Shown: in pieces, positions 1-64,000 of the stretch
Layout: each line of letters opens with the position of its first letter
Position numbering within the stretch: position 1 is the stretch's first letter
From: Desulfovibrio sp. ZJ209
Lineage (GTDB): Bacteria; Desulfobacterota; Desulfovibrionia; Desulfovibrionales; Desulfovibrionaceae
Reading direction: 5' to 3'
DNA length: 64,000 nucleotides
Assembly (NCBI RefSeq): GCF_011039135.1
Contig: NZ_JAAKEJ010000006.1
Span: 62,001 to 126,000 of the forward strand
Position numbers and translations under genes: made by a program
The notes under the pieces: model-generated
What the model was told of the DNA's origin: nothing
The model's input: only the letters and a program-made list of their open reading frames with translations
The model's database searches: none

Positions 1-696
1 ATCATGATCGGCGCCATCGACCGCTCCGGCGGCATCGAGATCCCGGTGCTCGCGCAGACCAAGCTCATGGAAGGCGACATGCTCACCATCGAGGGCCTGC
101 CGCAGGAAGTGCAGGCGGCCTGCCCCGAGATCGGCTATGAGGAAAAGCCCAGCGACCAGACCGACGTGGTCTTCCTCGCGCTGTGCATCTTCCTGGGCGC
201 GCTCGTGGGCGCCATGACCCTGACCGTAAAGGACGTGCCCATCAGCCTCTCCACCGCGGGCGGCGCGCTCATCGCCGGCATCTTCTTCGGCTGGTGGCGC
301 ACCAAGCGGCCTTCGGTGGGGTATATCCCCAATTCCGTGCTCTGGTTCATGAACAATCTCGGGCTCAACATGTTCATCGCCGTCATCGGCATCCAGTGCG
401 GCCCGGTGTTCATCCCCGGCATCGAAAAGGTCGGCATCATGCTCTTCGTCATGGGCGTGATCTCCACCTCCGTGCCGCTCTTCATCGGCATGTGGCTCGG
501 GGCCAAGGTGTTCAAGTTCCATCCGGCCATCAACCTCGGCTGCTGCGCGGGCGGCCGCACCACCACGGCGGCGCTCGGCGCCATCACCTCCGCCCTTGAC
601 AGCTCCGTGCCCGCGCTCGGCTATACCGTGACTTACGCGGTGGGCAACACGGTGCTCATCCTCATGGGCGTGGCCATGGTGCTCATGTTCCTGTAA
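1..696 (+). CDS. aspT: Aspartate:alanine antiporter, C-terminal part (5' truncated by window edge)
   Basis: The frame is open at the first base, so the gene begins upstream; 231 residues are visible. The first ~35 residues look like the end of a TrkA_C-type regulatory domain (IEIPVLAQTKLMEGDMLTI), followed by about five hydrophobic membrane segments with a glycine-rich CCAGGRTTTAAL stretch typical of the second half of AspT/YidE transporters. AspT exchanges external aspartate for internal alanine across the inner membrane. The next gene on the same strand, 65 bp downstream, is aspartate 4-decarboxylase, the classical partner. Together they consume a cytoplasmic proton per turnover and so build proton-motive force. 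The family call rests on motif recognition and on this neighbour. Confidence 0.85.
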   Translation: MMIGAIDRSGGIEIPVLAQTKLMEGDMLTIEGLPQEVQAACPEIGYEEKPSDQTDVVFLALCIFLGALVGAMTLTVKDVPISLSTAGGALIAGIFFGWWRTKRPSVGYIPNSVLWFMNNLGLNMFIAVIGIQCGPVFIPGIEKVGIMLFVMGVISTSVPLFIGMWLGAKVFKFHPAINLGCCAGGRTTTAALGAITSALDSSVPALGYTVTYAVGNTVLILMGVAMVLMFL

Positions 697-761
697 CGGG
701 AACTGACAAAGGAAAACTCTCCCTTCAACATATACCCGCGCCAAAGGCGCAGGAGCAGACC

Positions 762-2399
762 ATGAACGCAAAGACCCCCCAGGAAAAGCGTAAGTACGAA
801 CAGGAACTGGACAAGCTCTCCCCCTTCGAGGTCAAGAACACCCTGATTGAAATGGCCGAGGAAGAAGCCAAGGTCTCGAGCCAGACCTTCCTCAACGCGG
901 GCCGCGGCAACCCCAACTGGCTGCTCTCGTGGCCGCGCCGGGCCTTCTTCCTGCTCGGCCAGTTCGCCATGGACGAGTGCGAGCGCATCTCCTACGACAC
1001 GGCCATCGGCATCGCGGCCTCGCCCGCGAAAAAGGGCCTCGGCGACCGGCTGCACCAGTTCCTCACCGCGCACAAGGACGACGTGGGCGCCAAGGTGCTG
1101 CTGGAATTCTACAGCTACATGGTGACCACCTACAGCGTGGACGAGGACGATTTCGCCTGGGAGCTCGTGGACGGCATCACGGGCGACCACTACCCCACGC
1201 CCGACCGCATCCTGCCCTTCACCGAGCTCATCACGCGCGACTATGTGCGCTGGGCCATGGGCGGCGGTAACGACACCACGGAATTCGACCTCTTCGCCAC
1301 CGAGGGCAGCACCGCCGGCATGTGCTACGCCTTCCTGTCGCTGCAGCAGAACTTCCTGCTTGAGCGCGGCGACAAGGTGGCGCTCTTTACGCCCTGCTTC
1401 ACGCCGTATCTGGAGATCCCGGTGCTGGACGAATTCGGCTTCGAGATCGTCACCATCAGCGCCAACAGGGTGGAGAAGGACGGCTACCACGACTGGCAGT
1501 ACCCCAAGGACGAGATCGACAAGCTGCGCGACCCCTCCATCAAGGCCGTCTGCGTCATCAACCCGTCCAACCCGCCGAGCGTGTGCATCACGCCCGAGAC
1601 GCAGGCCCAGCTGCTCGATATCGTGAAGACCGACAACCCGAAGCTGATGATCATCACGGACGACGTGTACGGCACCTTCATCGAGGGCTTCAAGTCGCTC
1701 ATGTACGCCTTGCCCTACAATACCATGTGCCTGTACTCGTACTCCAAGTACTTTGGCGCCACGGGCTGGCGCGCGGCCGTCATGTGCCTGCGCAGCGAGG
1801 GGAACGTCTTTGACGACCGCATCGCGGAACTCCCCAAGGACAAGCAGGAAGCGCTCATCAAGCGCTACAGCAGCCTGAGCACCGACCCGGCGAAGATCAA
1901 GTTCGTGGACCGCCTCGTGGCCGACAGCCGCATGGTGGGCCTGAACCACACGGCGGGCCTTTCCACGCCGCAGCAGATCATGATGTCCATCTTCTCGGCC
2001 TTCGCGCTCATCCACAAGGACGAGCTCCAGCCCAAGCTCATCAACATGATCCAGGAGCGGCTGCACGCCCTGTGGGACACCACGGGCTTCACGCTGCTCC
2101 CCGACAAGTACCGCGCGGGCTACTACAGCGAGATCGACATGATGGTCTGGGCCAGGAAGTTCTATGGCGACGACTTCGCGGCCTACCTCAACGCCAACTT
2201 CGACCCGCTGGACGTGGTGGTGCGCCTGGCGCAGGAGGACGCGGTGGTGCTCCTGAACGGCGACGGCTTCGACGGCCCCAAGTGGTCGGTGCGCGTGTCG
2301 CTCGCCAACCTCAACAAGACCGCCTACCTCAAGATCGGCAAGTTCATCCGCAAGACGCTGGAGGAGTACCACACCCTCTACCAGAACTCCAAGAAGTAG
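762..2399 (+). CDS. aspD: Aspartate 4-decarboxylase (bifunctional with aspartate aminotransferase), PLP-dependent
   Basis: A 545-residue fold-type I PLP enzyme, the usual length for AspD. It converts L-aspartate to L-alanine and CO2 in the cytoplasm. Visible features are the aminotransferase-like NPSNPPS segment around residues 267-273, the Asp pair in ITDDVYG near 300, and the PLP-binding lysine in SYSKYFGATGWR (K329). The start is supported by an AGGAG ribosome-binding site a few bases before the ATG. It follows the antiporter gene and is closed by a strong intrinsic terminator, so the two probably form the end of one operon for alanine-aspartate exchange energetics. The N-terminal ~50 residues before the conserved NPNW motif are typical of this family and not of ordinary aspartate aminotransferases. 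Confidence 0.93.
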   Translation: MNAKTPQEKRKYEQELDKLSPFEVKNTLIEMAEEEAKVSSQTFLNAGRGNPNWLLSWPRRAFFLLGQFAMDECERISYDTAIGIAASPAKKGLGDRLHQFLTAHKDDVGAKVLLEFYSYMVTTYSVDEDDFAWELVDGITGDHYPTPDRILPFTELITRDYVRWAMGGGNDTTEFDLFATEGSTAGMCYAFLSLQQNFLLERGDKVALFTPCFTPYLEIPVLDEFGFEIVTISANRVEKDGYHDWQYPKDEIDKLRDPSIKAVCVINPSNPPSVCITPETQAQLLDIVKTDNPKLMIITDDVYGTFIEGFKSLMYALPYNTMCLYSYSKYFGATGWRAAVMCLRSEGNVFDDRIAELPKDKQEALIKRYSSLSTDPAKIKFVDRLVADSRMVGLNHTAGLSTPQQIMMSIFSAFALIHKDELQPKLINMIQERLHALWDTTGFTLLPDKYRAGYYSEIDMMVWARKFYGDDFAAYLNANFDPLDVVVRLAQEDAVVLLNGDGFDGPKWSVRVSLANLNKTAYLKIGKFIRKTLEEYHTLYQNSKK

Positions 2400-2420
2400 G
2401 CGTTTTCGGCAAGAGAAGTG

Positions 2421-2458
2421 AAAAGGAGGCGGCCCTTGCGGGGCTCGCCTCCTTTTTT
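2421..2458 (+). terminator. Intrinsic terminator after aspD
   Basis: A GGAGGCG arm (2425-2431) pairs with CGCCTCC (2446-2452), with further GCCC/GGGC pairing inside, followed directly by six T residues. It lies 22 bp after the aspD stop codon and has canonical rho-independent geometry on the plus strand. The A-run before the hairpin could let it also stop transcripts from the convergent glutamate synthase genes. Confidence 0.85.
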
Positions 2459-2520
2459 GCATGTCGGCAATGGAGAAAAAGGAAGAGAAAGAAAAGGACA
2501 GGTATGGGGGTGGAGCACCG

Positions 2521-3645
2521 CTACAGCGCCCCGCCCTCCTCCACGGGCACGAGCCGCCAGAGCCCCTCAGGGCACACGGCGGCGCAGATGCCGCAGCCGA
2601 TGCAGCGGCCGCTCTCCACGGTAAGCGGCCCGGGGGAGTCCTCGCCGCCGCTTCCGTTCCGCCGCCGCACGGCCGCCCGCGGGCAGGCGCGCACACAGGC
2701 CCAGCAGCGGCGGCACTCCCCGGCCGCCGCGTCCCATACCGGGACGCGAAGGCGCCCGGCGCCGGTGGCGACGAGCCCGTCCACCTCGCCGCTGTCCGGC
2801 AGCACGTCGCCGAAGAGGCCGCCCTTTGGCCACGCGCGGGCGCGGAACCGCGCCATGTCTTCCCGGCTGTCACGCGCTGCGCAGGTGCCCGCGGCCTCGC
2901 TCCGCCCATCGGGCACGACCTTGCGCCAGTCGCGCCACTGGCAAAGCTCCTCCAGCAGGTCAGGACGCTCCACGGCCGCGAGAAAGCCGGGCATGCCGGC
3001 GCCTAGCCAGGCTCTGTCTTCCGCGTCCAGCGGCAAGGCGCGCACGCCCGGGGGCAGCTCCGGGCATGTGCCGCGCACATAGACCACGCCACCCACCATG
3101 CCCACGCAGGGCCGCTCGCCCAAGGGGGCGCCGTCGGCGCCGGCGGCCGCCGGCCCGAGCCCGCAGACCACGGCGCGGCCCCCGCCCATGAACTCGAAGG
3201 CGAAGCTCCCCACCGTGCCCAAGACCCAGAGCTCGGGCGGCTCGTGCCGCGGGTCGCGCTTCATGAGCGAGCCCGTGCGCGTGCCCGCCCTGCCGGCCAC
3301 AAAGATGGCGCCCGCGGCCGCGCAATGGCCCGTGGTGTCTCCGGCGTCGCCGAGCACGGTGATGCGGCCGCCCGAGTTGAGCCAGCCCACGTCGGCCGGC
3401 GCGGGCCCGCGCACCGTGATTTCCGTGCCCGGGAGCGCCATGGAGCCAACCCGCTGGCCCGGGTTCACGATCTCGAAGCGCAGGGGGCGGCCCTCGGCGT
3501 TCCAGAGCGGCCCCCCGATGTCATGCTGGCCCGCGGCCTCGATGTAAAAGTCCGTCTCGCCCGCCTCCACCGCGCTTTTGATGCGCAGCAGAAGCTCGCG
3601 GGTGGACATGCGCTCGTGGCCCTCGACCGTTGAAATGAAGAGCAT
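2521..3645 (-). CDS. Glutamate synthase GXGXG-domain subunit with C-terminal 2[4Fe-4S] ferredoxin domain
   Basis: 374 residues. The first ~190 form a GXGXG beta-helix like the C-terminal domain of the glutamate synthase large subunit (repeated G-G motifs such as LNSGGRITVLGDAGD and GTVGSFAFEFMGGGRAVV). The C-terminal ~65 residues carry two ferredoxin motifs, CRRCWACVRACP (around 310) and CIGCGICAAVCP (around 348). It is the third gene of a split glutamate synthase, 15 bp downstream of the FMN-domain gene. In monolithic GltB this domain is structural and holds the ammonia channel; here the fused ferredoxin suggests it also brings electrons to the complex. No NADPH-dependent small subunit (gltD) is present nearby, which fits a ferredoxin-driven enzyme. 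Confidence 0.82.
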   Translation of the reverse strand: MLFISTVEGHERMSTRELLLRIKSAVEAGETDFYIEAAGQHDIGGPLWNAEGRPLRFEIVNPGQRVGSMALPGTEITVRGPAPADVGWLNSGGRITVLGDAGDTTGHCAAAGAIFVAGRAGTRTGSLMKRDPRHEPPELWVLGTVGSFAFEFMGGGRAVVCGLGPAAAGADGAPLGERPCVGMVGGVVYVRGTCPELPPGVRALPLDAEDRAWLGAGMPGFLAAVERPDLLEELCQWRDWRKVVPDGRSEAAGTCAARDSREDMARFRARAWPKGGLFGDVLPDSGEVDGLVATGAGRLRVPVWDAAAGECRRCWACVRACPRAAVRRRNGSGGEDSPGPLTVESGRCIGCGICAAVCPEGLWRLVPVEEGGAL

Positions 3646-3660
3646 GGTGTCCTCCCGCTT

Positions 3661-5337
3661 TTAGCAGGCGTAGGCGATGCCGAGCCTGTCCGCCACGTCC
3701 TTGCGCGTGGCCACCAGCGCGTCGGCCCGGCCCACGGGGAGCGCGCTGTTGCCCACCGGCGCCAGCAGCTTGCGCAGCTCCGCATCGAAGGCGCGCATGT
3801 AGTCCACGATGGCCTGCGCGCCCGCATCCACATCGAGGCGCCGCACGAGGCGCGGGTCCTGGGTGCAGATGCCCGCGGGGCAGTGGCCCGTGTTGCAGGC
3901 GTTGCAGCGGCCGTGCTCGTTGCCCACGCAGCCGAGCAACTGGAGCAGCAGGCGCCCGAGCACCACGCCGTCCGCGCCGAGGCAGACGAGCTTGAAGGCG
4001 TCCGCCGCGGCGTCGCCGTTCATGCCAATGCCGCCGCCGGCCCAGAGCGGGATGCGGCCCTGCAGGCCCTGCCCGGCAGCCGCGCGGTAGCAGTCGCGCA
4101 CCACCGAGACCACCGGGTGCCCGGTGTGCTCCAGCGAGACGGAATAGGCCGCGCCCGTGCCGCCGAGCATGCCGTCCAGGAAGAAGCCGCCGCAAATGTG
4201 GTACGGGTCGCGCAACAGGTTGTTATAGACCGCCACCGAGGTGGCCGAGGCCGCGCACTTGACTGCCACGGGCACGCGGAAGCCGAAGGCCGCGTTCATG
4301 GAGAGGTGCATCTTCTGCACCGCCTCCTCGATGGAATAGAGGCCCTGATGGTTGGGCGGCGAATGCAGGGTGGCCCCGGGCACGCCGCGGATGGCCTGGA
4401 TGTGCGGCGCCACCTTGGCCGCCGGGAGGAGTCCCCCGTCACCGGGCTTGGCGCCCTGCCCCACCTTGATGAGCACGGCCGCCGGGTCGGCCTTCATGCG
4501 CGGCAGGCTCTCGATGATGCGGTTCCAGCCGAAGTGGCCGGAGGCGATCTGGAGGATGAAATACTTGAGCCGCTCAGATTCCAGAAGGCGCGTGGGCACG
4601 CCGCCCTCACCCGAGGACATGCGGACGGGAAGATGGCATTCCTCGTTGAGCCACGCCACGGCCAGCGCCAAGGCCTCCCAGGCGCGCGTGGAGAGCGCGC
4701 CGATGCTCATGTCGCTGAAGATGACAGGATAGATCCAGCGCACGGGCGGGGTTTCCCCGGCGAGCACGAGGCGCCCGTCCTCCACCCTGAGGGGCAGCTC
4801 CCCGGGCCGCAGGAGGCGCCCCAAGGGCGAGCGCAGCTCAAAGGTGTGGCGCTCCGAATCGAGCGCCGGGTCGGTCATCTGGCTGATGCGCCCGATGACC
4901 ACCGCGTCCAGCGTGCGCTCGCGCGGCGGCGCCTCCACCACGCTGCGGCCGCCGCGGCCGCCGCGCCGCGCGGGCTCGCCGTGCGTGCGCGAGAGCACGG
5001 CCCAGCGGTTGTCGAGGTTGCGCACGGGCCGGATGGCCCCGGCCGGGCACACCTTTTCGCACATGCCGCAGCCCGTGCATGCGTGGGCCGCTTCGGCCTT
5101 CTGCACGATGACCGGACGCCCGCCCTCGCCGGCCTCCTTGCGCATTTCCCGCTCGGCCGCGCTGGCCCCGCGCGGGGGGAGTTTCGCCTCGATGGCCCCG
5201 AAGGTACACGCCGCCGTGCAGGCCCCGCAGAGCACGCAGCGGCCCGCGTCGTGCCGCACGAGCCAGGGCAGGTCATTGACGGAGACGGCCTGCGCGGGCA
5301 CCTCCTCTTTCGGGGCCTTGCGCTTCACTGGAGCCAT
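3661..5337 (-). CDS. Glutamate synthase FMN-binding synthase subunit with N-terminal ferredoxin domain (archaeal type)
   Basis: 558 residues. Two [4Fe-4S] motifs lie near the N terminus (CVLCGACTAAC at 34-44 and CTGCGMCEKVCP at 87-98). The FMN-binding (beta/alpha)8 synthase domain follows, with the HSPPNHQGLYSIEE and VAVKCAASATSVAVYN segments. Near the C terminus CNTGHCPAGICTQDP matches the 3Fe-4S cysteine region of GltB. The enzyme condenses 2-oxoglutarate with ammonia released from glutamine, yielding glutamate with reduced ferredoxin. Its start overlaps the end of the glutamine amidotransferase gene by 13 bp, showing translational coupling. This is the catalytic core of the three-gene glutamate synthase. 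Confidence 0.87.
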   Translation of the reverse strand: MAPVKRKAPKEEVPAQAVSVNDLPWLVRHDAGRCVLCGACTAACTFGAIEAKLPPRGASAAEREMRKEAGEGGRPVIVQKAEAAHACTGCGMCEKVCPAGAIRPVRNLDNRWAVLSRTHGEPARRGGRGGRSVVEAPPRERTLDAVVIGRISQMTDPALDSERHTFELRSPLGRLLRPGELPLRVEDGRLVLAGETPPVRWIYPVIFSDMSIGALSTRAWEALALAVAWLNEECHLPVRMSSGEGGVPTRLLESERLKYFILQIASGHFGWNRIIESLPRMKADPAAVLIKVGQGAKPGDGGLLPAAKVAPHIQAIRGVPGATLHSPPNHQGLYSIEEAVQKMHLSMNAAFGFRVPVAVKCAASATSVAVYNNLLRDPYHICGGFFLDGMLGGTGAAYSVSLEHTGHPVVSVVRDCYRAAAGQGLQGRIPLWAGGGIGMNGDAAADAFKLVCLGADGVVLGRLLLQLLGCVGNEHGRCNACNTGHCPAGICTQDPRLVRRLDVDAGAQAIVDYMRAFDAELRKLLAPVGNSALPVGRADALVATRKDVADRLGIAYAC

Positions 5338-6443
5338 CGCTGCAGCTCCAGGCCATTGTCCACCACCACGAGCTCGCGCTCGCCGGGATAGATGTCCTTC
5401 TCCTTGTCACGCGCAGGCAATATGGCGTTCAACGCGCACACTTCCGAGGCCATGGCCACCATGTCGCCGTCGTCCCCCTCGCCGCTTCCGATGACCAGCG
5501 GCCTGAGCTTCTTGGCGTCGCAACAGGCGAGCATCTTTCCGTCCGGCAAAAGCCCGATGATGGCGTTGGGGCCGTTGATCTCGAGCTGCGCCAGCGACTC
5601 TCGGATGAGCCCCAGCACCTCGCCGTCCTCCCGGGCCGCTGCCTCGGCGGCGGGGAGCGGCGTGAGCACATGCTTGTAATAGGTGAGCGGCCAGCCGAGC
5701 TCGCGGTGCACATAGTGCAGGGTATAGAGCAGGCATTGCGAGTCGGACTCGAAGCCCGTGTAGCCCCGGTGCAGCGATTGCTGGAATTCCCGGTTGCGGG
5801 TGAAGAGGGTGTTCTCGCCGTTGGCACAGAGCGTGTGCCCCTGCAAAAAGAAGGGATGCGCCGCATAGCGCACGATGCCGTAATTGGTGTTCTGCCGACA
5901 TTGCGCCACGATGTTGCGCGCCACAAGGCGCCCGTCGTCGTCCCACAGGCGGAAATAGGCCGCGATGTCGGCCGGGTCGCCGATTTCCTTCAGCGTGAGC
6001 ACGTCCGGCCAGAAGGAATACACATAGCCCGCGTCGTGCTCCTCAAGCAGGCGGCGCAGGGCGAGGCGCGTGTCGAGCAGCAGCTCCTCGCGATCTTTCT
6101 GGCCGCGGTAGCGGTAGACCTCGGGCCAGTCATAGTTGCTGAACACATAGCGCGGCATGGCCGCCATGTTCAGGCCGGCGCGATTGTCCACCTCGGGCAC
6201 CCACTGGGCGAGCTGCACGAAGCCCAAGGCCGCCATGTGGTCCGCCACGAGCCGGAGCCCCTCGGGCGTTGTGGCCAGCGAGAGCAGGGGCGTCTCCTTG
6301 TAATGGCTGAAGGCGCCCTCGAGATCCTGCATGACCAGCGCGAAGCCGGAATTGTCGTGCCCCTCCTGCTGGGGAAGCATGAGCCTGAGCGCCAGCGAGG
6401 GCGGCACGGCCTCCCGGCACTTGATGGAGCCTATCCTGCACAT
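5325..6443 (-). CDS. Class II glutamine amidotransferase subunit of split glutamate synthase
   Basis: 372 residues. The start is fixed by chemistry: beginning at 6443 places Cys as residue 2 (MCRIGS), and class II amidotransferases need an N-terminal nucleophilic Cys after Met removal; a longer upstream frame would bury it. A GGGAGG ribosome-binding site precedes this ATG. It hydrolyses glutamine and supplies ammonia to the FMN-domain subunit, with which its 3' end overlaps by 13 bp. Recognisable pieces are QQEGHDNSGF, GHTLCANGENTLF and the GFESDSQ segment, all typical of the GltB amidotransferase domain. It lies directly downstream of glutamine synthetase, so the GS-GOGAT pathway is grouped on one strand. 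Confidence 0.85.
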   Translation of the reverse strand: MCRIGSIKCREAVPPSLALRLMLPQQEGHDNSGFALVMQDLEGAFSHYKETPLLSLATTPEGLRLVADHMAALGFVQLAQWVPEVDNRAGLNMAAMPRYVFSNYDWPEVYRYRGQKDREELLLDTRLALRRLLEEHDAGYVYSFWPDVLTLKEIGDPADIAAYFRLWDDDGRLVARNIVAQCRQNTNYGIVRYAAHPFFLQGHTLCANGENTLFTRNREFQQSLHRGYTGFESDSQCLLYTLHYVHRELGWPLTYYKHVLTPLPAAEAAAREDGEVLGLIRESLAQLEINGPNAIIGLLPDGKMLACCDAKKLRPLVIGSGEGDDGDMVAMASEVCALNAILPARDKEKDIYPGERELVVVDNGLELQRWLQ

Positions 6444-6466
6444 GACGAATCCTCCCTGCCGCTCAG

Positions 6467-6518
6467 GCGCATGAAAGTATCCCTGCGGAGCATGCCCGCC
6501 CGGGATACTTTCATGCGC
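6467..6518 (-). repeat. Perfect 17-bp inverted repeat between glnN and the glutamate synthase genes
   Basis: GCGCATGAAAGTATCCC (6467-6483) is matched exactly in reverse complement by 6502-6518, with an 18-base loop. It sits 24 bp upstream of the amidotransferase ATG and 55 bp downstream of the glnN stop. There is no T-run on either side, so it is not a standard terminator. It could set the ratio of glnN to glutamate synthase message by processing or attenuation, or be a protein-binding palindrome. Confidence 0.7.
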
Positions 6519-6532
6519 GCGTCTTTGCAAGC

Positions 6533-6549
6533 AAAACCGCGCGGGTTTT
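6533..6549 (-). terminator. Possible weak terminator after glnN
   Basis: On the minus strand AAAACC-CGCGC-GGTTTT forms a short hairpin whose 3' arm ends in four T residues, 24 bp after the glnN stop. The stem is only 6 bp, so it is at best a leaky terminator or attenuator before the glutamate synthase genes. Confidence 0.35.
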
Positions 6550-6572
6550 CTTTCTTTTGCCTTCCCCGCGCC

Positions 6573-8777
<2,205 letters not shown>

Positions 8778-8883
8778 GGGAAAACTCCTTTGCAAGGGAT
8801 GGGTGCGGCCGGCCGCAGGGCGCGAACCGCCAGGGGGGTGGCACCCGCGCAAGACGACAGCCGGCCGGCACAAGGCCCCTTGG

Positions 8884-8899
8884 GGCATAAAACATGCCA
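8884..8899 (-). promoter_or_regulatory. Sigma54 (-24/-12) promoter-like site upstream of glnN
   Basis: The minus strand reads TGGCATGTTTTATGCC, with the invariant GG and GC dinucleotides separated by exactly 10 bases as sigma54 promoters require. The -24 half matches the TGGCA consensus and the -12 half is ATGC instead of TTGC. Transcription would start near 8873, leaving a ~95-base leader before the glnN ATG. The adjacent gene encodes a sigma54 activator, which supports the call. Confidence 0.6.
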
Positions 8900-9015
8900 G
8901 CGGCGGCGGGGAGCCGCCCCTCTTGTGCTAATGATGTGGTTTTTCAGAAGAAATTTCACTTCTGCCGAAAATTCCCGCGCGAAAATCCCGTGCGCCCGAC
9001 ACAATGCGGAGGAAA

Positions 9016-9241
9016 AAACGACGAAAATGTCGTTTATTGCTTCGGCTGCACCTTAAAATATGGCGGCACGAGGCAAAATCAGGAAAAAAGCCTCATAAAT
9101 CCACGCTGATAGCGGAACCTGCGCCAAAATATACTTTTTCGTCGATTTTTGGGAGATGAAGGAGCTTGTGCCGCCGCCTCAGGCCGCCAGGAGGCGACCA
9201 GCGGCGCCCCGGAAAAGCCCGCAAAAAATCGACAAAAATGT
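9016..9241. promoter_or_regulatory. Three copies of a 15-bp motif upstream of glnN, candidate activator-binding sites
   Basis: Three copies fit AAWCGACRAAAAWGT: AAACGACGAAAATGT at 9016-9030 (plus), AATCGACGAAAAAGT at 9133-9147 (minus) and AATCGACAAAAATGT at 9227-9241 (plus). The first also forms an inverted repeat, AAACGAC/GTCGTTT (9016-9022 and 9029-9035). They lie 120-340 bp upstream of the -24/-12 site, the usual range for enhancer-like sites of sigma54 activators, in an AT-richer gap (8778-9312) with no gene. That the neighbouring activator binds them is inference. Confidence 0.5.
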
Positions 9242-9312
9242 GGAATCTTGATGCGACATGGGCGCGAAAGGCACTTCGGAAGGCGGACGGCAGGCGCGCG
9301 GGGCTGCCCCGT

Positions 9313-10878
9313 TCAGGAAAGAGGACGCTTGCCCTGCCGGAAGGTCTTGTAGCTCAGGCCGTATTTCTTGAGCCTGAGGGCCATGACCCGCTCGGTGAGG
9401 CCGAGCGCGGCCGCGGCCTTGCCCATGTGGCCGGCGCAGGCGTCAAGCGCCTCCACGATGCTCGCGCGCTCCACCTCTTCCAGGCGCCCGGCGAGGCTCC
9501 CGGGGGGAGGAGGCGCGGCCGGGCGCCCGTCCCCGGACCCGGGCGCGGCGCCGCCGTGCAGGGCGGGCGGCAAATGCTGCGGCAAGACCACGCGCTCGGG
9601 CCCGAGCAGGAGCGCGGCGCGCTCCATGACGTTTTGCAGCTCGCGCACGTTGCCGGGCCATGCGTACCGCTGGAGCATGTCCATGACGGCGAGCGAAAGG
9701 TGCGCGGGCCCGCGCCCGCCGCCGGCGAAGCGGCCGAGAAAATGCGCGGCCAGCGGCAGGATGTCCTCTGGCCGCTCCCTGAGCGGGGGCAGGCAGAGCG
9801 GGAAGACATTGAGCCGGTAAAAGAGGTCGCGGCGGAAGGCGCCGGCTTCCACCATCTGTTCGAGGTCGCGGTTGGTGGCCGTGATGATGCGCACATCCGC
9901 CCGCAGGGTTTCCATGCCGCCCAGGCGCTCGAAGGCCCGCTCCTGAAGCACCCGGAGGAGCTTGGCCTGCGTGGCCGGCGCGAGCTCGCCCACCTCGTCC
10001 AGAAAGAGCGTGCCGCCGGCGGCGAGCTCGAAACGGCCCTTGCGCGTCTGGGCCGCGCCCGTGAAGGCGCCGCGCTCGTGGCCGAAAAGCTCGCTCTCCA
10101 TGAGGCTTTCGGGCAGCGCCGCGCAATTGAGCGACACAAAGGGGCCGGCGGCGCGCGGGCTCGCCGCGTGGATGGCGCGGGCGGCCAGCTCCTTGCCGGT
10201 GCCCGATTCGCCCTGCAACAGCACAGTGGCCGGCGAGGGCCCCACCTGCGCGATCTGGGCATAGACCGCGTGCATGGCCTCGGAATTGCCCACAAAACCG
10301 GCCGGGCGAGCCCGGGGCGGCGCGGCCTCGGCCATGCGGTCCTGGCTTTCCAGCGCCGTATGCGCGAGCAGGGCGGCGATGACCTGCAACAGGTGGAGCT
10401 CGTCTTCCAGCGTGCCCGCATCCGTGCTGTGCTGGTCCACCGAGAGGGCGCCCACCACCTGGTCATGCAACCGGATGGGCACGCAGAGAAAGGACACCCT
10501 TTCGCGCGTGAGGTCGCGCGAGCGCGTCTTGTTGAGAAAAAGCGGCTCGGAGCCCGCGTCGCAGACGCACATGGCGCGCCCGCTGGCGATGACGCGGCCC
10601 GTGACGCCCTCCCCCTGCAGGTAGCGGCCCCGGCGCCGCTCCGCCGGGTTGAGGCCATAGGCGGCGCTGGTGCGTATCTCGCCGCTCTTGGGGTCCACCA
10701 GCGTGACCATGGCGTGGATGATGGGGAGATGCGTGGCCATGAGGGCCAGCGCGCGCTCAAGGCTCTCGGCCACGTCGCCCGCGCTGTTGACAAGCGCGGT
10801 CAGCTCGAGCAGGAGCGCGAGCTGCGATGCGGGCGCGAGCGGGGCGGAACCGGGAACGGCGGCAAGGGGCTTGGGCAT
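9313..10878 (-). CDS. NifA-like sigma54-dependent transcriptional activator (GAF-AAA+-HTH)
   Basis: 521 residues. A GAF sensor domain covers about 30-175. The AAA+ domain at about 195-430 has Walker A GESGTGKE (223-230), the sigma54-contacting GAFTGA loop (270-275) and Walker B LFLDE (291-295). A Fis-type helix-turn-helix lies at the C terminus ([24 protein letters not shown]). There is no receiver domain, so control is by ligand or protein binding to GAF as in NifA. The gene lies immediately upstream of glnN on the same strand, separated by a long regulatory gap with a sigma54-like promoter, so glnN and the glutamate synthase genes are its likely targets. The start codon lacks a strong ribosome-binding site and is moderately certain. 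Confidence 0.9.
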
Positions 10879-10943
10879 GCGGCAGGCTATCGCAGGCCAA
10901 GGCCGCAGGCAAGGGAGGCGCGTGGGGGGAGGAACGCGGGAAC

Positions 10944-11741
10944 TTACTGTCCGGCGGAGGGGTCGGCCTCCGCGCCATAGTCCACGCGGGCCAGCGCGAG
11001 GCCCTGCGGGGGCGCGGTGGGCGCGGGCACGGCCGCGCGCTCGCAGGCGGCGAGCATGGCGGGCACGGCCTCGGGCGCGAGCTTGCCCCGCCCGCAGGCC
11101 GCGAGGAGGCCGGCGATATTGCGCACCATCTGCTTCAAGAAGCCGTTGGCCGTCACGGTGAGCCGCAGAAGCGGCGCATGCGGGGGGTAAAATTCCTGCG
11201 GGGGCTGCGCGTCCAGCGTGGCGGCGAAGATGCGGCGCACGCTGCCGCGCGTCTCCGAGCCGGCATTGCGCAGCGAGGCGAAATCCCGCTCGCCCACGAA
11301 TGACGGCAGGGCCGCGCGCATGCGGCCCTCGTCCAGCGGACCGCAGGCCCAGACAAAGGGCGCTACGGCGGGGGGAACGAAGCGGCCCTCGCGCCAGAAC
11401 TGGTAGACATAGGTCTTGGCGACGGCGTCGCGCCGGGCGTCAAACTCCGGGGGCGCCCCCTCGGCGGCGAGCACGCGCACCGCAGGCGGAAGCACCGCGT
11501 TGAGGGCGTGGCGCCAGTCAAAACCGGGCCTGTCTGGCACGTCGCAATGGGCGACCTGCCCGTGCGCATGGACGCCGGCATCCGTGCGGCCCGAGCCGAA
11601 CACGCGCACAGGGCGCCCCGCCAGCCGCGCGAGCGCCGCCTCCAGCGTGCCCTGCACGGTGGGCGGGGGCTGGGGCTTTTCCTGTACCTGCCAGCCGCTG
11701 AATCCCGTCCCGTCATAGGCCAGCAGCAGCTTGAGGCGCAT
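10944..11741 (-). CDS. truA: tRNA pseudouridine(38-40) synthase TruA
   Basis: 265 residues, standard TruA length. The catalytic aspartate lies in [11 protein letters not shown] (D54). Other family marks are [14 protein letters not shown] at the N terminus, [10 protein letters not shown], and the C-terminal [13 protein letters not shown] helix. It converts uridines 38-40 in the anticodon arm to pseudouridine. The start overlaps the stop of the upstream MotE-like gene by one base (TAATG), so it is translated from the same message as the small flagellar genes. The pairing looks like an operon of convenience. Confidence 0.95.
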
Positions 11742-13108
11742 TATTCCGGCATCCGCATGCGGGTGATCATTTCCGTGAACTTGGCCGTCTTGGCGGGATT
11801 GGTGTAGGTCAGGATCTCGCCGGACTGCTTGGGCGCCATGCCCGAAAGGATGCGCACGGCCACGCGCTCGTCCATGTTCTCCAGCGCCTGCGCGGCCATG
11901 CGCGGCTTCATGTTGCCGTACATGAGGATGAGGTTCTTGACCTTCTTGTCCTCCAGCTCTTTCGCCTCGCGGATCATGTCCTTCATCTTGCCTTCGGCGC
12001 TCTGGAGGTCCTTGAGGCGCTGGTCCATCTGCTGGCGCAGCATGAGGATGTCCTGCTGCTGGCGCGCCAGGTCTTGCGCCTGGGCGTTGGGGTCGACGGG
12101 CGCGGCCTTGGGCGTGACCTGCGGGGCCGGGGCCGGCCAGGTGGCTGACGGGTCGGTCTGCGGGAGCGCCGGCATGGCGGCATTCCCCATGCCGCGTGAA
12201 GGCAGCTCGCCCGCGCGCGGCGGCAGGGGCGCGCCGTCCGCGCCCTGGCCGCGCGGGATATTGGCGGGGATGGGCGCGGCCCCCGGGAGCGCCGTGGGGC
12301 CGCCGAGAGAAGTGGGGCTGCCCCCGCCCATGGGCGCCAGTTGCTCGGCCGGCGCAAAGGACGACGCGCCCCGCGTGGAGGGCGGCGTGGCCGGCACCGG
12401 CATGTCCAGCGCGGCGGCATGGGCCTCGCGGGCGCTGCCGAGCCCGGGAATGGGGAGCGAGGTCAGCCCGAGGAGATTCCAGAGGCTTGCGCCCTCGCCG
12501 TCATCCGCCTGCGGCGCCGCGGCCTGCGGCGCGGGGATGCCGGCCGGCACCAGCGGCGAGCCCAGGGGCGGCGGCGTGGGGAGCTCCGGCCCGTTGAGGG
12601 CCGTTTCCGTCACATTCGGGGCCGCGAAACCGGCCCCGGAAAAGCTGCCGGCGATGACCGGCGCGGGGAGGCCGTTCACCCCTGCGCCGGCATGGGGGCG
12701 CGGGCGCGCGGCCGCGGCGAGCTCCGCCGCCGCCGAGCCCTGCGGCTGCGTCTCGTCAAGCCCGGCAAGGGCCGGGGCGGCCGCTTGGGCGACCTCAGGC
12801 AGGGGGGCCGCGGTCGGAGCTTCGGGCGCGGCAGGAGCGGCCGGGGCCGCGGGCTGGGAGCCCTGTTGGGCGAGCAGCGCGGCCTCGAGGCGGCGCGAGG
12901 TCTCCTCGGCGTCCGGGGCTCCGCCCTGGGACCGGGGGTCATGTTCCGCCGCCTCGCGCGGCGAGCTGCCGCCGCCCAGCCAGTGCGGCAGGGGCACGTC
13001 GAAAAAGGCCAGGCCCAGAGCCGCCACCTTGAGGCAGCACAACACCGCGAGGATGCGGACGAGCCTAGAAAGCCGAAGCTTTGTAGCGGAGTGTCGAGAT
13101 TTCGTCAT
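11741..13108 (-). CDS. MotE-like flagellar protein (membrane anchor, proline/alanine-rich linker, MgtE_N-like C terminus)
   Basis: 455 residues from the ATG at 13108; an open frame extends further upstream but only as an artefact inside fliJ. An N-terminal membrane segment (LVRILAVLCCLKVAALGLAF, about 14-33) anchors it. A ~280-residue low-complexity Ala/Pro/Gly linker follows, then a coiled coil (DLARQQQDILMLRQQMDQRL). The C terminus, LILMYGNMKPRMAAQALENM through the final RMPE, matches the MgtE intracellular-type fold of MotE/FlbB proteins that support flagellar stators. It overlaps fliJ by 44 bp and truA by 1 bp. The linker is unusually long for the family, so the exact role of that part is open. 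Confidence 0.72.
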   Translation of the reverse strand: MTKSRHSATKLRLSRLVRILAVLCCLKVAALGLAFFDVPLPHWLGGGSSPREAAEHDPRSQGGAPDAEETSRRLEAALLAQQGSQPAAPAAPAAPEAPTAAPLPEVAQAAAPALAGLDETQPQGSAAAELAAAARPRPHAGAGVNGLPAPVIAGSFSGAGFAAPNVTETALNGPELPTPPPLGSPLVPAGIPAPQAAAPQADDGEGASLWNLLGLTSLPIPGLGSAREAHAAALDMPVPATPPSTRGASSFAPAEQLAPMGGGSPTSLGGPTALPGAAPIPANIPRGQGADGAPLPPRAGELPSRGMGNAAMPALPQTDPSATWPAPAPQVTPKAAPVDPNAQAQDLARQQQDILMLRQQMDQRLKDLQSAEGKMKDMIREAKELEDKKVKNLILMYGNMKPRMAAQALENMDERVAVRILSGMAPKQSGEILTYTNPAKTAKFTEMITRMRMPE

Positions 13109-13502
13109 TGAAATGCTGCTCCTGCTGCCGTTCCGCGTGGAGGTATTGGGCCTTCTGCCGTTCCTTGAGCTTTTCCAGCAACTTGCGTTCCATGGCGCGT
13201 TCCGCGAGGTGCGCCCGCGCCTCTTCCGCCACCTGCTTTTGCATCCGCAACTGGAGCTCCGCCTGCCTGGCGTCGCCGGCAAGCCCCTTGAGATATTGTT
13301 CGTGCAGCCAGCGCTCGCCGCTCTGGAGCAGGCCGCCAGCGCGGGACTTTTCTTCGGCCGCCGCCATTTCCGCCCGGATGGCGTCAAGATGCTCCCGCGC
13401 CTGCCTCAGCTTGTGCTCGGCATCGGCGAGGCGCACCTTGGCCTCTTCCTCCAGCTGGGCGCGATAGTCCAGCACTTTCTGCATCTTGAAGCGAAACGGC
13501 AT
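13065..13502 (-). CDS. fliJ: Flagellar export chaperone FliJ
   Basis: 145 residues, almost entirely charged coiled coil, with the FliJ opening MPFRFKMQKVLDYRAQLEEE. FliJ is the soluble stalk-like component of the flagellar type III export ATPase complex. It normally follows fliI, but here the upstream neighbour is thiD and no other export gene lies in the window, so it is detached from the main flagellar cluster. The downstream MotE-like gene overlaps it, a pairing that recurs in deltaproteobacteria. Confidence 0.85.
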   Translation of the reverse strand: MPFRFKMQKVLDYRAQLEEEAKVRLADAEHKLRQAREHLDAIRAEMAAAEEKSRAGGLLQSGERWLHEQYLKGLAGDARQAELQLRMQKQVAEEARAHLAERAMERKLLEKLKERQKAQYLHAERQQEQHFNDEISTLRYKASAF

Positions 13503-13585
13503 CTGCCCTGGCCCTCCCGTGAGCGGCGCTCATGCTCCTCATGCACATTGCAAGGAGCGCGCCACCCGCGGGCGTCAACGCCTTG

Positions 13586-14392
<807 letters not shown>

Positions 14393-14430
14393 GCGAACTC
14401 CCGCACAGCTCTGGTGGACGGTACAGCAAG

Positions 14431-14490
14431 GGGGAGCGGGGCCCGAAAGCCCCGCTCCCCGGAAGTGGCCCGGGCGCCGCAAGGGCGCCC
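14431..14490 (-). terminator. Two GC-rich hairpins between the CstA-type gene and thiD
   Basis: GGGGAGCGGGGC (14431-14442) pairs perfectly with 14449-14460, and GGGCGCC (14472-14478) pairs with GGCGCCC (14484-14490). Neither is followed by a real T-run on the minus strand. They may stop transcription of the transporter gene in a factor-assisted way or protect its 3' end. Confidence 0.45.
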
Positions 14491-14499
14491 AAGGCAGGT

Positions 14500-15948
14500 C
14501 TAGCAGTTGACGGGCGCGCCGGCCACGGGCTTGCGGCCGAGCATCATGAAGGCCACGAAGGCCACGATGGCCGCGATCACACCGACGATATTGGAGATGT
14601 CGATGGAGATGGCGAAGCCCATGGTGGGTTCATAGCAGATGTAGGACACGCACACCGCGGTCATGAACACGGCCGGCACGGTGCAGAGCCAGTGACAGCG
14701 GTCACGCCGCATGAGGTAGGCCGCGCCCGCCCAGAGCATGATGGTGGCAAGCGTCTGGTTGGCCCAGCCGAAGTAACGCCAGATGATGGTGAAGTCCACC
14801 TGCGAGAGGAAGATGCCCACGAGGAACATGGGCACGGCCAGGTACAGGCGCGGGGCGATGGCCTTCTGCGAGTAGTTGAAGGCTTCGGCGATGGTCAGGC
14901 GCGCGGCGCGGAAGGCCGTGTCGCCCGAGGTGATGGGCAGCACCACCACGCCGAGGATGGCGAGCACGCCGCCCACGGAGCCCATGAGCGCCATGGACGA
15001 CTCGGTCACGACGTTGCCCGGGCCGCCGGCCGCGATGGCCGCCTGCAGGGCCTCGGGACCGTGGTAGAAGCTCATGCCCACGGTGGCCCACACGAGGCCG
15101 ATGAAGCCCTCGGCCACCATGCTGCCGTAGAACACGGGCTTGCCGAGCTTTTCATTGGCCATGCAGCGGGCCATGAGCGGCGACTGCGTGGCGTGGAAGC
15201 CGGAGAGGGCGCCGCAGGCGATGGTGATGAACACCAGCGGGAAGATGGGCGCGCCCTTGGGGTTCTGGTTGGCCCACACCGCGGAATTGTAGAACTCCAT
15301 CGTGCCGTTGGCGCTTTCGACGAACATCATCACGGTCATGCCCACGGCCATGATGATGAGGATGGCGCCGAACACCGGATAGAAGTTGCCGATGATCTTG
15401 TCGATGGGCATGATGGTCGCGATGAAGTAGTAGGCGAAGATCACGCAGACCCAGAAGGTGAGGTTGAAGGTCGCGGGCGTGAGCTTGGCGAGCAGGCCGG
15501 CCGGGGCGGCCACGAAGACCACGCCCACGAGCACGAGCAGCACCACGGCGAACACGCGCATCACCTGCTTGGCGATGTTGCCGAGATTGTAGCCCACGAT
15601 GGCGGGCACGTTGGCGCCGTTATAGCGCACGGAGAGCATGCCGGCCATGAAGTCGTGCACGGCGCCGGCGAAGATGGTGCCGATGACGATCCACACGAGG
15701 GCCGAGGGGCCCCACACCGCGCCGAGGATGGGGCCGAAGACCGGCCCCACGCCGGCGATGTTCAGAAGCTGCACGAGCCAGACTTTCCACGTGGGCATTT
15801 CCACATAGTCCACGCCGTCGGCCATGGTCTTGGCCGGGGTCGGCCGCTCGGGCTGCGCGCCGAACACCTTCGACACGATGCCGCCATAGACGATGTAGCC
15901 CACGATGAGGCACACCGTCGCAAGAATGAAATACATGGAATTGGACAT
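14500..15948 (-). CDS. cstA: Carbon starvation protein CstA-family transporter
   Basis: 482 residues with about 13-14 membrane segments. It starts [22 protein letters not shown], with GGAGGGTTGGG as ribosome-binding site. Family motifs are VPTWKVWL-type spacing near residue 50 ([20 protein letters not shown]), [28 protein letters not shown] and [13 protein letters not shown]. CstA proteins take up pyruvate or peptides. This is the short form (about 480 residues rather than the ~700 of E. coli CstA), common in Desulfovibrio. A sigma70-like promoter is visible upstream and the substrate is not determined by sequence. Gene symbol denotes the family only. Confidence 0.85.
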
Positions 15949-16025
15949 GTCCCAACCCTCCTGGATGGACACCCGAAAAGGACGCCGTGAGCGCGGGAAC
16001 CCCATTTCCCGCATATCCTAGAGTT

Positions 16026-16054
16026 TCATTATGAAGGTTCGGAATCGCTGTCAA
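16026..16054 (-). promoter_or_regulatory. Sigma70-like promoter of the CstA-type gene
   Basis: On the minus strand a perfect TTGACA (16054-16049) is followed by CATAATGA (16033-16026). This gives a -10 of CATAAT at 15-bp or TAATGA at 17-bp spacing. It lies about 80-105 bp upstream of the cstA ATG and just after the iorB terminator. Confidence 0.55.
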
Positions 16055-16066
16055 TAAGGGAAGCGG

Positions 16067-16098
16067 AAAAAAATGGACGCCCCCGCAAGGGGGCGCCC
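16067..16098 (-). terminator. Intrinsic terminator after iorB
   Basis: On the minus strand GGGCGCCCCC-TTGC-GGGGGCGTCC forms a strong stem, followed by A and seven T residues. It lies 55 bp after the iorB stop and isolates iorB from the cstA promoter region. Confidence 0.85.
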
Positions 16099-16152
16099 GG
16101 AAAGGAAAAAACCGCGCTGACAGGTGCGCGAAAGACGCGCTTTCGCGTGGGC

Positions 16153-16758
16153 TCAGGCCAAGGCAGCGCGCCCGAGCTCCGCCGCCGCCAGGTTGACCGC
16201 CTGAATCCTGGCCGGCAGGTGCGTGCGGATGGCGGCGGTGAGGTCGTCAAAGCTGACCGGCAAAAGCCCCGAGGCGCAGGCCGCCCCGAGGAGCGCCGTG
16301 CCGCCGCTCTGCACCGAGCCCGCCTCGCGCCCAAGGCTGCGGCAGGGCAAAAACCAGGCGTGCGCCGCCACGGCGTCCACCTCGCGGCGGATTCGCTCGA
16401 TGCCGGGATAGACCGACTGGCCGAGCGCCACGCTCAGGGGCGCCAGGGGGTCGCTGCTCGAAAAGACGGCCCCGCCCTCCCGAAGGTAGGGGAGGCCGCG
16501 CAAGGTCTCCAGCGGCTCGAAGCCGAGCAGCACATCGGCCTCGCCGTAGTCCACGCGGGGCGAGCGCCAGCCGCCGAGCAACAGGGCCGACTCCACAACG
16601 CCGCCGCGCTGCGCCATGCCGTGCACTTCGCCGCCCACGGCCTCGATGCCCGCGTCAAGGGCGGCCCGCGCAAGCAAATTGGTGGCGGTCAGGGTGCCCT
16701 GCCCGCCCACGCCCACAAAATAGATGCGCAGCCGCGCGTCGCGTGTTGCTGTTGTCAT
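16153..16758 (-). CDS. iorB: Indolepyruvate:ferredoxin oxidoreductase beta subunit
   Basis: 201 residues from the ATG at 16758, which has GGAAG upstream. It carries the gamma/beta-subunit signature of 2-oxoacid:ferredoxin oxidoreductases: YFVGVGGQGTLTATNLLARAA at the N terminus and GGEVHGMAQRGGVVES. With IorA it oxidatively decarboxylates arylpyruvates from aromatic amino-acid transamination to aryl-acetyl-CoA and reduces ferredoxin. The catalytic alpha subunit normally adjoins it; here iorA ends 401 bp upstream and an interspersed repeat fills the gap. An in-frame extension to 16800 is possible but lacks a ribosome-binding site. Confidence 0.9.
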   Translation of the reverse strand: MTTATRDARLRIYFVGVGGQGTLTATNLLARAALDAGIEAVGGEVHGMAQRGGVVESALLLGGWRSPRVDYGEADVLLGFEPLETLRGLPYLREGGAVFSSSDPLAPLSVALGQSVYPGIERIRREVDAVAAHAWFLPCRSLGREAGSVQSGGTALLGAACASGLLPVSFDDLTAAIRTHLPARIQAVNLAAAELGRAALA

Positions 16759-16803
16759 GGCGTTGTGTACTTCCGAGTTTGTGGTGCGCTTGTGCTGCAT
16801 CTG

Positions 16804-17109
16804 TAATGCCGAAATTATCCGTCAAAAACAGCCTTGCTTCAGCCGTTGCGACGAAGGAAGCTACGGATGAAGACAGCAGTTAGTTACCGCGCTGGTCAGA
16901 CAACGATGCCGCTGTCGCTATCCGTAAGGCTCGCAGACTTGCCAACGGCTAGCGCTTTGGTGCTTGCTGCGTCAGAAAAAAATTTCCTCGGTCGAGTACT
17001 TAAGTACACTCCCTTCGGAAATTCTTTTTCTTCCTTGCAAGCACCAAAAAATCTTATTTTTTAGGATTCTTCCGGCAACAGCACCCGTCTTCCGCTACGC
17101 TCCAGACGG
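16804..17109 (+). repeat. Interspersed palindromic repeat, copy A (core with 120-bp module at the proximal site)
   Basis: The core runs from TGCCGAAATTATCC (16807-16820) to GGATTCTTCCGGCA (17064-17077), which are imperfect inverted repeats of each other. Inside are the covarying stem GGTGCTTGC (16959-16967)/GCAAGCACC (17037-17045) and the central palindrome AGTACTTAAGTAC. A 120-bp hairpin module sits at 16836-16955, right after CAGCCTT. A tail hairpin bounded by CCGTCT and AGACGG ends at 17109. The copy fills the gap between iorA and iorB. Without the module the core is 151 bp. Confidence 0.9.
16836..16955 (+). repeat. 120-bp hairpin module inside copy A
   Basis: The module is bounded by GCTTCAGCCGTTG and CAACGGCTAGCGC. 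Nested arms pair: AGCCGTTG with CAACGGCT, TACGGAT with ATCCGTA, and GACAGC with GCTGTC. Length is exactly 120 bp, as in the three other complete modules of the window (42005-42124, 42189-42308, 54054-54173). No target-site duplication is visible. Confidence 0.85.
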
Positions 17110-17159
17110 ATTTAAGGAATATCCCTCAACTGCGTCCTGCTAAAATTGAATTTCCCCGA

Positions 17160-19073
17160 TCAGGCCCGGTTGCGCGCGCGGAACACGCCCGGCGCCGCCT
17201 GGAGGCAGATCATGCAACCCGTGCACAGGCTTTCGTCCACGGACACCTCGTCGCCGTTGCGGCAAAAGGCCGGGCAGGCCAGTTCCTCAAGGCAGCGCAG
17301 GGCCTCCGCGCCCTGGCGCACGACCTCGGCCACGCGGGGCTTGCCCTTGCCGAGCTTGCGCCGGGCATAGAGCACGCACGGCTCCTCGGCGATGAGCACC
17401 CGCACCCCGGAGAGCGCGCCCAGCTCCTCGAAGGCAGCCTTGAGCGCGGCCAGGTTGGAGCCGCGCACCTTCCGCACCTCCTCCACGCCCAGCGCGCGCA
17501 CGATGGGCTCGATGTCCAGATGCGCCGCATGCTCGCCGAGCACGTGCTGCGCCATGCCGGGATTGGGCTGGTGCCCGGTCATGGCCGTGGTGCCGTTGTC
17601 GAGGATGACCACGAGAATGTCATGCCGGTTGAACACCGCGTTGGCGAGGCCGGTCATGCCGGAATGAAAGAAGGTGGAATCGCCGATGAAGCCCACCACC
17701 GGCGCGCCCGTGGCGCGGGCATAGCCGCTGCCCGCGGAAATGGACGAGCCCATGCAGACGAGGAAATCCGCCGTGCGCAGGGGCGGCAACAGCCCCAGCG
17801 TATAACACCCGATGTCGCTGGAATAGATGGCCGCATCGCCGAAGGCCTTGCGCGCCGCATAGTAGACCGCGCGGTGCGCGCAGCCCGGACAGAGGTTCGG
17901 CGGCCGGCCGGGCAGGGGCTCGCAGCCGCAGTCCGCGCCCCGCGCTCCGGCCGGGGTTTTCGGCTCGGGCAGGCCGAACCAGCGGGCGAGGCGCCGGCGC
18001 ACGAGATCGAGGGAAAATTCGCCGAAGCCCGTGAGCCCGTCGTCCTTGCCGGCGATGCTCACGCCAAGGCCGCGCTCCTGCGCGAGGGCGCGCGCGTCAC
18101 GCTCGAGCAGGTCGGCGCCTTCCTCCAGCACCAGCACCTCGTCGCAGTCGGCGAGAAAAGCGGTGATGAGCTCTTCGGGGAGCGGCCAGGTCATGCCCAG
18201 TTCGAGCACGGCGGTGGCGCCCTCAAGGCCGTCGGCATGGAGCGCGTCCGCCAGATAGTTGCGCGCCGGCCCGCTCACGATGATGCCGCGGCGGGGACCC
18301 TTCACTCCCGCGGCTGCCGCGCGCACCGTGTTGAACGGGCTTGTCTCGGCCACGGCGCGGGCCGCTTCCATCTGCGCGTCCAGCGCGCGGTGGCGGCGCA
18401 GGGCCACGGCGGGCACGGGCACATAGCGCGTGGGTTCGCGCTTCATGGGCGCGTGCTCCACGCTTTCGGGGAGCGGCCCCAAGGTCACGGGCCCGCGCAA
18501 ATGGCTCACGCGCGTGGTGGTGCGCAGCATGACCGGCTGCTCCAGCTCCCGCGCGAGGCGGAAGGCGGCCACAGTCATGTCCCTGGCCTCCCCGGCCGAA
18601 GCCGGCTCGAAACAGGGCACATGCGCCGCGCGGGCATAGCTGCGGTTGTCCTGCTCGTTCTGGCTGGAGTGGCAGCCCGGGTCGTCGGCGCTCAGGAGCA
18701 CGAGGCCGCCCGGGAGGCCCACATAGGCCGCGGTGAAGAGCGGGTCGGCGGCCACGTTGAGGCCCACGTGCTTCATGGTCACGAGGCATTGCGCCCCGCC
18801 AAGGGCCGCGCCCGCGCCGACCTCCAGCGCGACTTTCTCGTTGGTGGCGTATTCCACGCCGAAGCCGGGCATATCGCCGGCCGCGAGGATTTGCTCGCGC
18901 AGGCGGCTGAAGGTGTCCGGCACTTCGGAGGACGGCGTGCCCGGATAGCAGGTGACGAGATGGACGCCCGCCTCCAGCGCGCCGCGCACGATGGCCTCGT
19001 TGCCCAGGAGCAGGTGACGCTCGCCAGGGGCGTCGCGCAGGAGTGGTTCCACGGCAGTCTCCGGCCGGCGCAT
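17160..19073 (-). CDS. iorA: Indolepyruvate:ferredoxin oxidoreductase alpha subunit (ThDP-dependent)
   Basis: 637 residues, near the usual ~600-640. The N-terminal pyrimidine-binding half includes LLLGNEAIVRGALEAGV and TCYPGTPSSEVPD. The C-terminal ThDP-binding half has NLCPGCAHRAVYYAARKAF, YSSDIGCYTLGLLPP and IGDSTFFHSGMTGL with VILDNGTTAMTGHQPNPG. It decarboxylates arylpyruvates and passes electrons to ferredoxin. The C-terminal cluster region reads CTGCMICLQAAPGVF, where the fourth Cys of the usual CxxCxxCxxxC set is Ala, and only CPAFC remains of a second set, so cluster content may be reduced. Copies of one interspersed repeat lie on both sides (16804-17109 and 19160-19420), separating it from iorB. 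Confidence 0.9.
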   Translation of the reverse strand: MRRPETAVEPLLRDAPGERHLLLGNEAIVRGALEAGVHLVTCYPGTPSSEVPDTFSRLREQILAAGDMPGFGVEYATNEKVALEVGAGAALGGAQCLVTMKHVGLNVAADPLFTAAYVGLPGGLVLLSADDPGCHSSQNEQDNRSYARAAHVPCFEPASAGEARDMTVAAFRLARELEQPVMLRTTTRVSHLRGPVTLGPLPESVEHAPMKREPTRYVPVPAVALRRHRALDAQMEAARAVAETSPFNTVRAAAAGVKGPRRGIIVSGPARNYLADALHADGLEGATAVLELGMTWPLPEELITAFLADCDEVLVLEEGADLLERDARALAQERGLGVSIAGKDDGLTGFGEFSLDLVRRRLARWFGLPEPKTPAGARGADCGCEPLPGRPPNLCPGCAHRAVYYAARKAFGDAAIYSSDIGCYTLGLLPPLRTADFLVCMGSSISAGSGYARATGAPVVGFIGDSTFFHSGMTGLANAVFNRHDILVVILDNGTTAMTGHQPNPGMAQHVLGEHAAHLDIEPIVRALGVEEVRKVRGSNLAALKAAFEELGALSGVRVLIAEEPCVLYARRKLGKGKPRVAEVVRQGAEALRCLEELACPAFCRNGDEVSVDESLCTGCMICLQAAPGVFRARNRA

Positions 19074-19159
19074 GCGCCGGGATGATGTTGCGCTTGTTGG
19101 AGCGTTCTGTTGTCCACTTGAGCGTATGGAGGGGTATTACCACTCCGCTTCTGCTCGCA

Positions 19160-19420
19160 TAATGCCGAAATTATCCGTCAAAAACAGCCTTTTAGGTTCC
19201 GGCTACGTCAGAGAAAAATTTCCTCGGTCGAGTACTTAAGTACACTCCCTTCGGAAATTTTTATCTTCCTTGCCGGAACCTAAAAATCTTATTTTTTAGG
19301 ATTCTTCCGGCACCATCGCCGCTGTCGATGCCCGTAGGGCTCGCTTTGCTCGCCAACGGGCACGGCGCTTCGCGCCGCCACCCGGTCGCAGCACCCCGTC
19401 TTCCGCTTCGCTCCAGACGG
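19160..19420 (+). repeat. Interspersed palindromic repeat, copy B (module-free core, extra hairpin in the tail)
   Basis: The simplest copy: a core of exactly 150 bp (19163-19312) that is one long imperfect palindrome around AGTACTTAAGTAC. The variable stem is TTAGGTTCCGGC (19192-19203) with its perfect complement GCCGGAACCTAA (19272-19283), different in sequence from the other copies. Neither internal site holds a module. Instead a 75-bp insert at 19315-19389, after GGCACC in the tail, resembles the 3' half of the module. The closing CCGTCT/AGACGG tail ends at 19420. It lies between iorA and the YfgM-like gene. Confidence 0.9.
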
Positions 19421-19484
19421 GAGGTGGAAGCGCGCACAACTCAATACTACAAGCCGGCTCGCAAACGAGATGGCCAGACGCCCC

Positions 19485-20171
19485 TTACTGGGCCTTGCCC
19501 AGCTCCGCGGCCAGCGCGTTGGCGCGGGAGCGGAAATAGGCCGCTTCGGGCGTCTTCACCTCTTCCGCAAGGCCGAGATAGGTCTTATAGGCGAGCTCGG
19601 TCTTGCCGGCGCGCGAGGCCGCCTCGGCGAGCATCTGGCGAAGCTGCACGGAACGCCGCGACTCGGGGAGCTTGGCCTCCAGCTCCTGGAGCAGGGCAAG
19701 CGCCTGGACGTTCTCGTTCTGCATGAGCAGGCTGCCCACGCTGCCGAGGGCCGCGGTGAGGCCGAGGGCGCCGTCGCCGTCGAGCTTGGCCGCCTTGGCA
19801 TAGGCGTCCGCCGCGAGGATGGGGTCGCCGTTTTCCTGGGCGCTCTGGCCGAGGCTCATATAAATGAAGAGCTTGGTGCTCTCCGGGGCGCCTTCCGCCA
19901 GCTTGGAGAGCGCGGCGTCGCGGTCCTTGCCCTTGAGCTGGGCGTTGATGCGCGCGAGCTCCTGGCGCGCCTCCTCCTGCTTGCCGTGGTGGTACCAGTT
20001 CCACACCGCCACGCCGCCAAGGGCCAGCAAGAGGGCGAGCACCACGCCGGCGATGGCGCTGGCGTAGCGCGTGATGAACTGGAGGAGCGGGGCGTTTTCC
20101 GCGCTCACCTCGGCCTGGATGTCACGCAGGAAGGGGGAGGCCGACTCGTCTTGATTCTTTTGCGGATTCAT
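19485..20171 (-). CDS. YfgM-like tetratricopeptide protein, single-pass inner-membrane
   Basis: 228 residues with one membrane segment at about 36-58 (YASAIAGVVLALLLALGGVAVW) after a short cytoplasmic N terminus. The remainder is helical TPR-like repeats (GKDRDAALSKLAEGAPES, GDPILAADAYAKAAKLDG) that would face the periplasm. This matches YfgM-type proteins, ancillary to the SecYEG translocon and periplasmic chaperones. The start at 20171 has a GGAGG ribosome-binding site. The divergent neighbour is proA. Assignment to YfgM is by architecture; a generic TPR membrane protein is the alternative. Confidence 0.72.
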   Translation of the reverse strand: MNPQKNQDESASPFLRDIQAEVSAENAPLLQFITRYASAIAGVVLALLLALGGVAVWNWYHHGKQEEARQELARINAQLKGKDRDAALSKLAEGAPESTKLFIYMSLGQSAQENGDPILAADAYAKAAKLDGDGALGLTAALGSVGSLLMQNENVQALALLQELEAKLPESRRSVQLRQMLAEAASRAGKTELAYKTYLGLAEEVKTPEAAYFRSRANALAAELGKAQ

Positions 20172-20336
20172 GTATCTAACCTCCGGGAGGGGCGCGGGCG
20201 TCCGCGCTGCGGGCCGTCTGGGCCCGGCCGGAAGCCCCGGTCACATTTTTTAATTCTACGCCACAACCGCGCGTCCTGTCAAAGCAAAAGCCCCGCTTTC
20301 CCTGCCTGGCCTGGGCGCGCGTTGCCGGAGGGGCAG

Positions 20337-21608
20337 ATGGGCTGGACTGCGGAAGATACCCTTCAGGTGGAAGAGCTCGGCCGGCGTGCGCGCGCCGCCG
20401 CGCGCCATATGGCCGCGGCCGAACCGGCGGCGAAGAACCGCTTTCTCGCCCGCGTGGCCGAGCTTCTCGCCGGGCGCGAGGACGCCCTGCTCGCCGCCAA
20501 CGCCGGGGATGTGGCCGCCGCCCGCGCCGCCGGGCTGGACGCGCCGCGCCTTGACCGGCTCACGCTCACCCCGGCCATCCTCGCCGACATGCGCGCAGCC
20601 TGCCTCTCTGTGGCCGGGATGCCCGACCCCGTGGGCGTCACCGAACACCAGTGGCAGCGGCCCAACGGCCTTCTCGTGGGCCGCATGCGCGTGCCGCTCG
20701 GCGTCATCGCCATGATTTACGAGGCGCGCCCCAATGTGACGGTGGACGCGGCCATCCTCTGCGCCAAGGCCGGCAATGCCGTCATCCTGCGCGGCGGCAG
20801 CGAGGCTGTGCGCTCCAACCGGTCGCTCGCCGATGTGCTCCGCGAGGCCCTTGCGGACGCCGGCCTCCCCGCCGACGCCGTGCAGCTCGTCGCCACCACG
20901 GACCGCGCCGCCGTGACCGCGCTCTGCAAGCTCGACGCGTACATCGATGTCATCATCCCCCGCGGCGGCGAAGGCCTGGTGCGCGCGGTGAGCGAGGCCG
21001 CCACCATGCCCGTGCTCAAGCACGACAAGGGCGTGTGCCATATGTATGTGGACGCCGGCGCCGACCTTGAAATGGCCCTGCGCCTCGTGGAAAACGGCAA
21101 GACCCAGCGCCCCGGCGTGTGCAACGCCCTGGAATGCCTGCTCGTGCACCGCGACGAGGCCGCGGCCTTCCTGCCCATGGTGGCGGCACGGCTCGGCGCG
21201 GCCGGCGTGGAGTTTCGGGCCGACCCGGCCTCGCTCCCCCTGCTCGGGCCCACGGCGCGGCCACAACAGCCCGAAGACCGGGGCCACGAATTTCACGCCC
21301 TTGTCCTCGCCGTCTGCGTGGTGGACGACATGGACGCGGCGCTCGCCCACATCGCGGCCTATGGCTCCAACCACAGCGAGGTCATCTGCACGCGCGACTA
21401 CGGCCGGGCGCGGCGCTTCCTGCGCGAGGCCGACGCCTCCATGGTGGCGGTCAACGCCTCCACGCGCTTCAATGACGGCGGCCAGCTCGGCCTCGGCGCG
21501 GAGATCGGCATCTCCACCTCCAAGCTCCACGCCTACGGGCCCATGGGCGTCACCGAGCTGACGACCACCAAGTTCGTTGTGCTCGGGAACGGCCAGATCC
21601 GCCAATGA
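20337..21608 (+). CDS. proA: Glutamate-5-semialdehyde dehydrogenase (gamma-glutamyl phosphate reductase)
   Basis: 423 residues starting at the ATG at 20337, preceded by GGAGG; the open frame extends upstream without meaning. It reduces gamma-glutamyl phosphate to glutamate semialdehyde with NADPH, the second step of proline synthesis. Evidence is LGVIAMIYEARPNVTVDAA, LRGGSEAVRSN, IIPRGGEGLVR and the catalytic Cys in KTQRPGVCNALECLL. It ends in SKLHAYGPMGVTELTTTKF as in ProA. The stop overlaps the nadD start by 4 bp (ATGA). proB is not in the window. Confidence 0.95.
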   Translation: MGWTAEDTLQVEELGRRARAAARHMAAAEPAAKNRFLARVAELLAGREDALLAANAGDVAAARAAGLDAPRLDRLTLTPAILADMRAACLSVAGMPDPVGVTEHQWQRPNGLLVGRMRVPLGVIAMIYEARPNVTVDAAILCAKAGNAVILRGGSEAVRSNRSLADVLREALADAGLPADAVQLVATTDRAAVTALCKLDAYIDVIIPRGGEGLVRAVSEAATMPVLKHDKGVCHMYVDAGADLEMALRLVENGKTQRPGVCNALECLLVHRDEAAAFLPMVAARLGAAGVEFRADPASLPLLGPTARPQQPEDRGHEFHALVLAVCVVDDMDAALAHIAAYGSNHSEVICTRDYGRARRFLREADASMVAVNASTRFNDGGQLGLGAEIGISTSKLHAYGPMGVTELTTTKFVVLGNGQIRQ

Positions 21609-22342
21609 CCCGGACCGAGCCGGCCCCGCGCACACCGGCCCCAGCGCCCGGGCGCCTGCTCTACGGCGGCACCTTCGACCCCCCGCACCGGCGGCACCTG
21701 GAAGTGGCCGCAGCGGCCCTGCGCCTCCTGGGCGGGCGCGTGGACGGCGCGGACTTTATCCCCAGCGCGCGGCCGCCGCACAAGCCCGGCCGTGGGGTGC
21801 TGCCCTTCGCCCTGCGCTGCGCCCTCGTGGAGGCGGCGCTGGCGCAGAACGGCGACCGGCGCCTCGCCTGCAACCGCATGGAGGGCGAGCGCCAGGGGCC
21901 GTCCTACACATGGGACACGCTGGCCGCCTTCCGCGCCGCCCGGCCCGGGGTGACGCCGTATTTCCTGCTCGGCGGCGAGGATTACGCGCTTTTGCCCACC
22001 TGGCGGCGCGGGCTCGCGCTGCCCCGCCTGTGCAGCCTCGTGGTGGCGCCGCGCGGCGATGTGGCCGGCGCCGCGGCCTTCCGGGCCGTGACGCGCGAGA
22101 ACTGGCCCGACGCGCGGGAGCTGGCGCCCCTGCGCACAGGCGCGGACAATGCCCCGCGCATGGGGCTTCCGGGCGGGGGCGAGGCTGTCCTCCTGCCGCT
22201 GGCGCCCGAGGCCGTGAGCTCCTCCGGCGTCCGCGCGGCGTGGCTCGCGGGACGGGCGCCCGAAGGCGTGCCCGAAAAGGTTTTGCAGATTCTGGATCAA
22301 CACCGGGAGGCGGTCGCCGCCGCCTGGAGGGAGGAGCGCTGA
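21605..22342 (+). CDS. nadD: Nicotinate-nucleotide adenylyltransferase
   Basis: 245 residues of the HxGH nucleotidyltransferase superfamily, making deamido-NAD from nicotinate mononucleotide and ATP. The signature GGTFDPPHRRHLEVA lies at about 21-35 and the second motif EAVSSSGVRAAWL (ISSTxIR-like) near the C terminus. The usual HxGH reads HRRH here, an Arg where Gly is expected. It is translationally coupled to proA (4-bp overlap) and followed 1 bp later by a TPR gene. The proA-nadD pairing is common in Desulfovibrio. Confidence 0.9.
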   Translation: MTRTEPAPRTPAPAPGRLLYGGTFDPPHRRHLEVAAAALRLLGGRVDGADFIPSARPPHKPGRGVLPFALRCALVEAALAQNGDRRLACNRMEGERQGPSYTWDTLAAFRAARPGVTPYFLLGGEDYALLPTWRRGLALPRLCSLVVAPRGDVAGAAAFRAVTRENWPDARELAPLRTGADNAPRMGLPGGGEAVLLPLAPEAVSSSGVRAAWLAGRAPEGVPEKVLQILDQHREAVAAAWREER

Positions 22343-22343
22343 C

Positions 22344-23165
22344 ATGCTCAAGGTCGCCCCCAAGGAACTCCGCGAAAATATCGCCCGCGCCAACGGCTAC
22401 CTCAGGCGCAACGAGGTCACGCGCGCCCTCACGGCCATGAGCGCGGCCCTCCGGCAATATTCGGGCGTGCAGCTCATGCGCGGCCCGCGCGCGGAAATGG
22501 ACATCCAGATCTGCGAATTCCTCAACGCCCTCACCCACCACCAGGCCATGCAGACCCTGCTCGATCCCACGCGCAGCGGCAAGCCCCGGCCCATTCCTTA
22601 CCAGCAGGGCAAGGAGGCGGCCCTCGCCACCGTGCTCGAGGGGCTGGCCAGGATCATGATCAACGAGGCCGAGGAGAAGATCCGCCGGGAGGCCGACGCG
22701 CGCCTCGAGCGCAAGAAGACCCTCATCGAGACCGGCGTGCAATTACTCAACGAGGGCCAGTACGCCAAGGGACGGGCCTTCCTGAAGCGCGTGGCCGAGG
22801 AGTTCAGCGAGGAGGAGGGCATCCGCGTCCAGCTCGGGCAAATCTTCGCGGCCGCGGGCCAGCTTGCAGAAGCGGCGGAAATGTATGAGGAATCCATGCA
22901 GGTCGAGCCCCGAGCCTCGGCCGCCTACACCGGCGCCGTCAACGCCTGGACTGAGCTTCGCGAATACGAGCGCGCCGAGAAGGTCTACATGGCCATTTTG
23001 CGCACCTTCGGCGGCCATCCCAACACCTTCGGCAAGATGGCCAAGATGTACTGGGACTGGCGCAAGCGCGACAAGGCCGAAGAGCTCGCGCTGCGCGCGC
23101 TCCAGGGCGACCCCAACCAGCCCGAGGCCAACGAGGTGATGCAGGCGCTTTCCGCCCGGCGCTGA
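22344..23165 (+). CDS. Tetratricopeptide repeat protein, function unknown
   Basis: 273 residues, no signal peptide or membrane segment. The N-terminal half is helical (RENIARANGYLRRNEVTRAL) with a charged segment EEKIRREADARLERKKTLIE. The C-terminal half holds three to four TPR units (LLNEGQYAKGRAFLKRVAEE, AAGQLAEAAEMYEESMQVEP, YERAEKVYMAILRTFGGHP, KRDKAEELALRALQGDPNQP). It starts one base after the nadD stop, so it belongs to the proA-nadD operon. TPRs imply a scaffold role; partners cannot be read from the sequence. Confidence 0.75.
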   Translation: MLKVAPKELRENIARANGYLRRNEVTRALTAMSAALRQYSGVQLMRGPRAEMDIQICEFLNALTHHQAMQTLLDPTRSGKPRPIPYQQGKEAALATVLEGLARIMINEAEEKIRREADARLERKKTLIETGVQLLNEGQYAKGRAFLKRVAEEFSEEEGIRVQLGQIFAAAGQLAEAAEMYEESMQVEPRASAAYTGAVNAWTELREYERAEKVYMAILRTFGGHPNTFGKMAKMYWDWRKRDKAEELALRALQGDPNQPEANEVMQALSARR

Positions 23166-23415
23166 GCGGCAGGGCCATCATGGCGCATGCCTGTCCCGGG
23201 CTCTTTGGGGCAGCCCCGTCATAGAGCGCCGGCTCGGGCCCCGTTGCTGCGTCCCACGCTGCCCCCACGGTGCCGCAAAAACCGGGCGGGGCGGCCCGCT
23301 CCCGCAAAGGGGCCGGCTGGAGCGGATTTTCACCGCTCGCCCAGGCTGCCGGGGCTTCTTGCCCCGCTCCCTGTTTTCTTCAGCATCGTGAGGGTCAGGA
23401 AGCGCAGGAGGCCCC

Positions 23416-24450
23416 ATGAATCTCGACGCCCTAGCCGCCAGGAATGCACCCACCGCCTGCAAGGGCATCCTGCTGGCCGTCGGCATGAGCGGCTCGGTGA
23501 TTTTCGGCGTGGCCATCGGCTCACCGGCCATGTCACCCTTTGCCGCCTTCGGCGCCATGGTCGGCATGCAGATGTCCCCGCGCCACGGCGTCGCCGCGCG
23601 GGTGTGCGGCGGCCTCGCCGGCGCCCTCTTCCTGCTGCTCGCCGCATCGCTGAGCGAGGCCGTGGGCGCCTATCCCCTGCTGGCGCTCCTGCTCCTCTTC
23701 ATCTTGAGCTGGCTCGCGGCGCTCCCCGCCAAGGAGCTCGCCTATCTCGGCTTCGTCGCCAAGTTCGCGGCCACTGCCGTCTTGCTGAGCTTTTTTGACT
23801 TCACCCCCTCCCTTGCCATGGGCCTGTATTTTTGCGGAGGCATCCTGCTCGGCCTCTTCCTGAGCCTTGCGAACATGGCCTTTGAGCAGGAAGACCAGAA
23901 GCGCCCCCTCGAACAGTTGCGGGCCCTCCTGCATGGGGACATCAATAACCCCTGGCTGAGCCTCACCATCCCGATAACGGTGGTCATCTCCTCGCTCATC
24001 GCCGAGAACCTTGCCTACTCGAATCCGGCCTGGGTGGGCCTGACGGTCATCTTTGTGGCCAATTCCGAGGATTCGCTGGAGCTGAAACGGATCTTCGACC
24101 GCGTGGCCGGCACCATCGCCGGCACCGGCCTCGCCTACCTGCTCCTGGGCGCCATCCACGCGCCGCTGCAACTGGCCCTCGTGGTGGGAGTGCTCGCGTT
24201 TTTCATACCTTTTGCGTTGAAGCACTACGGCATCTTCAGCCTGCTCATCACCGGCATCGTCCTCGTGCTCATCGACATATCCATGCTGGGGCACGGGGGC
24301 GACATGCGGCTCTTGCTGTGGCGATGCCTGGACACCATCCTCGGCTGTGTGTGCGTGCTCGCCGCCAACCTGATCCTCAAGGTCATTTACTGGCGCAAAA
24401 AACGCGCCGGCCCCAAGGCCGGGGCGCCCGCCACGCCGCACAGCGACTAG
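23416..24450 (+). CDS. FUSC-family inner-membrane protein
   Basis: 344 residues with two sets of membrane segments (about 17-140 and 185-330) separated by a cytoplasmic stretch containing EQEDQKRPLEQLRALLHGD, the arrangement of half-length FUSC/aromatic-acid exporter-like proteins. The second set has NPAWVGLTVIFVANSEDSLELKRIFDRVAGTI, the FUSC signature region. An AGGAGG site precedes the ATG. It probably exports a small toxic compound or contributes to envelope homeostasis; no adaptor protein (HlyD-like) lies beside it. The 250 bp before it hold no recognisable feature. Confidence 0.7.
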   Translation: MNLDALAARNAPTACKGILLAVGMSGSVIFGVAIGSPAMSPFAAFGAMVGMQMSPRHGVAARVCGGLAGALFLLLAASLSEAVGAYPLLALLLLFILSWLAALPAKELAYLGFVAKFAATAVLLSFFDFTPSLAMGLYFCGGILLGLFLSLANMAFEQEDQKRPLEQLRALLHGDINNPWLSLTIPITVVISSLIAENLAYSNPAWVGLTVIFVANSEDSLELKRIFDRVAGTIAGTGLAYLLLGAIHAPLQLALVVGVLAFFIPFALKHYGIFSLLITGIVLVLIDISMLGHGGDMRLLLWRCLDTILGCVCVLAANLILKVIYWRKKRAGPKAGAPATPHSD

Positions 24451-24504
24451 GGTTTTCGCAGTTCCGCCGGAGCGCGCACCCGGGGAGGCCCTCCAATGAT
24501 GAAG

Positions 24505-24537
24505 CAAGGGGTTATGGCTGAGTGCCATAACCCCTTG
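24505..24537 (-). terminator. Perfect 14-bp hairpin downstream of tRNA-Lys
   Basis: CAAGGGGTTATGGC (24505-24518) pairs perfectly with 24524-24537 around a 5-base loop, 5 bp beyond the tRNA CCA end. The T-run on the minus strand is weak (CTTCATCATT), so it may terminate inefficiently or guide 3' processing. It also separates the tRNA from the convergent FUSC gene. Confidence 0.6.
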
Positions 24538-24542
24538 AAGAC

Positions 24543-24618
24543 TGGTGGGTCGTGCGGGGATCGAACCTGCGACTCTCTGCTTAAAAGGCAGATACTCTAC
24601 CTACTGAGTTAACGACCC
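24543..24618 (-). tRNA. tRNA-Lys (anticodon TTT), CCA encoded
   Basis: The 76-base minus-strand sequence runs from GGGTCGTTAACTCAG to ACGACCCACCA. The acceptor stem GGGTCGT/ACGACCC is perfect. The D-arm has TCAGTAGGTAGAG, the anticodon stem-loop is CTGCCTTTTAAGCAG with anticodon TTT, and the T-arm is GCAGGTTCGATCCCCGC. The 3' CCA is encoded. A sigma70-like promoter lies immediately upstream. Confidence 0.97.
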
Positions 24619-24626
24619 ATTTAGAC

Positions 24627-24655
24627 ACGATAAAATGCTTCCAGTATGCTGTCAA
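24627..24655 (-). promoter_or_regulatory. Sigma70-like promoter of tRNA-Lys
   Basis: On the minus strand a perfect -35 TTGACA (24655-24650), a 17-bp spacer and -10 TATCGT (24632-24627) end 9 bp before the tRNA 5' end. Confidence 0.7.
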
Positions 24656-24676
24656 GCAGAGGAGCCGAGGGCAGCG

Positions 24677-24708
24677 CGGCGTGGCGCACCGCCCGTGGTG
24701 CGCCACGC
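24677..24708. repeat. Perfect 13-bp inverted repeat downstream of phnX
   Basis: GGCGTGGCGCACC (24677-24689) is repeated in reverse complement at 24696-24708 with a 6-base loop. There is no T-run. It lies about 165 bp after the phnX stop, in the gap before the tRNA promoter, where it could act as a 3' stabilising or termination hairpin for the xsc/phnX transcript. Confidence 0.55.
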
Positions 24709-24872
24709 CGGGGCGCCGGGGTTGCATGGCTGCTCCGGCACCGGGGGGAAGGCCCCTGCCGGTGCTTCCCGGATCAGGGCCAGCGCCGGGCGGCACAGGG
24801 CGCGCTCCCCGGCCGGGTGAGGCGCCCCGGCAGCCTGCGAGGCTTTCCCCCCGGCGCGCTTCCCCTCCCTCC

Positions 24873-25721
24873 CTACTTCCAGGGGCGCTCGCCCTGGCGC
24901 AGGCGCTCGGCGACCTGCTCCACCAGATCCGGGAGTTCCGCCACCGAGGAGATGACAAAATGCGCCCCGGCCTCGCGGAAGCCGCGGGCGAGTTCGGCCT
25001 CGCGGCGGGCCAGCTCTTCCGGCGGCATCGCCGCGGCCTCCTCGGCCGTGAGCCCGAGGGCATTGCTCGTGCGCGTGACAGCCGCCACCCAGTGGCCGGC
25101 GTTAAGCCCTTCCTCGATGTCGGCCACGGTGTCGCCCACCTTGATGACCGCCTCGGGGGGGAAGACGCCCATCTCCCGGCAATTCTGCTGGCACATCCAC
25201 GGCCACGGGCGCCCGGCCGGCACCTCGTCCGCGGCCACCACGCAGTCGGGCACATAGCCGGCCTGTGCCGCGCGCGGCAAGAGGTTCTCCATCATGGCGC
25301 GGCTGTAGCCCGTGCAGGAGCCCACCTTCACGCCCATGTCGCGCAGGCGCGCCATGGCCTCCACGCAGCCGGGCACGGGCTCGGCATAGTCGGCGAGCGT
25401 TGCGGGCATGAGCTCGCTCACCGCGCCGAACACGGCGCTCACGTCCGCGTCGTCGGGGGCGTGGCCGTTCTTTTCCTTCCACAGGGCCGCAAGGCGCGGC
25501 ATGGCCAGCATGGCGGCAACGTGCTCGCGCTTTTCGCGGCCCATGGGGGCGCGCACCTCCTCCGTGGTGGGCGTAAGCCCGAAGCGTTCGAAGGCGCGGG
25601 TGAACACGGCCACCGGCCCGCGGCAGCCGTGGTCCACGGCGGTGCCCGCCCAGTCGAGGATGACGGCCTGCACCGGCCCGGTATAGGGGCGCCCGCGGCG
25701 CACAAAGGGTTTCTGTTCCAT
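24873..25721 (-). CDS. phnX: Phosphonoacetaldehyde hydrolase (phosphonatase), HAD superfamily
   Basis: 282 residues. The HAD nucleophile lies in ILDWAGTAVD (D23), and the Schiff-base lysine that distinguishes phosphonatases is in PMGREKREHV (K64). VGSCTGYSRAMM and IKVGDTVADIEEGL complete the active-site motifs. It cleaves the C-P bond of phosphonoacetaldehyde, giving acetaldehyde and phosphate. It lies 123 bp downstream of xsc on the same strand. The usual partner transaminase (phnW) is absent from the window, so the source of substrate is not shown. Confidence 0.88.
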   Translation of the reverse strand: MEQKPFVRRGRPYTGPVQAVILDWAGTAVDHGCRGPVAVFTRAFERFGLTPTTEEVRAPMGREKREHVAAMLAMPRLAALWKEKNGHAPDDADVSAVFGAVSELMPATLADYAEPVPGCVEAMARLRDMGVKVGSCTGYSRAMMENLLPRAAQAGYVPDCVVAADEVPAGRPWPWMCQQNCREMGVFPPEAVIKVGDTVADIEEGLNAGHWVAAVTRTSNALGLTAEEAAAMPPEELARREAELARGFREAGAHFVISSVAELPDLVEQVAERLRQGERPWK

Positions 25722-25844
25722 CCTGGCGGCTCCTTGCGCATTTCCGGCGAAAAAAAGGGCGCCACAGCCCGATGGCCGCGCGCCCTGCGGCGGGCCGCCG
25801 CCGAAGCGGCGGCCCGCGTGGTCAGCCCTGTCTGGACAGGCTCC

Positions 25845-27596
25845 CTACTTGGGGAAGTACTTCTTGTCCAGCTTCTCGTACTTGGGCAGGTAGCGGGTGG
25901 GCAGCGCCAGGGCGTCGCGGCGGAAGGGCGGCGCGAGGCGGGTGCCGTCGGTCATGACCTCGATGACGGCCGGGCGGCGGTTCTTCTTGGCCGTGGCGAG
26001 GGCGTCGGCGAGGTCGGCCTGGGTGTTGACGGTGTAGCCGTCGGCGCCCATGGCGCGGGCGATGTCCGCGTAGGACTTGGACCAGATGTCCGCGCCCACG
26101 AAGCGGTTGTTGTAGAAGTCCACCTGGTTCTTCTTCTCGGCGCACCAGGCACCGTTGTTGTACACGGTGGCGATGACCGGCAGGTCAAACTGGCAGGCGG
26201 TGGGCACTTCAAAGAGGCTCATGCCCCACGCGCCGTCGCCGGCGATGGACACCACGGGGTTGTCCATCTTGGCTTCCTTGCAGTAGAGCTGCGCGCCCAG
26301 GGCGGCCTGGTAGGCGAAGCCCGTGTTGCCGAAGGTCAGCGTGGCGATGTCGCGCTTGGCATGGCGGAAGCGGAGGTAGCTGTTGGCCGTGGAGGAGGTG
26401 TTGCCGATGTCGGTGGTGGCGATGGCGTCGTTGTCATAGATGAACTTGGCAACCACTTCCAGCGCCTTGCGGGGATGCATGCGGCCGGCCTGCGTGGGCT
26501 CGTTGGCGATGGCGTCGATCTCTTTCTGCCAGGCGTCCAGCTCGGCCTTGACCTTGGCGATGACCGGGGCGTTGTCGCGCTCGGGCATGGCCGCGCGGAG
26601 CTGCTTGAGCAGTTCGACGGAGGCGTCCTTGGCATCGGCGCAGAGGCCCACGGTGATGGGGTGGGTCTTGGCGATGTTCATGGGGTTGATGTCGATCTGG
26701 ACGATCTTGGCCGTCTTGGGGAAGTAGTTGATGCCGTCCTGCGGCAGGGTGCCGAAGTAGGAGAGGCGGCTGCCGATGGCGAGGATGACGTCGGCCTTCT
26801 CCATGAGGTGCATGGCGGCATGGGAGCCCATGTAGCCGATGGGGCCGCACCAGAGCGGATTGTCGGCCGGGAAGGCGTCATTGTGCAGGTAGCTGCAGGC
26901 AACGGGCGCGGCGAGGTGCTTGGCGAGCTGGGCCACCACGTCCACGCAGTCGGCGTCGACGACGCCGCGGCCGGAGACGATGACCGGGTTCTTGGCTTCC
27001 TTCAGCACCTTGACGGCTTCCTCGAAGTTGGCCGGGTTGCCGATGCCGCCGGGAGCCACGCGGTACTGCGAGGGCTTGAGGATCTCCTCGTTGACTTCGC
27101 CGTAGAAGTAGTCACGCGGGATGTCCACGAGCACCGGGCCGCGCATGGCGTAGGCGGCGCGGAAGGCGGTGCGCAGCACGTCGGCCGCGCGGCTCGGATG
27201 GGGCACGCGCAGGGAGAGCTTGGTGATGGGCTTGAAGATGTCCCAGGTGTCGCATTCCTGGAAGCCGTCCCAGCCCACGGAGGCGGAACCCGCGCTCGGG
27301 GAGATGACGATCATGGGGGTGTGGGCCATGTTGGCGGTGGCCACGGCGGTCACATAGTTGGTGATGCCGGGGCCGTTCTGGCCGATGACGACGCCGGCCT
27401 TCCCCTTCATGCGGGCATAGGCGTCTTCCATGTGGCCGGCGGTCTGCTCGTGGCGCACGGAGATGAAGTCGATACCGGCAGCCGGGAAGAGGTCGAGCAG
27501 ATCCATGTAGGCGGAACCAAGAATGCCGCTCACATGGGTGACGCCTTCCTCCACAAGGACTTCGGCCATGGCCTCACTGGGAGTCATTTTGGGCAT
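25845..27596 (-). CDS. xsc: Sulfoacetaldehyde acetyltransferase-like ThDP enzyme
   Basis: 583 residues, the length of Xsc. The ThDP-activating Glu is in VRHEQTAGH (E50), the cofactor motif starts GDGAWGMS (453) and ends in NN (480-481). The [25 protein letters not shown] and GPIGYMGS segments recall Xsc more than acetolactate synthase. Xsc converts sulfoacetaldehyde and phosphate to acetyl-phosphate and sulfite, feeding sulfite respiration from taurine or isethionate. The start has a GAGGAGC ribosome-binding site. phnX follows it. A related ThDP decarboxylase acting on another C2 aldehyde or 2-oxoacid cannot be excluded without alignment. Confidence 0.8.
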
Positions 27597-27820
27597 GATC
27601 GCTCCTCGCTTTCGCGTTGGGTTAAGATGTGGCTGGAACGGCCCCGCGCGCGGCGCTGTCGCCGCACGGCCTCACGGCGGCGGGGCACCTGAAGCATTTG
27701 TGCCCGAATGAGCAAAGAGCATGCCGAGACGCCGCCGGGCGCGCGAGCGAGCAGTGGCGCGGCCTTGGGGAAGATTTTTTCCCTTGGCAGTCACCGGGCG
27801 GCACTGTGGCTGGACAAAAG

Positions 27821-27870
27821 TGTCTTGATGACAAGACATATCTGTTCAACACTGTCCTGAATTCAAGACA
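27821..27870. promoter_or_regulatory. Tandem palindromic operator pair between xsc and the nitroreductase gene
   Basis: TGTCTTGATGACAAGACA (27821-27838) is a perfect 7+7 palindrome, and TGTCCTGAATTCAAGACA (27853-27870) is a near-perfect relative with the same half-site. Their centres are 32 bp apart, about three helical turns, as expected for cooperative binding by one dimeric repressor or activator. They lie in the divergent gap 27597-27976, about 225 bp upstream of xsc and 107 bp upstream of the nitroreductase. The cognate regulator is not in the window. Confidence 0.65.
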
Positions 27871-27976
27871 TGGGACGGTGCAGCGCGCCTTGCGCCCGCT
27901 TGCGCATGGCAGGCGCCCGGGGTAGCGTCAGCCGCAGGGGGCTTGAGCTCCCCCATCCACCACAAGGAGCCGAACC

Positions 27977-28645
27977 ATGGAACGACCTGAAAACACCGGC
28001 CGCCGGGCCTTTCTCGCCTGCACCGCCCTGGGCGCCGCCTGCGCCGTGACCGCGCCGGGGCTGGCCCTCGCCGCAGGTGAGCCGGAGGCCAAGGCCGGCA
28101 CGCCCGAGCGCCCGCTGGACGTACTCACCGCCCTTGAGACCCGGCGCAGCGTGCGCGCATACACGCCCGAGCCCGTCTCGGACAAGGACCTCGACACCGT
28201 GCTCGCCGCGGCCCAGCTCGCGCCCAGCGCGGCCAACGAGCAGCCCTGGGACTTCGTGGTCATCCGCGACCCCAAGACGCTCGCGAAGGTGGGCGACATC
28301 AACCCCTATGCCAGCTTTGCCGCCAAGGCGCCGGCGGCCATCCTCGTCTGCCTGGATACGGAAAAGGAGGATGTCCCGGGCATGGGCATCCTCGATGTGG
28401 CCATGAGCGCCGAGAACCTCCTGCTCGCGGCGCACGGCATCGGCCTCGGCGCCGTGTTCACGGGCATCTATCCCATGGTGGACCGCATGGAAGGCTTCAC
28501 GAAGCTGCTCGACATGCCCGAGAACATCATCCCCGTGGGGCTCATCGTGCTCGGGCACCCGGCCATCCCGGGGCTGCGCACCGCCGAAGACCGCGTGAAG
28601 CCAGCCAACGTGCACTGGGAGAACTGGGCGGGCAAGCGGAAGTAA
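27977..28645 (+). CDS. Nitroreductase-family flavoprotein with Tat-type signal
   Basis: 222 residues. The N terminus TGRRAFLACTALGAACAVTA is a twin-arginine signal with a hydrophobic stretch and an ALAAGE cleavage region, pointing to folded export with FMN bound. The mature part is a nitroreductase fold: LETRRSVRAYTPEPVSD, AQLAPSAANEQPWDFVV and the C-terminal GLIVLGHP. Such enzymes reduce nitroaromatics, quinones or similar acceptors. It diverges from xsc across a gap carrying two operators. Substrate is unknown; an ACAAGGAG site near the start supports the ATG at 27977. Confidence 0.82.
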   Translation: MERPENTGRRAFLACTALGAACAVTAPGLALAAGEPEAKAGTPERPLDVLTALETRRSVRAYTPEPVSDKDLDTVLAAAQLAPSAANEQPWDFVVIRDPKTLAKVGDINPYASFAAKAPAAILVCLDTEKEDVPGMGILDVAMSAENLLLAAHGIGLGAVFTGIYPMVDRMEGFTKLLDMPENIIPVGLIVLGHPAIPGLRTAEDRVKPANVHWENWAGKRK

Positions 28646-28675
28646 GGAGGCCCTGGGCGGCTTGGGCCGGCCGCC

Positions 28676-30052
28676 CTAGTCCCTGACCGACTTCTCCAGC
28701 AGCTGCTCGAACTCGGCGAGGTGGCTCACCACCACCTTGTTCAGCGCCCAGAGCGCCACGAGGTTGGGGATGACCATGAGGCCGTTGAAGAGGTCGGCGA
28801 GCTGCCAGACGAGGTCCACGTGCAGCAAGGCGCCGCCTGCCACGAAGGCCACGGCGACCGCGCGGTACGCGCCCACGCCCTTGCCGTTAAAGAGGAAGCG
28901 CACGTTCTGCGCGCCGAAGAAGTACCAGCCCACGATGGTGGAAAAGGCGAAGAAAAAGAGGCACACGGCCACGAAGATGCCGCCGAAGCCGCCCATGTCC
29001 ACGGCGTAGGCCGCCTGGGTGAGGCGGATGCCCGTGGCCTGGCCCGCGCCGGGCGCGAACACGCCGGACACGAGGATGACGAGCGCCGTGAAGGTGATGA
29101 TCACAAAGGTGGTGAACACGCCGAAAATGGCGACGAGGCCCTGCTGGCAGGGATGCTCCACGCGGGCGACCGCGTGGGCGTGGGGCGTGGAGCCCATGCC
29201 GGCCTCGTTGGCGAAGAGGCCGCGCGCCACGCCGTAGCGCATGGCCTCGCGGATGCTGATGCCCACGGCGCCGCCGAGCACGGCCTGCGGATGGAAGGCC
29301 GCCTCGAAAATGAGACCGAAGGCGGGCAGGATGGCGCCCGCGTGGCTCACGAGCACATAGGTGCCGCCGGCGATATAGAGGATGGCCATGGTGGGCACGA
29401 GTTTTTCCGTCACGCTGGCGATGCGGCCGAGGCCGCCGATGAAGACGAGGCCCGCGAGCGCGGCCACGATGACGCCCACCACCAGCCTGTCCACGCCGAG
29501 CGCGCTGTTGAAGGCCTCGGCGATGGTGTTGGATTGCACCATGTTGCCGATGCAGCCCAGGGCCACGATGATGGCGATGGCGAAGAACACGGCGAGCGGC
29601 CGGTATTTCTCGCCCATGCCGCGCGTGATGTACCAGGCCGGGCCGCCCACCACATGGCCCTCGCTGTCCGTGGTCTTGTAGACCTGGGCCAGCACCGCCT
29701 CGGCGAAGATGGTCGCCATGCCGAAAAAGGCCGCGAGCCAGAGCCAGAAGAGCGCGCCCGGGCCGCCGAGCACCATGGCCGTGGCCGTGCCCGCCACGTT
29801 GCCGGTGCCCACCTGGGCGGCGATGGCCGTGGCCAGCGCCTGGAAGGAGCTCATGCCCTTCTTGTCGGCCCTGCGCCCGAAGAGGCTGGCGCCGCCCATG
29901 AGGTAGCGCAGGGCGAGCCCGAACTTGCGCACCTGCACAAAGCGCAGGCGCAGGGTATAGAAGAGGCCGGTGCCGCAGAGCAGCGGGATAAGGAACAGCG
30001 TTCCCCAGAGGAAGCTATTAACGTCCGTGACCCATTGGGTGAGGGCTGTCAT
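28676..30052 (-). CDS. Sodium:alanine/glycine symporter (AGCS family)
   Basis: 458 residues with about 11 membrane segments. AGCS signatures are FQALATAIAAQVGTGNVAGTATA (ion- and substrate-site helix), GGPGALFWLWLAAFFGMATIFAE and GLFANEAGMGSTPHAHA. It imports alanine or glycine with Na+. It converges with the nitroreductase gene (30-bp gap) and is followed upstream by a sigma54 activator gene on the same strand, 29 bp away, which could be co-transcribed with it. Confidence 0.93.
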   Translation of the reverse strand: MTALTQWVTDVNSFLWGTLFLIPLLCGTGLFYTLRLRFVQVRKFGLALRYLMGGASLFGRRADKKGMSSFQALATAIAAQVGTGNVAGTATAMVLGGPGALFWLWLAAFFGMATIFAEAVLAQVYKTTDSEGHVVGGPAWYITRGMGEKYRPLAVFFAIAIIVALGCIGNMVQSNTIAEAFNSALGVDRLVVGVIVAALAGLVFIGGLGRIASVTEKLVPTMAILYIAGGTYVLVSHAGAILPAFGLIFEAAFHPQAVLGGAVGISIREAMRYGVARGLFANEAGMGSTPHAHAVARVEHPCQQGLVAIFGVFTTFVIITFTALVILVSGVFAPGAGQATGIRLTQAAYAVDMGGFGGIFVAVCLFFFAFSTIVGWYFFGAQNVRFLFNGKGVGAYRAVAVAFVAGGALLHVDLVWQLADLFNGLMVIPNLVALWALNKVVVSHLAEFEQLLEKSVRD

Positions 30053-30081
30053 GCGGTTCTCGCTGGTGGATATGCGCGGGT

Positions 30082-31596
<1,515 letters not shown>

Positions 31597-31818
31597 GGGC
31601 CTCGTTGTACCGTGTCGGGCGGCGCATTGCAATATATCAATATATAGGGAAAAGCCCGGGCCGTGGGCCGGCGCTCGCGCAAGCCCGCTTTCCCCTTGAC
31701 AGCTCGCCGCAGGGGGCTATACTTCCGCTTCCGCTGTCCGGGCCTCGCCGCGCATCCAACGCGCCGCCCGGCGCCGCGAACTTCGTAAAATCCGCGCTCC
31801 GGCGCATGGAGGTTTGCC

Positions 31819-32082
31819 ATGGCTCCCCTGCAGAATGCCGTCAAGACTGCCGAAGGCGTCGTCGTCAACGGTTTTGTGGTCTCCCCCTGTGTGGAACAGT
31901 GCGACGGCTGCGAGCGCCAGCGCGAGTTCGACGACCAGAAATACTGCTCGAGCTATCCCGACCCGGCCCGCAAGTGGGCGGGCGGCCGCTGCAATTTCGC
32001 CACCCACGTGAAGGTGCAGGCCGCGGCCGCCGCCAAGGTCAACCCGCTCAAGGCCTCCAAGCGCGCCGCCAAGGGCCGCTAG
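31819..32082 (+). CDS. PxxKW-family cysteine-rich protein
   Basis: 87 residues with conserved cysteines in two clusters (VSPCVEQCDGCERQ and KYCSSYPDPARKWAGGRCNFATH) and the eponymous PxxKW motif (PARKW). These small proteins occur mainly in sulfate-reducing deltaproteobacteria and probably bind a metal or Fe-S cluster; their function is unknown. A lysine/alanine-rich C-terminal tail follows. The ATG has GGAGG 8 bp upstream, and the gene is monocistronic, closed by a strong terminator. Confidence 0.88.
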   Translation: MAPLQNAVKTAEGVVVNGFVVSPCVEQCDGCERQREFDDQKYCSSYPDPARKWAGGRCNFATHVKVQAAAAAKVNPLKASKRAAKGR

Positions 32083-32132
32083 GCCGTCCCGGCCCGGTTT
32101 TTCCCACCGGCGGCGACGCTCCGGCATTTCGG

Positions 32133-32160
32133 GGCTGCTGGCATTGCCAGCAGCCTTTTT
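32133..32160 (+). terminator. Intrinsic terminator after the PxxKW gene
   Basis: GGCTGCTGGCA (32133-32143) pairs with TGCCAGCAGCC (32145-32155) and is followed by five T residues; textbook rho-independent form, about 50 bp after the stop. Confidence 0.9.
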
Positions 32161-32196
32161 GCCGTTTCCGTCGCCCCAGCCATCCCCGGAGGCCCC

Positions 32197-33471
32197 ATGA
32201 GCCAGCGCGACGCGCTTGCGCGCCATCTCCTCGCCCAGCACGAGCGGGCGGCCACCCTTGAAGCCGAGCTCACGGCGCTCCCCGCCCTTGGGCCGGAAAA
32301 CGGCGGCGAGGGCGAGGGCGAAAAAGCCGCCTTCATCGAAGGCCTGCTTGCGGCCTGCAATATTAACGACGTGCGCCGCGTGGATTCGCAAGACGCCCGC
32401 GTGGCCTGCGGCTTCCGGCCCAACATCGTGGCCCGCGTGCCCGGCGAGAGCCCCCGCACCCTCTGGCTCTTCGGGCACATGGATGTGGTGCCCGCGGGCG
32501 ACCCCGCAGCCTGGAGCTCCGACCCCTGGCGCGTGCGCCGCGAGGGCGACCTCATCCACGGCCGCGGCGTGGAAGACAACCAGCAGGCCGTGACCGGCAT
32601 GCTGCTCCTCGCGGAGGCGCTTGCCGCCACGGGCACCACGCCGCGCCAGAGCCTCGGGCTCGTCTTCATGGCCGACGAGGAATGCGGCAGCCGCCACGGA
32701 CTCGCCCATGTGCTCGATGCCGAACCCAAGTGGTTCAGCCCCGAGGACTGGTACCTCGTGCCGGACGCCGGCTCGCCTCAGGGCGACGCCGTGGAGATGG
32801 CGGAAAAGGGCCAGCTCTGGCTCAAGGTGCTGACCGAAGGGAAACAGTGCCACGCCTCCACGCCGGGAGAGGGCGTCAACGCCTTTCTCGCCGGCGCCGA
32901 GGCCGCCGTGGCCCTGCATGACGGGCTCGCCACCACCTTCCCGGAGCAGGACGCCCTGTTCCGGCCGCCGGTCTCCACCTTCGAGCCCACGCGCCACGAG
33001 GCCAATGTGGACGCCATCAATATCCTGCCCGGGCGGGACGTGTTCTTTCTCGATTGCCGGCTGCTCCCGGCAGTGGCCGCCGAGGCCGTGCTCGCCCGCG
33101 CAAGGGAGATCGCGGCCGGAGTGGCCGCCCGGCGCGGCGTGAAGATCGAGGTGGAGGTGGAGCACGCCCAGGCCCCGTCCCTGACGCGGCCCGACCTGCC
33201 CGGCGACGCCCCGCTGTTCCCGGCTCTCGCGGACGCCGTGGAGGCCGTCTACCATGTGCGCCCCAAGCCCGTGGGCATCGGCGGCGCCACCGTTGCCGCG
33301 CTGCTGCGGGCCCGGGGGCTGCCGGCGGTGGTGTGGTCGCGCATTTTCAACACCTGCCACCAGCCCGACGAGCGCGCCTCCCTCGCGCACATCTGCGGTG
33401 ACGCGGCCGTGTTCGGCCGCCTGCTCATGGCCCATGCCCCGAAGCCCGGGAGCCACGGCGCCCATGCCTGA
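32197..33471 (+). CDS. M20-family metallohydrolase (peptidase/deacylase type)
   Basis: 424 residues. Metal ligands of the M20 family are visible: [13 protein letters not shown], the bridging Asp in [11 protein letters not shown], the catalytic Glu pair in [13 protein letters not shown] and PDAG, and a C-terminal His in [13 protein letters not shown] dimerisation domain fits the middle ([18 protein letters not shown]). The family includes carboxypeptidases, ArgE and DapE; this variant is close to the archaeal-type M20 hydrolase group with unknown substrate. A GGAGG site precedes the start. Its end overlaps the mnmG start by 8 bp. Confidence 0.85.
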
Positions 33472-35407
33472 CGCGGCCTTTGACTGCGTCATCGCCGGCG
33501 GCGGCCACGCCGGGGCCGAAGCGGCCATGGTCCTTGCGCGGCTGGGCTTTTCCGTGCTGCTCGTGAGCGGCAATCTCGACCGGCTCGGGCACCTCTCCTG
33601 CAACCCGGCCGTAGGCGGCCTCGCCAAGGGCCACATGGTGCGCGAGATCGACGCCCTCGGCGGCATGATGGGCCTTTGGGCCGACGCCGCGGGCATCCAG
33701 TTCCGCACGCTCAACATGAGCAAGGGGCCGGCCGTGCGCGCCACCCGCGCCCAGATGGACCGCCAGGCCTACCAGGACGCGGTCAAGGCGAGCCTCTACA
33801 ACCAGCCCGGCCTCACCCTCTGGCAGGACGAGGTGACGGACATCATCACGGAGCATGGCCGCGTCGCGGGCGCGGCAACGGCGCTGGGGCTCACCTTCCG
33901 CTGCCGGCATGTGCTGCTCGCCACGGGCACCTTCCTCGACGGCCGCATCCATGTGGGCCTCAAGAACCAACCGGCAGGGCGCCTCGGCGACGCGCCGGCC
34001 GTGGGCCTTTCCGCGAGCCTCCGCCGCCTCGGCATCGGCCTCGGGCGCCTCAAGACCGGCACCACGCCGCGCCTGCTCAGGCGCTCCATCGATTTCTCCC
34101 GCCTCGAGGAGCAGCCCGGCGACACGCCGCCGCCCGGCTTCAGCTTCCACGGCCCCAAGCCCCCGCTCCCGCAGGTGAGCTGCCACATCACCTGGACCAA
34201 TGCCCGCACGCACGAGCTCATCCGGGCCGGCTTTGACCGCTCGCCGCTCTTCACCGGGGTCATCACGGGCACGGGCGCGCGCTACTGCCCCTCCATCGAG
34301 GACAAGGTGGCCCGCTTCCCGGACAGGGAGCGGCACCACGTCTTCCTCGAGCCCGAGGGCCTCACGAGCGCCGAGGTCTACGCCAACGGCATTTCCACGA
34401 GCCTGCCGCTCGACGTGCAGGAAGCCATGATCCACAGCATCGCGGGCCTCGAGCACGCGGTCATGGTGCGCCCGGGCTACGCCATCGAGTATGACTACGC
34501 CGACCCGGTGCAGCTCTGGCCCACGCTGGAGAGCAAGGCCGTGCCCGGGCTCTGGCTCGCCGGGCAGATCAACGGCACCTCGGGCTATGAGGAGGCCGCG
34601 GCCCAGGGCCTCTGGGCGGCGCTGAACCTCGCCAGCGCCGAGCGCGGGCGGCCCCCCTTCGCGCCCGGGCGCGACGCCGCCTATATGGCCGTATTGGTCG
34701 ACGACCTCGTGACCCTGGGCACCGAGGAACCCTACCGCATGTTCACCTCGCGGGCGGAGCACCGCCTTCTCCTGCGCGAGGACACGGCGGACCTCAGGCT
34801 CACGCCGCTGGGGCGCGAGCTCGGCCTTGTGGGCGAGGCCCAGTGGCGCGCCTTCAACGAGGCGCGGGAGCGGCGCGAGCGCCTGACCGAACGCCTGCGC
34901 GCCGCGCGCGTGCCCGCCGGTGACGGCGGCGAAGAAACAGGGCTCGAGGCCGGGCGCAGCCTCGCCGAGCTGTTGCGCCGGCCGGAGCTGGACCTCGCGG
35001 CCCTGCTTGAGATGCTCGCCGCGCAGGGGGGCGACGCGGCGCGGCTTGCGGCCGGGCTCGCCCAGGAACTCGACGCCATGGAGCCGCGCAGCCGCCTCGG
35101 CGTGGAGGCGGACCTCAAGTATGCGGGCTACCTCACGCGGCAACAGGCCCTCGCCGAGCGCTCGCGCGGGCTCACGGCCACGCCCTTGCCCTTGGATTTG
35201 GATTATGCGAAAGTAAGCGGGCTCTCCCGCGAGGTGGAGGAAAAGCTCGCCCGCGTGCGCCCGGCGAACCTCGGCCAGGCGGCGCGCATCTCCGGGGTGA
35301 CGCCCGCGGCCGTGGCCTGCCTCGAGATCCACCTGCGCAAGCTCGGCCTGCTCGGGCGCGGCGGCCGCGCAAGCCATACGGCAGAAATGCCACCTACAGA
35401 AAGATGA
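33464..35407 (+). CDS. mnmG: tRNA uridine-5-carboxymethylaminomethyl(34) synthesis enzyme MnmG
   Basis: 647 residues. The N-terminal FAD motif is [20 protein letters not shown]; diagnostic MnmG blocks are [71 protein letters not shown] and [15 protein letters not shown]. With MnmE it modifies U34 of certain tRNAs. The ATG at 33464 lies inside the end of the M20 gene; upstream in-frame sequence is noncoding extension. The stop overlaps the PilZ gene by 4 bp. mnmE is not in the window. Confidence 0.95.
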
Positions 35408-36330
35408 ACACCGGCGAACTGCTCCTTTCCCTCGCGTTCTTCCTCATCCTCTGCGGCGCCTGGCTGCTCTGGCGTTACCGCCGCGCCCGGAAGAACGCCA
35501 GCGCACGCCGCGGCCACATCTTCGCCGCGCTGGAGGCCGCGCGCGAGCAGTTCGCCACCTTCAACCTGCGCCTCATTTCCGATACGCCCGGAACTTCCGG
35601 CCTCTCCGCCATCCTCCTTGATGTGGACGACCGTGTGCTGCACCTCGAGGTCTCGGACTATGTGGACGAGGCCTGGAAGGGCCTGCCCGTCGACGCCTTT
35701 TTCCGCGTGGAGACGGACGACGGCCCTATATTTTACGTCTTCCGCTCGGTCTTTCTTGACATCAGCCCGGATTTCGGCAAGGCCCGCGTGACCTTGGCCA
35801 TGCCCGACCATCTGCGCGTGGAGAAAAAGCGCCATTTCGTGCGCATGCGCCCGCAGGAAGACGCCGTGCGCGTCATCGGCGTCTGGCCTCTCGCCGAGGG
35901 GCAGGCGCTGCCGCGCTCCACCGCGGATATCGGCGCGCCGCTCTCCCACGCCACGCCGGGCATGAAGGACAAGCCCGTGCAGGTGGAGGACATCTCCGCC
36001 TCGGGCCTCGCCCTGCGCTTCCCCGGCAAGGAGAGCCAGGCGCTCGCGGCCATCGGCAAGGGCTCGCATGTGCTCTGCCTCGTGGTCTATGTGCTCGATT
36101 GCGCCAAGGACAAGACCACGGCCTTCTGGTGCACGGGCGACGTGGTCAACGAGCGCGTGAGCCCCGGGCAGCCGCCGGCGCGCATTCTGGGCGTGGAATT
36201 TACCAACTGGGCCGTCCTTGAACAGGGCGACAGCGAGATCCACTGGTCGCACAGCTCGCCCTCGCGCGGCGTCAAGCCCATCCTCCAGTGGGTGGAGCAA
36301 ATGGACAGGAAGCGCGGCCGCAAGAAGTAG
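35404..36330 (+). CDS. Membrane-anchored PilZ-domain protein (c-di-GMP receptor)
   Basis: 308 residues. One N-terminal membrane helix ([18 protein letters not shown], 6-23) is followed by basic residues. A YcgR-N-like domain covers about 50-135, then a PilZ domain with RHFVR (R143-R147) and DISASG (196-201), the RxxxR and DxSxxG c-di-GMP-binding motifs. It likely senses c-di-GMP at the inner membrane, in flagellar or envelope control; a degenerate GGDEF protein and an FlhG-like ATPase lie 4 kb downstream on the same strand. It is translationally coupled to mnmG (ATGA). Confidence 0.82.
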
Positions 36331-36384
36331 CGGCGCGCGGCGCCGGCCCGCGCACCCGGGGCCGCGCATTTCCGGCTTGTTACG

Positions 36385-37248
36385 ATGGAGGCAGTCTTGG
36401 ACGGAGGAAGCGAAGGTCATAGTACCATCTGGTCGCGCCTGGGGCGCCTGTTCGGGCACGACAGCGAAGAATCCCTGGAAAAGGCCATCCTTGAGGCCCG
36501 CGCCGAGGGCGAGGTGGAGCCCGACGAGGAATCCATGCTCCTCGGCATCCTGCGCTTCAACGACCTCCAGGTGCAGGACACCATGATCCCGCGCACGGAC
36601 ATCGACTGCGTGCCCGTGGAGATGCCGCTGCCCGAGGTGGCGCGCGTCATCGTGGAGTCGGGCCATTCGCGCATCCCGGTCTTCCGCGACACCCGCGACA
36701 ACATGATCGGCATCCTCCACGCCAAGGACGTGCTCCGCTGCCTCGTGGACTCGGACGCCCCGCCGCCGCCGGTGAGCGAGGTCATGCGCGAGCCCTTCTT
36801 CGTGCCCGAGACCAAGCCCATCCGCACCCTCCTGCAGGAATTCCGGGCGCGCAAGCTGCACATCGCCATCGCCCTCGACGAATACGGCGGAACAAGCGGC
36901 CTCATCACCATCGAGGACGTGCTCGAGGAGATCGTGGGCGACATCGAGGACGAACACGACGCCCCGCGCCAGCAGGACATCCGCTCGGTGGGCGAGCGCG
37001 TCTACGAGCTCACGGGCCGCGCCCTGCTGGAAGACCTGAAGGAGCTCGGCGTCAACATCAGCTCCGACGAGGTGGACACCATCGGCGGCTACCTGAGCAT
37101 GCTGGCGGGCCACGTGCCCGGGGAGGGCGAATCCTTCACCCTCCACGGCTGGACTTTCACGGTCATCGACGCGGACATGAAGCTCATACGCCTCTTGCGC
37201 ATGGAGCCCGCCGCCGACGCCGCGGCCATCCCCGTGGAAGAGCTGTGA
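36385..37248 (+). CDS. CorC/HlyC-type CBS-domain protein (hemolysin family)
   Basis: 287 residues. Two CBS domains span about 65-195 (DTMIPRTDIDCVPVEMPL, GHSRIPVFRDTRDNMIGILHAKD, IAIALDEYGGTSGLITIEDVLEEIVGDI), then a CorC_HlyC domain (TIGGYLSMLAGHVPGEGESF). No DUF21 membrane domain is present, so it is the short CorC form linked to Mg/Co homeostasis. It sits 67 bp before lnt; the corC-lnt pairing recurs widely and suggests a role in envelope biogenesis. Confidence 0.88.
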   Translation: MEAVLDGGSEGHSTIWSRLGRLFGHDSEESLEKAILEARAEGEVEPDEESMLLGILRFNDLQVQDTMIPRTDIDCVPVEMPLPEVARVIVESGHSRIPVFRDTRDNMIGILHAKDVLRCLVDSDAPPPPVSEVMREPFFVPETKPIRTLLQEFRARKLHIAIALDEYGGTSGLITIEDVLEEIVGDIEDEHDAPRQQDIRSVGERVYELTGRALLEDLKELGVNISSDEVDTIGGYLSMLAGHVPGEGESFTLHGWTFTVIDADMKLIRLLRMEPAADAAAIPVEEL

Positions 37249-37315
37249 GCCCGCAGGAGGGAGCGGCCCCGGGCAGGAAGGCCGCCGGCTTGGGGGCGGC
37301 CTTCGGGGCGCCCGC

Positions 37316-38998
37316 ATGAAACGCCCGTGGGCCCTGGCGGGCTCGCTGAGCCGGCCAGCAAGCGTCACCGCCGGCATGCGCGGCCCCGCGTCCCCCGGTA
37401 CCGCGCTCTGGGCCTTGGCCGCTGTGCTCGGGCTCTGGCTCGGCTTTCCCAACGACATCCTTTCCGCGCCGCCGCTGGCCCTGCTCTGGCCGCTGGCGCT
37501 GACTGCGCTCGGCCTTTCCGCGCCCGGCGCCCGGGCAGCCTTGCGCCGGGGCTGGCTCACAAGCCTCGCGGGCGGCACCGCCACCCTCTACTGGCTCAGC
37601 CTTCCCGTGCATGACGTGGGCGGCCTGCCCTGGGCGCTGGCCGTGCCCTGTGCCGTCTTCATCGCGGCGCTCGTCACCTTGCAGGGCGCGCTTTTCTGCG
37701 CCGCCGCACGGCTCGGCCGCGGTCTTCCCGCGTGGCGTCTCGCCCTCGCGCTGGCGCTTGCCTGGTACTTTCTCGAATATGCCTTCGCCCTCGTGGTGGG
37801 CTTTCCGTGGCTGCCGCTCGCAGGGGCGCTCGCCCCATGGCCCCTGCTCGTCCAGGCGGCGGACACCCTGGGCGCCTACGGCACCGGCGCCCTGTGGCTC
37901 TGGGCCGGTCTGCTCGCGCTCCTCGCCTTTCCCCGCCTGGCCCGCGTCGCGGCCCCGGATATTCAGGGCTTCCGGCCGCTCCGCCTCGCCTGCGCCGGCG
38001 CCGTCATCGCGCTCACGCTCGGCTACGGCCACTGGCAACTGGAAAAGACACCCTTCACCCCCGAGCCCGCCGGGCCGGACAGCGTGGCTGTGCTCTTTGT
38101 GGAAGGCAATGTGGACCAAGGCCAGAAGTGGCTCCCGGCCATGCAGGCCGAAACGACGGAACTGTACCGCACGCTCACGGAGGAGGGGCTGACAGGCCTG
38201 GGATGGCGGCCGGGAGAAGAGGGCGCCGAGCCGCCGCTCGTCATCTGGCCAGAGACGGCGCTGCCCTTCTTTTTCCAGACGCACCGGCTCTCCGCCAAGG
38301 TGCTGGAGCTCGTGCGCCGCGAGCGGGTGCCCCTGCTTTTCGGCGCGCCCGGCGTGGAAAGGCCGGCCCCGGGCAAGGGCGCCGAGCCCCTGATCTTCAA
38401 CCGCGCCTTCCTGCTGGCGCCGGACGGCAGCCTCGCGGGCTTTTACGACAAGGAACATCTCGTGCCCTTCGGGGAATACGCGCCCGACTGGCTCAACTGG
38501 CCCTTTCTCGAGGCGCTTTTGCAGGGCGTGGGCGTGTATACCGAGGGTACGGCCACAGCACCCCTGAGGTACGGCAATCTTGCCCTCGGCATGCTCATCT
38601 GCTATGAAGGCATATTCTCGTGGCTCGCCCAGGCGCGCGTGGCGGACGGCGCCAACATCCTCGCGGACATCAGCAATGACGGCTGGTTCCGCGGCACCCC
38701 GGCCTCGCGCCAGCACCTGTATCTCACCGTCCTGCGCGCCCTGGAGCAGGGGCGCTGGCTCCTTAGGGGCACCAATACCGGCATTTCGGCGGTGGCGGAC
38801 ACGCGCGGCCGGCTCACGGCCATGGGGCCGCTGTTCCGCGCGGGCACGCTCGCGGCGCGGGCGCGCCTCTGCTCTGGCGAGAGCCGCTACCACAGGCTCG
38901 CGCCCTGGCTGCCGCTCATGGCGCTCGGCGCGCTCCTCGTCGTGACCGTGGTGCGCCGCCGGGGGCGCGCCTGGGCGGGAACCACGCGCCCCAATTAA
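37316..38998 (+). CDS. lnt: Apolipoprotein N-acyltransferase
   Basis: 560 residues: about 6-7 membrane segments over the first 215, then a periplasmic nitrilase domain and a final membrane helix. The Glu-Lys-Cys triad is visible in WPETALPF, FYDKEHLVPFGEYAP and LICYEGIF; SNDGWFRGTPASRQHL and RGTNTGISA are further Lnt hallmarks. It adds the third acyl chain to lipoproteins in the inner membrane. The start at 37316 leaves a 30-residue N-terminal tail with a possible later start at Met21. Confidence 0.94.
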   Translation: MKRPWALAGSLSRPASVTAGMRGPASPGTALWALAAVLGLWLGFPNDILSAPPLALLWPLALTALGLSAPGARAALRRGWLTSLAGGTATLYWLSLPVHDVGGLPWALAVPCAVFIAALVTLQGALFCAAARLGRGLPAWRLALALALAWYFLEYAFALVVGFPWLPLAGALAPWPLLVQAADTLGAYGTGALWLWAGLLALLAFPRLARVAAPDIQGFRPLRLACAGAVIALTLGYGHWQLEKTPFTPEPAGPDSVAVLFVEGNVDQGQKWLPAMQAETTELYRTLTEEGLTGLGWRPGEEGAEPPLVIWPETALPFFFQTHRLSAKVLELVRRERVPLLFGAPGVERPAPGKGAEPLIFNRAFLLAPDGSLAGFYDKEHLVPFGEYAPDWLNWPFLEALLQGVGVYTEGTATAPLRYGNLALGMLICYEGIFSWLAQARVADGANILADISNDGWFRGTPASRQHLYLTVLRALEQGRWLLRGTNTGISAVADTRGRLTAMGPLFRAGTLAARARLCSGESRYHRLAPWLPLMALGALLVVTVVRRRGRAWAGTTRPN

Positions 38999-39036
38999 AT
39001 TTTGCATCAGGCGCCCTCATGGCGCAGGGAGAACAC

Positions 39037-40162
39037 ATGCTCCAGCTCAGCGATCTGCGCGCGGCCTCAGGGCCGCTCACCCAGCGGTTCACCAGCCTTT
39101 GGGGGCGTCTTTGACGCGGCGAGCGACGAAAAGCGCCTTGCCGACATCGAGGCCGAGCTCGCCCGGCCCGGCGCCTGGGACAAGCCCGAGGCCCTGACGC
39201 CGCTCCTCCAGGAAAAGCGCCGCCTCGAGGACGAGGTGAACCGCCTCTCCGCCCTCAAGAAGGCGCATGACGACATGGAGGAATGGCTCCTCCTCGCCTC
39301 GGAAAGCGGCGAGGCCGAGGCGCGGGAGGCGCTGGAGTCCCTCGCGCAGGCCCAGGCCGACCTCGCCAGCCGACTCGACGAGACCGAGCTCGTCATGCTG
39401 CTCTCCGCCGAGGAGGACGGCAAGGACGCCATCCTCGAGATCCACCCCGGCGCCGGCGGCACCGAGTCCCAGGACTGGGCGGAGATGCTGTTGCGCCAGT
39501 ACACCCGCTGGGCGGCGCGGCGCGGCTTCGGCGTGGAGGAGCTGGACTACCTGCCCGGCGACGAGGCCGGCATCAAGAGCGTGACCTTGCGCCTTTCCGG
39601 CCCGCACGCCTACGGCTTTTTGAAGAGCGAGCGCGGCATCCACCGCCTCATCCGCATCTCGCCCTTCGACGCCTCGGGCCGGCGCCACACCTCCTTCGCC
39701 TCGGTGGACGTGATGCCGGACGCGGGCGACGACATCGAGCTCGACATCAAGGAATCCGACCTGCGCTTCGACATCTTCCGCTCCAGCGGGCCCGGCGGCC
39801 AGAGCGTCAACACCACGAGCTCGGCCGTGCGCGTGACGCACCTCCCCACCGGCATCTCGGCCCAGTGCCAGAACGAAAAATCGCAGCACCACAACAAGGA
39901 GTCGGCCCTGCGCGTCCTCAAGGCCCGGCTCTACAACATGGAGCTGCAAAAGCGCGACGCCGAGCGCCAGGCCCAGTACGCCGGCAAGGACGCCATCGCC
40001 TTCGGCAGCCAGATCCGCACCTACACCCTCCAGCCGTACCGCCTCGTCAAGGACCACCGCACCGGCACCGAGGCCGGCGACGTGGACGCCGTGCTCGACG
40101 GGCGCATCGACCAGTTCCAGCACGATTACCTTCTCTACCGCCATGAACAGGAACACCACTGA
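39037..40162 (+). CDS. prfB: Peptide chain release factor 2 with programmed +1 frameshift
   Basis: The product needs a +1 shift: reading from the ATG at 39037 reaches an in-frame UGA at 39112-39114 within CTTTGAC, preceded by a GGGGG Shine-Dalgarno-like stretch (39101-39105) 3 bases upstream, the classic prfB slippery site. Skipping T39112 continues in the long downstream frame to 40162, giving 374 residues. RF2 hallmarks are the tripeptide SPF in IRISPFDASGRRHTSF and GGQ in SSGPGGQSVNTTSSAVR. RF2 reads UGA and UAA, and the frameshift autoregulates its level. The 3' end overlaps the next gene by 20 bp. Confidence 0.95.
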
Positions 40163-41033
40163 TCCGCACGCGCTCGCCCGCGAGCTCGGCGACTTGCGCG
40201 GCAGCCTCGCCCAAGCGGGCGGGGAGGCGCAGGAGCCCCAAGCCCTTCCCGAAGGGCAGGGCGCGCCGGGCGCCGCCGACAACGCCCTTCTCGTGGCGCG
40301 GGTGGTGCGCGGCTTTTCGCGCGAGGGCTGGCAGGAATTTTGCCGCGCCTACCCGCTCAGCCAATGGTACGCGCTCCCCGTGCCGGACGAGATCGTCACC
40401 GGCGTGCGCGTGGCCGACCTTCGGGCCGACCCGGCCTGCGCCACGCGGCCCGGGCCCGGGGACGTGCTTCTGGGCGCCCTCGGCAGCACCATGTTCGCGG
40501 CCCAGCTCGAACGCGAGCTTTTGCGGCTTTCGCGCCACGGAGGGGGCCTGAGCCTCGTGGCCGCGGCGCTCGCCGAGCGCAGGCGCCTTGCCACGGCCCT
40601 TGGCGACGGCACGGTGGCCCGGCTGGAGCGCATCCTCGGCGAGACCCTGCAGGGCAGGCTCGAGGCCTGCGACAGCCTGGGCGCGGCCGGGCCGGGCCGC
40701 TATATCCTGCTCTTGCCGGGCATGGGGCAGCTGCGCACCCGCCGCTTCGCGGAGGACGTGCAGGCGGCCTTTGCCGAGGCCGCGCGGCCCTTTTTCCCCA
40801 CCGGCGGCATCACGGCCGGGAGCGGCGCCGTCTGCGCGCTCGGCGTCGTCCATGTGGGGCACGAACGCGCGCCCCGCGCCCAGGAACTGCTCACGCGCGC
40901 CTGGGCCGCGCTCGACACGGCCCTCGACCAGGACGAGGGCTACATCCACCAGGAAACTTCCGGAAGCCACGGCTCGACCCTGGTCCACTCCGGGGAAAAA
41001 CGCTTTCTCTTTTTCGGCGGAGATCCCAAATGA
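40143..41033 (+). CDS. Degenerate GGDEF-like domain protein
   Basis: 296 residues. The C-terminal ~175 have the outline of a diguanylate cyclase domain (STMFAAQLERELLRLSRHGGGLSLVAAAL, then RYILLLPGMGQLRTRRFAEDVQ), but the GGDEF signature is replaced by GPGRY and the Mg-binding Asp after LSL is missing, so it should be inactive. The N-terminal ~110 residues are unassigned. It overlaps prfB by 20 bp and the FlhG-like gene by 4 bp, so all three are co-translated. An inactive nucleotide-sensor or scaffold role with the FlhG-like ATPase is inference. Confidence 0.65.
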   Translation: MNRNTTDPHALARELGDLRGSLAQAGGEAQEPQALPEGQGAPGAADNALLVARVVRGFSREGWQEFCRAYPLSQWYALPVPDEIVTGVRVADLRADPACATRPGPGDVLLGALGSTMFAAQLERELLRLSRHGGGLSLVAAALAERRRLATALGDGTVARLERILGETLQGRLEACDSLGAAGPGRYILLLPGMGQLRTRRFAEDVQAAFAEAARPFFPTGGITAGSGAVCALGVVHVGHERAPRAQELLTRAWAALDTALDQDEGYIHQETSGSHGSTLVHSGEKRFLFFGGDPK

Positions 41034-41827
41034 ACACCACCTTGAGCATTGCCGTGCTCAGCGGCAAGGGCGGCGTCGGCAAGACCAACCTCACCCTCAA
41101 CCTCGCCTGGGCGCTCCACGAGCAGGGCTTCAAGGCGCTGCTCATGGATTGCGACATGGGCCTCGCCAACCTCGATGTCCTCCTCGGCATCACGCCCGAG
41201 GGCAACTTGCAGGACGCCCTCATGGGCGGGAGCTCCCTCGCCGAGGTGCTGCACCCCATCGCCAAGGGCTTCGACGTATTGCCCGCGGCCTCGGGCGTGC
41301 CCGAGCTCAACGACCTCTCGCCGGACCTGCGCGCGGGCCTTCTCGAGCGGCTGGAGCCCATGCTCGGCGCCTATGATTATGTGTTCATGGACCTGGGCGC
41401 CGGCATCTCCGAGACGGTGCAGGCCTTCGCGGCGCTGGCCGCCGTCAGGCTCGTGGTCATCACGCCCGAGCCCACCTCGCTCACGGACAGTTACGCGCTC
41501 ATCAAGGTGCTCAACGCGCGCTACGGCCTGCGCGACTTCATGGTGGTGGTGAACCAGGCGGCTTCGGCCAAGGAGGCCCAGGCCACCTTCGACAAGCTCA
41601 AGGGCGCGTGCGGGCACTTCCTCCAGATCGAGCCCGTGCTGCTCGGCCATGTGCGCATGGACAAGAAGCTCCCCGAGGCCGTGTGCCGCCAGCAGCCGCT
41701 TTTGGCCTACGCGCCCGGCTCCCCGGCGGCGCAGGACATCCAGAATCTCGCCACCAGGCTCCAGCGCGTGCGCCTGTCCATGCTCGACTGGCTGGGGCGG
41801 CGCGGGGTGCTCCAGTCGCCGGCATAA
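41030..41827 (+). CDS. MinD/ParA-family ATPase, FlhG (FleN/YlxH)-like
   Basis: 265 residues with the deviant Walker A SGKGGVGKTNLTLNLA (K13 and K18), switch I DCDMGLANLDVLLG and switch II MDLGAGISETVQAF, in the arrangement of FlhG/FleN proteins that set flagellar number. The C terminus ends LDWLGRRGVLQSPA without an obvious MinD amphipathic helix. It closes the long plus-strand run, coupled to the degenerate GGDEF gene by ATGA. The usual partner flhF is not in the window. Confidence 0.82.
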   Translation: MNTTLSIAVLSGKGGVGKTNLTLNLAWALHEQGFKALLMDCDMGLANLDVLLGITPEGNLQDALMGGSSLAEVLHPIAKGFDVLPAASGVPELNDLSPDLRAGLLERLEPMLGAYDYVFMDLGAGISETVQAFAALAAVRLVVITPEPTSLTDSYALIKVLNARYGLRDFMVVVNQAASAKEAQATFDKLKGACGHFLQIEPVLLGHVRMDKKLPEAVCRQQPLLAYAPGSPAAQDIQNLATRLQRVRLSMLDWLGRRGVLQSPA

Positions 41828-41849
41828 GCCGCCCACTCTGCCAGGCTCT

Positions 41850-41885
41850 GCGCGGGGGGCGTCACACCGCCTCCCGCGCTTTTTA
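41850..41885 (+). terminator. Intrinsic terminator after the FlhG-like gene
   Basis: GCGCGGGGGGC pairs with GCCTCCCGCGC (one G-U pair) around a short loop and is followed by five T residues, about 25 bp after the stop codon. Confidence 0.82.
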
Positions 41886-42004
41886 TGTATTGCAGCGGCC
41901 AGCCCTTCCTTTATCCCGTCTGGAGCGAAGCGAAAGACGGGTGCTGGTGCCGGAAGAATCCTAAAAAATAAGATTTTTTGGTGCTTGCAAGGAAGAAAAA
42001 AATT

Positions 42005-42124
42005 GCGCTAGCCGTTGGCGAGTCCACGAGCCTTACGGATAGCGACAGTGGTAGCGTTGGCTGTCCTGCGCGGTAACTAACTGCTGTCTTCATCCGTAGC
42101 TTCCTGCGTCGCAACGGCTGAAGC
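42005..42124 (-). repeat. 120-bp hairpin module at the central site of copy C
   Basis: Identical at 119 of 120 positions to the module at 54054-54173 by direct comparison (one G/A change in the loop). It is inserted right after CTTCGGA in element orientation, exactly where the module of copy D lies. Confidence 0.88.
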
Positions 42125-42188
42125 TCCGAAGGGAGTGTACTTAAGTACTCGACCGAGGAAATTTTTTTCTGACGCAGCAAGCACCAAA

Positions 42189-42308
42189 GCGGTAGCCGTC
42201 GCCCGGCTTGCCGGGCATACGGATACCGACAGCGGCTCCGTTGACTGGCTGACACACTAACTAACTGCTGTCTCCATCCGTAGCTTCCTTCGTCGCAACG
42301 GCTGGAGC
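42189..42308 (-). repeat. 120-bp hairpin module at the proximal site of copy C
   Basis: A divergent module at the same position as in copy A. Nested stems are kept (AGCCGT/ACGGCT, TACGGAT/ATCCGTA, GACAGC/GCTGTC), while the terminal loop and a side hairpin (GCCCGGCAAGCCGGGC) differ strongly from the other modules. Confidence 0.82.
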
Positions 42309-42398
42309 AAGGCCGTTTTTGACGGATAATTTCGGCGATACACAGACAGTACAAGCACACCACCAATTCGCAAGCCGAACAAAATCTTTCCTTCCCTC

Positions 42399-43298
42399 TC
42401 AGCGCGAAGGTATCCCCGCCTCCCCGCCAATCTCCCCGAGCAGCCGCTGGCGGAAGAGCGCCGCGGCCGGTGAAAAGCTCCGGCCCTTCTTCCACGCGAG
42501 CGCCAGCCCCACCACGAGCGCCGGCCTGAAGGGGCGGAAGACAAGGCCGCTCCCTTCCGAGACATCCGCGATGCCGTCGATGCACACCGCGGCGCCCACG
42601 CCCTCGCGCACGAGAAGCGAGGCATTGTAAAGCAGGGTATAGGTGGCCGCAATCTCCAGATGCGCCGCCGCCTCCCCGAGCCAGCCGCCGAGCTCGTTGT
42701 CCGCCATGGCCTGCGCCGAGCAGAGGAGAGGCAGGCCCCGAAGGTCGGCCGGAGCTATGGCCTCACGCGCGGCGAGAGGGTGGCCGCGCGCAAGCAGAAG
42801 GCCCCAGGCATCGCCCACGGGCAGGCGCACATGGTCAAGGCCCGCGAGGTTCGCCCGCCCCACGAAGATGCCGAAATCGGCAAGGCCCTTTTCCAGCCGC
42901 TCCGAGACCGCCTCGGCATTGCCGCTGAAGATGTGGAAGCGGATGCCGGGATGGCTGTCGCGCGTGTTTTTGACGGCGCGGGCCACGAGGCGCATGGCCC
43001 TGGTCTCGCCGCCGGCGATGGAGACATCCCCCCTGATCTCGCCGCCGGCGGAGAGGCCGCTTCTGGTGCGCTCGGCAAGCTCCAGTATCTCGGCCGCGCG
43101 CTCCGCCAGGTAGTTGCCCGCATCGGTCAGGGCCGTCCTGCGCTTGCCGCGCACAAGCAGGGGCGTCCCCACCTCGGCCTCGAGCTCCCGCATCTGGCGC
43201 GAGAGCGTGGGCTGGGTAAGGTTGAGGGCCTGCGCCGCGGCCGTGAAGCTGCCGCGCCGGGCGAGCTCGAGAAAATAGCGCAAGGTCCGCAATTCCAT
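42399..43298 (-). CDS. LysR-family transcriptional regulator
   Basis: 299 residues from the ATG at 43298, which has a GGGGAGG ribosome-binding site; the in-frame extension to 43364 lacks one. The N-terminal winged helix-turn-helix reads MELRTLRYFLELARRGSFTA and LTQPTLSRQMRELE. The C-terminal half is a substrate-binding-like effector domain. It diverges from a four-gene redox operon with a 133-bp gap carrying a TATC-N6-GATA palindrome, the normal LysR arrangement of regulator beside target. The effector is unknown. Confidence 0.92.
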   Translation of the reverse strand: MELRTLRYFLELARRGSFTAAAQALNLTQPTLSRQMRELEAEVGTPLLVRGKRRTALTDAGNYLAERAAEILELAERTRSGLSAGGEIRGDVSIAGGETRAMRLVARAVKNTRDSHPGIRFHIFSGNAEAVSERLEKGLADFGIFVGRANLAGLDHVRLPVGDAWGLLLARGHPLAAREAIAPADLRGLPLLCSAQAMADNELGGWLGEAAAHLEIAATYTLLYNASLLVREGVGAAVCIDGIADVSEGSGLVFRPFRPALVVGLALAWKKGRSFSPAAALFRQRLLGEIGGEAGIPSR

Positions 43299-43332
43299 GG
43301 GGCCTCCCCGGGGCTCAATCATGCGTAAAAAG

Positions 43333-43346
43333 TATCGTATATGATA
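43333..43346. promoter_or_regulatory. Candidate LysR operator
   Basis: TATCGTATATGATA, with TATC/GATA arms and a T-N11-A-like span, in an AT-rich stretch between the divergent LysR gene and the hydrolase operon. Confidence 0.5.
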
Positions 43347-43431
43347 AATAATAAGTATTGGCAATAAATTGTGCGGGGCGCTAGCGTACAGCCATCCTCA
43401 TCAGCAAAACCCGCTCCTCCAAGGAGGGCAC

Positions 43432-44487
43432 ATGAACAAACTCCCCTCGCTCCTGGCCGCCCTTGTGGCCGCGTTGACCCTGCTTCCCGGAGGCTTCGCC
43501 ATGACTTGCGCCCGCGCCGCCGCCCCGGCGGACGCCGACAATTTTTACAAGAGCCCCACGGTGACCATGGAAAAAGTCACCTTCCCCAACCTCTACAAGA
43601 TGGAGATGGCGGGCGACCTCTTCCTGCCCCAGGGCTTTGACAAGAGCAAGAAATACCCGGCCATCATCGTCGGGCACCCCATGGGCGCCGTGAAGGAGCA
43701 GACCGCCGTGCTCTACGCGCAGAAGATGGCCGAGCAGGGCTTCGTGACCCTCGCCATGGACCTCGCCTTCTGGGGCGCGAGCCAGGGCCAGCCGCGCAAC
43801 GCGGTCTCGCCGGACATGTATGCCGAGACCTTCAGCGCGGCCGTGGATTTTCTCGACTCGCTGCCGTATGTGGACCGCGGCCGCATCGGCATCATCGGCA
43901 TCTGCGGCAGCGGCAGCTTCGCCATCAGCGCGGCCAAGATCGACCCCCGGCTCCGTGCCGTCGCCACGGTGAGCATGTATGACATGGGCGAGGCCAACCG
44001 CAGCGGTCTCAAACACGGCCAGAGCGTGGAGCAGCGCAAGAAGATCCTCGAGGCCGCGGCGCGCCAGCGCGACGTGGAGTTCGCCGGCGGCGAGCCGGCC
44101 TACACGAGCGGCACTGTGCACAAGCTCACGCCCGAGTCCACGCCCATCGAAAGGGAATTTTACGACTTTTACCGCACCCCGCGCGGGGAAGTGACGCCCC
44201 CCGGCATGACGGACAAGACCACCACCCACCCCACGCTCACGAGCAACGTGAAGTTCATGAACTTCTACCCCTTCAACGACATCGAGACCATCTCGCCGAG
44301 GCCCCTGCTCTTCATCACGGGCGAAAAGGCCCACTCGCGGGAATTCAGCGAGGACGCCTACAGGCGCGCGGCCGAGCCCAAGGAGCTTCTCGTGGTGCCC
44401 GGCGCGGGCCATGTGGACCTCTATGACCGCACGGGCCTCATCCCCTTCACGAAGCTTACGGAATTCTTCAAGACCAACCTGAAGTGA
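43432..44487 (+). CDS. Exported alpha/beta hydrolase (dienelactone hydrolase-like)
   Basis: 351 residues with a signal peptide (MNKLPSLLAALVAALTLLPG, cleavage near ARAAA). The core has HPMGAVKEQTAVLYAQKMAEQGFVTLAMDLAFWGASQG, a nucleophile elbow GIIGICGSGSFA with Cys where Ser is common (as in dienelactone hydrolases), and a C-terminal catalytic His in GAGHVDLYD. It would hydrolyse an ester or lactone in the periplasm. AAGGAGG precedes the ATG. First gene of a LysR-controlled operon; the start of the next gene lies 11 bp after its stop. Confidence 0.82.
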   Translation: MNKLPSLLAALVAALTLLPGGFAMTCARAAAPADADNFYKSPTVTMEKVTFPNLYKMEMAGDLFLPQGFDKSKKYPAIIVGHPMGAVKEQTAVLYAQKMAEQGFVTLAMDLAFWGASQGQPRNAVSPDMYAETFSAAVDFLDSLPYVDRGRIGIIGICGSGSFAISAAKIDPRLRAVATVSMYDMGEANRSGLKHGQSVEQRKKILEAAARQRDVEFAGGEPAYTSGTVHKLTPESTPIEREFYDFYRTPRGEVTPPGMTDKTTTHPTLTSNVKFMNFYPFNDIETISPRPLLFITGEKAHSREFSEDAYRRAAEPKELLVVPGAGHVDLYDRTGLIPFTKLTEFFKTNLK

Positions 44488-44498
44488 GCGGAAAAGCG

Positions 44499-45038
44499 AT
44501 GAAAAAGGTCTTGGTCATCTCCACGAGCCTTCGGCCCGACAGCAATTCGGACCTTTTGGCCGAAGCCTTTGCCCGGGGCGCGGCCGAGGCCGGGCATGAG
44601 GTGGAAAAAATCTCGCTCCGGGGCAAGGAGCTCGGTTTCTGCACCGGCTGCCTCGCCTGCCAGAAGACGCAAGCATGCGTCATCCATGACGACGCGCCGG
44701 AAATAGTCCAGAAAATGAAGACGAGCGATATTGTGGCCTTCGCCACACCCGTCTATTATTACGAAATGTCGGGCCAGATGAAGACCCTGCTCGACCGCGC
44801 GAACCCGCTCTTCCCGTCCGACTACGCCTTCCGCGACATCTACCTTCTGGCGAGCGCCGCGGACGAAAGCGAGCGCGCGGTGGACGGCGCCCTGCACGGG
44901 CTGGAGGGATGGGTGTCCTGCTTTGAAAAGTGCCGCGTGGCCGGCGTGCTGCGCGGGGTGGGCGTGACGGCCCCGGGCGACGTGCGGGCCAAGCCGGCCC
45001 TGCTCGAGGCCGCCCGGAACATGGGGAAGCACCTGTAA
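44499..45038 (+). CDS. NAD(P)H-dependent FMN reductase (flavodoxin-fold oxidoreductase)
   Basis: 179 residues. The FMN-binding loop is VISTSLRPDSNSDLLAE at about 5-21, then a ferredoxin-like CTGCLACQKTQAC segment typical of iron-sulfur flavoproteins and multimeric flavodoxin WrbA-like enzymes, and FATPVYYYEMSGQMKTLLDRA. It likely reduces quinones or other electrophiles. A GTG start at 44484 overlapping the hydrolase stop is the alternative; the ATG at 44499 was chosen for its closer fit to the family N terminus. Second gene of the operon. Confidence 0.82.
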   Translation: MKKVLVISTSLRPDSNSDLLAEAFARGAAEAGHEVEKISLRGKELGFCTGCLACQKTQACVIHDDAPEIVQKMKTSDIVAFATPVYYYEMSGQMKTLLDRANPLFPSDYAFRDIYLLASAADESERAVDGALHGLEGWVSCFEKCRVAGVLRGVGVTAPGDVRAKPALLEAARNMGKHL

Positions 45039-45067
45039 GCGCCCGGCGCGGGAATAGGGAGAACGCC

Positions 45068-46066
45068 ATGAAAGAGTGCGTCTGCGTCGTGCTGCTCCTG
45101 TGGGGGCTTCTCGGCGCGCCCGTCCTGCCGGCCCGCGCGGCGGGCCCGGTGCCCGTGCCGCCGGCCGAGCAGGCCGTGCCGCTTGAAACCGCCCAGGAAT
45201 GGCTCACGGTCTCGCCGAAAAACGACATCCTCGAGGGCGCCATTTTTGACGGCGAGGGCAACCTGCTCTTTTGCGACGTGAGCCGGCGCGCTGTGCTGCG
45301 GCTCACGCCGGAAAAGGCGCTCTCCACACTCGCGAAAGTGCCGGGCATGGGCGCGGGCGGCCTCGCCCTGCACAAGGACGGGCGGATCTTCATGGCCGCG
45401 CTCGACCTTGGGCGGAAAACCGGCGGCGTGCTCGCGTGGTCGCCCACGACGGGCGCGTTCGAGACCATCGTCCCCCCCGAGGCCGGCTACTGGCCCAATG
45501 ACCTCGTGTTCGCGCCGGACGGCGGCTTCTATTTTTCCGATTTCCGGGGCAGCGCCACGGACCCGGCCGGCGGCGTGTACCACGTCTCGCCGGATTTCAA
45601 AACCGTCACCCCGGTCATCCCGCGCCTCGCCCAGGCCAACGGCGTGGCCCTCTCCCCGGACGGCAAGACCCTCTGGGCCACGGAGTTCGCCGCCAACCGG
45701 CTGCACAGGGCGCAGCTTGAAGGGCCGGCCACGGTGTCGCCCATCGGCTCGGCCGTGCCCTACCACTTCACCGGACCGGCGCCGGACTCCATGCGCGTGG
45801 ACAGCCAAGGCAACGTCTATGTGGCGCTCTACGGGCAGGGGCGGGTGCTCTGCTTCGACCCGAACGGCATCCCGGTGCGGCAGGTCCTGCTCCCGGGAAG
45901 GGACGAGGGCAAGAACCTGCTCTCCACGAGCCTCGCCATCGACCCGGCCGCTTCGGAACTTTTCATCGTCACGAGCAATGAGGCCGTGGACGAGCCCGCG
46001 CTGGTCTTCAAGGCCGGCGCGCTCGCGCCGGGGCTGGCGCCGGCAATGCAATCCGGCAAAGAATAA
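45068..46066 (+). CDS. Exported SMP-30/gluconolactonase-like beta-propeller protein
   Basis: 332 residues with a signal peptide (VCVVLLLWGLLGAPVLPARA). Six-bladed propeller features are EGAIFDGEGNLLFCDVS, WPNDLVFAPDGGFYFSDFRG, ANGVALSPDGKTLWATE and MRVDSQGNVYVALYGQG, where Glu, Asn and Asp residues would bind the divalent metal of lactonases. It could hydrolyse a lactone in the periplasm, matching the exported hydrolase two genes upstream. GGGAGAA precedes the ATG. Third gene of the LysR-linked operon. Confidence 0.82.
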   Translation: MKECVCVVLLLWGLLGAPVLPARAAGPVPVPPAEQAVPLETAQEWLTVSPKNDILEGAIFDGEGNLLFCDVSRRAVLRLTPEKALSTLAKVPGMGAGGLALHKDGRIFMAALDLGRKTGGVLAWSPTTGAFETIVPPEAGYWPNDLVFAPDGGFYFSDFRGSATDPAGGVYHVSPDFKTVTPVIPRLAQANGVALSPDGKTLWATEFAANRLHRAQLEGPATVSPIGSAVPYHFTGPAPDSMRVDSQGNVYVALYGQGRVLCFDPNGIPVRQVLLPGRDEGKNLLSTSLAIDPAASELFIVTSNEAVDEPALVFKAGALAPGLAPAMQSGKE

Positions 46067-46076
46067 GGAGAAACAC

Positions 46077-47249
46077 ATGCTTTACCGCACACTGGGCAAG
46101 ACGGGCGAGAAGGTTTCCGTGCTGGGCTACGGCTGCATGCGGCTCCCCACAGTGGGCAACGACTACGCCAAGGTGGACGACGCCGCTGCCCTCAGGCTTG
46201 TGCGCCATGCCGTGGACAACGGCGTCAACTACATCGACACGAGCTGGCCCTACCACAGCGCGGACCCGCTCAAGGAGGGCACGAGCGAGCCCTTCGTGGG
46301 CAAGGCCGTGAAGGAGATCGGCCGGGACAAGGTCTTCGTGGCCACCAAGCTGCCCATCTGGGCCGTGAACAGCCGGGAAGACATGGACAAATTCCTCGAC
46401 GCGCAGCTCAGGAGCCTGCAGACCGACCATATCGACTTCTACCTCGTCCACAACATCATGGAGCTCACGTGGTACAACGTTGTCCGGCTCGGGCTCGCGG
46501 ACTTTCTCGACAAGGCGAAGCAGAGCGGCAAGGTGCGGCACGTGGGCTTTTCCTACCATGACACGCCGGCCCTGCTCGAGAAAGTGCTCGGCTATTATGA
46601 TTTCGAGTTTCACCAGAACATCGTCAATTACCGCGACACCAACTTCCAGGCCGGCATGCCCGGGGTGCGGCGCTCGCATGGCCTCGGGCTCGGCATCATC
46701 GCCATGGAGCCGGTCATGGGCGGCTTTTTGGCCAACCACCTGCCCAAGGAGGCGCTGGACATCTTCGCGGCCACGGGCGCAAGCCGCTCGCCGGCGGCCT
46801 GGGCGCTCCGCTGGGTGTGGGACCAGCCCGAGGTGAGCATCCTCTTAAGCGGCATGAGCGACATGGCCCAGGTGGAGGAAAACCTGCGCCTCTCGGACGA
46901 GGCAGACACGCCGCTCACGGCGGACGAGCTCTCGGCCATTGACCAAGTCGTGGCGCTGCTGAAACAGAAAGACGAAATCCCCTGCACGGAATGCAACCAC
47001 TGCCATTGCCCGCACGGGGTGTTCATTTCCTGTTGTTTTTCCATGTACAACAGCACGAAGGAATTTGACCTGGCGCAGATCCCCATCTCCGAGCACAGCT
47101 ACGGCCTCGTGCTGAAAAACACCCCGCAGGAGGCCGCGCGCTGCAACGATTGCGGGCTCTGCTCCTGGCAGTGCCCGCAGGGCATCGACATCCCCACGCA
47201 GTTGCGCAAGGTGGCCCGGCGTTTCGCCGACAGCCGGGCCGGCTGGTAG
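46077..47249 (+). CDS. Aldo/keto reductase with C-terminal 4Fe-4S domain
   Basis: 390 residues. An AKR barrel (MLYRTLGKTGEKVSVLGYGCMRLP, NYIDTSWPYH with the catalytic Tyr, VATKLP, VRHVGFSYHD) is followed by CTECNHCHCPHGV and CNDCGLCSWQCPQGIDIP, the extra Fe-S domain of the anaerobic AKR subgroup. It would reduce carbonyls using NAD(P)H or ferredoxin-derived electrons. AAGGAG precedes the ATG. Last gene of the operon; the following 260 bp contain only GC-rich hairpins (for example 47350-47396). Confidence 0.9.
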   Translation: MLYRTLGKTGEKVSVLGYGCMRLPTVGNDYAKVDDAAALRLVRHAVDNGVNYIDTSWPYHSADPLKEGTSEPFVGKAVKEIGRDKVFVATKLPIWAVNSREDMDKFLDAQLRSLQTDHIDFYLVHNIMELTWYNVVRLGLADFLDKAKQSGKVRHVGFSYHDTPALLEKVLGYYDFEFHQNIVNYRDTNFQAGMPGVRRSHGLGLGIIAMEPVMGGFLANHLPKEALDIFAATGASRSPAAWALRWVWDQPEVSILLSGMSDMAQVEENLRLSDEADTPLTADELSAIDQVVALLKQKDEIPCTECNHCHCPHGVFISCCFSMYNSTKEFDLAQIPISEHSYGLVLKNTPQEAARCNDCGLCSWQCPQGIDIPTQLRKVARRFADSRAGW

Positions 47250-47509
47250 GTTTCGCGGGCGCCCGGGGGAGCCGGTGAGGGCTTCACCGGGCGCCTGTGG
47301 CGGGAGGCGCCGGCGCGTCCCTGAACAACGCCGCGTCTCCCCGCCGGCTGCCGCCATGCGGGGCGAGCCCCATCCCCGCGTCTCCCGCGTGGCGGCGGCC
47401 GTTCCGAGAGGTGCCCGCGTCAGAGCCCCGCCCCTTGGCAACCCGTGGCAATTGGAACCATCAACGGAAAGGAACAGTGGCAGCGCTTGGGGTGTTCCTG
47501 GCGGGGCAC

Positions 47510-47894
47510 TTACCTGTCCCACTCCTTGACTATCTCCTTTGCCGTATGCCCGATGCGCTCTTGAAAAAGGCCTCGAAGGATTTTTTATGATGCCGTTGTC
47601 CTTGGCTGCCTGAATGGCACCCGAAACGTCATTTTTTTCTGCAATGGACAGGATGATCGCCATCTTTGTCCAACGCGCTTCCACATTGGCGAGCAGATCC
47701 ATCAGGTCGGGACGCGAGTCATTTTCATATCCCCGCATATTCTTAAGAACTTGCCCGGCATACGTATCCTGAATGGAACGTACGCCCGAGCCGATTTCCT
47801 TTCCGAGTGAATCAAAGAAGCCTCTCCTTTCCCCCAGTTGCGAGTTTATCCTTTCGAAAGGACTTTTTAATGTTTTCCCAGGTGAACTCCTCAT
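47510..47894 (-). pseudogene. Frameshifted continuation of the DUF697-like gene
   Basis: Downstream of the DUF697-like frame, protein-like sequence continues in other frames: FERINSQLGERRGFFDSLGK and NVEARWTKMAIILSIAEKND, then FQERIGHTAKEIVKEWDR ending in TAA at 47510. Joining these needs single-base shifts at about 47855, in the 6-base run at 47581-47586 and in the 5-base run at 47564-47568. All are at or beside homopolymers, so either the gene is decaying or the sequence has indel errors. The original product would be one protein with the frame ending at 47812. Function unknown. Confidence 0.5.
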
Positions 47895-48510
47895 TATTCT
47901 CCAGTATCTTCACCGTTGTTGCGCCAACGAGATACGTGAAGCCACCGCCGACCAGGGCCCCCAGGATGGAACCGAGCCCCGGCAGGAGCTTGGCAAGGGA
48001 ACTGAAAACCACCGGGCCCAGAAATGCTGAGGCCACGATCAGCAGGAGCCCGATGCCCGGCTTGCGGCCATACCTGCCGCAGAGTTTGTGCATCAGGAAA
48101 AACTGGGTGAGGATAAGCAGGGGTGCGTCGGCGATGGGGAGTGGCAAGAGCCCGATGAGACCCGCGACAAGGGTGAAGGTGCTGACCGTTGTCCTGCTCT
48201 CCTTTCTGCGCTGTTCCGCCGCGGAAACCGCGCCGCCAGGGCCCGGCGTCGGAACTGCGGCAGGCGCTGTCTTTGCCGCCGCAGCGCCCTCACCGATTTT
48301 GCTTGCGAATTGTTCCGCCCGCAGACGGCAAAATTCCTCTTTTGAAAGCGCCTTGTCCTGATACAGGGCAAAGAGTTCCACAACCCTCTTCACGCGCTGC
48401 GTCGGGCCCGAAACAATTTCCTCCATGAGCAGGCAGAATTCGTCGGCGCTGACGAGCCCCGCTTCTTTCATCGCCATTGCCGCAACGATAAGCTCCTTCT
48501 CGTTTTCCAT
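47812..48510 (-). CDS. DUF697-like membrane protein with N-terminal SHOCT-like segment
   Basis: 232 residues from the ATG at 48510 (AAGGAACAGG upstream). The N-terminal half has two short helical motifs resembling SHOCT (MAMKEAGLVSADEFCLLMEE and LYQDKALSKEEFCRLRAEQF) and a Pro/Ala linker. The C-terminal half has membrane helices with LPLPIADAPLLILTQFFLM and KLLPGLGSILGALVGGGFTYLVG, typical of DUF697. DUF697 is often attached to Era-like GTPases, but none is here. Its 3' end appears frameshifted. It follows a small SHOCT gene in a lower-GC patch. Confidence 0.6.
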   Translation of the reverse strand: MENEKELIVAAMAMKEAGLVSADEFCLLMEEIVSGPTQRVKRVVELFALYQDKALSKEEFCRLRAEQFASKIGEGAAAAKTAPAAVPTPGPGGAVSAAEQRRKESRTTVSTFTLVAGLIGLLPLPIADAPLLILTQFFLMHKLCGRYGRKPGIGLLLIVASAFLGPVVFSSLAKLLPGLGSILGALVGGGFTYLVGATTVKILENNEEFTWENIKKSFRKDKLATGGKERLL

Positions 48511-48541
48511 GCCTGTTCCTTGGTGAAGTGAAGGCGTTTCG

Positions 48542-48790
48542 CTACTGGTCCAGAATCTTTTTCTTCTGCTGGTCAAATTCCTCTTCGGTGAGGATATTTT
48601 GCTCGCGCAGTTGGGCAAGCTCCTGAAGCTGCCGCACCTTGTCGCCTTCCCCTCCAGTGATCTTCGCTATATCGGTGCCGATTTCCGCAACTTCCTTGTG
48701 GCCCCCCTTGCGCAGCATCCTGACGATGAAGCCGATGACGAAACAGGCGGCCAGGATGGCCATTACCATGGTGAAAAACAGCTTGAACAT
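48542..48790 (-). CDS. Small membrane protein with SHOCT domain
   Basis: 82 residues. One N-terminal membrane helix (MFKLFFTMVMAILAACFVIG) is followed by basic residues and a C-terminal SHOCT domain (QLQELAQLREQNILTEEEFD with KKKIL). SHOCT modules mediate oligomerisation and are frequently near membrane-stress genes. It ends 32 bp before the DUF697-like gene, which carries related motifs, so the two probably work together. Function unknown. Confidence 0.75.
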   Translation of the reverse strand: MFKLFFTMVMAILAACFVIGFIVRMLRKGGHKEVAEIGTDIAKITGGEGDKVRQLQELAQLREQNILTEEEFDQQKKKILDQ

Positions 48791-48807
48791 TTCTCACGCC
48801 CTCCCGG

Positions 48808-49140
48808 TCAGTTCGCTTTTTTTCCGACGCCCTTTTTCGCCAGCAGATAGAGCAGATAGAGATTCGCTCCCGGGATAAACCATAATATCCATAAATAGCC
48901 GGGCTTTCCCACATCATGCAGGCGCCTGATAATTGCAGTAACAAGCGGGATGTAAATGGTAATAATAGAAGCGATGAGGAAGAGGACAGCAAATATATAG
49001 TTATCTGTTGGCATTTTTATAGCAATAACTATAATAATCCTTGGAAATAATAGACCACTTATTGGCCAATATATAATAAAGAATCGCCAAAATTGTCCGC
49101 GCGTGTCACAGCCGTTGGTGATAAAGCTTTTGCGTAACAC
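48808..49140 (-). CDS. DUF805 family inner-membrane protein
   Basis: About 110 residues from a GTG at 49140. The DUF805 pattern is clear: VLRKSFITNGCDTRGQFWRF, three to four membrane segments, then the signature IIRRLHDVGKPGYLWILWFI and a C-terminal LLYLLAKKGVGKKAN. No ATG lies at the right place in frame; the frame is open further upstream but that part runs antisense through the neighbouring regulator gene. The local sequence is markedly AT-rich compared with the rest of the window, suggesting acquisition by transfer. Function of the family is unknown. Confidence 0.65.
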   Translation of the reverse strand: MLRKSFITNGCDTRGQFWRFFIIYWPISGLLFPRIIIVIAIKMPTDNYIFAVLFLIASIITIYIPLVTAIIRRLHDVGKPGYLWILWFIPGANLYLLYLLAKKGVGKKAN

Positions 49141-49290
49141 ATTCCAACTGCTTTCATATAGTTCACTTAATATACTTCTTATTAAAAGGTAAGTGTTGCA
49201 TTTTTGGATTGCAATATTACTACAACATAAAGTATTTGCTCTGTCAATAAATTCGTAGGTAGCCGTGCTGTCTTGGGCAATGCTGGCAAA

Positions 49291-49826
49291 ATGGAAAAAC
49301 CAGCATGTCTTTTCGGCCCCGCGCTCCGAAGGGAGCGGGAGAAGAAAGGCTTTTCTTTTTGGGAGGTTGTATATCTGGCAGCCTATTATCCGGCGAATAT
49401 CAGGCGCATCGAGGAGGGCAGGCTTCAGCCAGGTGTGCGCATGGCTTTCCGCCTCCTCAACGCCATCGGCGTGGAACCCGGCGGCTTCATGGCGGCCCTT
49501 GCCCGCGAACACGCCGCATGGCTGCCGCAGAGCCCTTCAGGCATGGGCAGCGTGACGGTGAGCTATGTGCTGACGCCCCTGGAGGCTGGGCAAAAATCCC
49601 TGTTTGGCCCCTTCTGGCGCAGGCGCGCCTTGCCGCGCACGTTTCTCAAACGGCCATGGCCAGGGCGGCAGGCTATAACCTCCGCAACATGAGCGTGGTG
49701 GAAAAGGGCCTGCAGGAACCGGGGATCATGACCGCGCTTGCGCTGGTCATGACCACCGGCGTGGATGTGGAGGAATTTTTCCGCACATTGCATGCAGGCT
49801 GGCAGGAGCACAAGACGCTCGGCTGA
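49291..49826 (+). pseudogene. Tandem HTH-XRE regulator split by a frameshift
   Basis: Two XRE-type helix-turn-helix units are encoded in two frames. The first (FGPALRREREKKGFSFWEVV ... NIRRIEEGRLQPG) is in the frame starting at 49291 (or 49273). The second (LLAQARLAAHVSQTAMARAA, then NMSVVEKGLQEPGIMTALAL) is in another frame ending at 49826. One extra base in CCCCTTCTGG near 49613 would restore FGPFLAQARLAA, paralleling the first unit's FGPALRRERE. It therefore looks like a once-intact regulator with two tandem repeats, or a sequencing error. Confidence 0.65.
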
Positions 49827-49959
49827 GGGGAAAAACGGCGTTTGGCCTCACGGGCGATGCAACAGGGGGCCATGCGGGCCCCAGCCCGGCAACACAGTGT
49901 CCCGCGATTCCTTGCCCCGGCGGAAAAGTTCCCGTATTTTATCCCGTGGAGGACCCGCC

Positions 49960-51156
49960 ATGGGATACCAAAGCTTCCCCTGGGCGCGCGGCGATTCCGA
50001 AAGCTACAAGAAGCTCATCGCGCTGCAATTGCCCGCGCTCAAGGGCAGGACCTTTCTCGACGTGGGCTGCAACGAGGGCTTTTTCTGCGGCTATGCGGAA
50101 TTCATGGGCGCCCGGAAGGTCACGGGCGTCGACATCGAGCCGCGCTTCCTGGCCATGGCGAAGACGCTCTTCCCGGGCTGCACCTTTCTTTGCGAAGACT
50201 GGGAAAATCTCGGCGAAGAGCGCTATGACATCATCCTGAACGCCTCGGCCATCCACTACGCGAAAGACCAGAAAAAATTTCTCGACCTGCTCATGAGCCG
50301 GCTCAATCCCGGCGGCACACTGGTGCTCGAGATCGGCGTGGCGCCCGGCAAGGCCAAGGAGTTCGTCGAGGTCAGGCGCTCCATCGACACGCGCCTCTTC
50401 CCCACGCGGGCGAAGCTGGAGGAGATGCTTGAGGGCTACGCGTTCAAGCTCATCTCCCGCAGCGTACCGCAGGCGGGCGACCCCATCCCGCGCGAGGTCT
50501 ATCACATTTCGCACAAGCTGCCCTACGCCATCCTCGCGCTGGACGACCCGCACGCCGGCAAGAGCTTCACCGTGCGGGAGATCTTCAGGCCCGGCATCCG
50601 GCGCATCTCGGGCGACATGCTCTATTACGAGGTGGCGCAGGGCAGCCGCGAGGCGCCGCCGGCCGTCACCGAAACCGTGCTGGACAACAGGGCGGACATG
50701 GATTGCTGCGCCATCACCTGCCAGGTCTTCAAGAAGGGGCTGTTCAGGGAGTTTTGCCAGTGGCTTGCCGAAACGGCCGGCCAGGAGGACTTCATCCTCG
50801 ACATGTACATGCCCGCGCCCGTGCGCCCGGCCGTGGCCGGCTTCCTGGAGAGCCGGGGCTACTATGTGGTCAATGTCCAGCTCCAGAAAGCGCTGAGCCG
50901 GCCGCGCGCCCGGGAGATGGCGCCCCGCGGCTCCTGCGGCCGCTATATGGACCACCTGCGGCGGGAATTCATGATCAATGAGGAGGACTACCTGGCCGCC
51001 AACCCGGACGTGGCCGAAGCCCTGCGCGCCGGCCGAATCCGCAGCGCCTTCGAGCACTACATCTTCCACGGGCGCGCCGAGGGCCGCAGGCGCGCCCCGG
51101 CCGAAAAAAACGAAGGGCGGGAAGCCCGGAAACCCGGGCCCCCCGCCGCTGACTGA
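49960..51156 (+). CDS. SAM-dependent methyltransferase with C-terminal glycan-locus tail domain
   Basis: 398 residues from the ATG at 49960 (GTGGAGGA upstream). The class I SAM motif is FLDVGCNEGFFCGYAEFMGA, then GVDIEPRFLAMAK and the NASAIHYAKDQKKFLDLL post-motif. The last ~50 residues, DYLAANPDVAEALRAGRIRS with FEHYIFHGRAEGRR, form a short module also seen on glycan-modifying proteins. It probably methylates a sugar or a surface-associated substrate. It stands alone between the frameshifted patch and a convergent dehydrogenase gene. Confidence 0.8.
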   Translation: MGYQSFPWARGDSESYKKLIALQLPALKGRTFLDVGCNEGFFCGYAEFMGARKVTGVDIEPRFLAMAKTLFPGCTFLCEDWENLGEERYDIILNASAIHYAKDQKKFLDLLMSRLNPGGTLVLEIGVAPGKAKEFVEVRRSIDTRLFPTRAKLEEMLEGYAFKLISRSVPQAGDPIPREVYHISHKLPYAILALDDPHAGKSFTVREIFRPGIRRISGDMLYYEVAQGSREAPPAVTETVLDNRADMDCCAITCQVFKKGLFREFCQWLAETAGQEDFILDMYMPAPVRPAVAGFLESRGYYVVNVQLQKALSRPRAREMAPRGSCGRYMDHLRREFMINEEDYLAANPDVAEALRAGRIRSAFEHYIFHGRAEGRRRAPAEKNEGREARKPGPPAAD

Positions 51157-51173
51157 GCACAACGCAGGCGGCC

Positions 51174-52232
51174 TCAGGGCCTGACCACGCTCTTCAAAAG
51201 CCCCGGCCAGCCGGTGCCCTGCTTCTGCATGGCCTCCTGCAGGCCGTCGAGCCCGATGATGTCGGTGACAAAGGCCTCGGGATCGATAAAGCCGCTGGCG
51301 ATGAGGTCGATGGTCTCCTCAAATTCCTTGCGCGTGCAGGAGACGCTGCCCGAGAGGCGCACCTCGTTGAGGACAAGACTGTTGAGGCTGAAGGGGATCT
51401 CGGGCGTGACCGAATTGCCCACCGCCACGATCTCCCCGCCGGGGCGCACGGCCTCGAGGCAGCTCGCCAGCGATTCCCGGCTGCCCACCGCCTCGAATAC
51501 CACGTCGAAGCCGCCCCTGCTCACTTCCCGGTAACGGGCCGCGCGGTCGGGCGCCGCGCCGTCGAGGTAGCAGTCGAAGTCGCCCGGTTCGCGGGCCTTG
51601 GCCATCTGGTTGTCGTTGATCTTCGACATGGCGAGCAGCGAGGCGCCGGCCTTTTTGGCCAGCCGCCCCATGAGCTGGGCGATGATGCCGCTGCCCACCA
51701 CCAGCACCCGGTCATGCAGGCGCGTGCGCGAGTGCTTCACCGCGTGGTAGGCCACCATGAGCGGGTCGATGAGCGCGGCCGCCACATCCGACACGGTATC
51801 CGGCAATTTGTAGGCATAGCGCGCCGGGCCCGCGAAATATTCCGCATAGGCGCCGTTGCACACGAAGCCGATGTAGTTCTTGCCCTTCACCTCGCGGCAC
51901 AGGTGCTCCAGGCCCTGGCGGCACATGTCGCAGCGGCCGCAATACATGTTGGCCCAGAAGGTCACGCGGTCGCCCCTGGCGAAATGGCTGTCGCCCGGGT
52001 CCACTACGACCCCGCAAAACTCATGCCCCATGCGGAAGTCCGGGATCGGCTCGTCGCTCCAGCCCTTTCCGGCCTTCCACATGTGCACGTCGCTGCCGCA
52101 CACGCCGCAGGCGCTGACCCTGATGAGGATCATGCCCGGGGCGAGCCCGGGCATGGCGACCTCCTTCACCTCGATCTTTTCCGGGCCGGCGAGCACCGCG
52201 GCCTTCATGGTCTTTTGCATGTCTTTCCCCAT
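51174..52232 (-). CDS. Zinc-dependent MDR-family alcohol/polyol dehydrogenase
   Basis: 352 residues (Met5 at 52220 or Met9 are alternative starts). Catalytic-zinc ligands are in ACGVCGSDVHMW and MGHEFCGVV, structural-zinc cysteines in CGRCDMCRQGLEHLC, and the Rossmann motif in VLVVGSGIIAQLMG, closest to sorbitol/threonine dehydrogenase-type MDRs. It would oxidise or reduce a polyol or alcohol with NAD(P). It follows the exported cupin on the same strand by 37 bp, with an AraC regulator diverging upstream. Confidence 0.88.
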   Translation of the reverse strand: MGKDMQKTMKAAVLAGPEKIEVKEVAMPGLAPGMILIRVSACGVCGSDVHMWKAGKGWSDEPIPDFRMGHEFCGVVVDPGDSHFARGDRVTFWANMYCGRCDMCRQGLEHLCREVKGKNYIGFVCNGAYAEYFAGPARYAYKLPDTVSDVAAALIDPLMVAYHAVKHSRTRLHDRVLVVGSGIIAQLMGRLAKKAGASLLAMSKINDNQMAKAREPGDFDCYLDGAAPDRAARYREVSRGGFDVVFEAVGSRESLASCLEAVRPGGEIVAVGNSVTPEIPFSLNSLVLNEVRLSGSVSCTRKEFEETIDLIASGFIDPEAFVTDIIGLDGLQEAMQKQGTGWPGLLKSVVRP

Positions 52233-52269
52233 GCGCCCGCGCGCGTTGCGGTTGCGCTCGCCCGGGCCC

Positions 52270-52758
52270 CTACTTGCCGTTGTACTGTTCGTCCGTGACC
52301 TTTTCCATCCATTCCACGACCTTGCCGGGCTCCTTTTCCTCGCAGATGGAGATATGGGTCATGGCCGTTTCGGGGCTGGCGCCGTGCCAGTGCTTGACGC
52401 CCACCGGGCAGATGATGATGTCGCCGGCCTTCACTTCCTGCACGGGCTTGCCCCATTCCTGCGTGCGCCCCACGCCCTCGGTGACGAGCAGCACCTGGCC
52501 CACGGGATGCACATGCCAGTTGGAGCGCGCCCCGGGCGCGAAGGTGACGCTGCCGCCGCTGGAGCGCATGGCATTGTTGGCCGGATAGAGCGGCGTGATG
52601 GTCACGTCGCCGGTGAAGATGCTGTCCGCGCCTTTCACGGACTTGAGCTCTTCCTTGCGGATGATGGACTGCCCGGGCGCGTCGTCCGCAAAGGACGGGG
52701 CCGCGAAGGCGAACACCAGAAGGGCCGAAAGGATGATGCCGAAAACCGCATGCCGCAT
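52270..52758 (-). CDS. Exported cupin-domain protein
   Basis: 162 residues from the ATG at 52758 (AAGGAGCAGACC upstream). A signal peptide (VFGIILSALLVFAFAAPSFA) precedes a single cupin barrel with metal ligands in NWHVHPVGQVLLVTEGVG and VKHWHGASPE. The family includes carboxymuconolactone-decarboxylase-associated cupins that sit beside AraC/LysR-controlled reductases. It lies between an AraC gene (divergent) and an MDR dehydrogenase (downstream), suggesting an electrophile- or aldehyde-response operon. Enzymatic activity is not proven. Confidence 0.82.
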   Translation of the reverse strand: MRHAVFGIILSALLVFAFAAPSFADDAPGQSIIRKEELKSVKGADSIFTGDVTITPLYPANNAMRSSGGSVTFAPGARSNWHVHPVGQVLLVTEGVGRTQEWGKPVQEVKAGDIIICPVGVKHWHGASPETAMTHISICEEKEPGKVVEWMEKVTDEQYNGK

Positions 52759-52870
52759 GGTCTGCTCCTTGTGTTGGGCTCGTTTGTGTGGGTCGGGGGA
52801 GCCGGGGATTTGCCCGGGGCTTCGCCGGCATATATACGAAGCGGCACCGGCGCCGGGCAAGGCCGCTTTT

Positions 52871-52886
52871 TGGCAAAAAATTGCCA
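52871..52886. promoter_or_regulatory. Candidate operator in the AraC/cupin intergenic region
   Basis: TGGCAAAAAATTGCCA is a perfect palindrome (TGGCAA/TTGCCA) in the gap between the divergent cupin and AraC genes, a natural site for the AraC regulator. Confidence 0.45.
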
Positions 52887-52955
52887 TTTTCCTTCATCCG
52901 GCTTGCGCGGGCCGCGGGCGGTGCTACCATGCCGCCACGGGGAGGCAAGGTGGCC

Positions 52956-53855
52956 ATGAGCACTGAGGACAGGGAAAGGATCGCCCGCGCGGGCGAAAAC
53001 CTGAAGCGCGCGCTGCTTGCCCGCATGCCCCGGGACGGCATCTGGCCCACGGCCATCCCGGGCGTGTTCATGGCCAGGCGCGACCATGCGGGCATCTCGG
53101 AGCACCGTTTCGACCAGCCGCTGGCCTCGCTCCTCGTGCAGGGCAGCAAGAAGACGCTTTACGGCGCCGAGGAGCACACGCTCACGGAGAACCAGCTCCT
53201 CCTCGTGGGCATGGACATGCCGAGCTCCTCGCAGATCCTCCAGGCCAGCCCCGAAAAGCCCTTGCTGACCCTCTTTTTCCACATCAACCGCCAGATCGTC
53301 GGCGACCTCATCCTCCAGCTCGGCTGGAAGGAGCGCCACAGCCCGCACACGCCGGGCATCTCCATCGCGGACGCGGGCCCCGACCTCATGGAGACGCTCC
53401 TGCGCGTGACGCGCATCCTCGACGCGCCGGAGCAGGTCCCGGTGCGCGGCGAGCTGGCCATGAGGGACCTGCACTACCTGCTGCTGGCCGGCCCGCAGGC
53501 GGACGTGCTCCACGCCATCTACGGCAGCGGCCGTTACGGGCGCCAGCTTTTCGCGGCCATCGGCTATCTGCGCGAGCATCTCGACGCGCCCGTGAGCCTC
53601 GCCGAGCTCGCGCGGGCGGTCTATATGTCGGAGTCCACGCTGTACAGGTATTTCAAGACGCTCACGGGCCTGAGCCCGCTGCAGTATTACAAGCAGCTCA
53701 GGCTGCACGAGGCGCGGCGCCTCATCCTCGAGGAGCACGAGCAGGCCAGGCTCGCCGCGGCCCGGGTGGGCTATGGCAGCGCGCAGCAGTTCAACCGCGA
53801 CTACAAGCGGCTTTTCGGGCAGCCGCCCCTCAAGAGCCGGAAATACCGGGAGTAG
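52956..53855 (+). CDS. AraC-family transcriptional regulator (YqhC-like architecture)
   Basis: 299 residues from the ATG at 52956 (GGAGGCAAGG upstream). An AraC_N cupin-like sensing domain spans about 20-180 (IPGVFMARRDHAGISEHRFD, LLVQGSKKTLYG). Two helix-turn-helices form the C-terminal ~100 residues (SLAELARAVYMSESTLYRYF and AAARVGYGSAQQFNRDYKRL). YqhC-type regulators sense aldehydes and control reductases; the adjacent cupin and MDR dehydrogenase are the likely targets. The effector is not determinable here. Confidence 0.9.
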   Translation: MSTEDRERIARAGENLKRALLARMPRDGIWPTAIPGVFMARRDHAGISEHRFDQPLASLLVQGSKKTLYGAEEHTLTENQLLLVGMDMPSSSQILQASPEKPLLTLFFHINRQIVGDLILQLGWKERHSPHTPGISIADAGPDLMETLLRVTRILDAPEQVPVRGELAMRDLHYLLLAGPQADVLHAIYGSGRYGRQLFAAIGYLREHLDAPVSLAELARAVYMSESTLYRYFKTLTGLSPLQYYKQLRLHEARRLILEEHEQARLAAARVGYGSAQQFNRDYKRLFGQPPLKSRKYRE

Positions 53856-53956
53856 GGGCAGGGGCGCCGTGCGGAAGCGGCGGGGGCTCCCCTGAGCACC
53901 TGCGTGCCCTTGGCTTTGGCGTGCTTGTGCGTTGGCGGTGTTGCGGTGGGGCTTGG

Positions 53957-54262
53957 ATAATGCCGAAATTATCCGTCAAAAACAGCCTTTTTGCTGCTGG
54001 CTGCGTCAGAAAAAAATTTCCTCGGTCGAGTACTTAAGTACACTCCCTTCGGAGCTTCAGCCGTTGCGACGCAGGAAGCTACGGATGAAGACAGCAGTTA
54101 GTTACCGCGCAGGACAGCCAACGCTGCCACTGTCGCTATCCGTAAGGCTCGTGGACTCGCCAACGGCTAGCGCAATTTTTGTCTTCCTTGCCAGCAGCAA
54201 AAAATCTTATTTTTTAGGATTCTTCCGGCACCAGCACCCGTCTTCCGCTTCGCTCCAGACGG
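53957..54262 (+). repeat. Interspersed palindromic repeat, copy D (core with 120-bp module at the central site)
   Basis: The core of 270 bp (53961-54230) equals 150 plus one 120-bp module (54054-54173). The variable stem is TTGCTGCTGGC (53991-54001) with GCCAGCAGCAA (54190-54200), unlike the other copies yet perfectly self-complementary. The terminal inverted repeats and the tail hairpin ending at 54262 match copies A-C. It fills the gap between the convergent AraC and O-antigen ligase genes. Confidence 0.9.
54054..54173 (+). repeat. 120-bp hairpin module inside copy D
   Basis: Inserted between CTTCGGA and AATTTTT, which are contiguous in copies A and B; no duplicated target bases. Nearly identical (119/120) to 42005-42124. 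Confidence 0.88.
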
Positions 54263-54277
54263 AAGGCGGAATATCTG

Positions 54278-55606
54278 TCAACTCCCGTGGGGAGATGGTC
54301 TGATTTCCTCTTCCGGCGCCGGCGCTCCGTTGACCACGGCGCCGATCATGACGCCGAGGTGGCTCATGGCGAGCGCGAGCCACCAGATGCGGTAAAAGTC
54401 GTGGCCGAAGATGCCGTTGACGAGCCAGCCGGCATAGCCGAGCCAGAACCAGGCCGCGAGCCGCCAGTAAACGCCGCTGCCGGGCTGGCGGCACTCGGCC
54501 GCGAGCCGCGGGCGGATCTTGCGCCAGCCCCACCACAAAAAGCCCAGCAAAAAGACCATGCCGAGGCTGAAGCCGACGATGCCGTGCGCGTAGAGCAGGT
54601 CGAGGTACAGGTCGTGCGGGTGGCTGATGGTGATGGCGTCGTGGGCCGGCTTGAGGCCCAGTTCGCGGAAGGCCGCGTTGTAGCGGCCCGCGCCCGCGCC
54701 CAGCCACGGGTGCTCCAGAAAGACGCGCCAGGCCAGCTCCCAGAGGCTCCAGCGGCCGTCGCCGGCGATGCGCTCCACATGCAGCCTCGGGGCCTGGCAG
54801 AGGTAAAAGGCGGCGAAGACGAGGGCCGGGCCCACGACGGCGCGCACGACGCGCGACAAGCCCCCGCGCAGGATCTGCCAGAGGCCCACGGCCGCGGCGA
54901 TGGCGAGCATGCCGCTGCGGCTGGCCGCGCCGATGCAAAGGAAGAAGGCCGGCCAGAACAGTGCCAGAAAGAGCAGGGCCGAGGCGCACCGGCCCAGGCC
55001 GCGCCGCAGGATGAACCACACGCCGAAAGCCGGGATGAGGGCGAGCGCGATGTAGTTGCCCACCGTGTAGTCGCCGAGGCTGCCGGTGAGGCGCCGGGCA
55101 TTGAGCTTGTAGCCCATGATGAAATCGCGGCCGGTGGCGGCCTGCCACACGCCGTCGATGCCCTCCCAGAAGCAGGCGAACACGCAGGCCCAGACAAGGC
55201 GCCTGAGGTCGCGCCCGTCGCGCACGCACTCCATGGCGATGAAGGGCAGGATGAAGCCCTTGTTGACCCCGGTGCCCGCGTGCAGGAGGGACGCCACGGG
55301 GTCTGGCGAAAAGACGACGCCGATGGCGGTCATGAGGGCCGCGCAGAGAAAGAGCCACCACACCCTGAGCCGCGCGAGCACGCTCTTGCGCCACGCATGG
55401 CGGTAATAGGGCACGAGAAAGAGCACGCAGACAAGCGGCATGACCTCGCGCATGCCGTAGCCGACGGGGAAGGACGCAAGCGAGAGCCAGAACGCCCAGA
55501 ACAGCAGCCCGTGCCAGAAATCCGCGGGGCGCTCGCGCCGGAGGGCCGCGCAGCCCAACGCAAAAGCGCGGAACCGCGCGGTCATGCTGGCGAAATCAAA
55601 AATCAT
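54278..55606 (-). CDS. O-antigen ligase / Wzy-type polymerase family membrane protein
   Basis: 442 residues from the ATG at 55606 (GGAGAAC upstream). About 11-12 membrane segments with the O-antigen ligase signature in the large C-terminal loop (FLEHPWLGAGAGRYNAAFRE, then the ligase-like ISHPHDLYLDLLYAHGIVGF). It joins or polymerises polysaccharide at the periplasmic face. It starts the surface-glycan locus, diverging from the deacetylase gene. The 3' end stops 15 bp from repeat copy D. Ligase versus polymerase cannot be settled from the sequence. Confidence 0.85.
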   Translation of the reverse strand: MIFDFASMTARFRAFALGCAALRRERPADFWHGLLFWAFWLSLASFPVGYGMREVMPLVCVLFLVPYYRHAWRKSVLARLRVWWLFLCAALMTAIGVVFSPDPVASLLHAGTGVNKGFILPFIAMECVRDGRDLRRLVWACVFACFWEGIDGVWQAATGRDFIMGYKLNARRLTGSLGDYTVGNYIALALIPAFGVWFILRRGLGRCASALLFLALFWPAFFLCIGAASRSGMLAIAAAVGLWQILRGGLSRVVRAVVGPALVFAAFYLCQAPRLHVERIAGDGRWSLWELAWRVFLEHPWLGAGAGRYNAAFRELGLKPAHDAITISHPHDLYLDLLYAHGIVGFSLGMVFLLGFLWWGWRKIRPRLAAECRQPGSGVYWRLAAWFWLGYAGWLVNGIFGHDFYRIWWLALAMSHLGVMIGAVVNGAPAPEEEIRPSPHGS

Positions 55607-55973
55607 GCGGCGTTCTCCGTAGCGAACCTTCGGGCGGCCATGCCAGTTTGGTGAAGTGCGGCAATTGTGCAGCATACGCAGGAGCGGCGAAAACCTCAAG
55701 GCGGCAGTGTGCGCCTGCCTGAACAGGCAGCCGAAAAAACAGGAGAATAAATTAATCTGGCAAATTGCCGCGCTCCATATTATTACATCCCTGAAAACGA
55801 GGAAGCCGCGAGGCGGCGTCAAAAAAACGGGGCGAGCCCCTCCCTTGGGAGGACGGCCCGGCAGGGCCTTCCCGACGTCTGCGAAAAGCGCCGGGCCCGC
55901 CGGCTGGCGGGAATTTCGATGCCGGCGCGCACCTATGGAGGCGGCCGCCCGTTTTGCCAAAGAGCCCGGGACG
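55607..55973. other. Divergent promoter region of the glycan locus
   Basis: 367 bp without a gene. It contains a CTGCCTG/CAGGCAG hairpin (55715-55730), an AT-rich segment around 55740-55790 with a GGCAAATTGCC palindrome (55759-55769), and GC-rich sequence before the deacetylase start. Likely holds the promoters of the O-antigen ligase and deacetylase operons; none could be assigned confidently. Confidence 0.4.
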
Positions 55974-56957
55974 ATGCCAAAGCCCATCTATGTGATCATT
56001 TCGCTGGACGTGGAGGAAGAGGGCCTGTTTCAAGGCGCCTATGCCCGCCATGTGGCCGGCGTGCGCAATGTGGCGTGGCTCAGGGGGCTTGAGCCGCTGC
56101 TCGCGCGCGGGGTCAGGCCCACGCTCTTCTGCGCGCACAGCGTCTTCACGGACAAGAGCGCCTGGCCCGTGCTGGAAGGTCTGCGCGACCGCCACGGCGC
56201 GGAAATCGGCGCGCACCTCCATTTCTGGAACACACCGCCGCTCTCCCCGGGGCCGGACGTGCTCGACGCGGTGCCGGCCTGCGAGCTCGGGCAGGGCCTT
56301 CTCGCGGCCAAGCTCGAGAGCCTGCTCAAGGCCGGGCGCGACTTTCAGGGGGCCGACATCAGGGCCTTCCGCATGGGCCGCTGGGACATGCACAAGAAGC
56401 ACTGGCCGCTGCTTTTCGAGGCCGGCGTGGAAGCGGACGCCTCCGTGCGGCCGCTCTACGGCATGGCGACGGCCCAAGAGGGCCCGGACCACTTCGCCGC
56501 GCCCGGCCAGCCCTACTGGATGGAGCACGGTGGCCGGCGCATGCTTGAGGCGCCGCTCACGGTGGCGCCCCTTTCGCGCATTGCCGCAAAACTGCATATG
56601 CTGCCGCAAAACACACTGGGCAAAAAGGCGCGCGCCTTCATGCGCCACTGGAACACCATGGCCCTCCTGCCCGCCTATCACCCGCTCTGGAGCCTGAAAC
56701 TGACCTCACGGCTGTGCCTTGACCGCGGAAATGTTCTTGTGGCCACCTGGCATTCCTCGGAAATGATGCCCGGGGGCGCGCCCCACATGCCGGATGCCGC
56801 GGCCGTCGAGGGCATGGTCGGGAGGGTCGCCGCGTGGCTCGACTGGCTTGCGAAGCATTGGGACGTGCGGTTCCTGACCCTCACGGAACTGGCCGCGCTC
56901 TGGAAAGAACACAACCCTCAGCCCGTGCCCGCCGGGCCCGGTGACTGGCGCCCATGA
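55974..56957 (+). CDS. Polysaccharide deacetylase-like protein
   Basis: 327 residues from the ATG at 55974; an ATG at 55935 in frame is the alternative. NodB-like pieces are YVIISLDVEEEGLFQGAY (metal-binding Asp), TLFCAHSVFTD, the HLH metal motif in AEIGAHLHFWNTPP and the late RVAAWLDWLAKHWDVRFLTL. It would deacetylate a cell-surface glycan. It overlaps the following glycosyltransferase gene by 4 bp, so it heads a five-gene glycan operon. The catalytic base region is less typical than in chitin deacetylases, so substrate and activity are uncertain. Confidence 0.72.
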   Translation: MPKPIYVIISLDVEEEGLFQGAYARHVAGVRNVAWLRGLEPLLARGVRPTLFCAHSVFTDKSAWPVLEGLRDRHGAEIGAHLHFWNTPPLSPGPDVLDAVPACELGQGLLAAKLESLLKAGRDFQGADIRAFRMGRWDMHKKHWPLLFEAGVEADASVRPLYGMATAQEGPDHFAAPGQPYWMEHGGRRMLEAPLTVAPLSRIAAKLHMLPQNTLGKKARAFMRHWNTMALLPAYHPLWSLKLTSRLCLDRGNVLVATWHSSEMMPGGAPHMPDAAAVEGMVGRVAAWLDWLAKHWDVRFLTLTELAALWKEHNPQPVPAGPGDWRP

Positions 56958-58093
56958 CGACCGCAACGAGCCACAAGGGTACCGCCCTCATGAAAAAGCC
57001 GCATGTGGCGCATGTGGTGGAATCCTTCGGCGCCGGCTGCCTCACTTCCGTGGCCACGCTCTGCCGCATGATGCGGGATGACTTCCGCTTTTCCGTCATC
57101 CATTCCATGAGGCCGGAAACGCCCGCGAATTTCCGGGAGCTCTTCCCGCCAGAGGTGGAATTCCATTACCTGCCGGAAATGGAAAACCGCATCCATCCTC
57201 TCAAGAACTTCCGGGCCTGGCGCGCGCTCAGAGCCGCGCTCAAAAATACAGCGCCGGACGTTCTGCACTGCCATTCCTCCATCGCCGGCTTCCTCGGGCG
57301 CATGGCGGCTTTTTCCGGCGCGTGGCCCGTGCTCTACAGCCCGCGCGGCTATTCCTTCCTCAGGGACAATATCGGCCCCTTCAACAGGGCGGCCTGCACG
57401 GCCATGGAGTGGCTGGCCGCCCGGGGCAACAGCATCACCGTGGCCTGCGGCGAGGAGGAATACGCCTGCGCCACTCGCCTCGCGCCCAAGGAAAAATGCT
57501 TTTTCATCCCCAACGCGCTCGACCTCGCCGCCATCGACGCCTGCGCGGGCGCCCCGGCGGAAAAAGCCCCCGGGGAGCCCCTGCTCGCCGGCACATGCGG
57601 GCGCCTCTCCCTGCAGCGGAATTACGCCTACTTTTCCAAGGTGGCGAAGCTCGTGGACGAGGCCCGCTGGACGTGGCTGGGCGCGCCGGAGGCTACTGGC
57701 CTCCTCCCGGAAAGCGTGGCGCGCACCGGCTGGCTCACCCGGGAGCAGGCGCTTTCAGGCATGGCGAAGCTGGACATCTATGTTCATTCCTCCGCGTGGG
57801 ACGGCCTTTCCAACACCCTGCTCGAGGCCATGGCCCTCGCAAAGCCCGTGGTCGCCACGGACATCCCGGCCAACCGCGCCGTGGTCGAGGACGGGGTGAC
57901 CGGCTTCCTTTGCCGGGACGAGGCGCACATGGCGGAGACGGTGAAAAAGCTCCTTGCCGATGCAGGGCTTCGGGCCCGGGTCGGCCGCGCCGCGCGCGCC
58001 TATATCGAAGAGAAGCACGACGCCGCCAAAGTGTACCAAAACTTCGGGGCGCTCTACCGCAGGCTCGCCGGGGCTGGGCATGCGGCCGGATAA
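56954..58093 (+). CDS. Glycosyltransferase family 4 protein
   Basis: 379 residues from ATGA at 56954, with Met13 (56990) as a possible start. GT-B fold: an N-terminal acceptor domain (HVAHVVESFGAGCLTSVATL), then a GT1/4 donor domain with SSAWDGLSNTLLEAMALAKP and VVATDIPANRAVVEDGVTGF, the conserved EX7E region. It transfers a sugar from a nucleotide donor during glycan assembly at the inner membrane. The 3' end overlaps the flippase gene by 14 bp. Confidence 0.88.
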   Translation: MTTATSHKGTALMKKPHVAHVVESFGAGCLTSVATLCRMMRDDFRFSVIHSMRPETPANFRELFPPEVEFHYLPEMENRIHPLKNFRAWRALRAALKNTAPDVLHCHSSIAGFLGRMAAFSGAWPVLYSPRGYSFLRDNIGPFNRAACTAMEWLAARGNSITVACGEEEYACATRLAPKEKCFFIPNALDLAAIDACAGAPAEKAPGEPLLAGTCGRLSLQRNYAYFSKVAKLVDEARWTWLGAPEATGLLPESVARTGWLTREQALSGMAKLDIYVHSSAWDGLSNTLLEAMALAKPVVATDIPANRAVVEDGVTGFLCRDEAHMAETVKKLLADAGLRARVGRAARAYIEEKHDAAKVYQNFGALYRRLAGAGHAAG

Positions 58094-59363
58094 GGGCGCG
58101 GGCCCCCTCGGCCTCTTCCGGCCCCTGCTCGGGGTCTTTTTCTCCCTCGGCGCCATCAAAATCACCCAGATGGTTCTGCCGCTGCTCGCCATCCCGTGGC
58201 TCGCGCGCATCCTCGATTTGCGCACGTTCGGCATCCTCATGTATTTCAGCATTCTGCCGTCCGTGGCCGAGACGGTGCTGAACTGGGGCTTCAACCTCGG
58301 CGCCGTGCGCGAGGTGGCCTTCGCCCGCGGCGGCAAAAGGCGGCAGGCCGCCATCCTCGGGGCCGTCATTACGGCCAAGCTCATGCTCGCCGGCCTGTGC
58401 CTTCTGGGCGCGCTCGCGCTTTTGCCGGTCATCCCCTATGCCCGGGAATATCCCGGCGTCTACATGCTCGCCATCCTCTACGGCATCGCGCGGGGCTTCA
58501 GGCCCCTGTGGTTCTATCAGGGCATCGGCAAGGGCATGCGCCGCATGGCCCTGTGGGACATGCTCTCCAACCTCACCATCCTTGTGCTCATCGTCATTGT
58601 CATCAACCGGCCAGAGCGCTGGCCCTGGTATTTCGCGCTCAACTTCGGCTGCAAGGCGCTGCCCTATTCCTTTCTCATCTGGCAGCTCTCCCGGTCCTGG
58701 CCCTTCCGCCTGGGCATCAGGGGCGCCCGGCGCATCCTGCGCACGACGCGGACGCTGTTCGCCAATGCCCTTACCATCATGGTCCATACGCAGACCGCGA
58801 AACTGGTGCTCGGCTATTTTCTCCCGCCGGCCGAGATGGGCATCTACCTCGCCGCGGACAAGATCATCAAGGCCGTGGCCGACGCGAGCGAGCCCGTGAC
58901 CCAGACCATCTATCCCGAAGTGTGCGCCCTGCGCCACGGGGGCACCGAAACGGCCGGGCAGATGCTGTTCTGGTCCTTCGCGGTGACGGTGGGCCTCATG
59001 CTGCTGGCGGCCGTGTTGCTGTGGCTGACGGCGCCCTGGCTCATTCCGCTGGCCCTGGGGGCCAAGTATGCCGAAGCCATTCCCATCCTCAACATCATGG
59101 TCGCCGCCTTGCCCATCATGGGCATGAACGCTGTTGTGGGCCCGCAGATACTGGTCGCCAGCGGTCACGAAAGAGCCTTTTTCCTGGCCTCGGTGTTCGT
59201 GGCCGCCGCCAGCGTGCCGCTGGCCATGCTTTTGCCCACCTTGTTCGGGCTTGAGGGCGCGGCCTGCCTCAATATCGTCCTCGCCCTGCTTTTTCTCGCG
59301 GCACAGGCCTTCTGCATCAAAAAATATTGCCCCGGCTCCCTCTCCTTGAGCCCGGCGGAGTAA
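58080..59363 (+). CDS. Wzx-type oligosaccharide flippase (MATE/MOP superfamily)
   Basis: 427 residues with about 12 membrane segments (GAIKITQMVLPLLAIPWLAR, NFGCKALPYSFLIWQLSR and others), the pattern of PST-type polysaccharide exporters. It would move lipid-linked glycan units to the periplasm, upstream of the O-antigen ligase in the pathway. The start at 58080 lies inside the end of the upstream glycosyltransferase gene, showing translational coupling. Confidence 0.87.
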   Translation: MRPDKGAGPLGLFRPLLGVFFSLGAIKITQMVLPLLAIPWLARILDLRTFGILMYFSILPSVAETVLNWGFNLGAVREVAFARGGKRRQAAILGAVITAKLMLAGLCLLGALALLPVIPYAREYPGVYMLAILYGIARGFRPLWFYQGIGKGMRRMALWDMLSNLTILVLIVIVINRPERWPWYFALNFGCKALPYSFLIWQLSRSWPFRLGIRGARRILRTTRTLFANALTIMVHTQTAKLVLGYFLPPAEMGIYLAADKIIKAVADASEPVTQTIYPEVCALRHGGTETAGQMLFWSFAVTVGLMLLAAVLLWLTAPWLIPLALGAKYAEAIPILNIMVAALPIMGMNAVVGPQILVASGHERAFFLASVFVAAASVPLAMLLPTLFGLEGAACLNIVLALLFLAAQAFCIKKYCPGSLSLSPAE

Positions 59364-59369
59364 GCAAGG

Positions 59370-60374
59370 ATGAACCAGCCACTCGTCTCCATCATCATTC
59401 CCGTCTACAATGCCGAACCATATCTCGCGGAGAGCCTCAAAAGCGCGCTCGGGCAGTCGGTGACGGACATCGAAGTCATCGCCGTGGATGACGGCTCAAC
59501 AGATGCGAGCCTCGAGATTTTGCGCTCCTTTGCCGCCCGGGACCCGCGCCTCAAGGTGCTGGTCCACGAAAAAAACCGGGGCCAGGCTGCCGCGCGCAAC
59601 AGCGGTCTTGATGCGTCCACGGGCCGCTGGTTCGCGTTCCTTGACAATGACGATTTGCTTGCTCCTGATTTTTGCGAGGTCCTGCTTGCCGAGGCGGAAA
59701 GAAGCGGCGCGGACATCGTCAAGGGCCGCGCCAGGATCATCGAGCCGGACGGAAGAGTCCAGGAGACTTCGCTCCAATGGCAAAGAGACATCATGGAGAA
59801 AAGCCCGCTCTGCTTCAACGACACATGGTGGACCGCCATCTACAACGGGGAGAAGATCCGCGGGAAGATCCGGCTGCATGACGATGCTTTCCTCGGCGAG
59901 GACCTTGTCTTCCTTGTGGAGGCCATCACCATGCCCCTGAAAGTGTCGTGCATTGACGATATCGTCTACATCAATCTCCAGCGCGAAAACAGCGGCGGGG
60001 AATACCACAGCCGCTCCCTCAAAAAAATTGAGGCCACCATCGATTCACAGGCCTCCATATTGCAAACCTTGAATAAAAAACACATCTATGCTTCCGACCC
60101 CTATGGCTATCGCCTCTGGACCATGGAGGCCCTGCGGCGGCTCGGCGGTTTTCACCGCGCAAAAGAGGGCGAGCGCGAGACGGCCCTGAGGCTCTGCGCG
60201 GCCAAGGCGCCGCAGGTGGCCTCGCTCATCCGCTGCGACTATCCGGGCGCCAGGAGATTCCTCATGCCGCTCGCGCTAAAAATTTTAACGGATGACCGGC
60301 TGCTCTTCGCCCGGCTCTTCATCTTCCGCTGCTATGGGCTTGTGAAAAAACTCAGGCGCCCCAGGGGCCAGTAG
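59370..60374 (+). CDS. Glycosyltransferase family 2 protein
   Basis: 334 residues. GT-A core: VSIIIPVYNAEPYLAESLKS, IEVIAVDDGSTDASLEIL, NRGQAAARNSGLDASTGRWF and the DxD-like FLDNDDLLAPDF, with GEDLVFLVEA as catalytic base region. The C-terminal ~100 residues carry no recognised extra domain. It starts 6 bp after the flippase stop and continues the glycan operon. Confidence 0.92.
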   Translation: MNQPLVSIIIPVYNAEPYLAESLKSALGQSVTDIEVIAVDDGSTDASLEILRSFAARDPRLKVLVHEKNRGQAAARNSGLDASTGRWFAFLDNDDLLAPDFCEVLLAEAERSGADIVKGRARIIEPDGRVQETSLQWQRDIMEKSPLCFNDTWWTAIYNGEKIRGKIRLHDDAFLGEDLVFLVEAITMPLKVSCIDDIVYINLQRENSGGEYHSRSLKKIEATIDSQASILQTLNKKHIYASDPYGYRLWTMEALRRLGGFHRAKEGERETALRLCAAKAPQVASLIRCDYPGARRFLMPLALKILTDDRLLFARLFIFRCYGLVKKLRRPRGQ

Positions 60375-60384
60375 GAGGCATGGC

Positions 60385-61509
60385 ATGCTCAAATGCCTGT
60401 TCATCATGCACGACTGGGCCGGCGGCGCGGAAAAGATCAGCCTCAATGTGGCCAAGTGCCTCGACAGGGCAACCGTGGAGCCCACGGTCTGCTGCCTGCA
60501 CCACCTGCCAAAGCTCGCCGCCATGCTGCCGGAGGGGCAAAACTTCTCCATGCCCGCCAAGCCGGGGCTGCTGCCCAAGCTCAGGCATTTCTGGAAGATC
60601 CGCCAAATGGCGGCTGAGAGCGACGCGGTGGTCGGCACCGTGCAGCTGCAAAGCATCTTGGCGGCCGCACTGCTCGCCCCGGGCAAGGCCGTCGCCTGGC
60701 TGAGGACGGACCTGCGCGGCAAGCTCGCCGGCAAGGCCCCTCATGTGGCGCGGCTGTACAAGGCGCTCATGGGCTGGGCCTTGCGCCGCTCCCGCTTTGC
60801 GGTGTGCGTCAGCGAGGGCGTGCGCCGCTCCAGCGCCGCGCTGTGGCCCGCCCTCGCCCCGCGCCTTCGGGTGCTCAGGAACCCCTCGGACCTCGAAAAA
60901 ATCCGCATGGAGGCGCAGGCGCCGCTGCCCGAGGGCCTCGAAGCCTGCTTCCAGAAGCCCGTCATCATCGCCGTGGGCCGGCTGGAGAAGGAAAAAAACC
61001 TGCCCCTGCTCATGGAGGCCTGCGCGCTTTTGCGCCGGCGCGGGCGCGACTTCAACCTCTGCCTTGCGGGCCGGGGCTCGCAAAGGGAAAGCCTTGAACG
61101 GCTGGCCCGGGATGTGGGCCTGAAAGACCATGTCTTCTTCACCGGCTACCAGCGCAACCCATATGCCCTCATGGCGCGCTCAGCCGTGCTGGCCCTGAGC
61201 TCCAACCGGGAGGGCTCCCCCAATGTGCTGGTCGAGGCGCTCTGCCTGGGCATCCCCGTGGTGGCGACCGATTGCCCGAGCGGCCCGGACGAGATTTTAT
61301 GCGGCGGCGAATTTGGGCGCCTTGTGCCCATGAACGACGCGCACGCGCTGGCCGGCGCGCTGGAAGCCGTCCTTGCCGCCCCGCCCGATGCCGCCAAGAT
61401 CGCGGCGGGCAAAAAGCGCGCCGGGGATTTCAGCCTCGAGAACGCGGCCGCGGCGTGGCAAAAGCTGCTGCTGGAGACCGCGGCGGAAAGCCCAAAAAAG
61501 CCGGCATAG
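60385..61509 (+). CDS. Glycosyltransferase family 4 protein
   Basis: 374 residues. GT-B fold: FIMHDWAGGAEKISLNVAKC at the N terminus, PVIIAVGRLEKEKNLPLLME and FTGYQRNPYALMARSAVLAL in the donor domain, and the EX7E-type motif SNREGSPNVLVEALCLGIPV then ATDCPSGPDEIL. It starts 10 bp after the GT2 gene and ends the co-directional glycan operon. Donor and acceptor sugars cannot be deduced. Confidence 0.92.
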   Translation: MLKCLFIMHDWAGGAEKISLNVAKCLDRATVEPTVCCLHHLPKLAAMLPEGQNFSMPAKPGLLPKLRHFWKIRQMAAESDAVVGTVQLQSILAAALLAPGKAVAWLRTDLRGKLAGKAPHVARLYKALMGWALRRSRFAVCVSEGVRRSSAALWPALAPRLRVLRNPSDLEKIRMEAQAPLPEGLEACFQKPVIIAVGRLEKEKNLPLLMEACALLRRRGRDFNLCLAGRGSQRESLERLARDVGLKDHVFFTGYQRNPYALMARSAVLALSSNREGSPNVLVEALCLGIPVVATDCPSGPDEILCGGEFGRLVPMNDAHALAGALEAVLAAPPDAAKIAAGKKRAGDFSLENAAAAWQKLLLETAAESPKKPA

Positions 61510-61584
61510 CCCGGGGGCGTTCGGCGCCAGCAGTTCCCGCCTTCAATATTTCCCGGGCCCCCCTGCCCCTGCCGCCGACCTTTT

Positions 61585-62991
61585 CTAGCCGCCGAGCAGG
61601 CGTTTCAGCCACCTGAGGCGCCCCTTGCCGTAGGGCGGATAGCGCAGCGGCAGGTCGAAAGACGGCCATTGCCGCACCACGCCCTTCAGGTTGCTGAACA
61701 GGTCAAAGCCGGCGCGGCCGTGGTAGCGGCCCATGCCGCTCATGCCCACGCCGCCGAAGGGCAGATGGCTGGAGGACGCCTGCAGCGCCACATCGTTGAT
61801 GCAGCCGCCCCCGAAGGAGACTTCGCGCAGCACGCGCGCCTCGACGGCCTTGTCCCGGGTGAAAAGATAGCAGGCGAGCGGCTTGGGATTGGCGCGGATG
61901 TAACTCAGGGCGTCGTCAAGGCTCGCATAGCCGACGGCCGGCAAGAGCGGCCCGAAGATCTCGTCCTCCAGCGCCGGGCTGGTGAGGCCGGTCTTGAACA
62001 CCACGGGCGCGATCTTCAGGCGCTCCCTGTCGGCGCGGAGGGCGACGCCGCAGCGTTCCGCGAGCCCGGAGAGCCGGTCAAAGGCCGCCGGGGAGACGAT
62101 GCGGCCGTAATCCGGCGAGGCGAGGGGGTCGGGCCCGAGGAAGCGGCCGAACTCCTGTTCGATAGCCGTCACGAGCTCGTCGAGGATGGCGGCGTCGGCG
62201 AGCAGGTAGTCCGGCGCCACGCAGGTCTGGCCGGCATTGAGGATCTTGCCCCAGGCGATGCGCCGGGCGGCCACGCCGAGGTCGGCATCCTTGGGGACGA
62301 TGACCGGGCTCTTGCCGCCGAGCTCAAGACACACGGGCGTGAGGTGCCTGGCCGCGCTCTCCATGATGACATGCCCCACGCGCGGGCTGCCGGTATAGAA
62401 AATAAAGTCCCACGGCAACGCGAGGAGCGCGTTGGCCGTCTGCTCAGGCGGGGCGCCCGGGGCTTCCGGCGCGTCGAGCACGACCCGGCAGTGCCCGGCG
62501 TCAAAGCATTCGGCGACCAGCTCCCGCAAAAGGCGCCCCGTGGCCGGGGACTGCTTCGAGGGCTTGAGCACCGCGCAATTGCCGGCGGCCACCGCGCAGA
62601 TGAGCGGGATGAGCGAGAGCTGGAAGGGGTAGTTCCACGGCGAGAACACAAGCGCCACGCCGAAGGGCTCGGGGTGAACCTTGCAGAAGGCCGGCAGGAT
62701 GGTGCGCCCGGGCCATACCCGGCGCGGCCGGCTGAAGCGGGCCGCCCTGGCGGCGTAATAGTCCGCCGCGTCCAGCGTTTCCGCTATCTCGGTGAGGTAG
62801 GCCTCCACGGCGGGCTTGCCAAGGTCGGCGTGGAGTGCCGCCGTGATATCCGCCTCGCGCCGGCGCACGGCCGCGGCCAGGCCGCGCAGCCGGGCCTTGC
62901 GAAAGGCGGGCGCAAGCGTGGCGCCCGTGGCAAAGAAGGCCCGCATCTCTCCATGCAGGGCGGGCAGGGCCTTGTATGACAGCTCATTCAT
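61585..62991 (-). CDS. Aldehyde dehydrogenase (ALDH class 3-like)
   Basis: 468 residues, the length of class 3 ALDHs. Active-site features are EPFGVALVFSPWNYPFQLSL, FYTGSPRVGHVIMESAARHL, the Glu in CLELGGKSPVIVPKDADL and the catalytic Cys in WGKILNAGQTCVAPDYLL. A C-terminal PYGKGRLRWLKRLLGG tail is basic and may touch membrane. It oxidises a medium- or long-chain aldehyde with NAD(P)+. It converges with the glycan operon and diverges from the last gene, so it may be a separate transcription unit. Confidence 0.92.
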   Translation of the reverse strand: MNELSYKALPALHGEMRAFFATGATLAPAFRKARLRGLAAAVRRREADITAALHADLGKPAVEAYLTEIAETLDAADYYAARAARFSRPRRVWPGRTILPAFCKVHPEPFGVALVFSPWNYPFQLSLIPLICAVAAGNCAVLKPSKQSPATGRLLRELVAECFDAGHCRVVLDAPEAPGAPPEQTANALLALPWDFIFYTGSPRVGHVIMESAARHLTPVCLELGGKSPVIVPKDADLGVAARRIAWGKILNAGQTCVAPDYLLADAAILDELVTAIEQEFGRFLGPDPLASPDYGRIVSPAAFDRLSGLAERCGVALRADRERLKIAPVVFKTGLTSPALEDEIFGPLLPAVGYASLDDALSYIRANPKPLACYLFTRDKAVEARVLREVSFGGGCINDVALQASSSHLPFGGVGMSGMGRYHGRAGFDLFSNLKGVVRQWPSFDLPLRYPPYGKGRLRWLKRLLGG

Positions 62992-63147
62992 GGGTCACGC
63001 CCCTTTGGTCTCGACCTTTCCCCGCGGCTCTGGCATCCTTGGGGGGCGGCCCGCCGCCGGCAGCCCCCTCAAGCTGTAGCGCGCCGGGGGGCGGCGCGCA
63101 ACGGCCTGACACCTCCCCGCCCGCAGGCGGGGAGCACAGGGAGCCCC

Positions 63148-64000
63148 ATGAACATCGCCTTGAAGGGCCATTTCTTGCGCGAAGGGCTCAGGCTCAACGG
63201 CCACCATGTCCACAATCTCGTCATCAGGAAGGGCGAGACCCTTGCGGACGCCCTCAGGGCCGCGCCCGCGCCCGTGGACCTCGTGATCTGGGAGCTCTTC
63301 GGCGCCGCTTCGGACATCCAGGCCCTCGGCCCCTGCGAGCAGCCCATGGCGGCGTTCTGCATCGACACGCCGCTCAACGCCTTCTGGCTGCGCCCCTGCG
63401 TGCAAAATTTCGACGCGGTCTTCGTGGACCAGCCCCAGTGCGTGGCGGATTTCGCCGGCTTGGCACCCCACGTCTCCTGGCTGCCCCTGCCGGCGCATAC
63501 TTCCTATTTCCAGCCGCCGCGGCCGAAAAAGTACGATATCACCTTTATCGGCACCACCAATGCCGAACGCCTGAAGCGCAACAATCTCCTCAGGCTGCTT
63601 CGGTCGCACTTTGAGCTCAACGTCCTCACCGGGCTCACCATAGCGGAAAGCCAGGAGGTCTTTGCCGCGTCGAAGATCGTCCTCAACGAGAACTTCTTCC
63701 CCGGCCTCACCCTGCGCGTTTTGCAGGGCCTGGCGGCCGGCGCGGCCGTTTTCACCGAGCGCTCGCCCTTTGGGCACGATTTCGGCCTCACGGACTTTCA
63801 GGACCTCGTCTTCTACACGCCGGACAGCCTCCTCGAGCGCATGACGGAGGTGCTCGCCAACTACGGGCGCTACGCCGGACTTGGCGCGCACGGGCAGGAG
63901 ACGTGCCGCGCCCTCTATGGGAGCGGCCCCGTGGCGGCGGAACTCCTGGCCCGCATCCCCACGGGGCGCCGGTGGGACGGCCCGGCGCACGCCGAAGCGG
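63148..64000 (+). CDS. CgeB-like glycosyltransferase (3' truncated by window edge)
   Basis: 284 residues visible, open to the window end. Start MNIALKGHFLREGLRLNGHH. The N-terminal part resembles DUF3880-type acceptor domains (AFCIDTPLNAFWLRP, FVDQPQCVADFAGL). The second half is a Glyco_trans_1_2/CgeB-type domain: YDITFIGTTNAERLKRNNLL, SKIVLNENFFPGLTLRVLQG and GAAVFTERSPFGHDFGL. It probably glycosylates a surface structure, in Desulfovibrio often flagellin or capsule. CACAGGGAG precedes the ATG. The role in the adjacent glycan locus is inferred from position. Confidence 0.82.
   Translation, partial: MNIALKGHFLREGLRLNGHHVHNLVIRKGETLADALRAAPAPVDLVIWELFGAASDIQALGPCEQPMAAFCIDTPLNAFWLRPCVQNFDAVFVDQPQCVADFAGLAPHVSWLPLPAHTSYFQPPRPKKYDITFIGTTNAERLKRNNLLRLLRSHFELNVLTGLTIAESQEVFAASKIVLNENFFPGLTLRVLQGLAAGAAVFTERSPFGHDFGLTDFQDLVFYTPDSLLERMTEVLANYGRYAGLGAHGQETCRALYGSGPVAAELLARIPTGRRWDGPAHAEA

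Follow-up and report, generated by a model that had tools for sequence, protein, structure and literature searches.

The palindromic repeats scattered through a 64,000-nucleotide stretch of the Desulfovibrio sp. ZJ209 genome (the window) are probably copies of a transposon moved by an IS1595-family transposase, whose centre is a hairpin that is older than the transposon and spread across its order, and whose stems are exchanged between copies by recombination. The probability of this account as a whole is put at roughly 0.6. That the repeat is a non-autonomous transposon (MITE) in this genome can be held with considerable confidence. The element, here called E1, would be about 280 bp long, or longer where other elements have nested in it, and would reside in this genome and its close relatives.

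A preliminary description of the window had reported four copies (A to D), and all the features that it named are present in the sequence (Table 1): the TGCCGAAATTATCC/GGATTCTTCCGGCA pair, the centre AGTACTTAAGTAC, the CCGTCT/AGACGG tail hairpin, and three versions of an inner stem. The copies do share the inverted repeats that it took for their termini, but TGCCG/CGGCA are not the ends, as conservation extends outwards to GGCTTTGTTATAC and GTATAACATAACC. Apart from the true ends, the description missed 8-bp target duplications and a nested element of 120 bp (E2). Inserts of E2 account for the length differences among copies A, C, and D; copy B has a core without E2, and its tail carries a distinct insert of about 80 bp.

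Table 1. Positions of the repeat features within the window.
Feature	Position	Strand	Remarks
Copy A, full element	16759..17150 (ends approximate)	+	left terminal repeat degraded, GGCGTTGTGTAC at 16759
Copy A, hairpin core with one E2	16807..17077	+	
Copy A, E2 (nested 120-bp palindrome)	16836..16955	+	site S1, after AACAGCCTT
Copy A, inner stem, left arm	16956..16967	+	TTTGGTGCTTGC
Copy A, inner stem, right arm	17037..17048	+	GCAAGCACCAAA
Copy A, tail hairpin CCGTCT...AGACGG	17084..17110	+	
Copy B, hairpin core, no E2, 150 bp	19163..19312	+	
Copy B, inner stem, left arm	19192..19203	+	TTAGGTTCCGGC
Copy B, inner stem, right arm	19272..19283	+	GCCGGAACCTAA
Copy B, palindromic insert of ~80 bp in the gap between core and tail hairpin	19315..19394 (limits approximate)	+	
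Copy B, tail hairpin	19395..19422	+	
Copy C, hairpin core with two E2	41948..42337	-	
Copy C, E2 at site S1	42189..42308	-	
Copy C, E2 at site S3 (CTTCGGA/AATTTTT)	42005..42124	-	
Copy C, inner stem, left arm	42177..42188	-	
Copy C, inner stem, right arm	41977..41988	-	
Copy C, tail hairpin	41914..41941	-	
Copy D, left terminal repeat, degraded	53912..53924	+	GGCTTTGGCGTGC
Copy D, hairpin core with one E2	53961..54230	+	
Copy D, E2 at site S3	54054..54173	+	
Copy D, inner stem, left arm	53990..54001	+	TTTGCTGCTGGC
Copy D, inner stem, right arm	54190..54201	+	GCCAGCAGCAAA

Four copies are too few for the family. The 20-nt centre is matched, with at most three mismatches, at 57 places in the 2.70-Mb genome, against none for a reversed control pattern. 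A covariance model search of the genome gave 59 matches, and BLAST with copy B gave at least 83 matching pieces (40 of 75 candidates scored). Exact matches to the centre occur in 96 stretches of species genomes, and those among the 80 listed are nearly all from Desulfovibrio MAGs. Three centre matches lie in MAGs labelled Verrucomicrobiota or Lachnospiraceae (L099, L146 (CASFDK), and L121 (JAAVHZ)), which are likely to represent misbinned Desulfovibrio contigs. Contigs of related MAGs often start or stop within a copy (for example, L081, L101, L103, L104, L124, L139, and L150), and the repeat therefore breaks assemblies.

The anatomy of the repeat is described from 133 complete copies in six genomes, 40 core hits without both core ends being omitted. 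Without inserts, the core measures 149–151 bp in 126 of the 133 copies, and copy lengths of 150, 270, 390, and 510 correspond to the core plus n x 120. It consists of an outer stem, an internal loop in which TGCGTCA lies opposite TTCCTTG, a second stem, and an apex, CGGTCGAGTAC...GTACACTCCC. Conservation continues for about 49 bp to the left of the core and about 73 bp to its right, including the tail hairpin. The better-preserved copies are thus about 280 bp long with the ends GGCTTTGTTATAC/GTATAACATAACC, and the periphery of the element has decayed further than the core. As the preliminary description held, the copies examined do not code for protein: none of the 54 placed copies in this genome is intragenic. 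In one relative, successive hairpins follow each other head-to-tail every 152 bp (L300, G026:C1:14300-15300; hits at 334, 486, 638, 790, and 942).

Evidence of transposition comes from the copies that retain both ends. These are recognisable, with at most four substitutions, in 24 of the 133 complete copies; the remaining 109 lack a recognisable end on one or both sides and are not scorable for duplications. Among the 24, 8-bp target duplications are perfect in four and within one mismatch in nine, while flank shuffling gave a mean of 0.16 perfect duplications; tests for 7-bp and 9-bp duplications in the same copies found none. The duplications are A/T-rich (for example, TTTAATGA, AAATTAAA, AATAAGAA, and TTCTTTGA). 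The comparison of orthologous loci that had been proposed with the preliminary description yielded 30 occupied/empty cases between genomes, some with rearranged flanks, covering 27 occupied copies (copy 85 being doubtful); the window is the empty side in six of them.

The terminal repeat also leads to a candidate transposase. With at most one mismatch, it occurs at 13 places in the genome, 12 of them at copies of the element. The thirteenth (C3:326814-326826) ends 92 bp before an open reading frame (C3:326919-327914) of 332 aa, which matches DDE_Tnp_IS1595 (E 6.8e-14). Because a gene for an IS1595 transposase lies so close to a matching terminal repeat, the element here is most likely an IS1595-type MITE. 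In the end near the transposase, 17 of the 24 leading positions, with the block AGTTG among them, agree with the element consensus. In G033, a transposase 38% identical to this one lies between inverted repeats of the form GGCT... (13/18), with an 8/8 duplication. Duplications of 8 bp are usual beside IS1595 members (PMC8101967), one member prefers A/T-rich sites (PMC12561309), and E1 has the 8-bp duplication and the ends starting with GG that these sources describe. An IS1595-family transposase is a probable mobiliser of the element; it would recognise ends of the GGCTTTGTTATAC type and move the element by cut-and-paste, producing the 8-bp A/T-rich target duplications. This account is limited to the present clade, as elsewhere the hairpin has unrelated outer sequence.

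E1 resembles the described IS1595/IS1016-group MITEs in being short, in its GG-starting inverted repeats and 8-bp A/T-rich duplications, and in its presence/absence polymorphism (PMC8101967, PMC12561309). Its genome also holds a family transposase with a matching terminal repeat on one side. Unlike them, it encloses a structured hairpin that is conserved and much older than the MITE itself; the stems of this hairpin are freely exchanged, and a second palindrome has dedicated sites for nesting in it. A further difference concerns the autonomous partner: no second (right) end was found beyond the transposase gene in the stretch scanned, and this genome yielded one end only and no complete autonomous element. 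The present genome (G000) also has, on contig 1 at L331 1288-1999, another insertion sequence of the IS1595 family, whose 18-bp ends (GGGGCTGTCCTAGCTAAG) are perfect and whose duplication is AAATTATT (8/8). Mobilisation by ISL3 was rejected, PF01610 being absent from G000, G007, and G004. Carriage of copy A by a plasmid or phage was also rejected, neither collection yielding a match at the sensitivity applied; the E1 hairpin is present on one viral contig.

The preliminary description stated that the inner stem always pairs perfectly. This holds for the four stems of the window, but not for the wider set of 126 copies from six genomes (seven of the 133, in which E2 was not recognised by the removal rule, were omitted). 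In that set, 88 stems are perfect, 29 have one mismatch, and nine have at least two; three of these nine are artefacts of slicing caused by a 1-bp indel, and one contains N's. Uncompensated changes, which had been named as evidence against the idea of compensation, thus do occur genome-wide, but as a minority. The arms have 36 left-hand versions and a mean mismatch of 0.58, compared with 3.03 when arms are randomly re-paired. Across 121 distinct cores, the cells that depart from the commonest base make up 22.9% of the inner stem, 4.6% of stem B, 2.6% of the internal loop, 2.4% of the apex, and 1.4% of the outer part. More than one Watson-Crick type is found at pair 60/92 and at nine inner pairs (columns 32-36 and 38-40 with 112-114 and 116-120, and, more weakly, 29/123).

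Covariation was measured in 17 hairpins from eight genomes, in an alignment folded from the same sequences, which favours structure. Within it, 91.6% of paired cells pair, compared with 76.9% after shuffling, and the covariation score is 0.367 against 0.119; none of 500 shuffles was as high in either measure. Changes on both sides affect 67 cells, as opposed to 22.5 in shuffles, and 15 of the 26 pairs have changed on both sides. Sliding the partner columns by 1-3 leaves pairing at 53.2% or less. The gain of further pair types was an unexceptional measure for these 17 hairpins (93 of 500 shuffles). The claim that the stems covary is therefore borne out, and strongly so, with the loop motifs kept and the fold constrained.

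A covariance model built from the 17 hairpins detected the hairpin in 25 of 61 genomes of the same genus and, with at most 20 candidates scored per genome, in at least 64 of 199 genomes and at least 17 of 43 genera of the order. In other genomes, the outer stems of different copies have no sequence in common (for example, at L068, L072, L079, L084, and L226); the hairpin core therefore predates the IS1595-type MITE in which it sits in this clade. The finding that pairing is kept while the letters change stands across the order. Since the loops are invariant and the stems free, the fold is likely to be under selection, and the folded single strand is somewhat favoured as the thing selected. The centre of the MITE would then be an older hairpin of the order, with loops preserved by sequence and stems by pairing only, which would allow a long-term, compensated drift of the stems. 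A bolder reading, which is tentative, takes the core to be a distinct order-wide class in the Desulfovibrionales, which mobile elements of different kinds have carried and which serves as a landing platform for hairpins (E2 and a single 42-nt E2 unit) that spare the fold. Under that reading, the combination of invariant internal and apical loops with covarying stems implies that a host or element factor would recognise the core as folded single-stranded DNA or RNA. Were a protein to recognise the fold, its binding site would be given by the fixed loops. In other genomes, at L079 and L287, the hairpin is bracketed by other terminal-repeat-like sequences, GGGTCTGTCCCTAAATTG and GGGGCTGTCTCTAAAT, as if it had been acquired by other mobile elements.

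Covariation and conserved loops would also be expected if the hairpin acted as RNA, co-transcribed with its neighbours and selected as a folded transcript, such as a terminator, an mRNA stabiliser, or an RNase target. This explanation appears rather unlikely. In its favour, the strand opposite to the orientation used folds better with RNA parameters (mean -47.3 vs -39.7 kcal/mol; 35 of 43 non-redundant hairpins), as it does with DNA parameters (-25.0 vs -22.3; 36 of 43), and tandem genes in this genome read that strand 27 times against 11 (p 0.014; 54 of 56 copies placed). Elsewhere, however, the gene orientation is reversed (13 vs 4; 31 copies, of which 20 were placed using codon statistics learned from this window). 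Gene calling had been trained on two genes judged real by eye. As the bias is opposite in this genome and in the others, orientation was not used to choose a strand. Nor are G·U pairs enriched: the pair cells of the 121 cores comprise 5967 Watson-Crick, 11 G·U, 25 A·C, and 38 other cells. The 43 non-redundant hairpins have 43 G·U, 58 A·C (p 0.16), and 183 other mismatches, close to the expectation for random mismatches, and the counts are 65 G·U and 97 A·C (p 0.015) when related copies are included. RNA is consequently not favoured over DNA. A known RNA family was rejected: at the gathering score, Rfam recovered only a tRNA from the window, and a relaxed search with copy A and four loci gave chance-level matches (best E 0.099). 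The evidence on RNA and DNA is divided, and the repeat is assigned neither to a strand nor to RNA.

The origin of the different stems was approached through 22 orthologous pairs of copies, 20 of which were scored; among the other genomes, a flank-based search for orthologues gave mainly neighbouring copies at a single locus or identical pieces. Four of the 20 pairs have identical arms. Two, both involving L025, had been mis-sliced by an indel and resemble whole-stem swaps when the alignment is read by eye. In eight, three or more positions are compensated, and each such case is a swap between known stem versions; the compensated differences come as blocks of 3-4 positions among the same few versions. 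Six pairs differ by a single stem substitution, uncompensated in all six, and stepwise compensation was not seen among the orthologous pairs of this clade. Since both arms are replaced jointly in orthologues, the replacement presumably involves recombination with another copy, and such recombination explains the pattern of the window better than repeated compensatory mutation does. The preliminary description had deduced selection on the fold from whole-stem changes between the window copies; with orthologues showing block swaps, those changes alone do not support that deduction. The six uncompensated substitutions further imply that short-term purifying pressure on pairing is not strong.

Pairing could also be kept by mutation itself, if template switching or cruciform repair copied one arm onto the other, so that any version of the stem became a perfect palindrome. 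Changes from one Watson-Crick pair to another, with few G·U intermediates, would fit such a process, and the 29 copies with a single mismatch resemble its intermediates. Arm-to-arm copying should, however, erase the mismatched 7-nt internal loop and the asymmetric outer part, and these are nearly invariant where the inner stem varies freely. Nor has it corrected any of the six single substitutions in orthologues, and one stem mismatch is common to two orthologues (L020/L144). This explanation is therefore considered unlikely, and selection, rather than arm-to-arm repair, would be the keeper of pairing.

In the preferred account, which combines selection on the fold over long periods with recombination within a genome, copies would trade whole stems, both arms at once, and this trade would be the reason why the four window copies bear different perfect stems. 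With dozens of copies per genome, orthologous pairs, and loops as an internal control, the family offers a natural test of palindrome pairing in bacterial genomes, in which block swaps and single mismatches can both be followed. It separates stems compensated through selection from stems compensated through recombination between copies, which are usually read as one.

In the nested element E2, which is 120 bp long, a variable spacer separates the hairpin unit GCTTYAGCCGTTGCGACGMAGGAAGCTACGGATRAAGACAGC from a related unit in inverted orientation. The copy set holds 57 E2 inserts in 44 copies, at four sites only: S1 (26), S2 (22), S3 (6), and inside E2 itself (3). Target bases are duplicated at none of the 57. 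These sites are at the borders of stems, where an extra hairpin would leave the fold intact, and E2 may be found there because the hairpin tolerates it. Three orthologous pairs with cores at least 0.98 alike differ by exactly one E2, a difference that recombination between copies could produce as well as insertion. Seven more elements in this genome have lost the stretch that separates two of the sites. Among 61 related genomes belonging to the same genus, 21 contain E2 or its first unit, as do 10 viral contigs. Yet another palindromic insert, the third, measures about 80 bp and in part resembles the right half of E2; it occupies the gap between core and tail hairpin in copy B of the window (19315-19394) and at L029, L035, L058, L199, and L201.

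The same properties of E2 (two inverted hairpin units, a variable spacer, and no target duplication), together with the long hairpin of E1, its many interspersed, extragenic copies, and compensatory stem changes like those reported for REPINs (PMC3116915), would suit a REP/REPIN-type repeat moved by an IS200-like tyrosine transposase (RAYT), but this is very unlikely and, for E1 in this genome, already contradicted: the Y1 transposase (PF01797) is absent from this genome, G007, G004, and G034, neither the hairpin nor the E2 motif was found at any of 10 Y1 loci of relatives, and E1 has terminal repeats, 8-bp target duplications, and a branched core with a 7-nt internal loop.

Two other known systems bear a partial likeness to these repeats. 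CGTC-tagged REPs (Di Nocera et al. 2013, PMC3733652) resemble the hairpin in having an unpaired CGTC (here TGCGTCA) beside the stem, in being without a known dedicated transposase, and in having units that also occur within genes. GCGTCA is present in the internal loop of most of the aligned hairpins, with the CGTC tag at the foot of the stem. The tagged REPs are described as having stems of 8-9 bp, loops of 4-5 nt, a CCA tail, and head-head dimers (PMC3733652); in contrast, the stems here are longer, the apex is structured and about 30 nt long, an outer stem encloses the whole, and the 3' motif is TTCCTTG. Desulfovibrio is not mentioned in the main text of that paper, and no account of such repeats in Desulfovibrio was identified among the titles listed from the open-licence PMC literature.

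The second likeness is one of habit. Rickettsia palindromic elements (RPE) are palindromes that insert in-frame within genes (PMC10969869), and among 15 loci tested, E2 lies in-frame in protein genes at four. It occupies the same place, in different frames, in the gene for a Mu-like I protein at L204 (1023-1142) in this genome and on the viral contig L264; it stands at the start of a GemA-like gene at L202 (~990-1110, minus), and within a long open frame with an LPD3 domain at L221. Other E2 loci are weaker as in-frame cases, as their antisense frames are often open too. Unlike the RPE, E2 is a 120-bp element found in genes of Mu-like prophages and in another repeat, and it belongs to a different phylum. 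A palindrome that nests in both hairpins and phage genes thus has a habit comparable to that of the Rickettsia elements (PMC10969869). The viral contigs L259 (6-174) and L263 (7177-7297 and beyond) carry tandem copies of the first hairpin unit of E2, one every 48 bp, which encode 16-residue repeats, such as AVATQEATDGDSRDAL, in one open frame.
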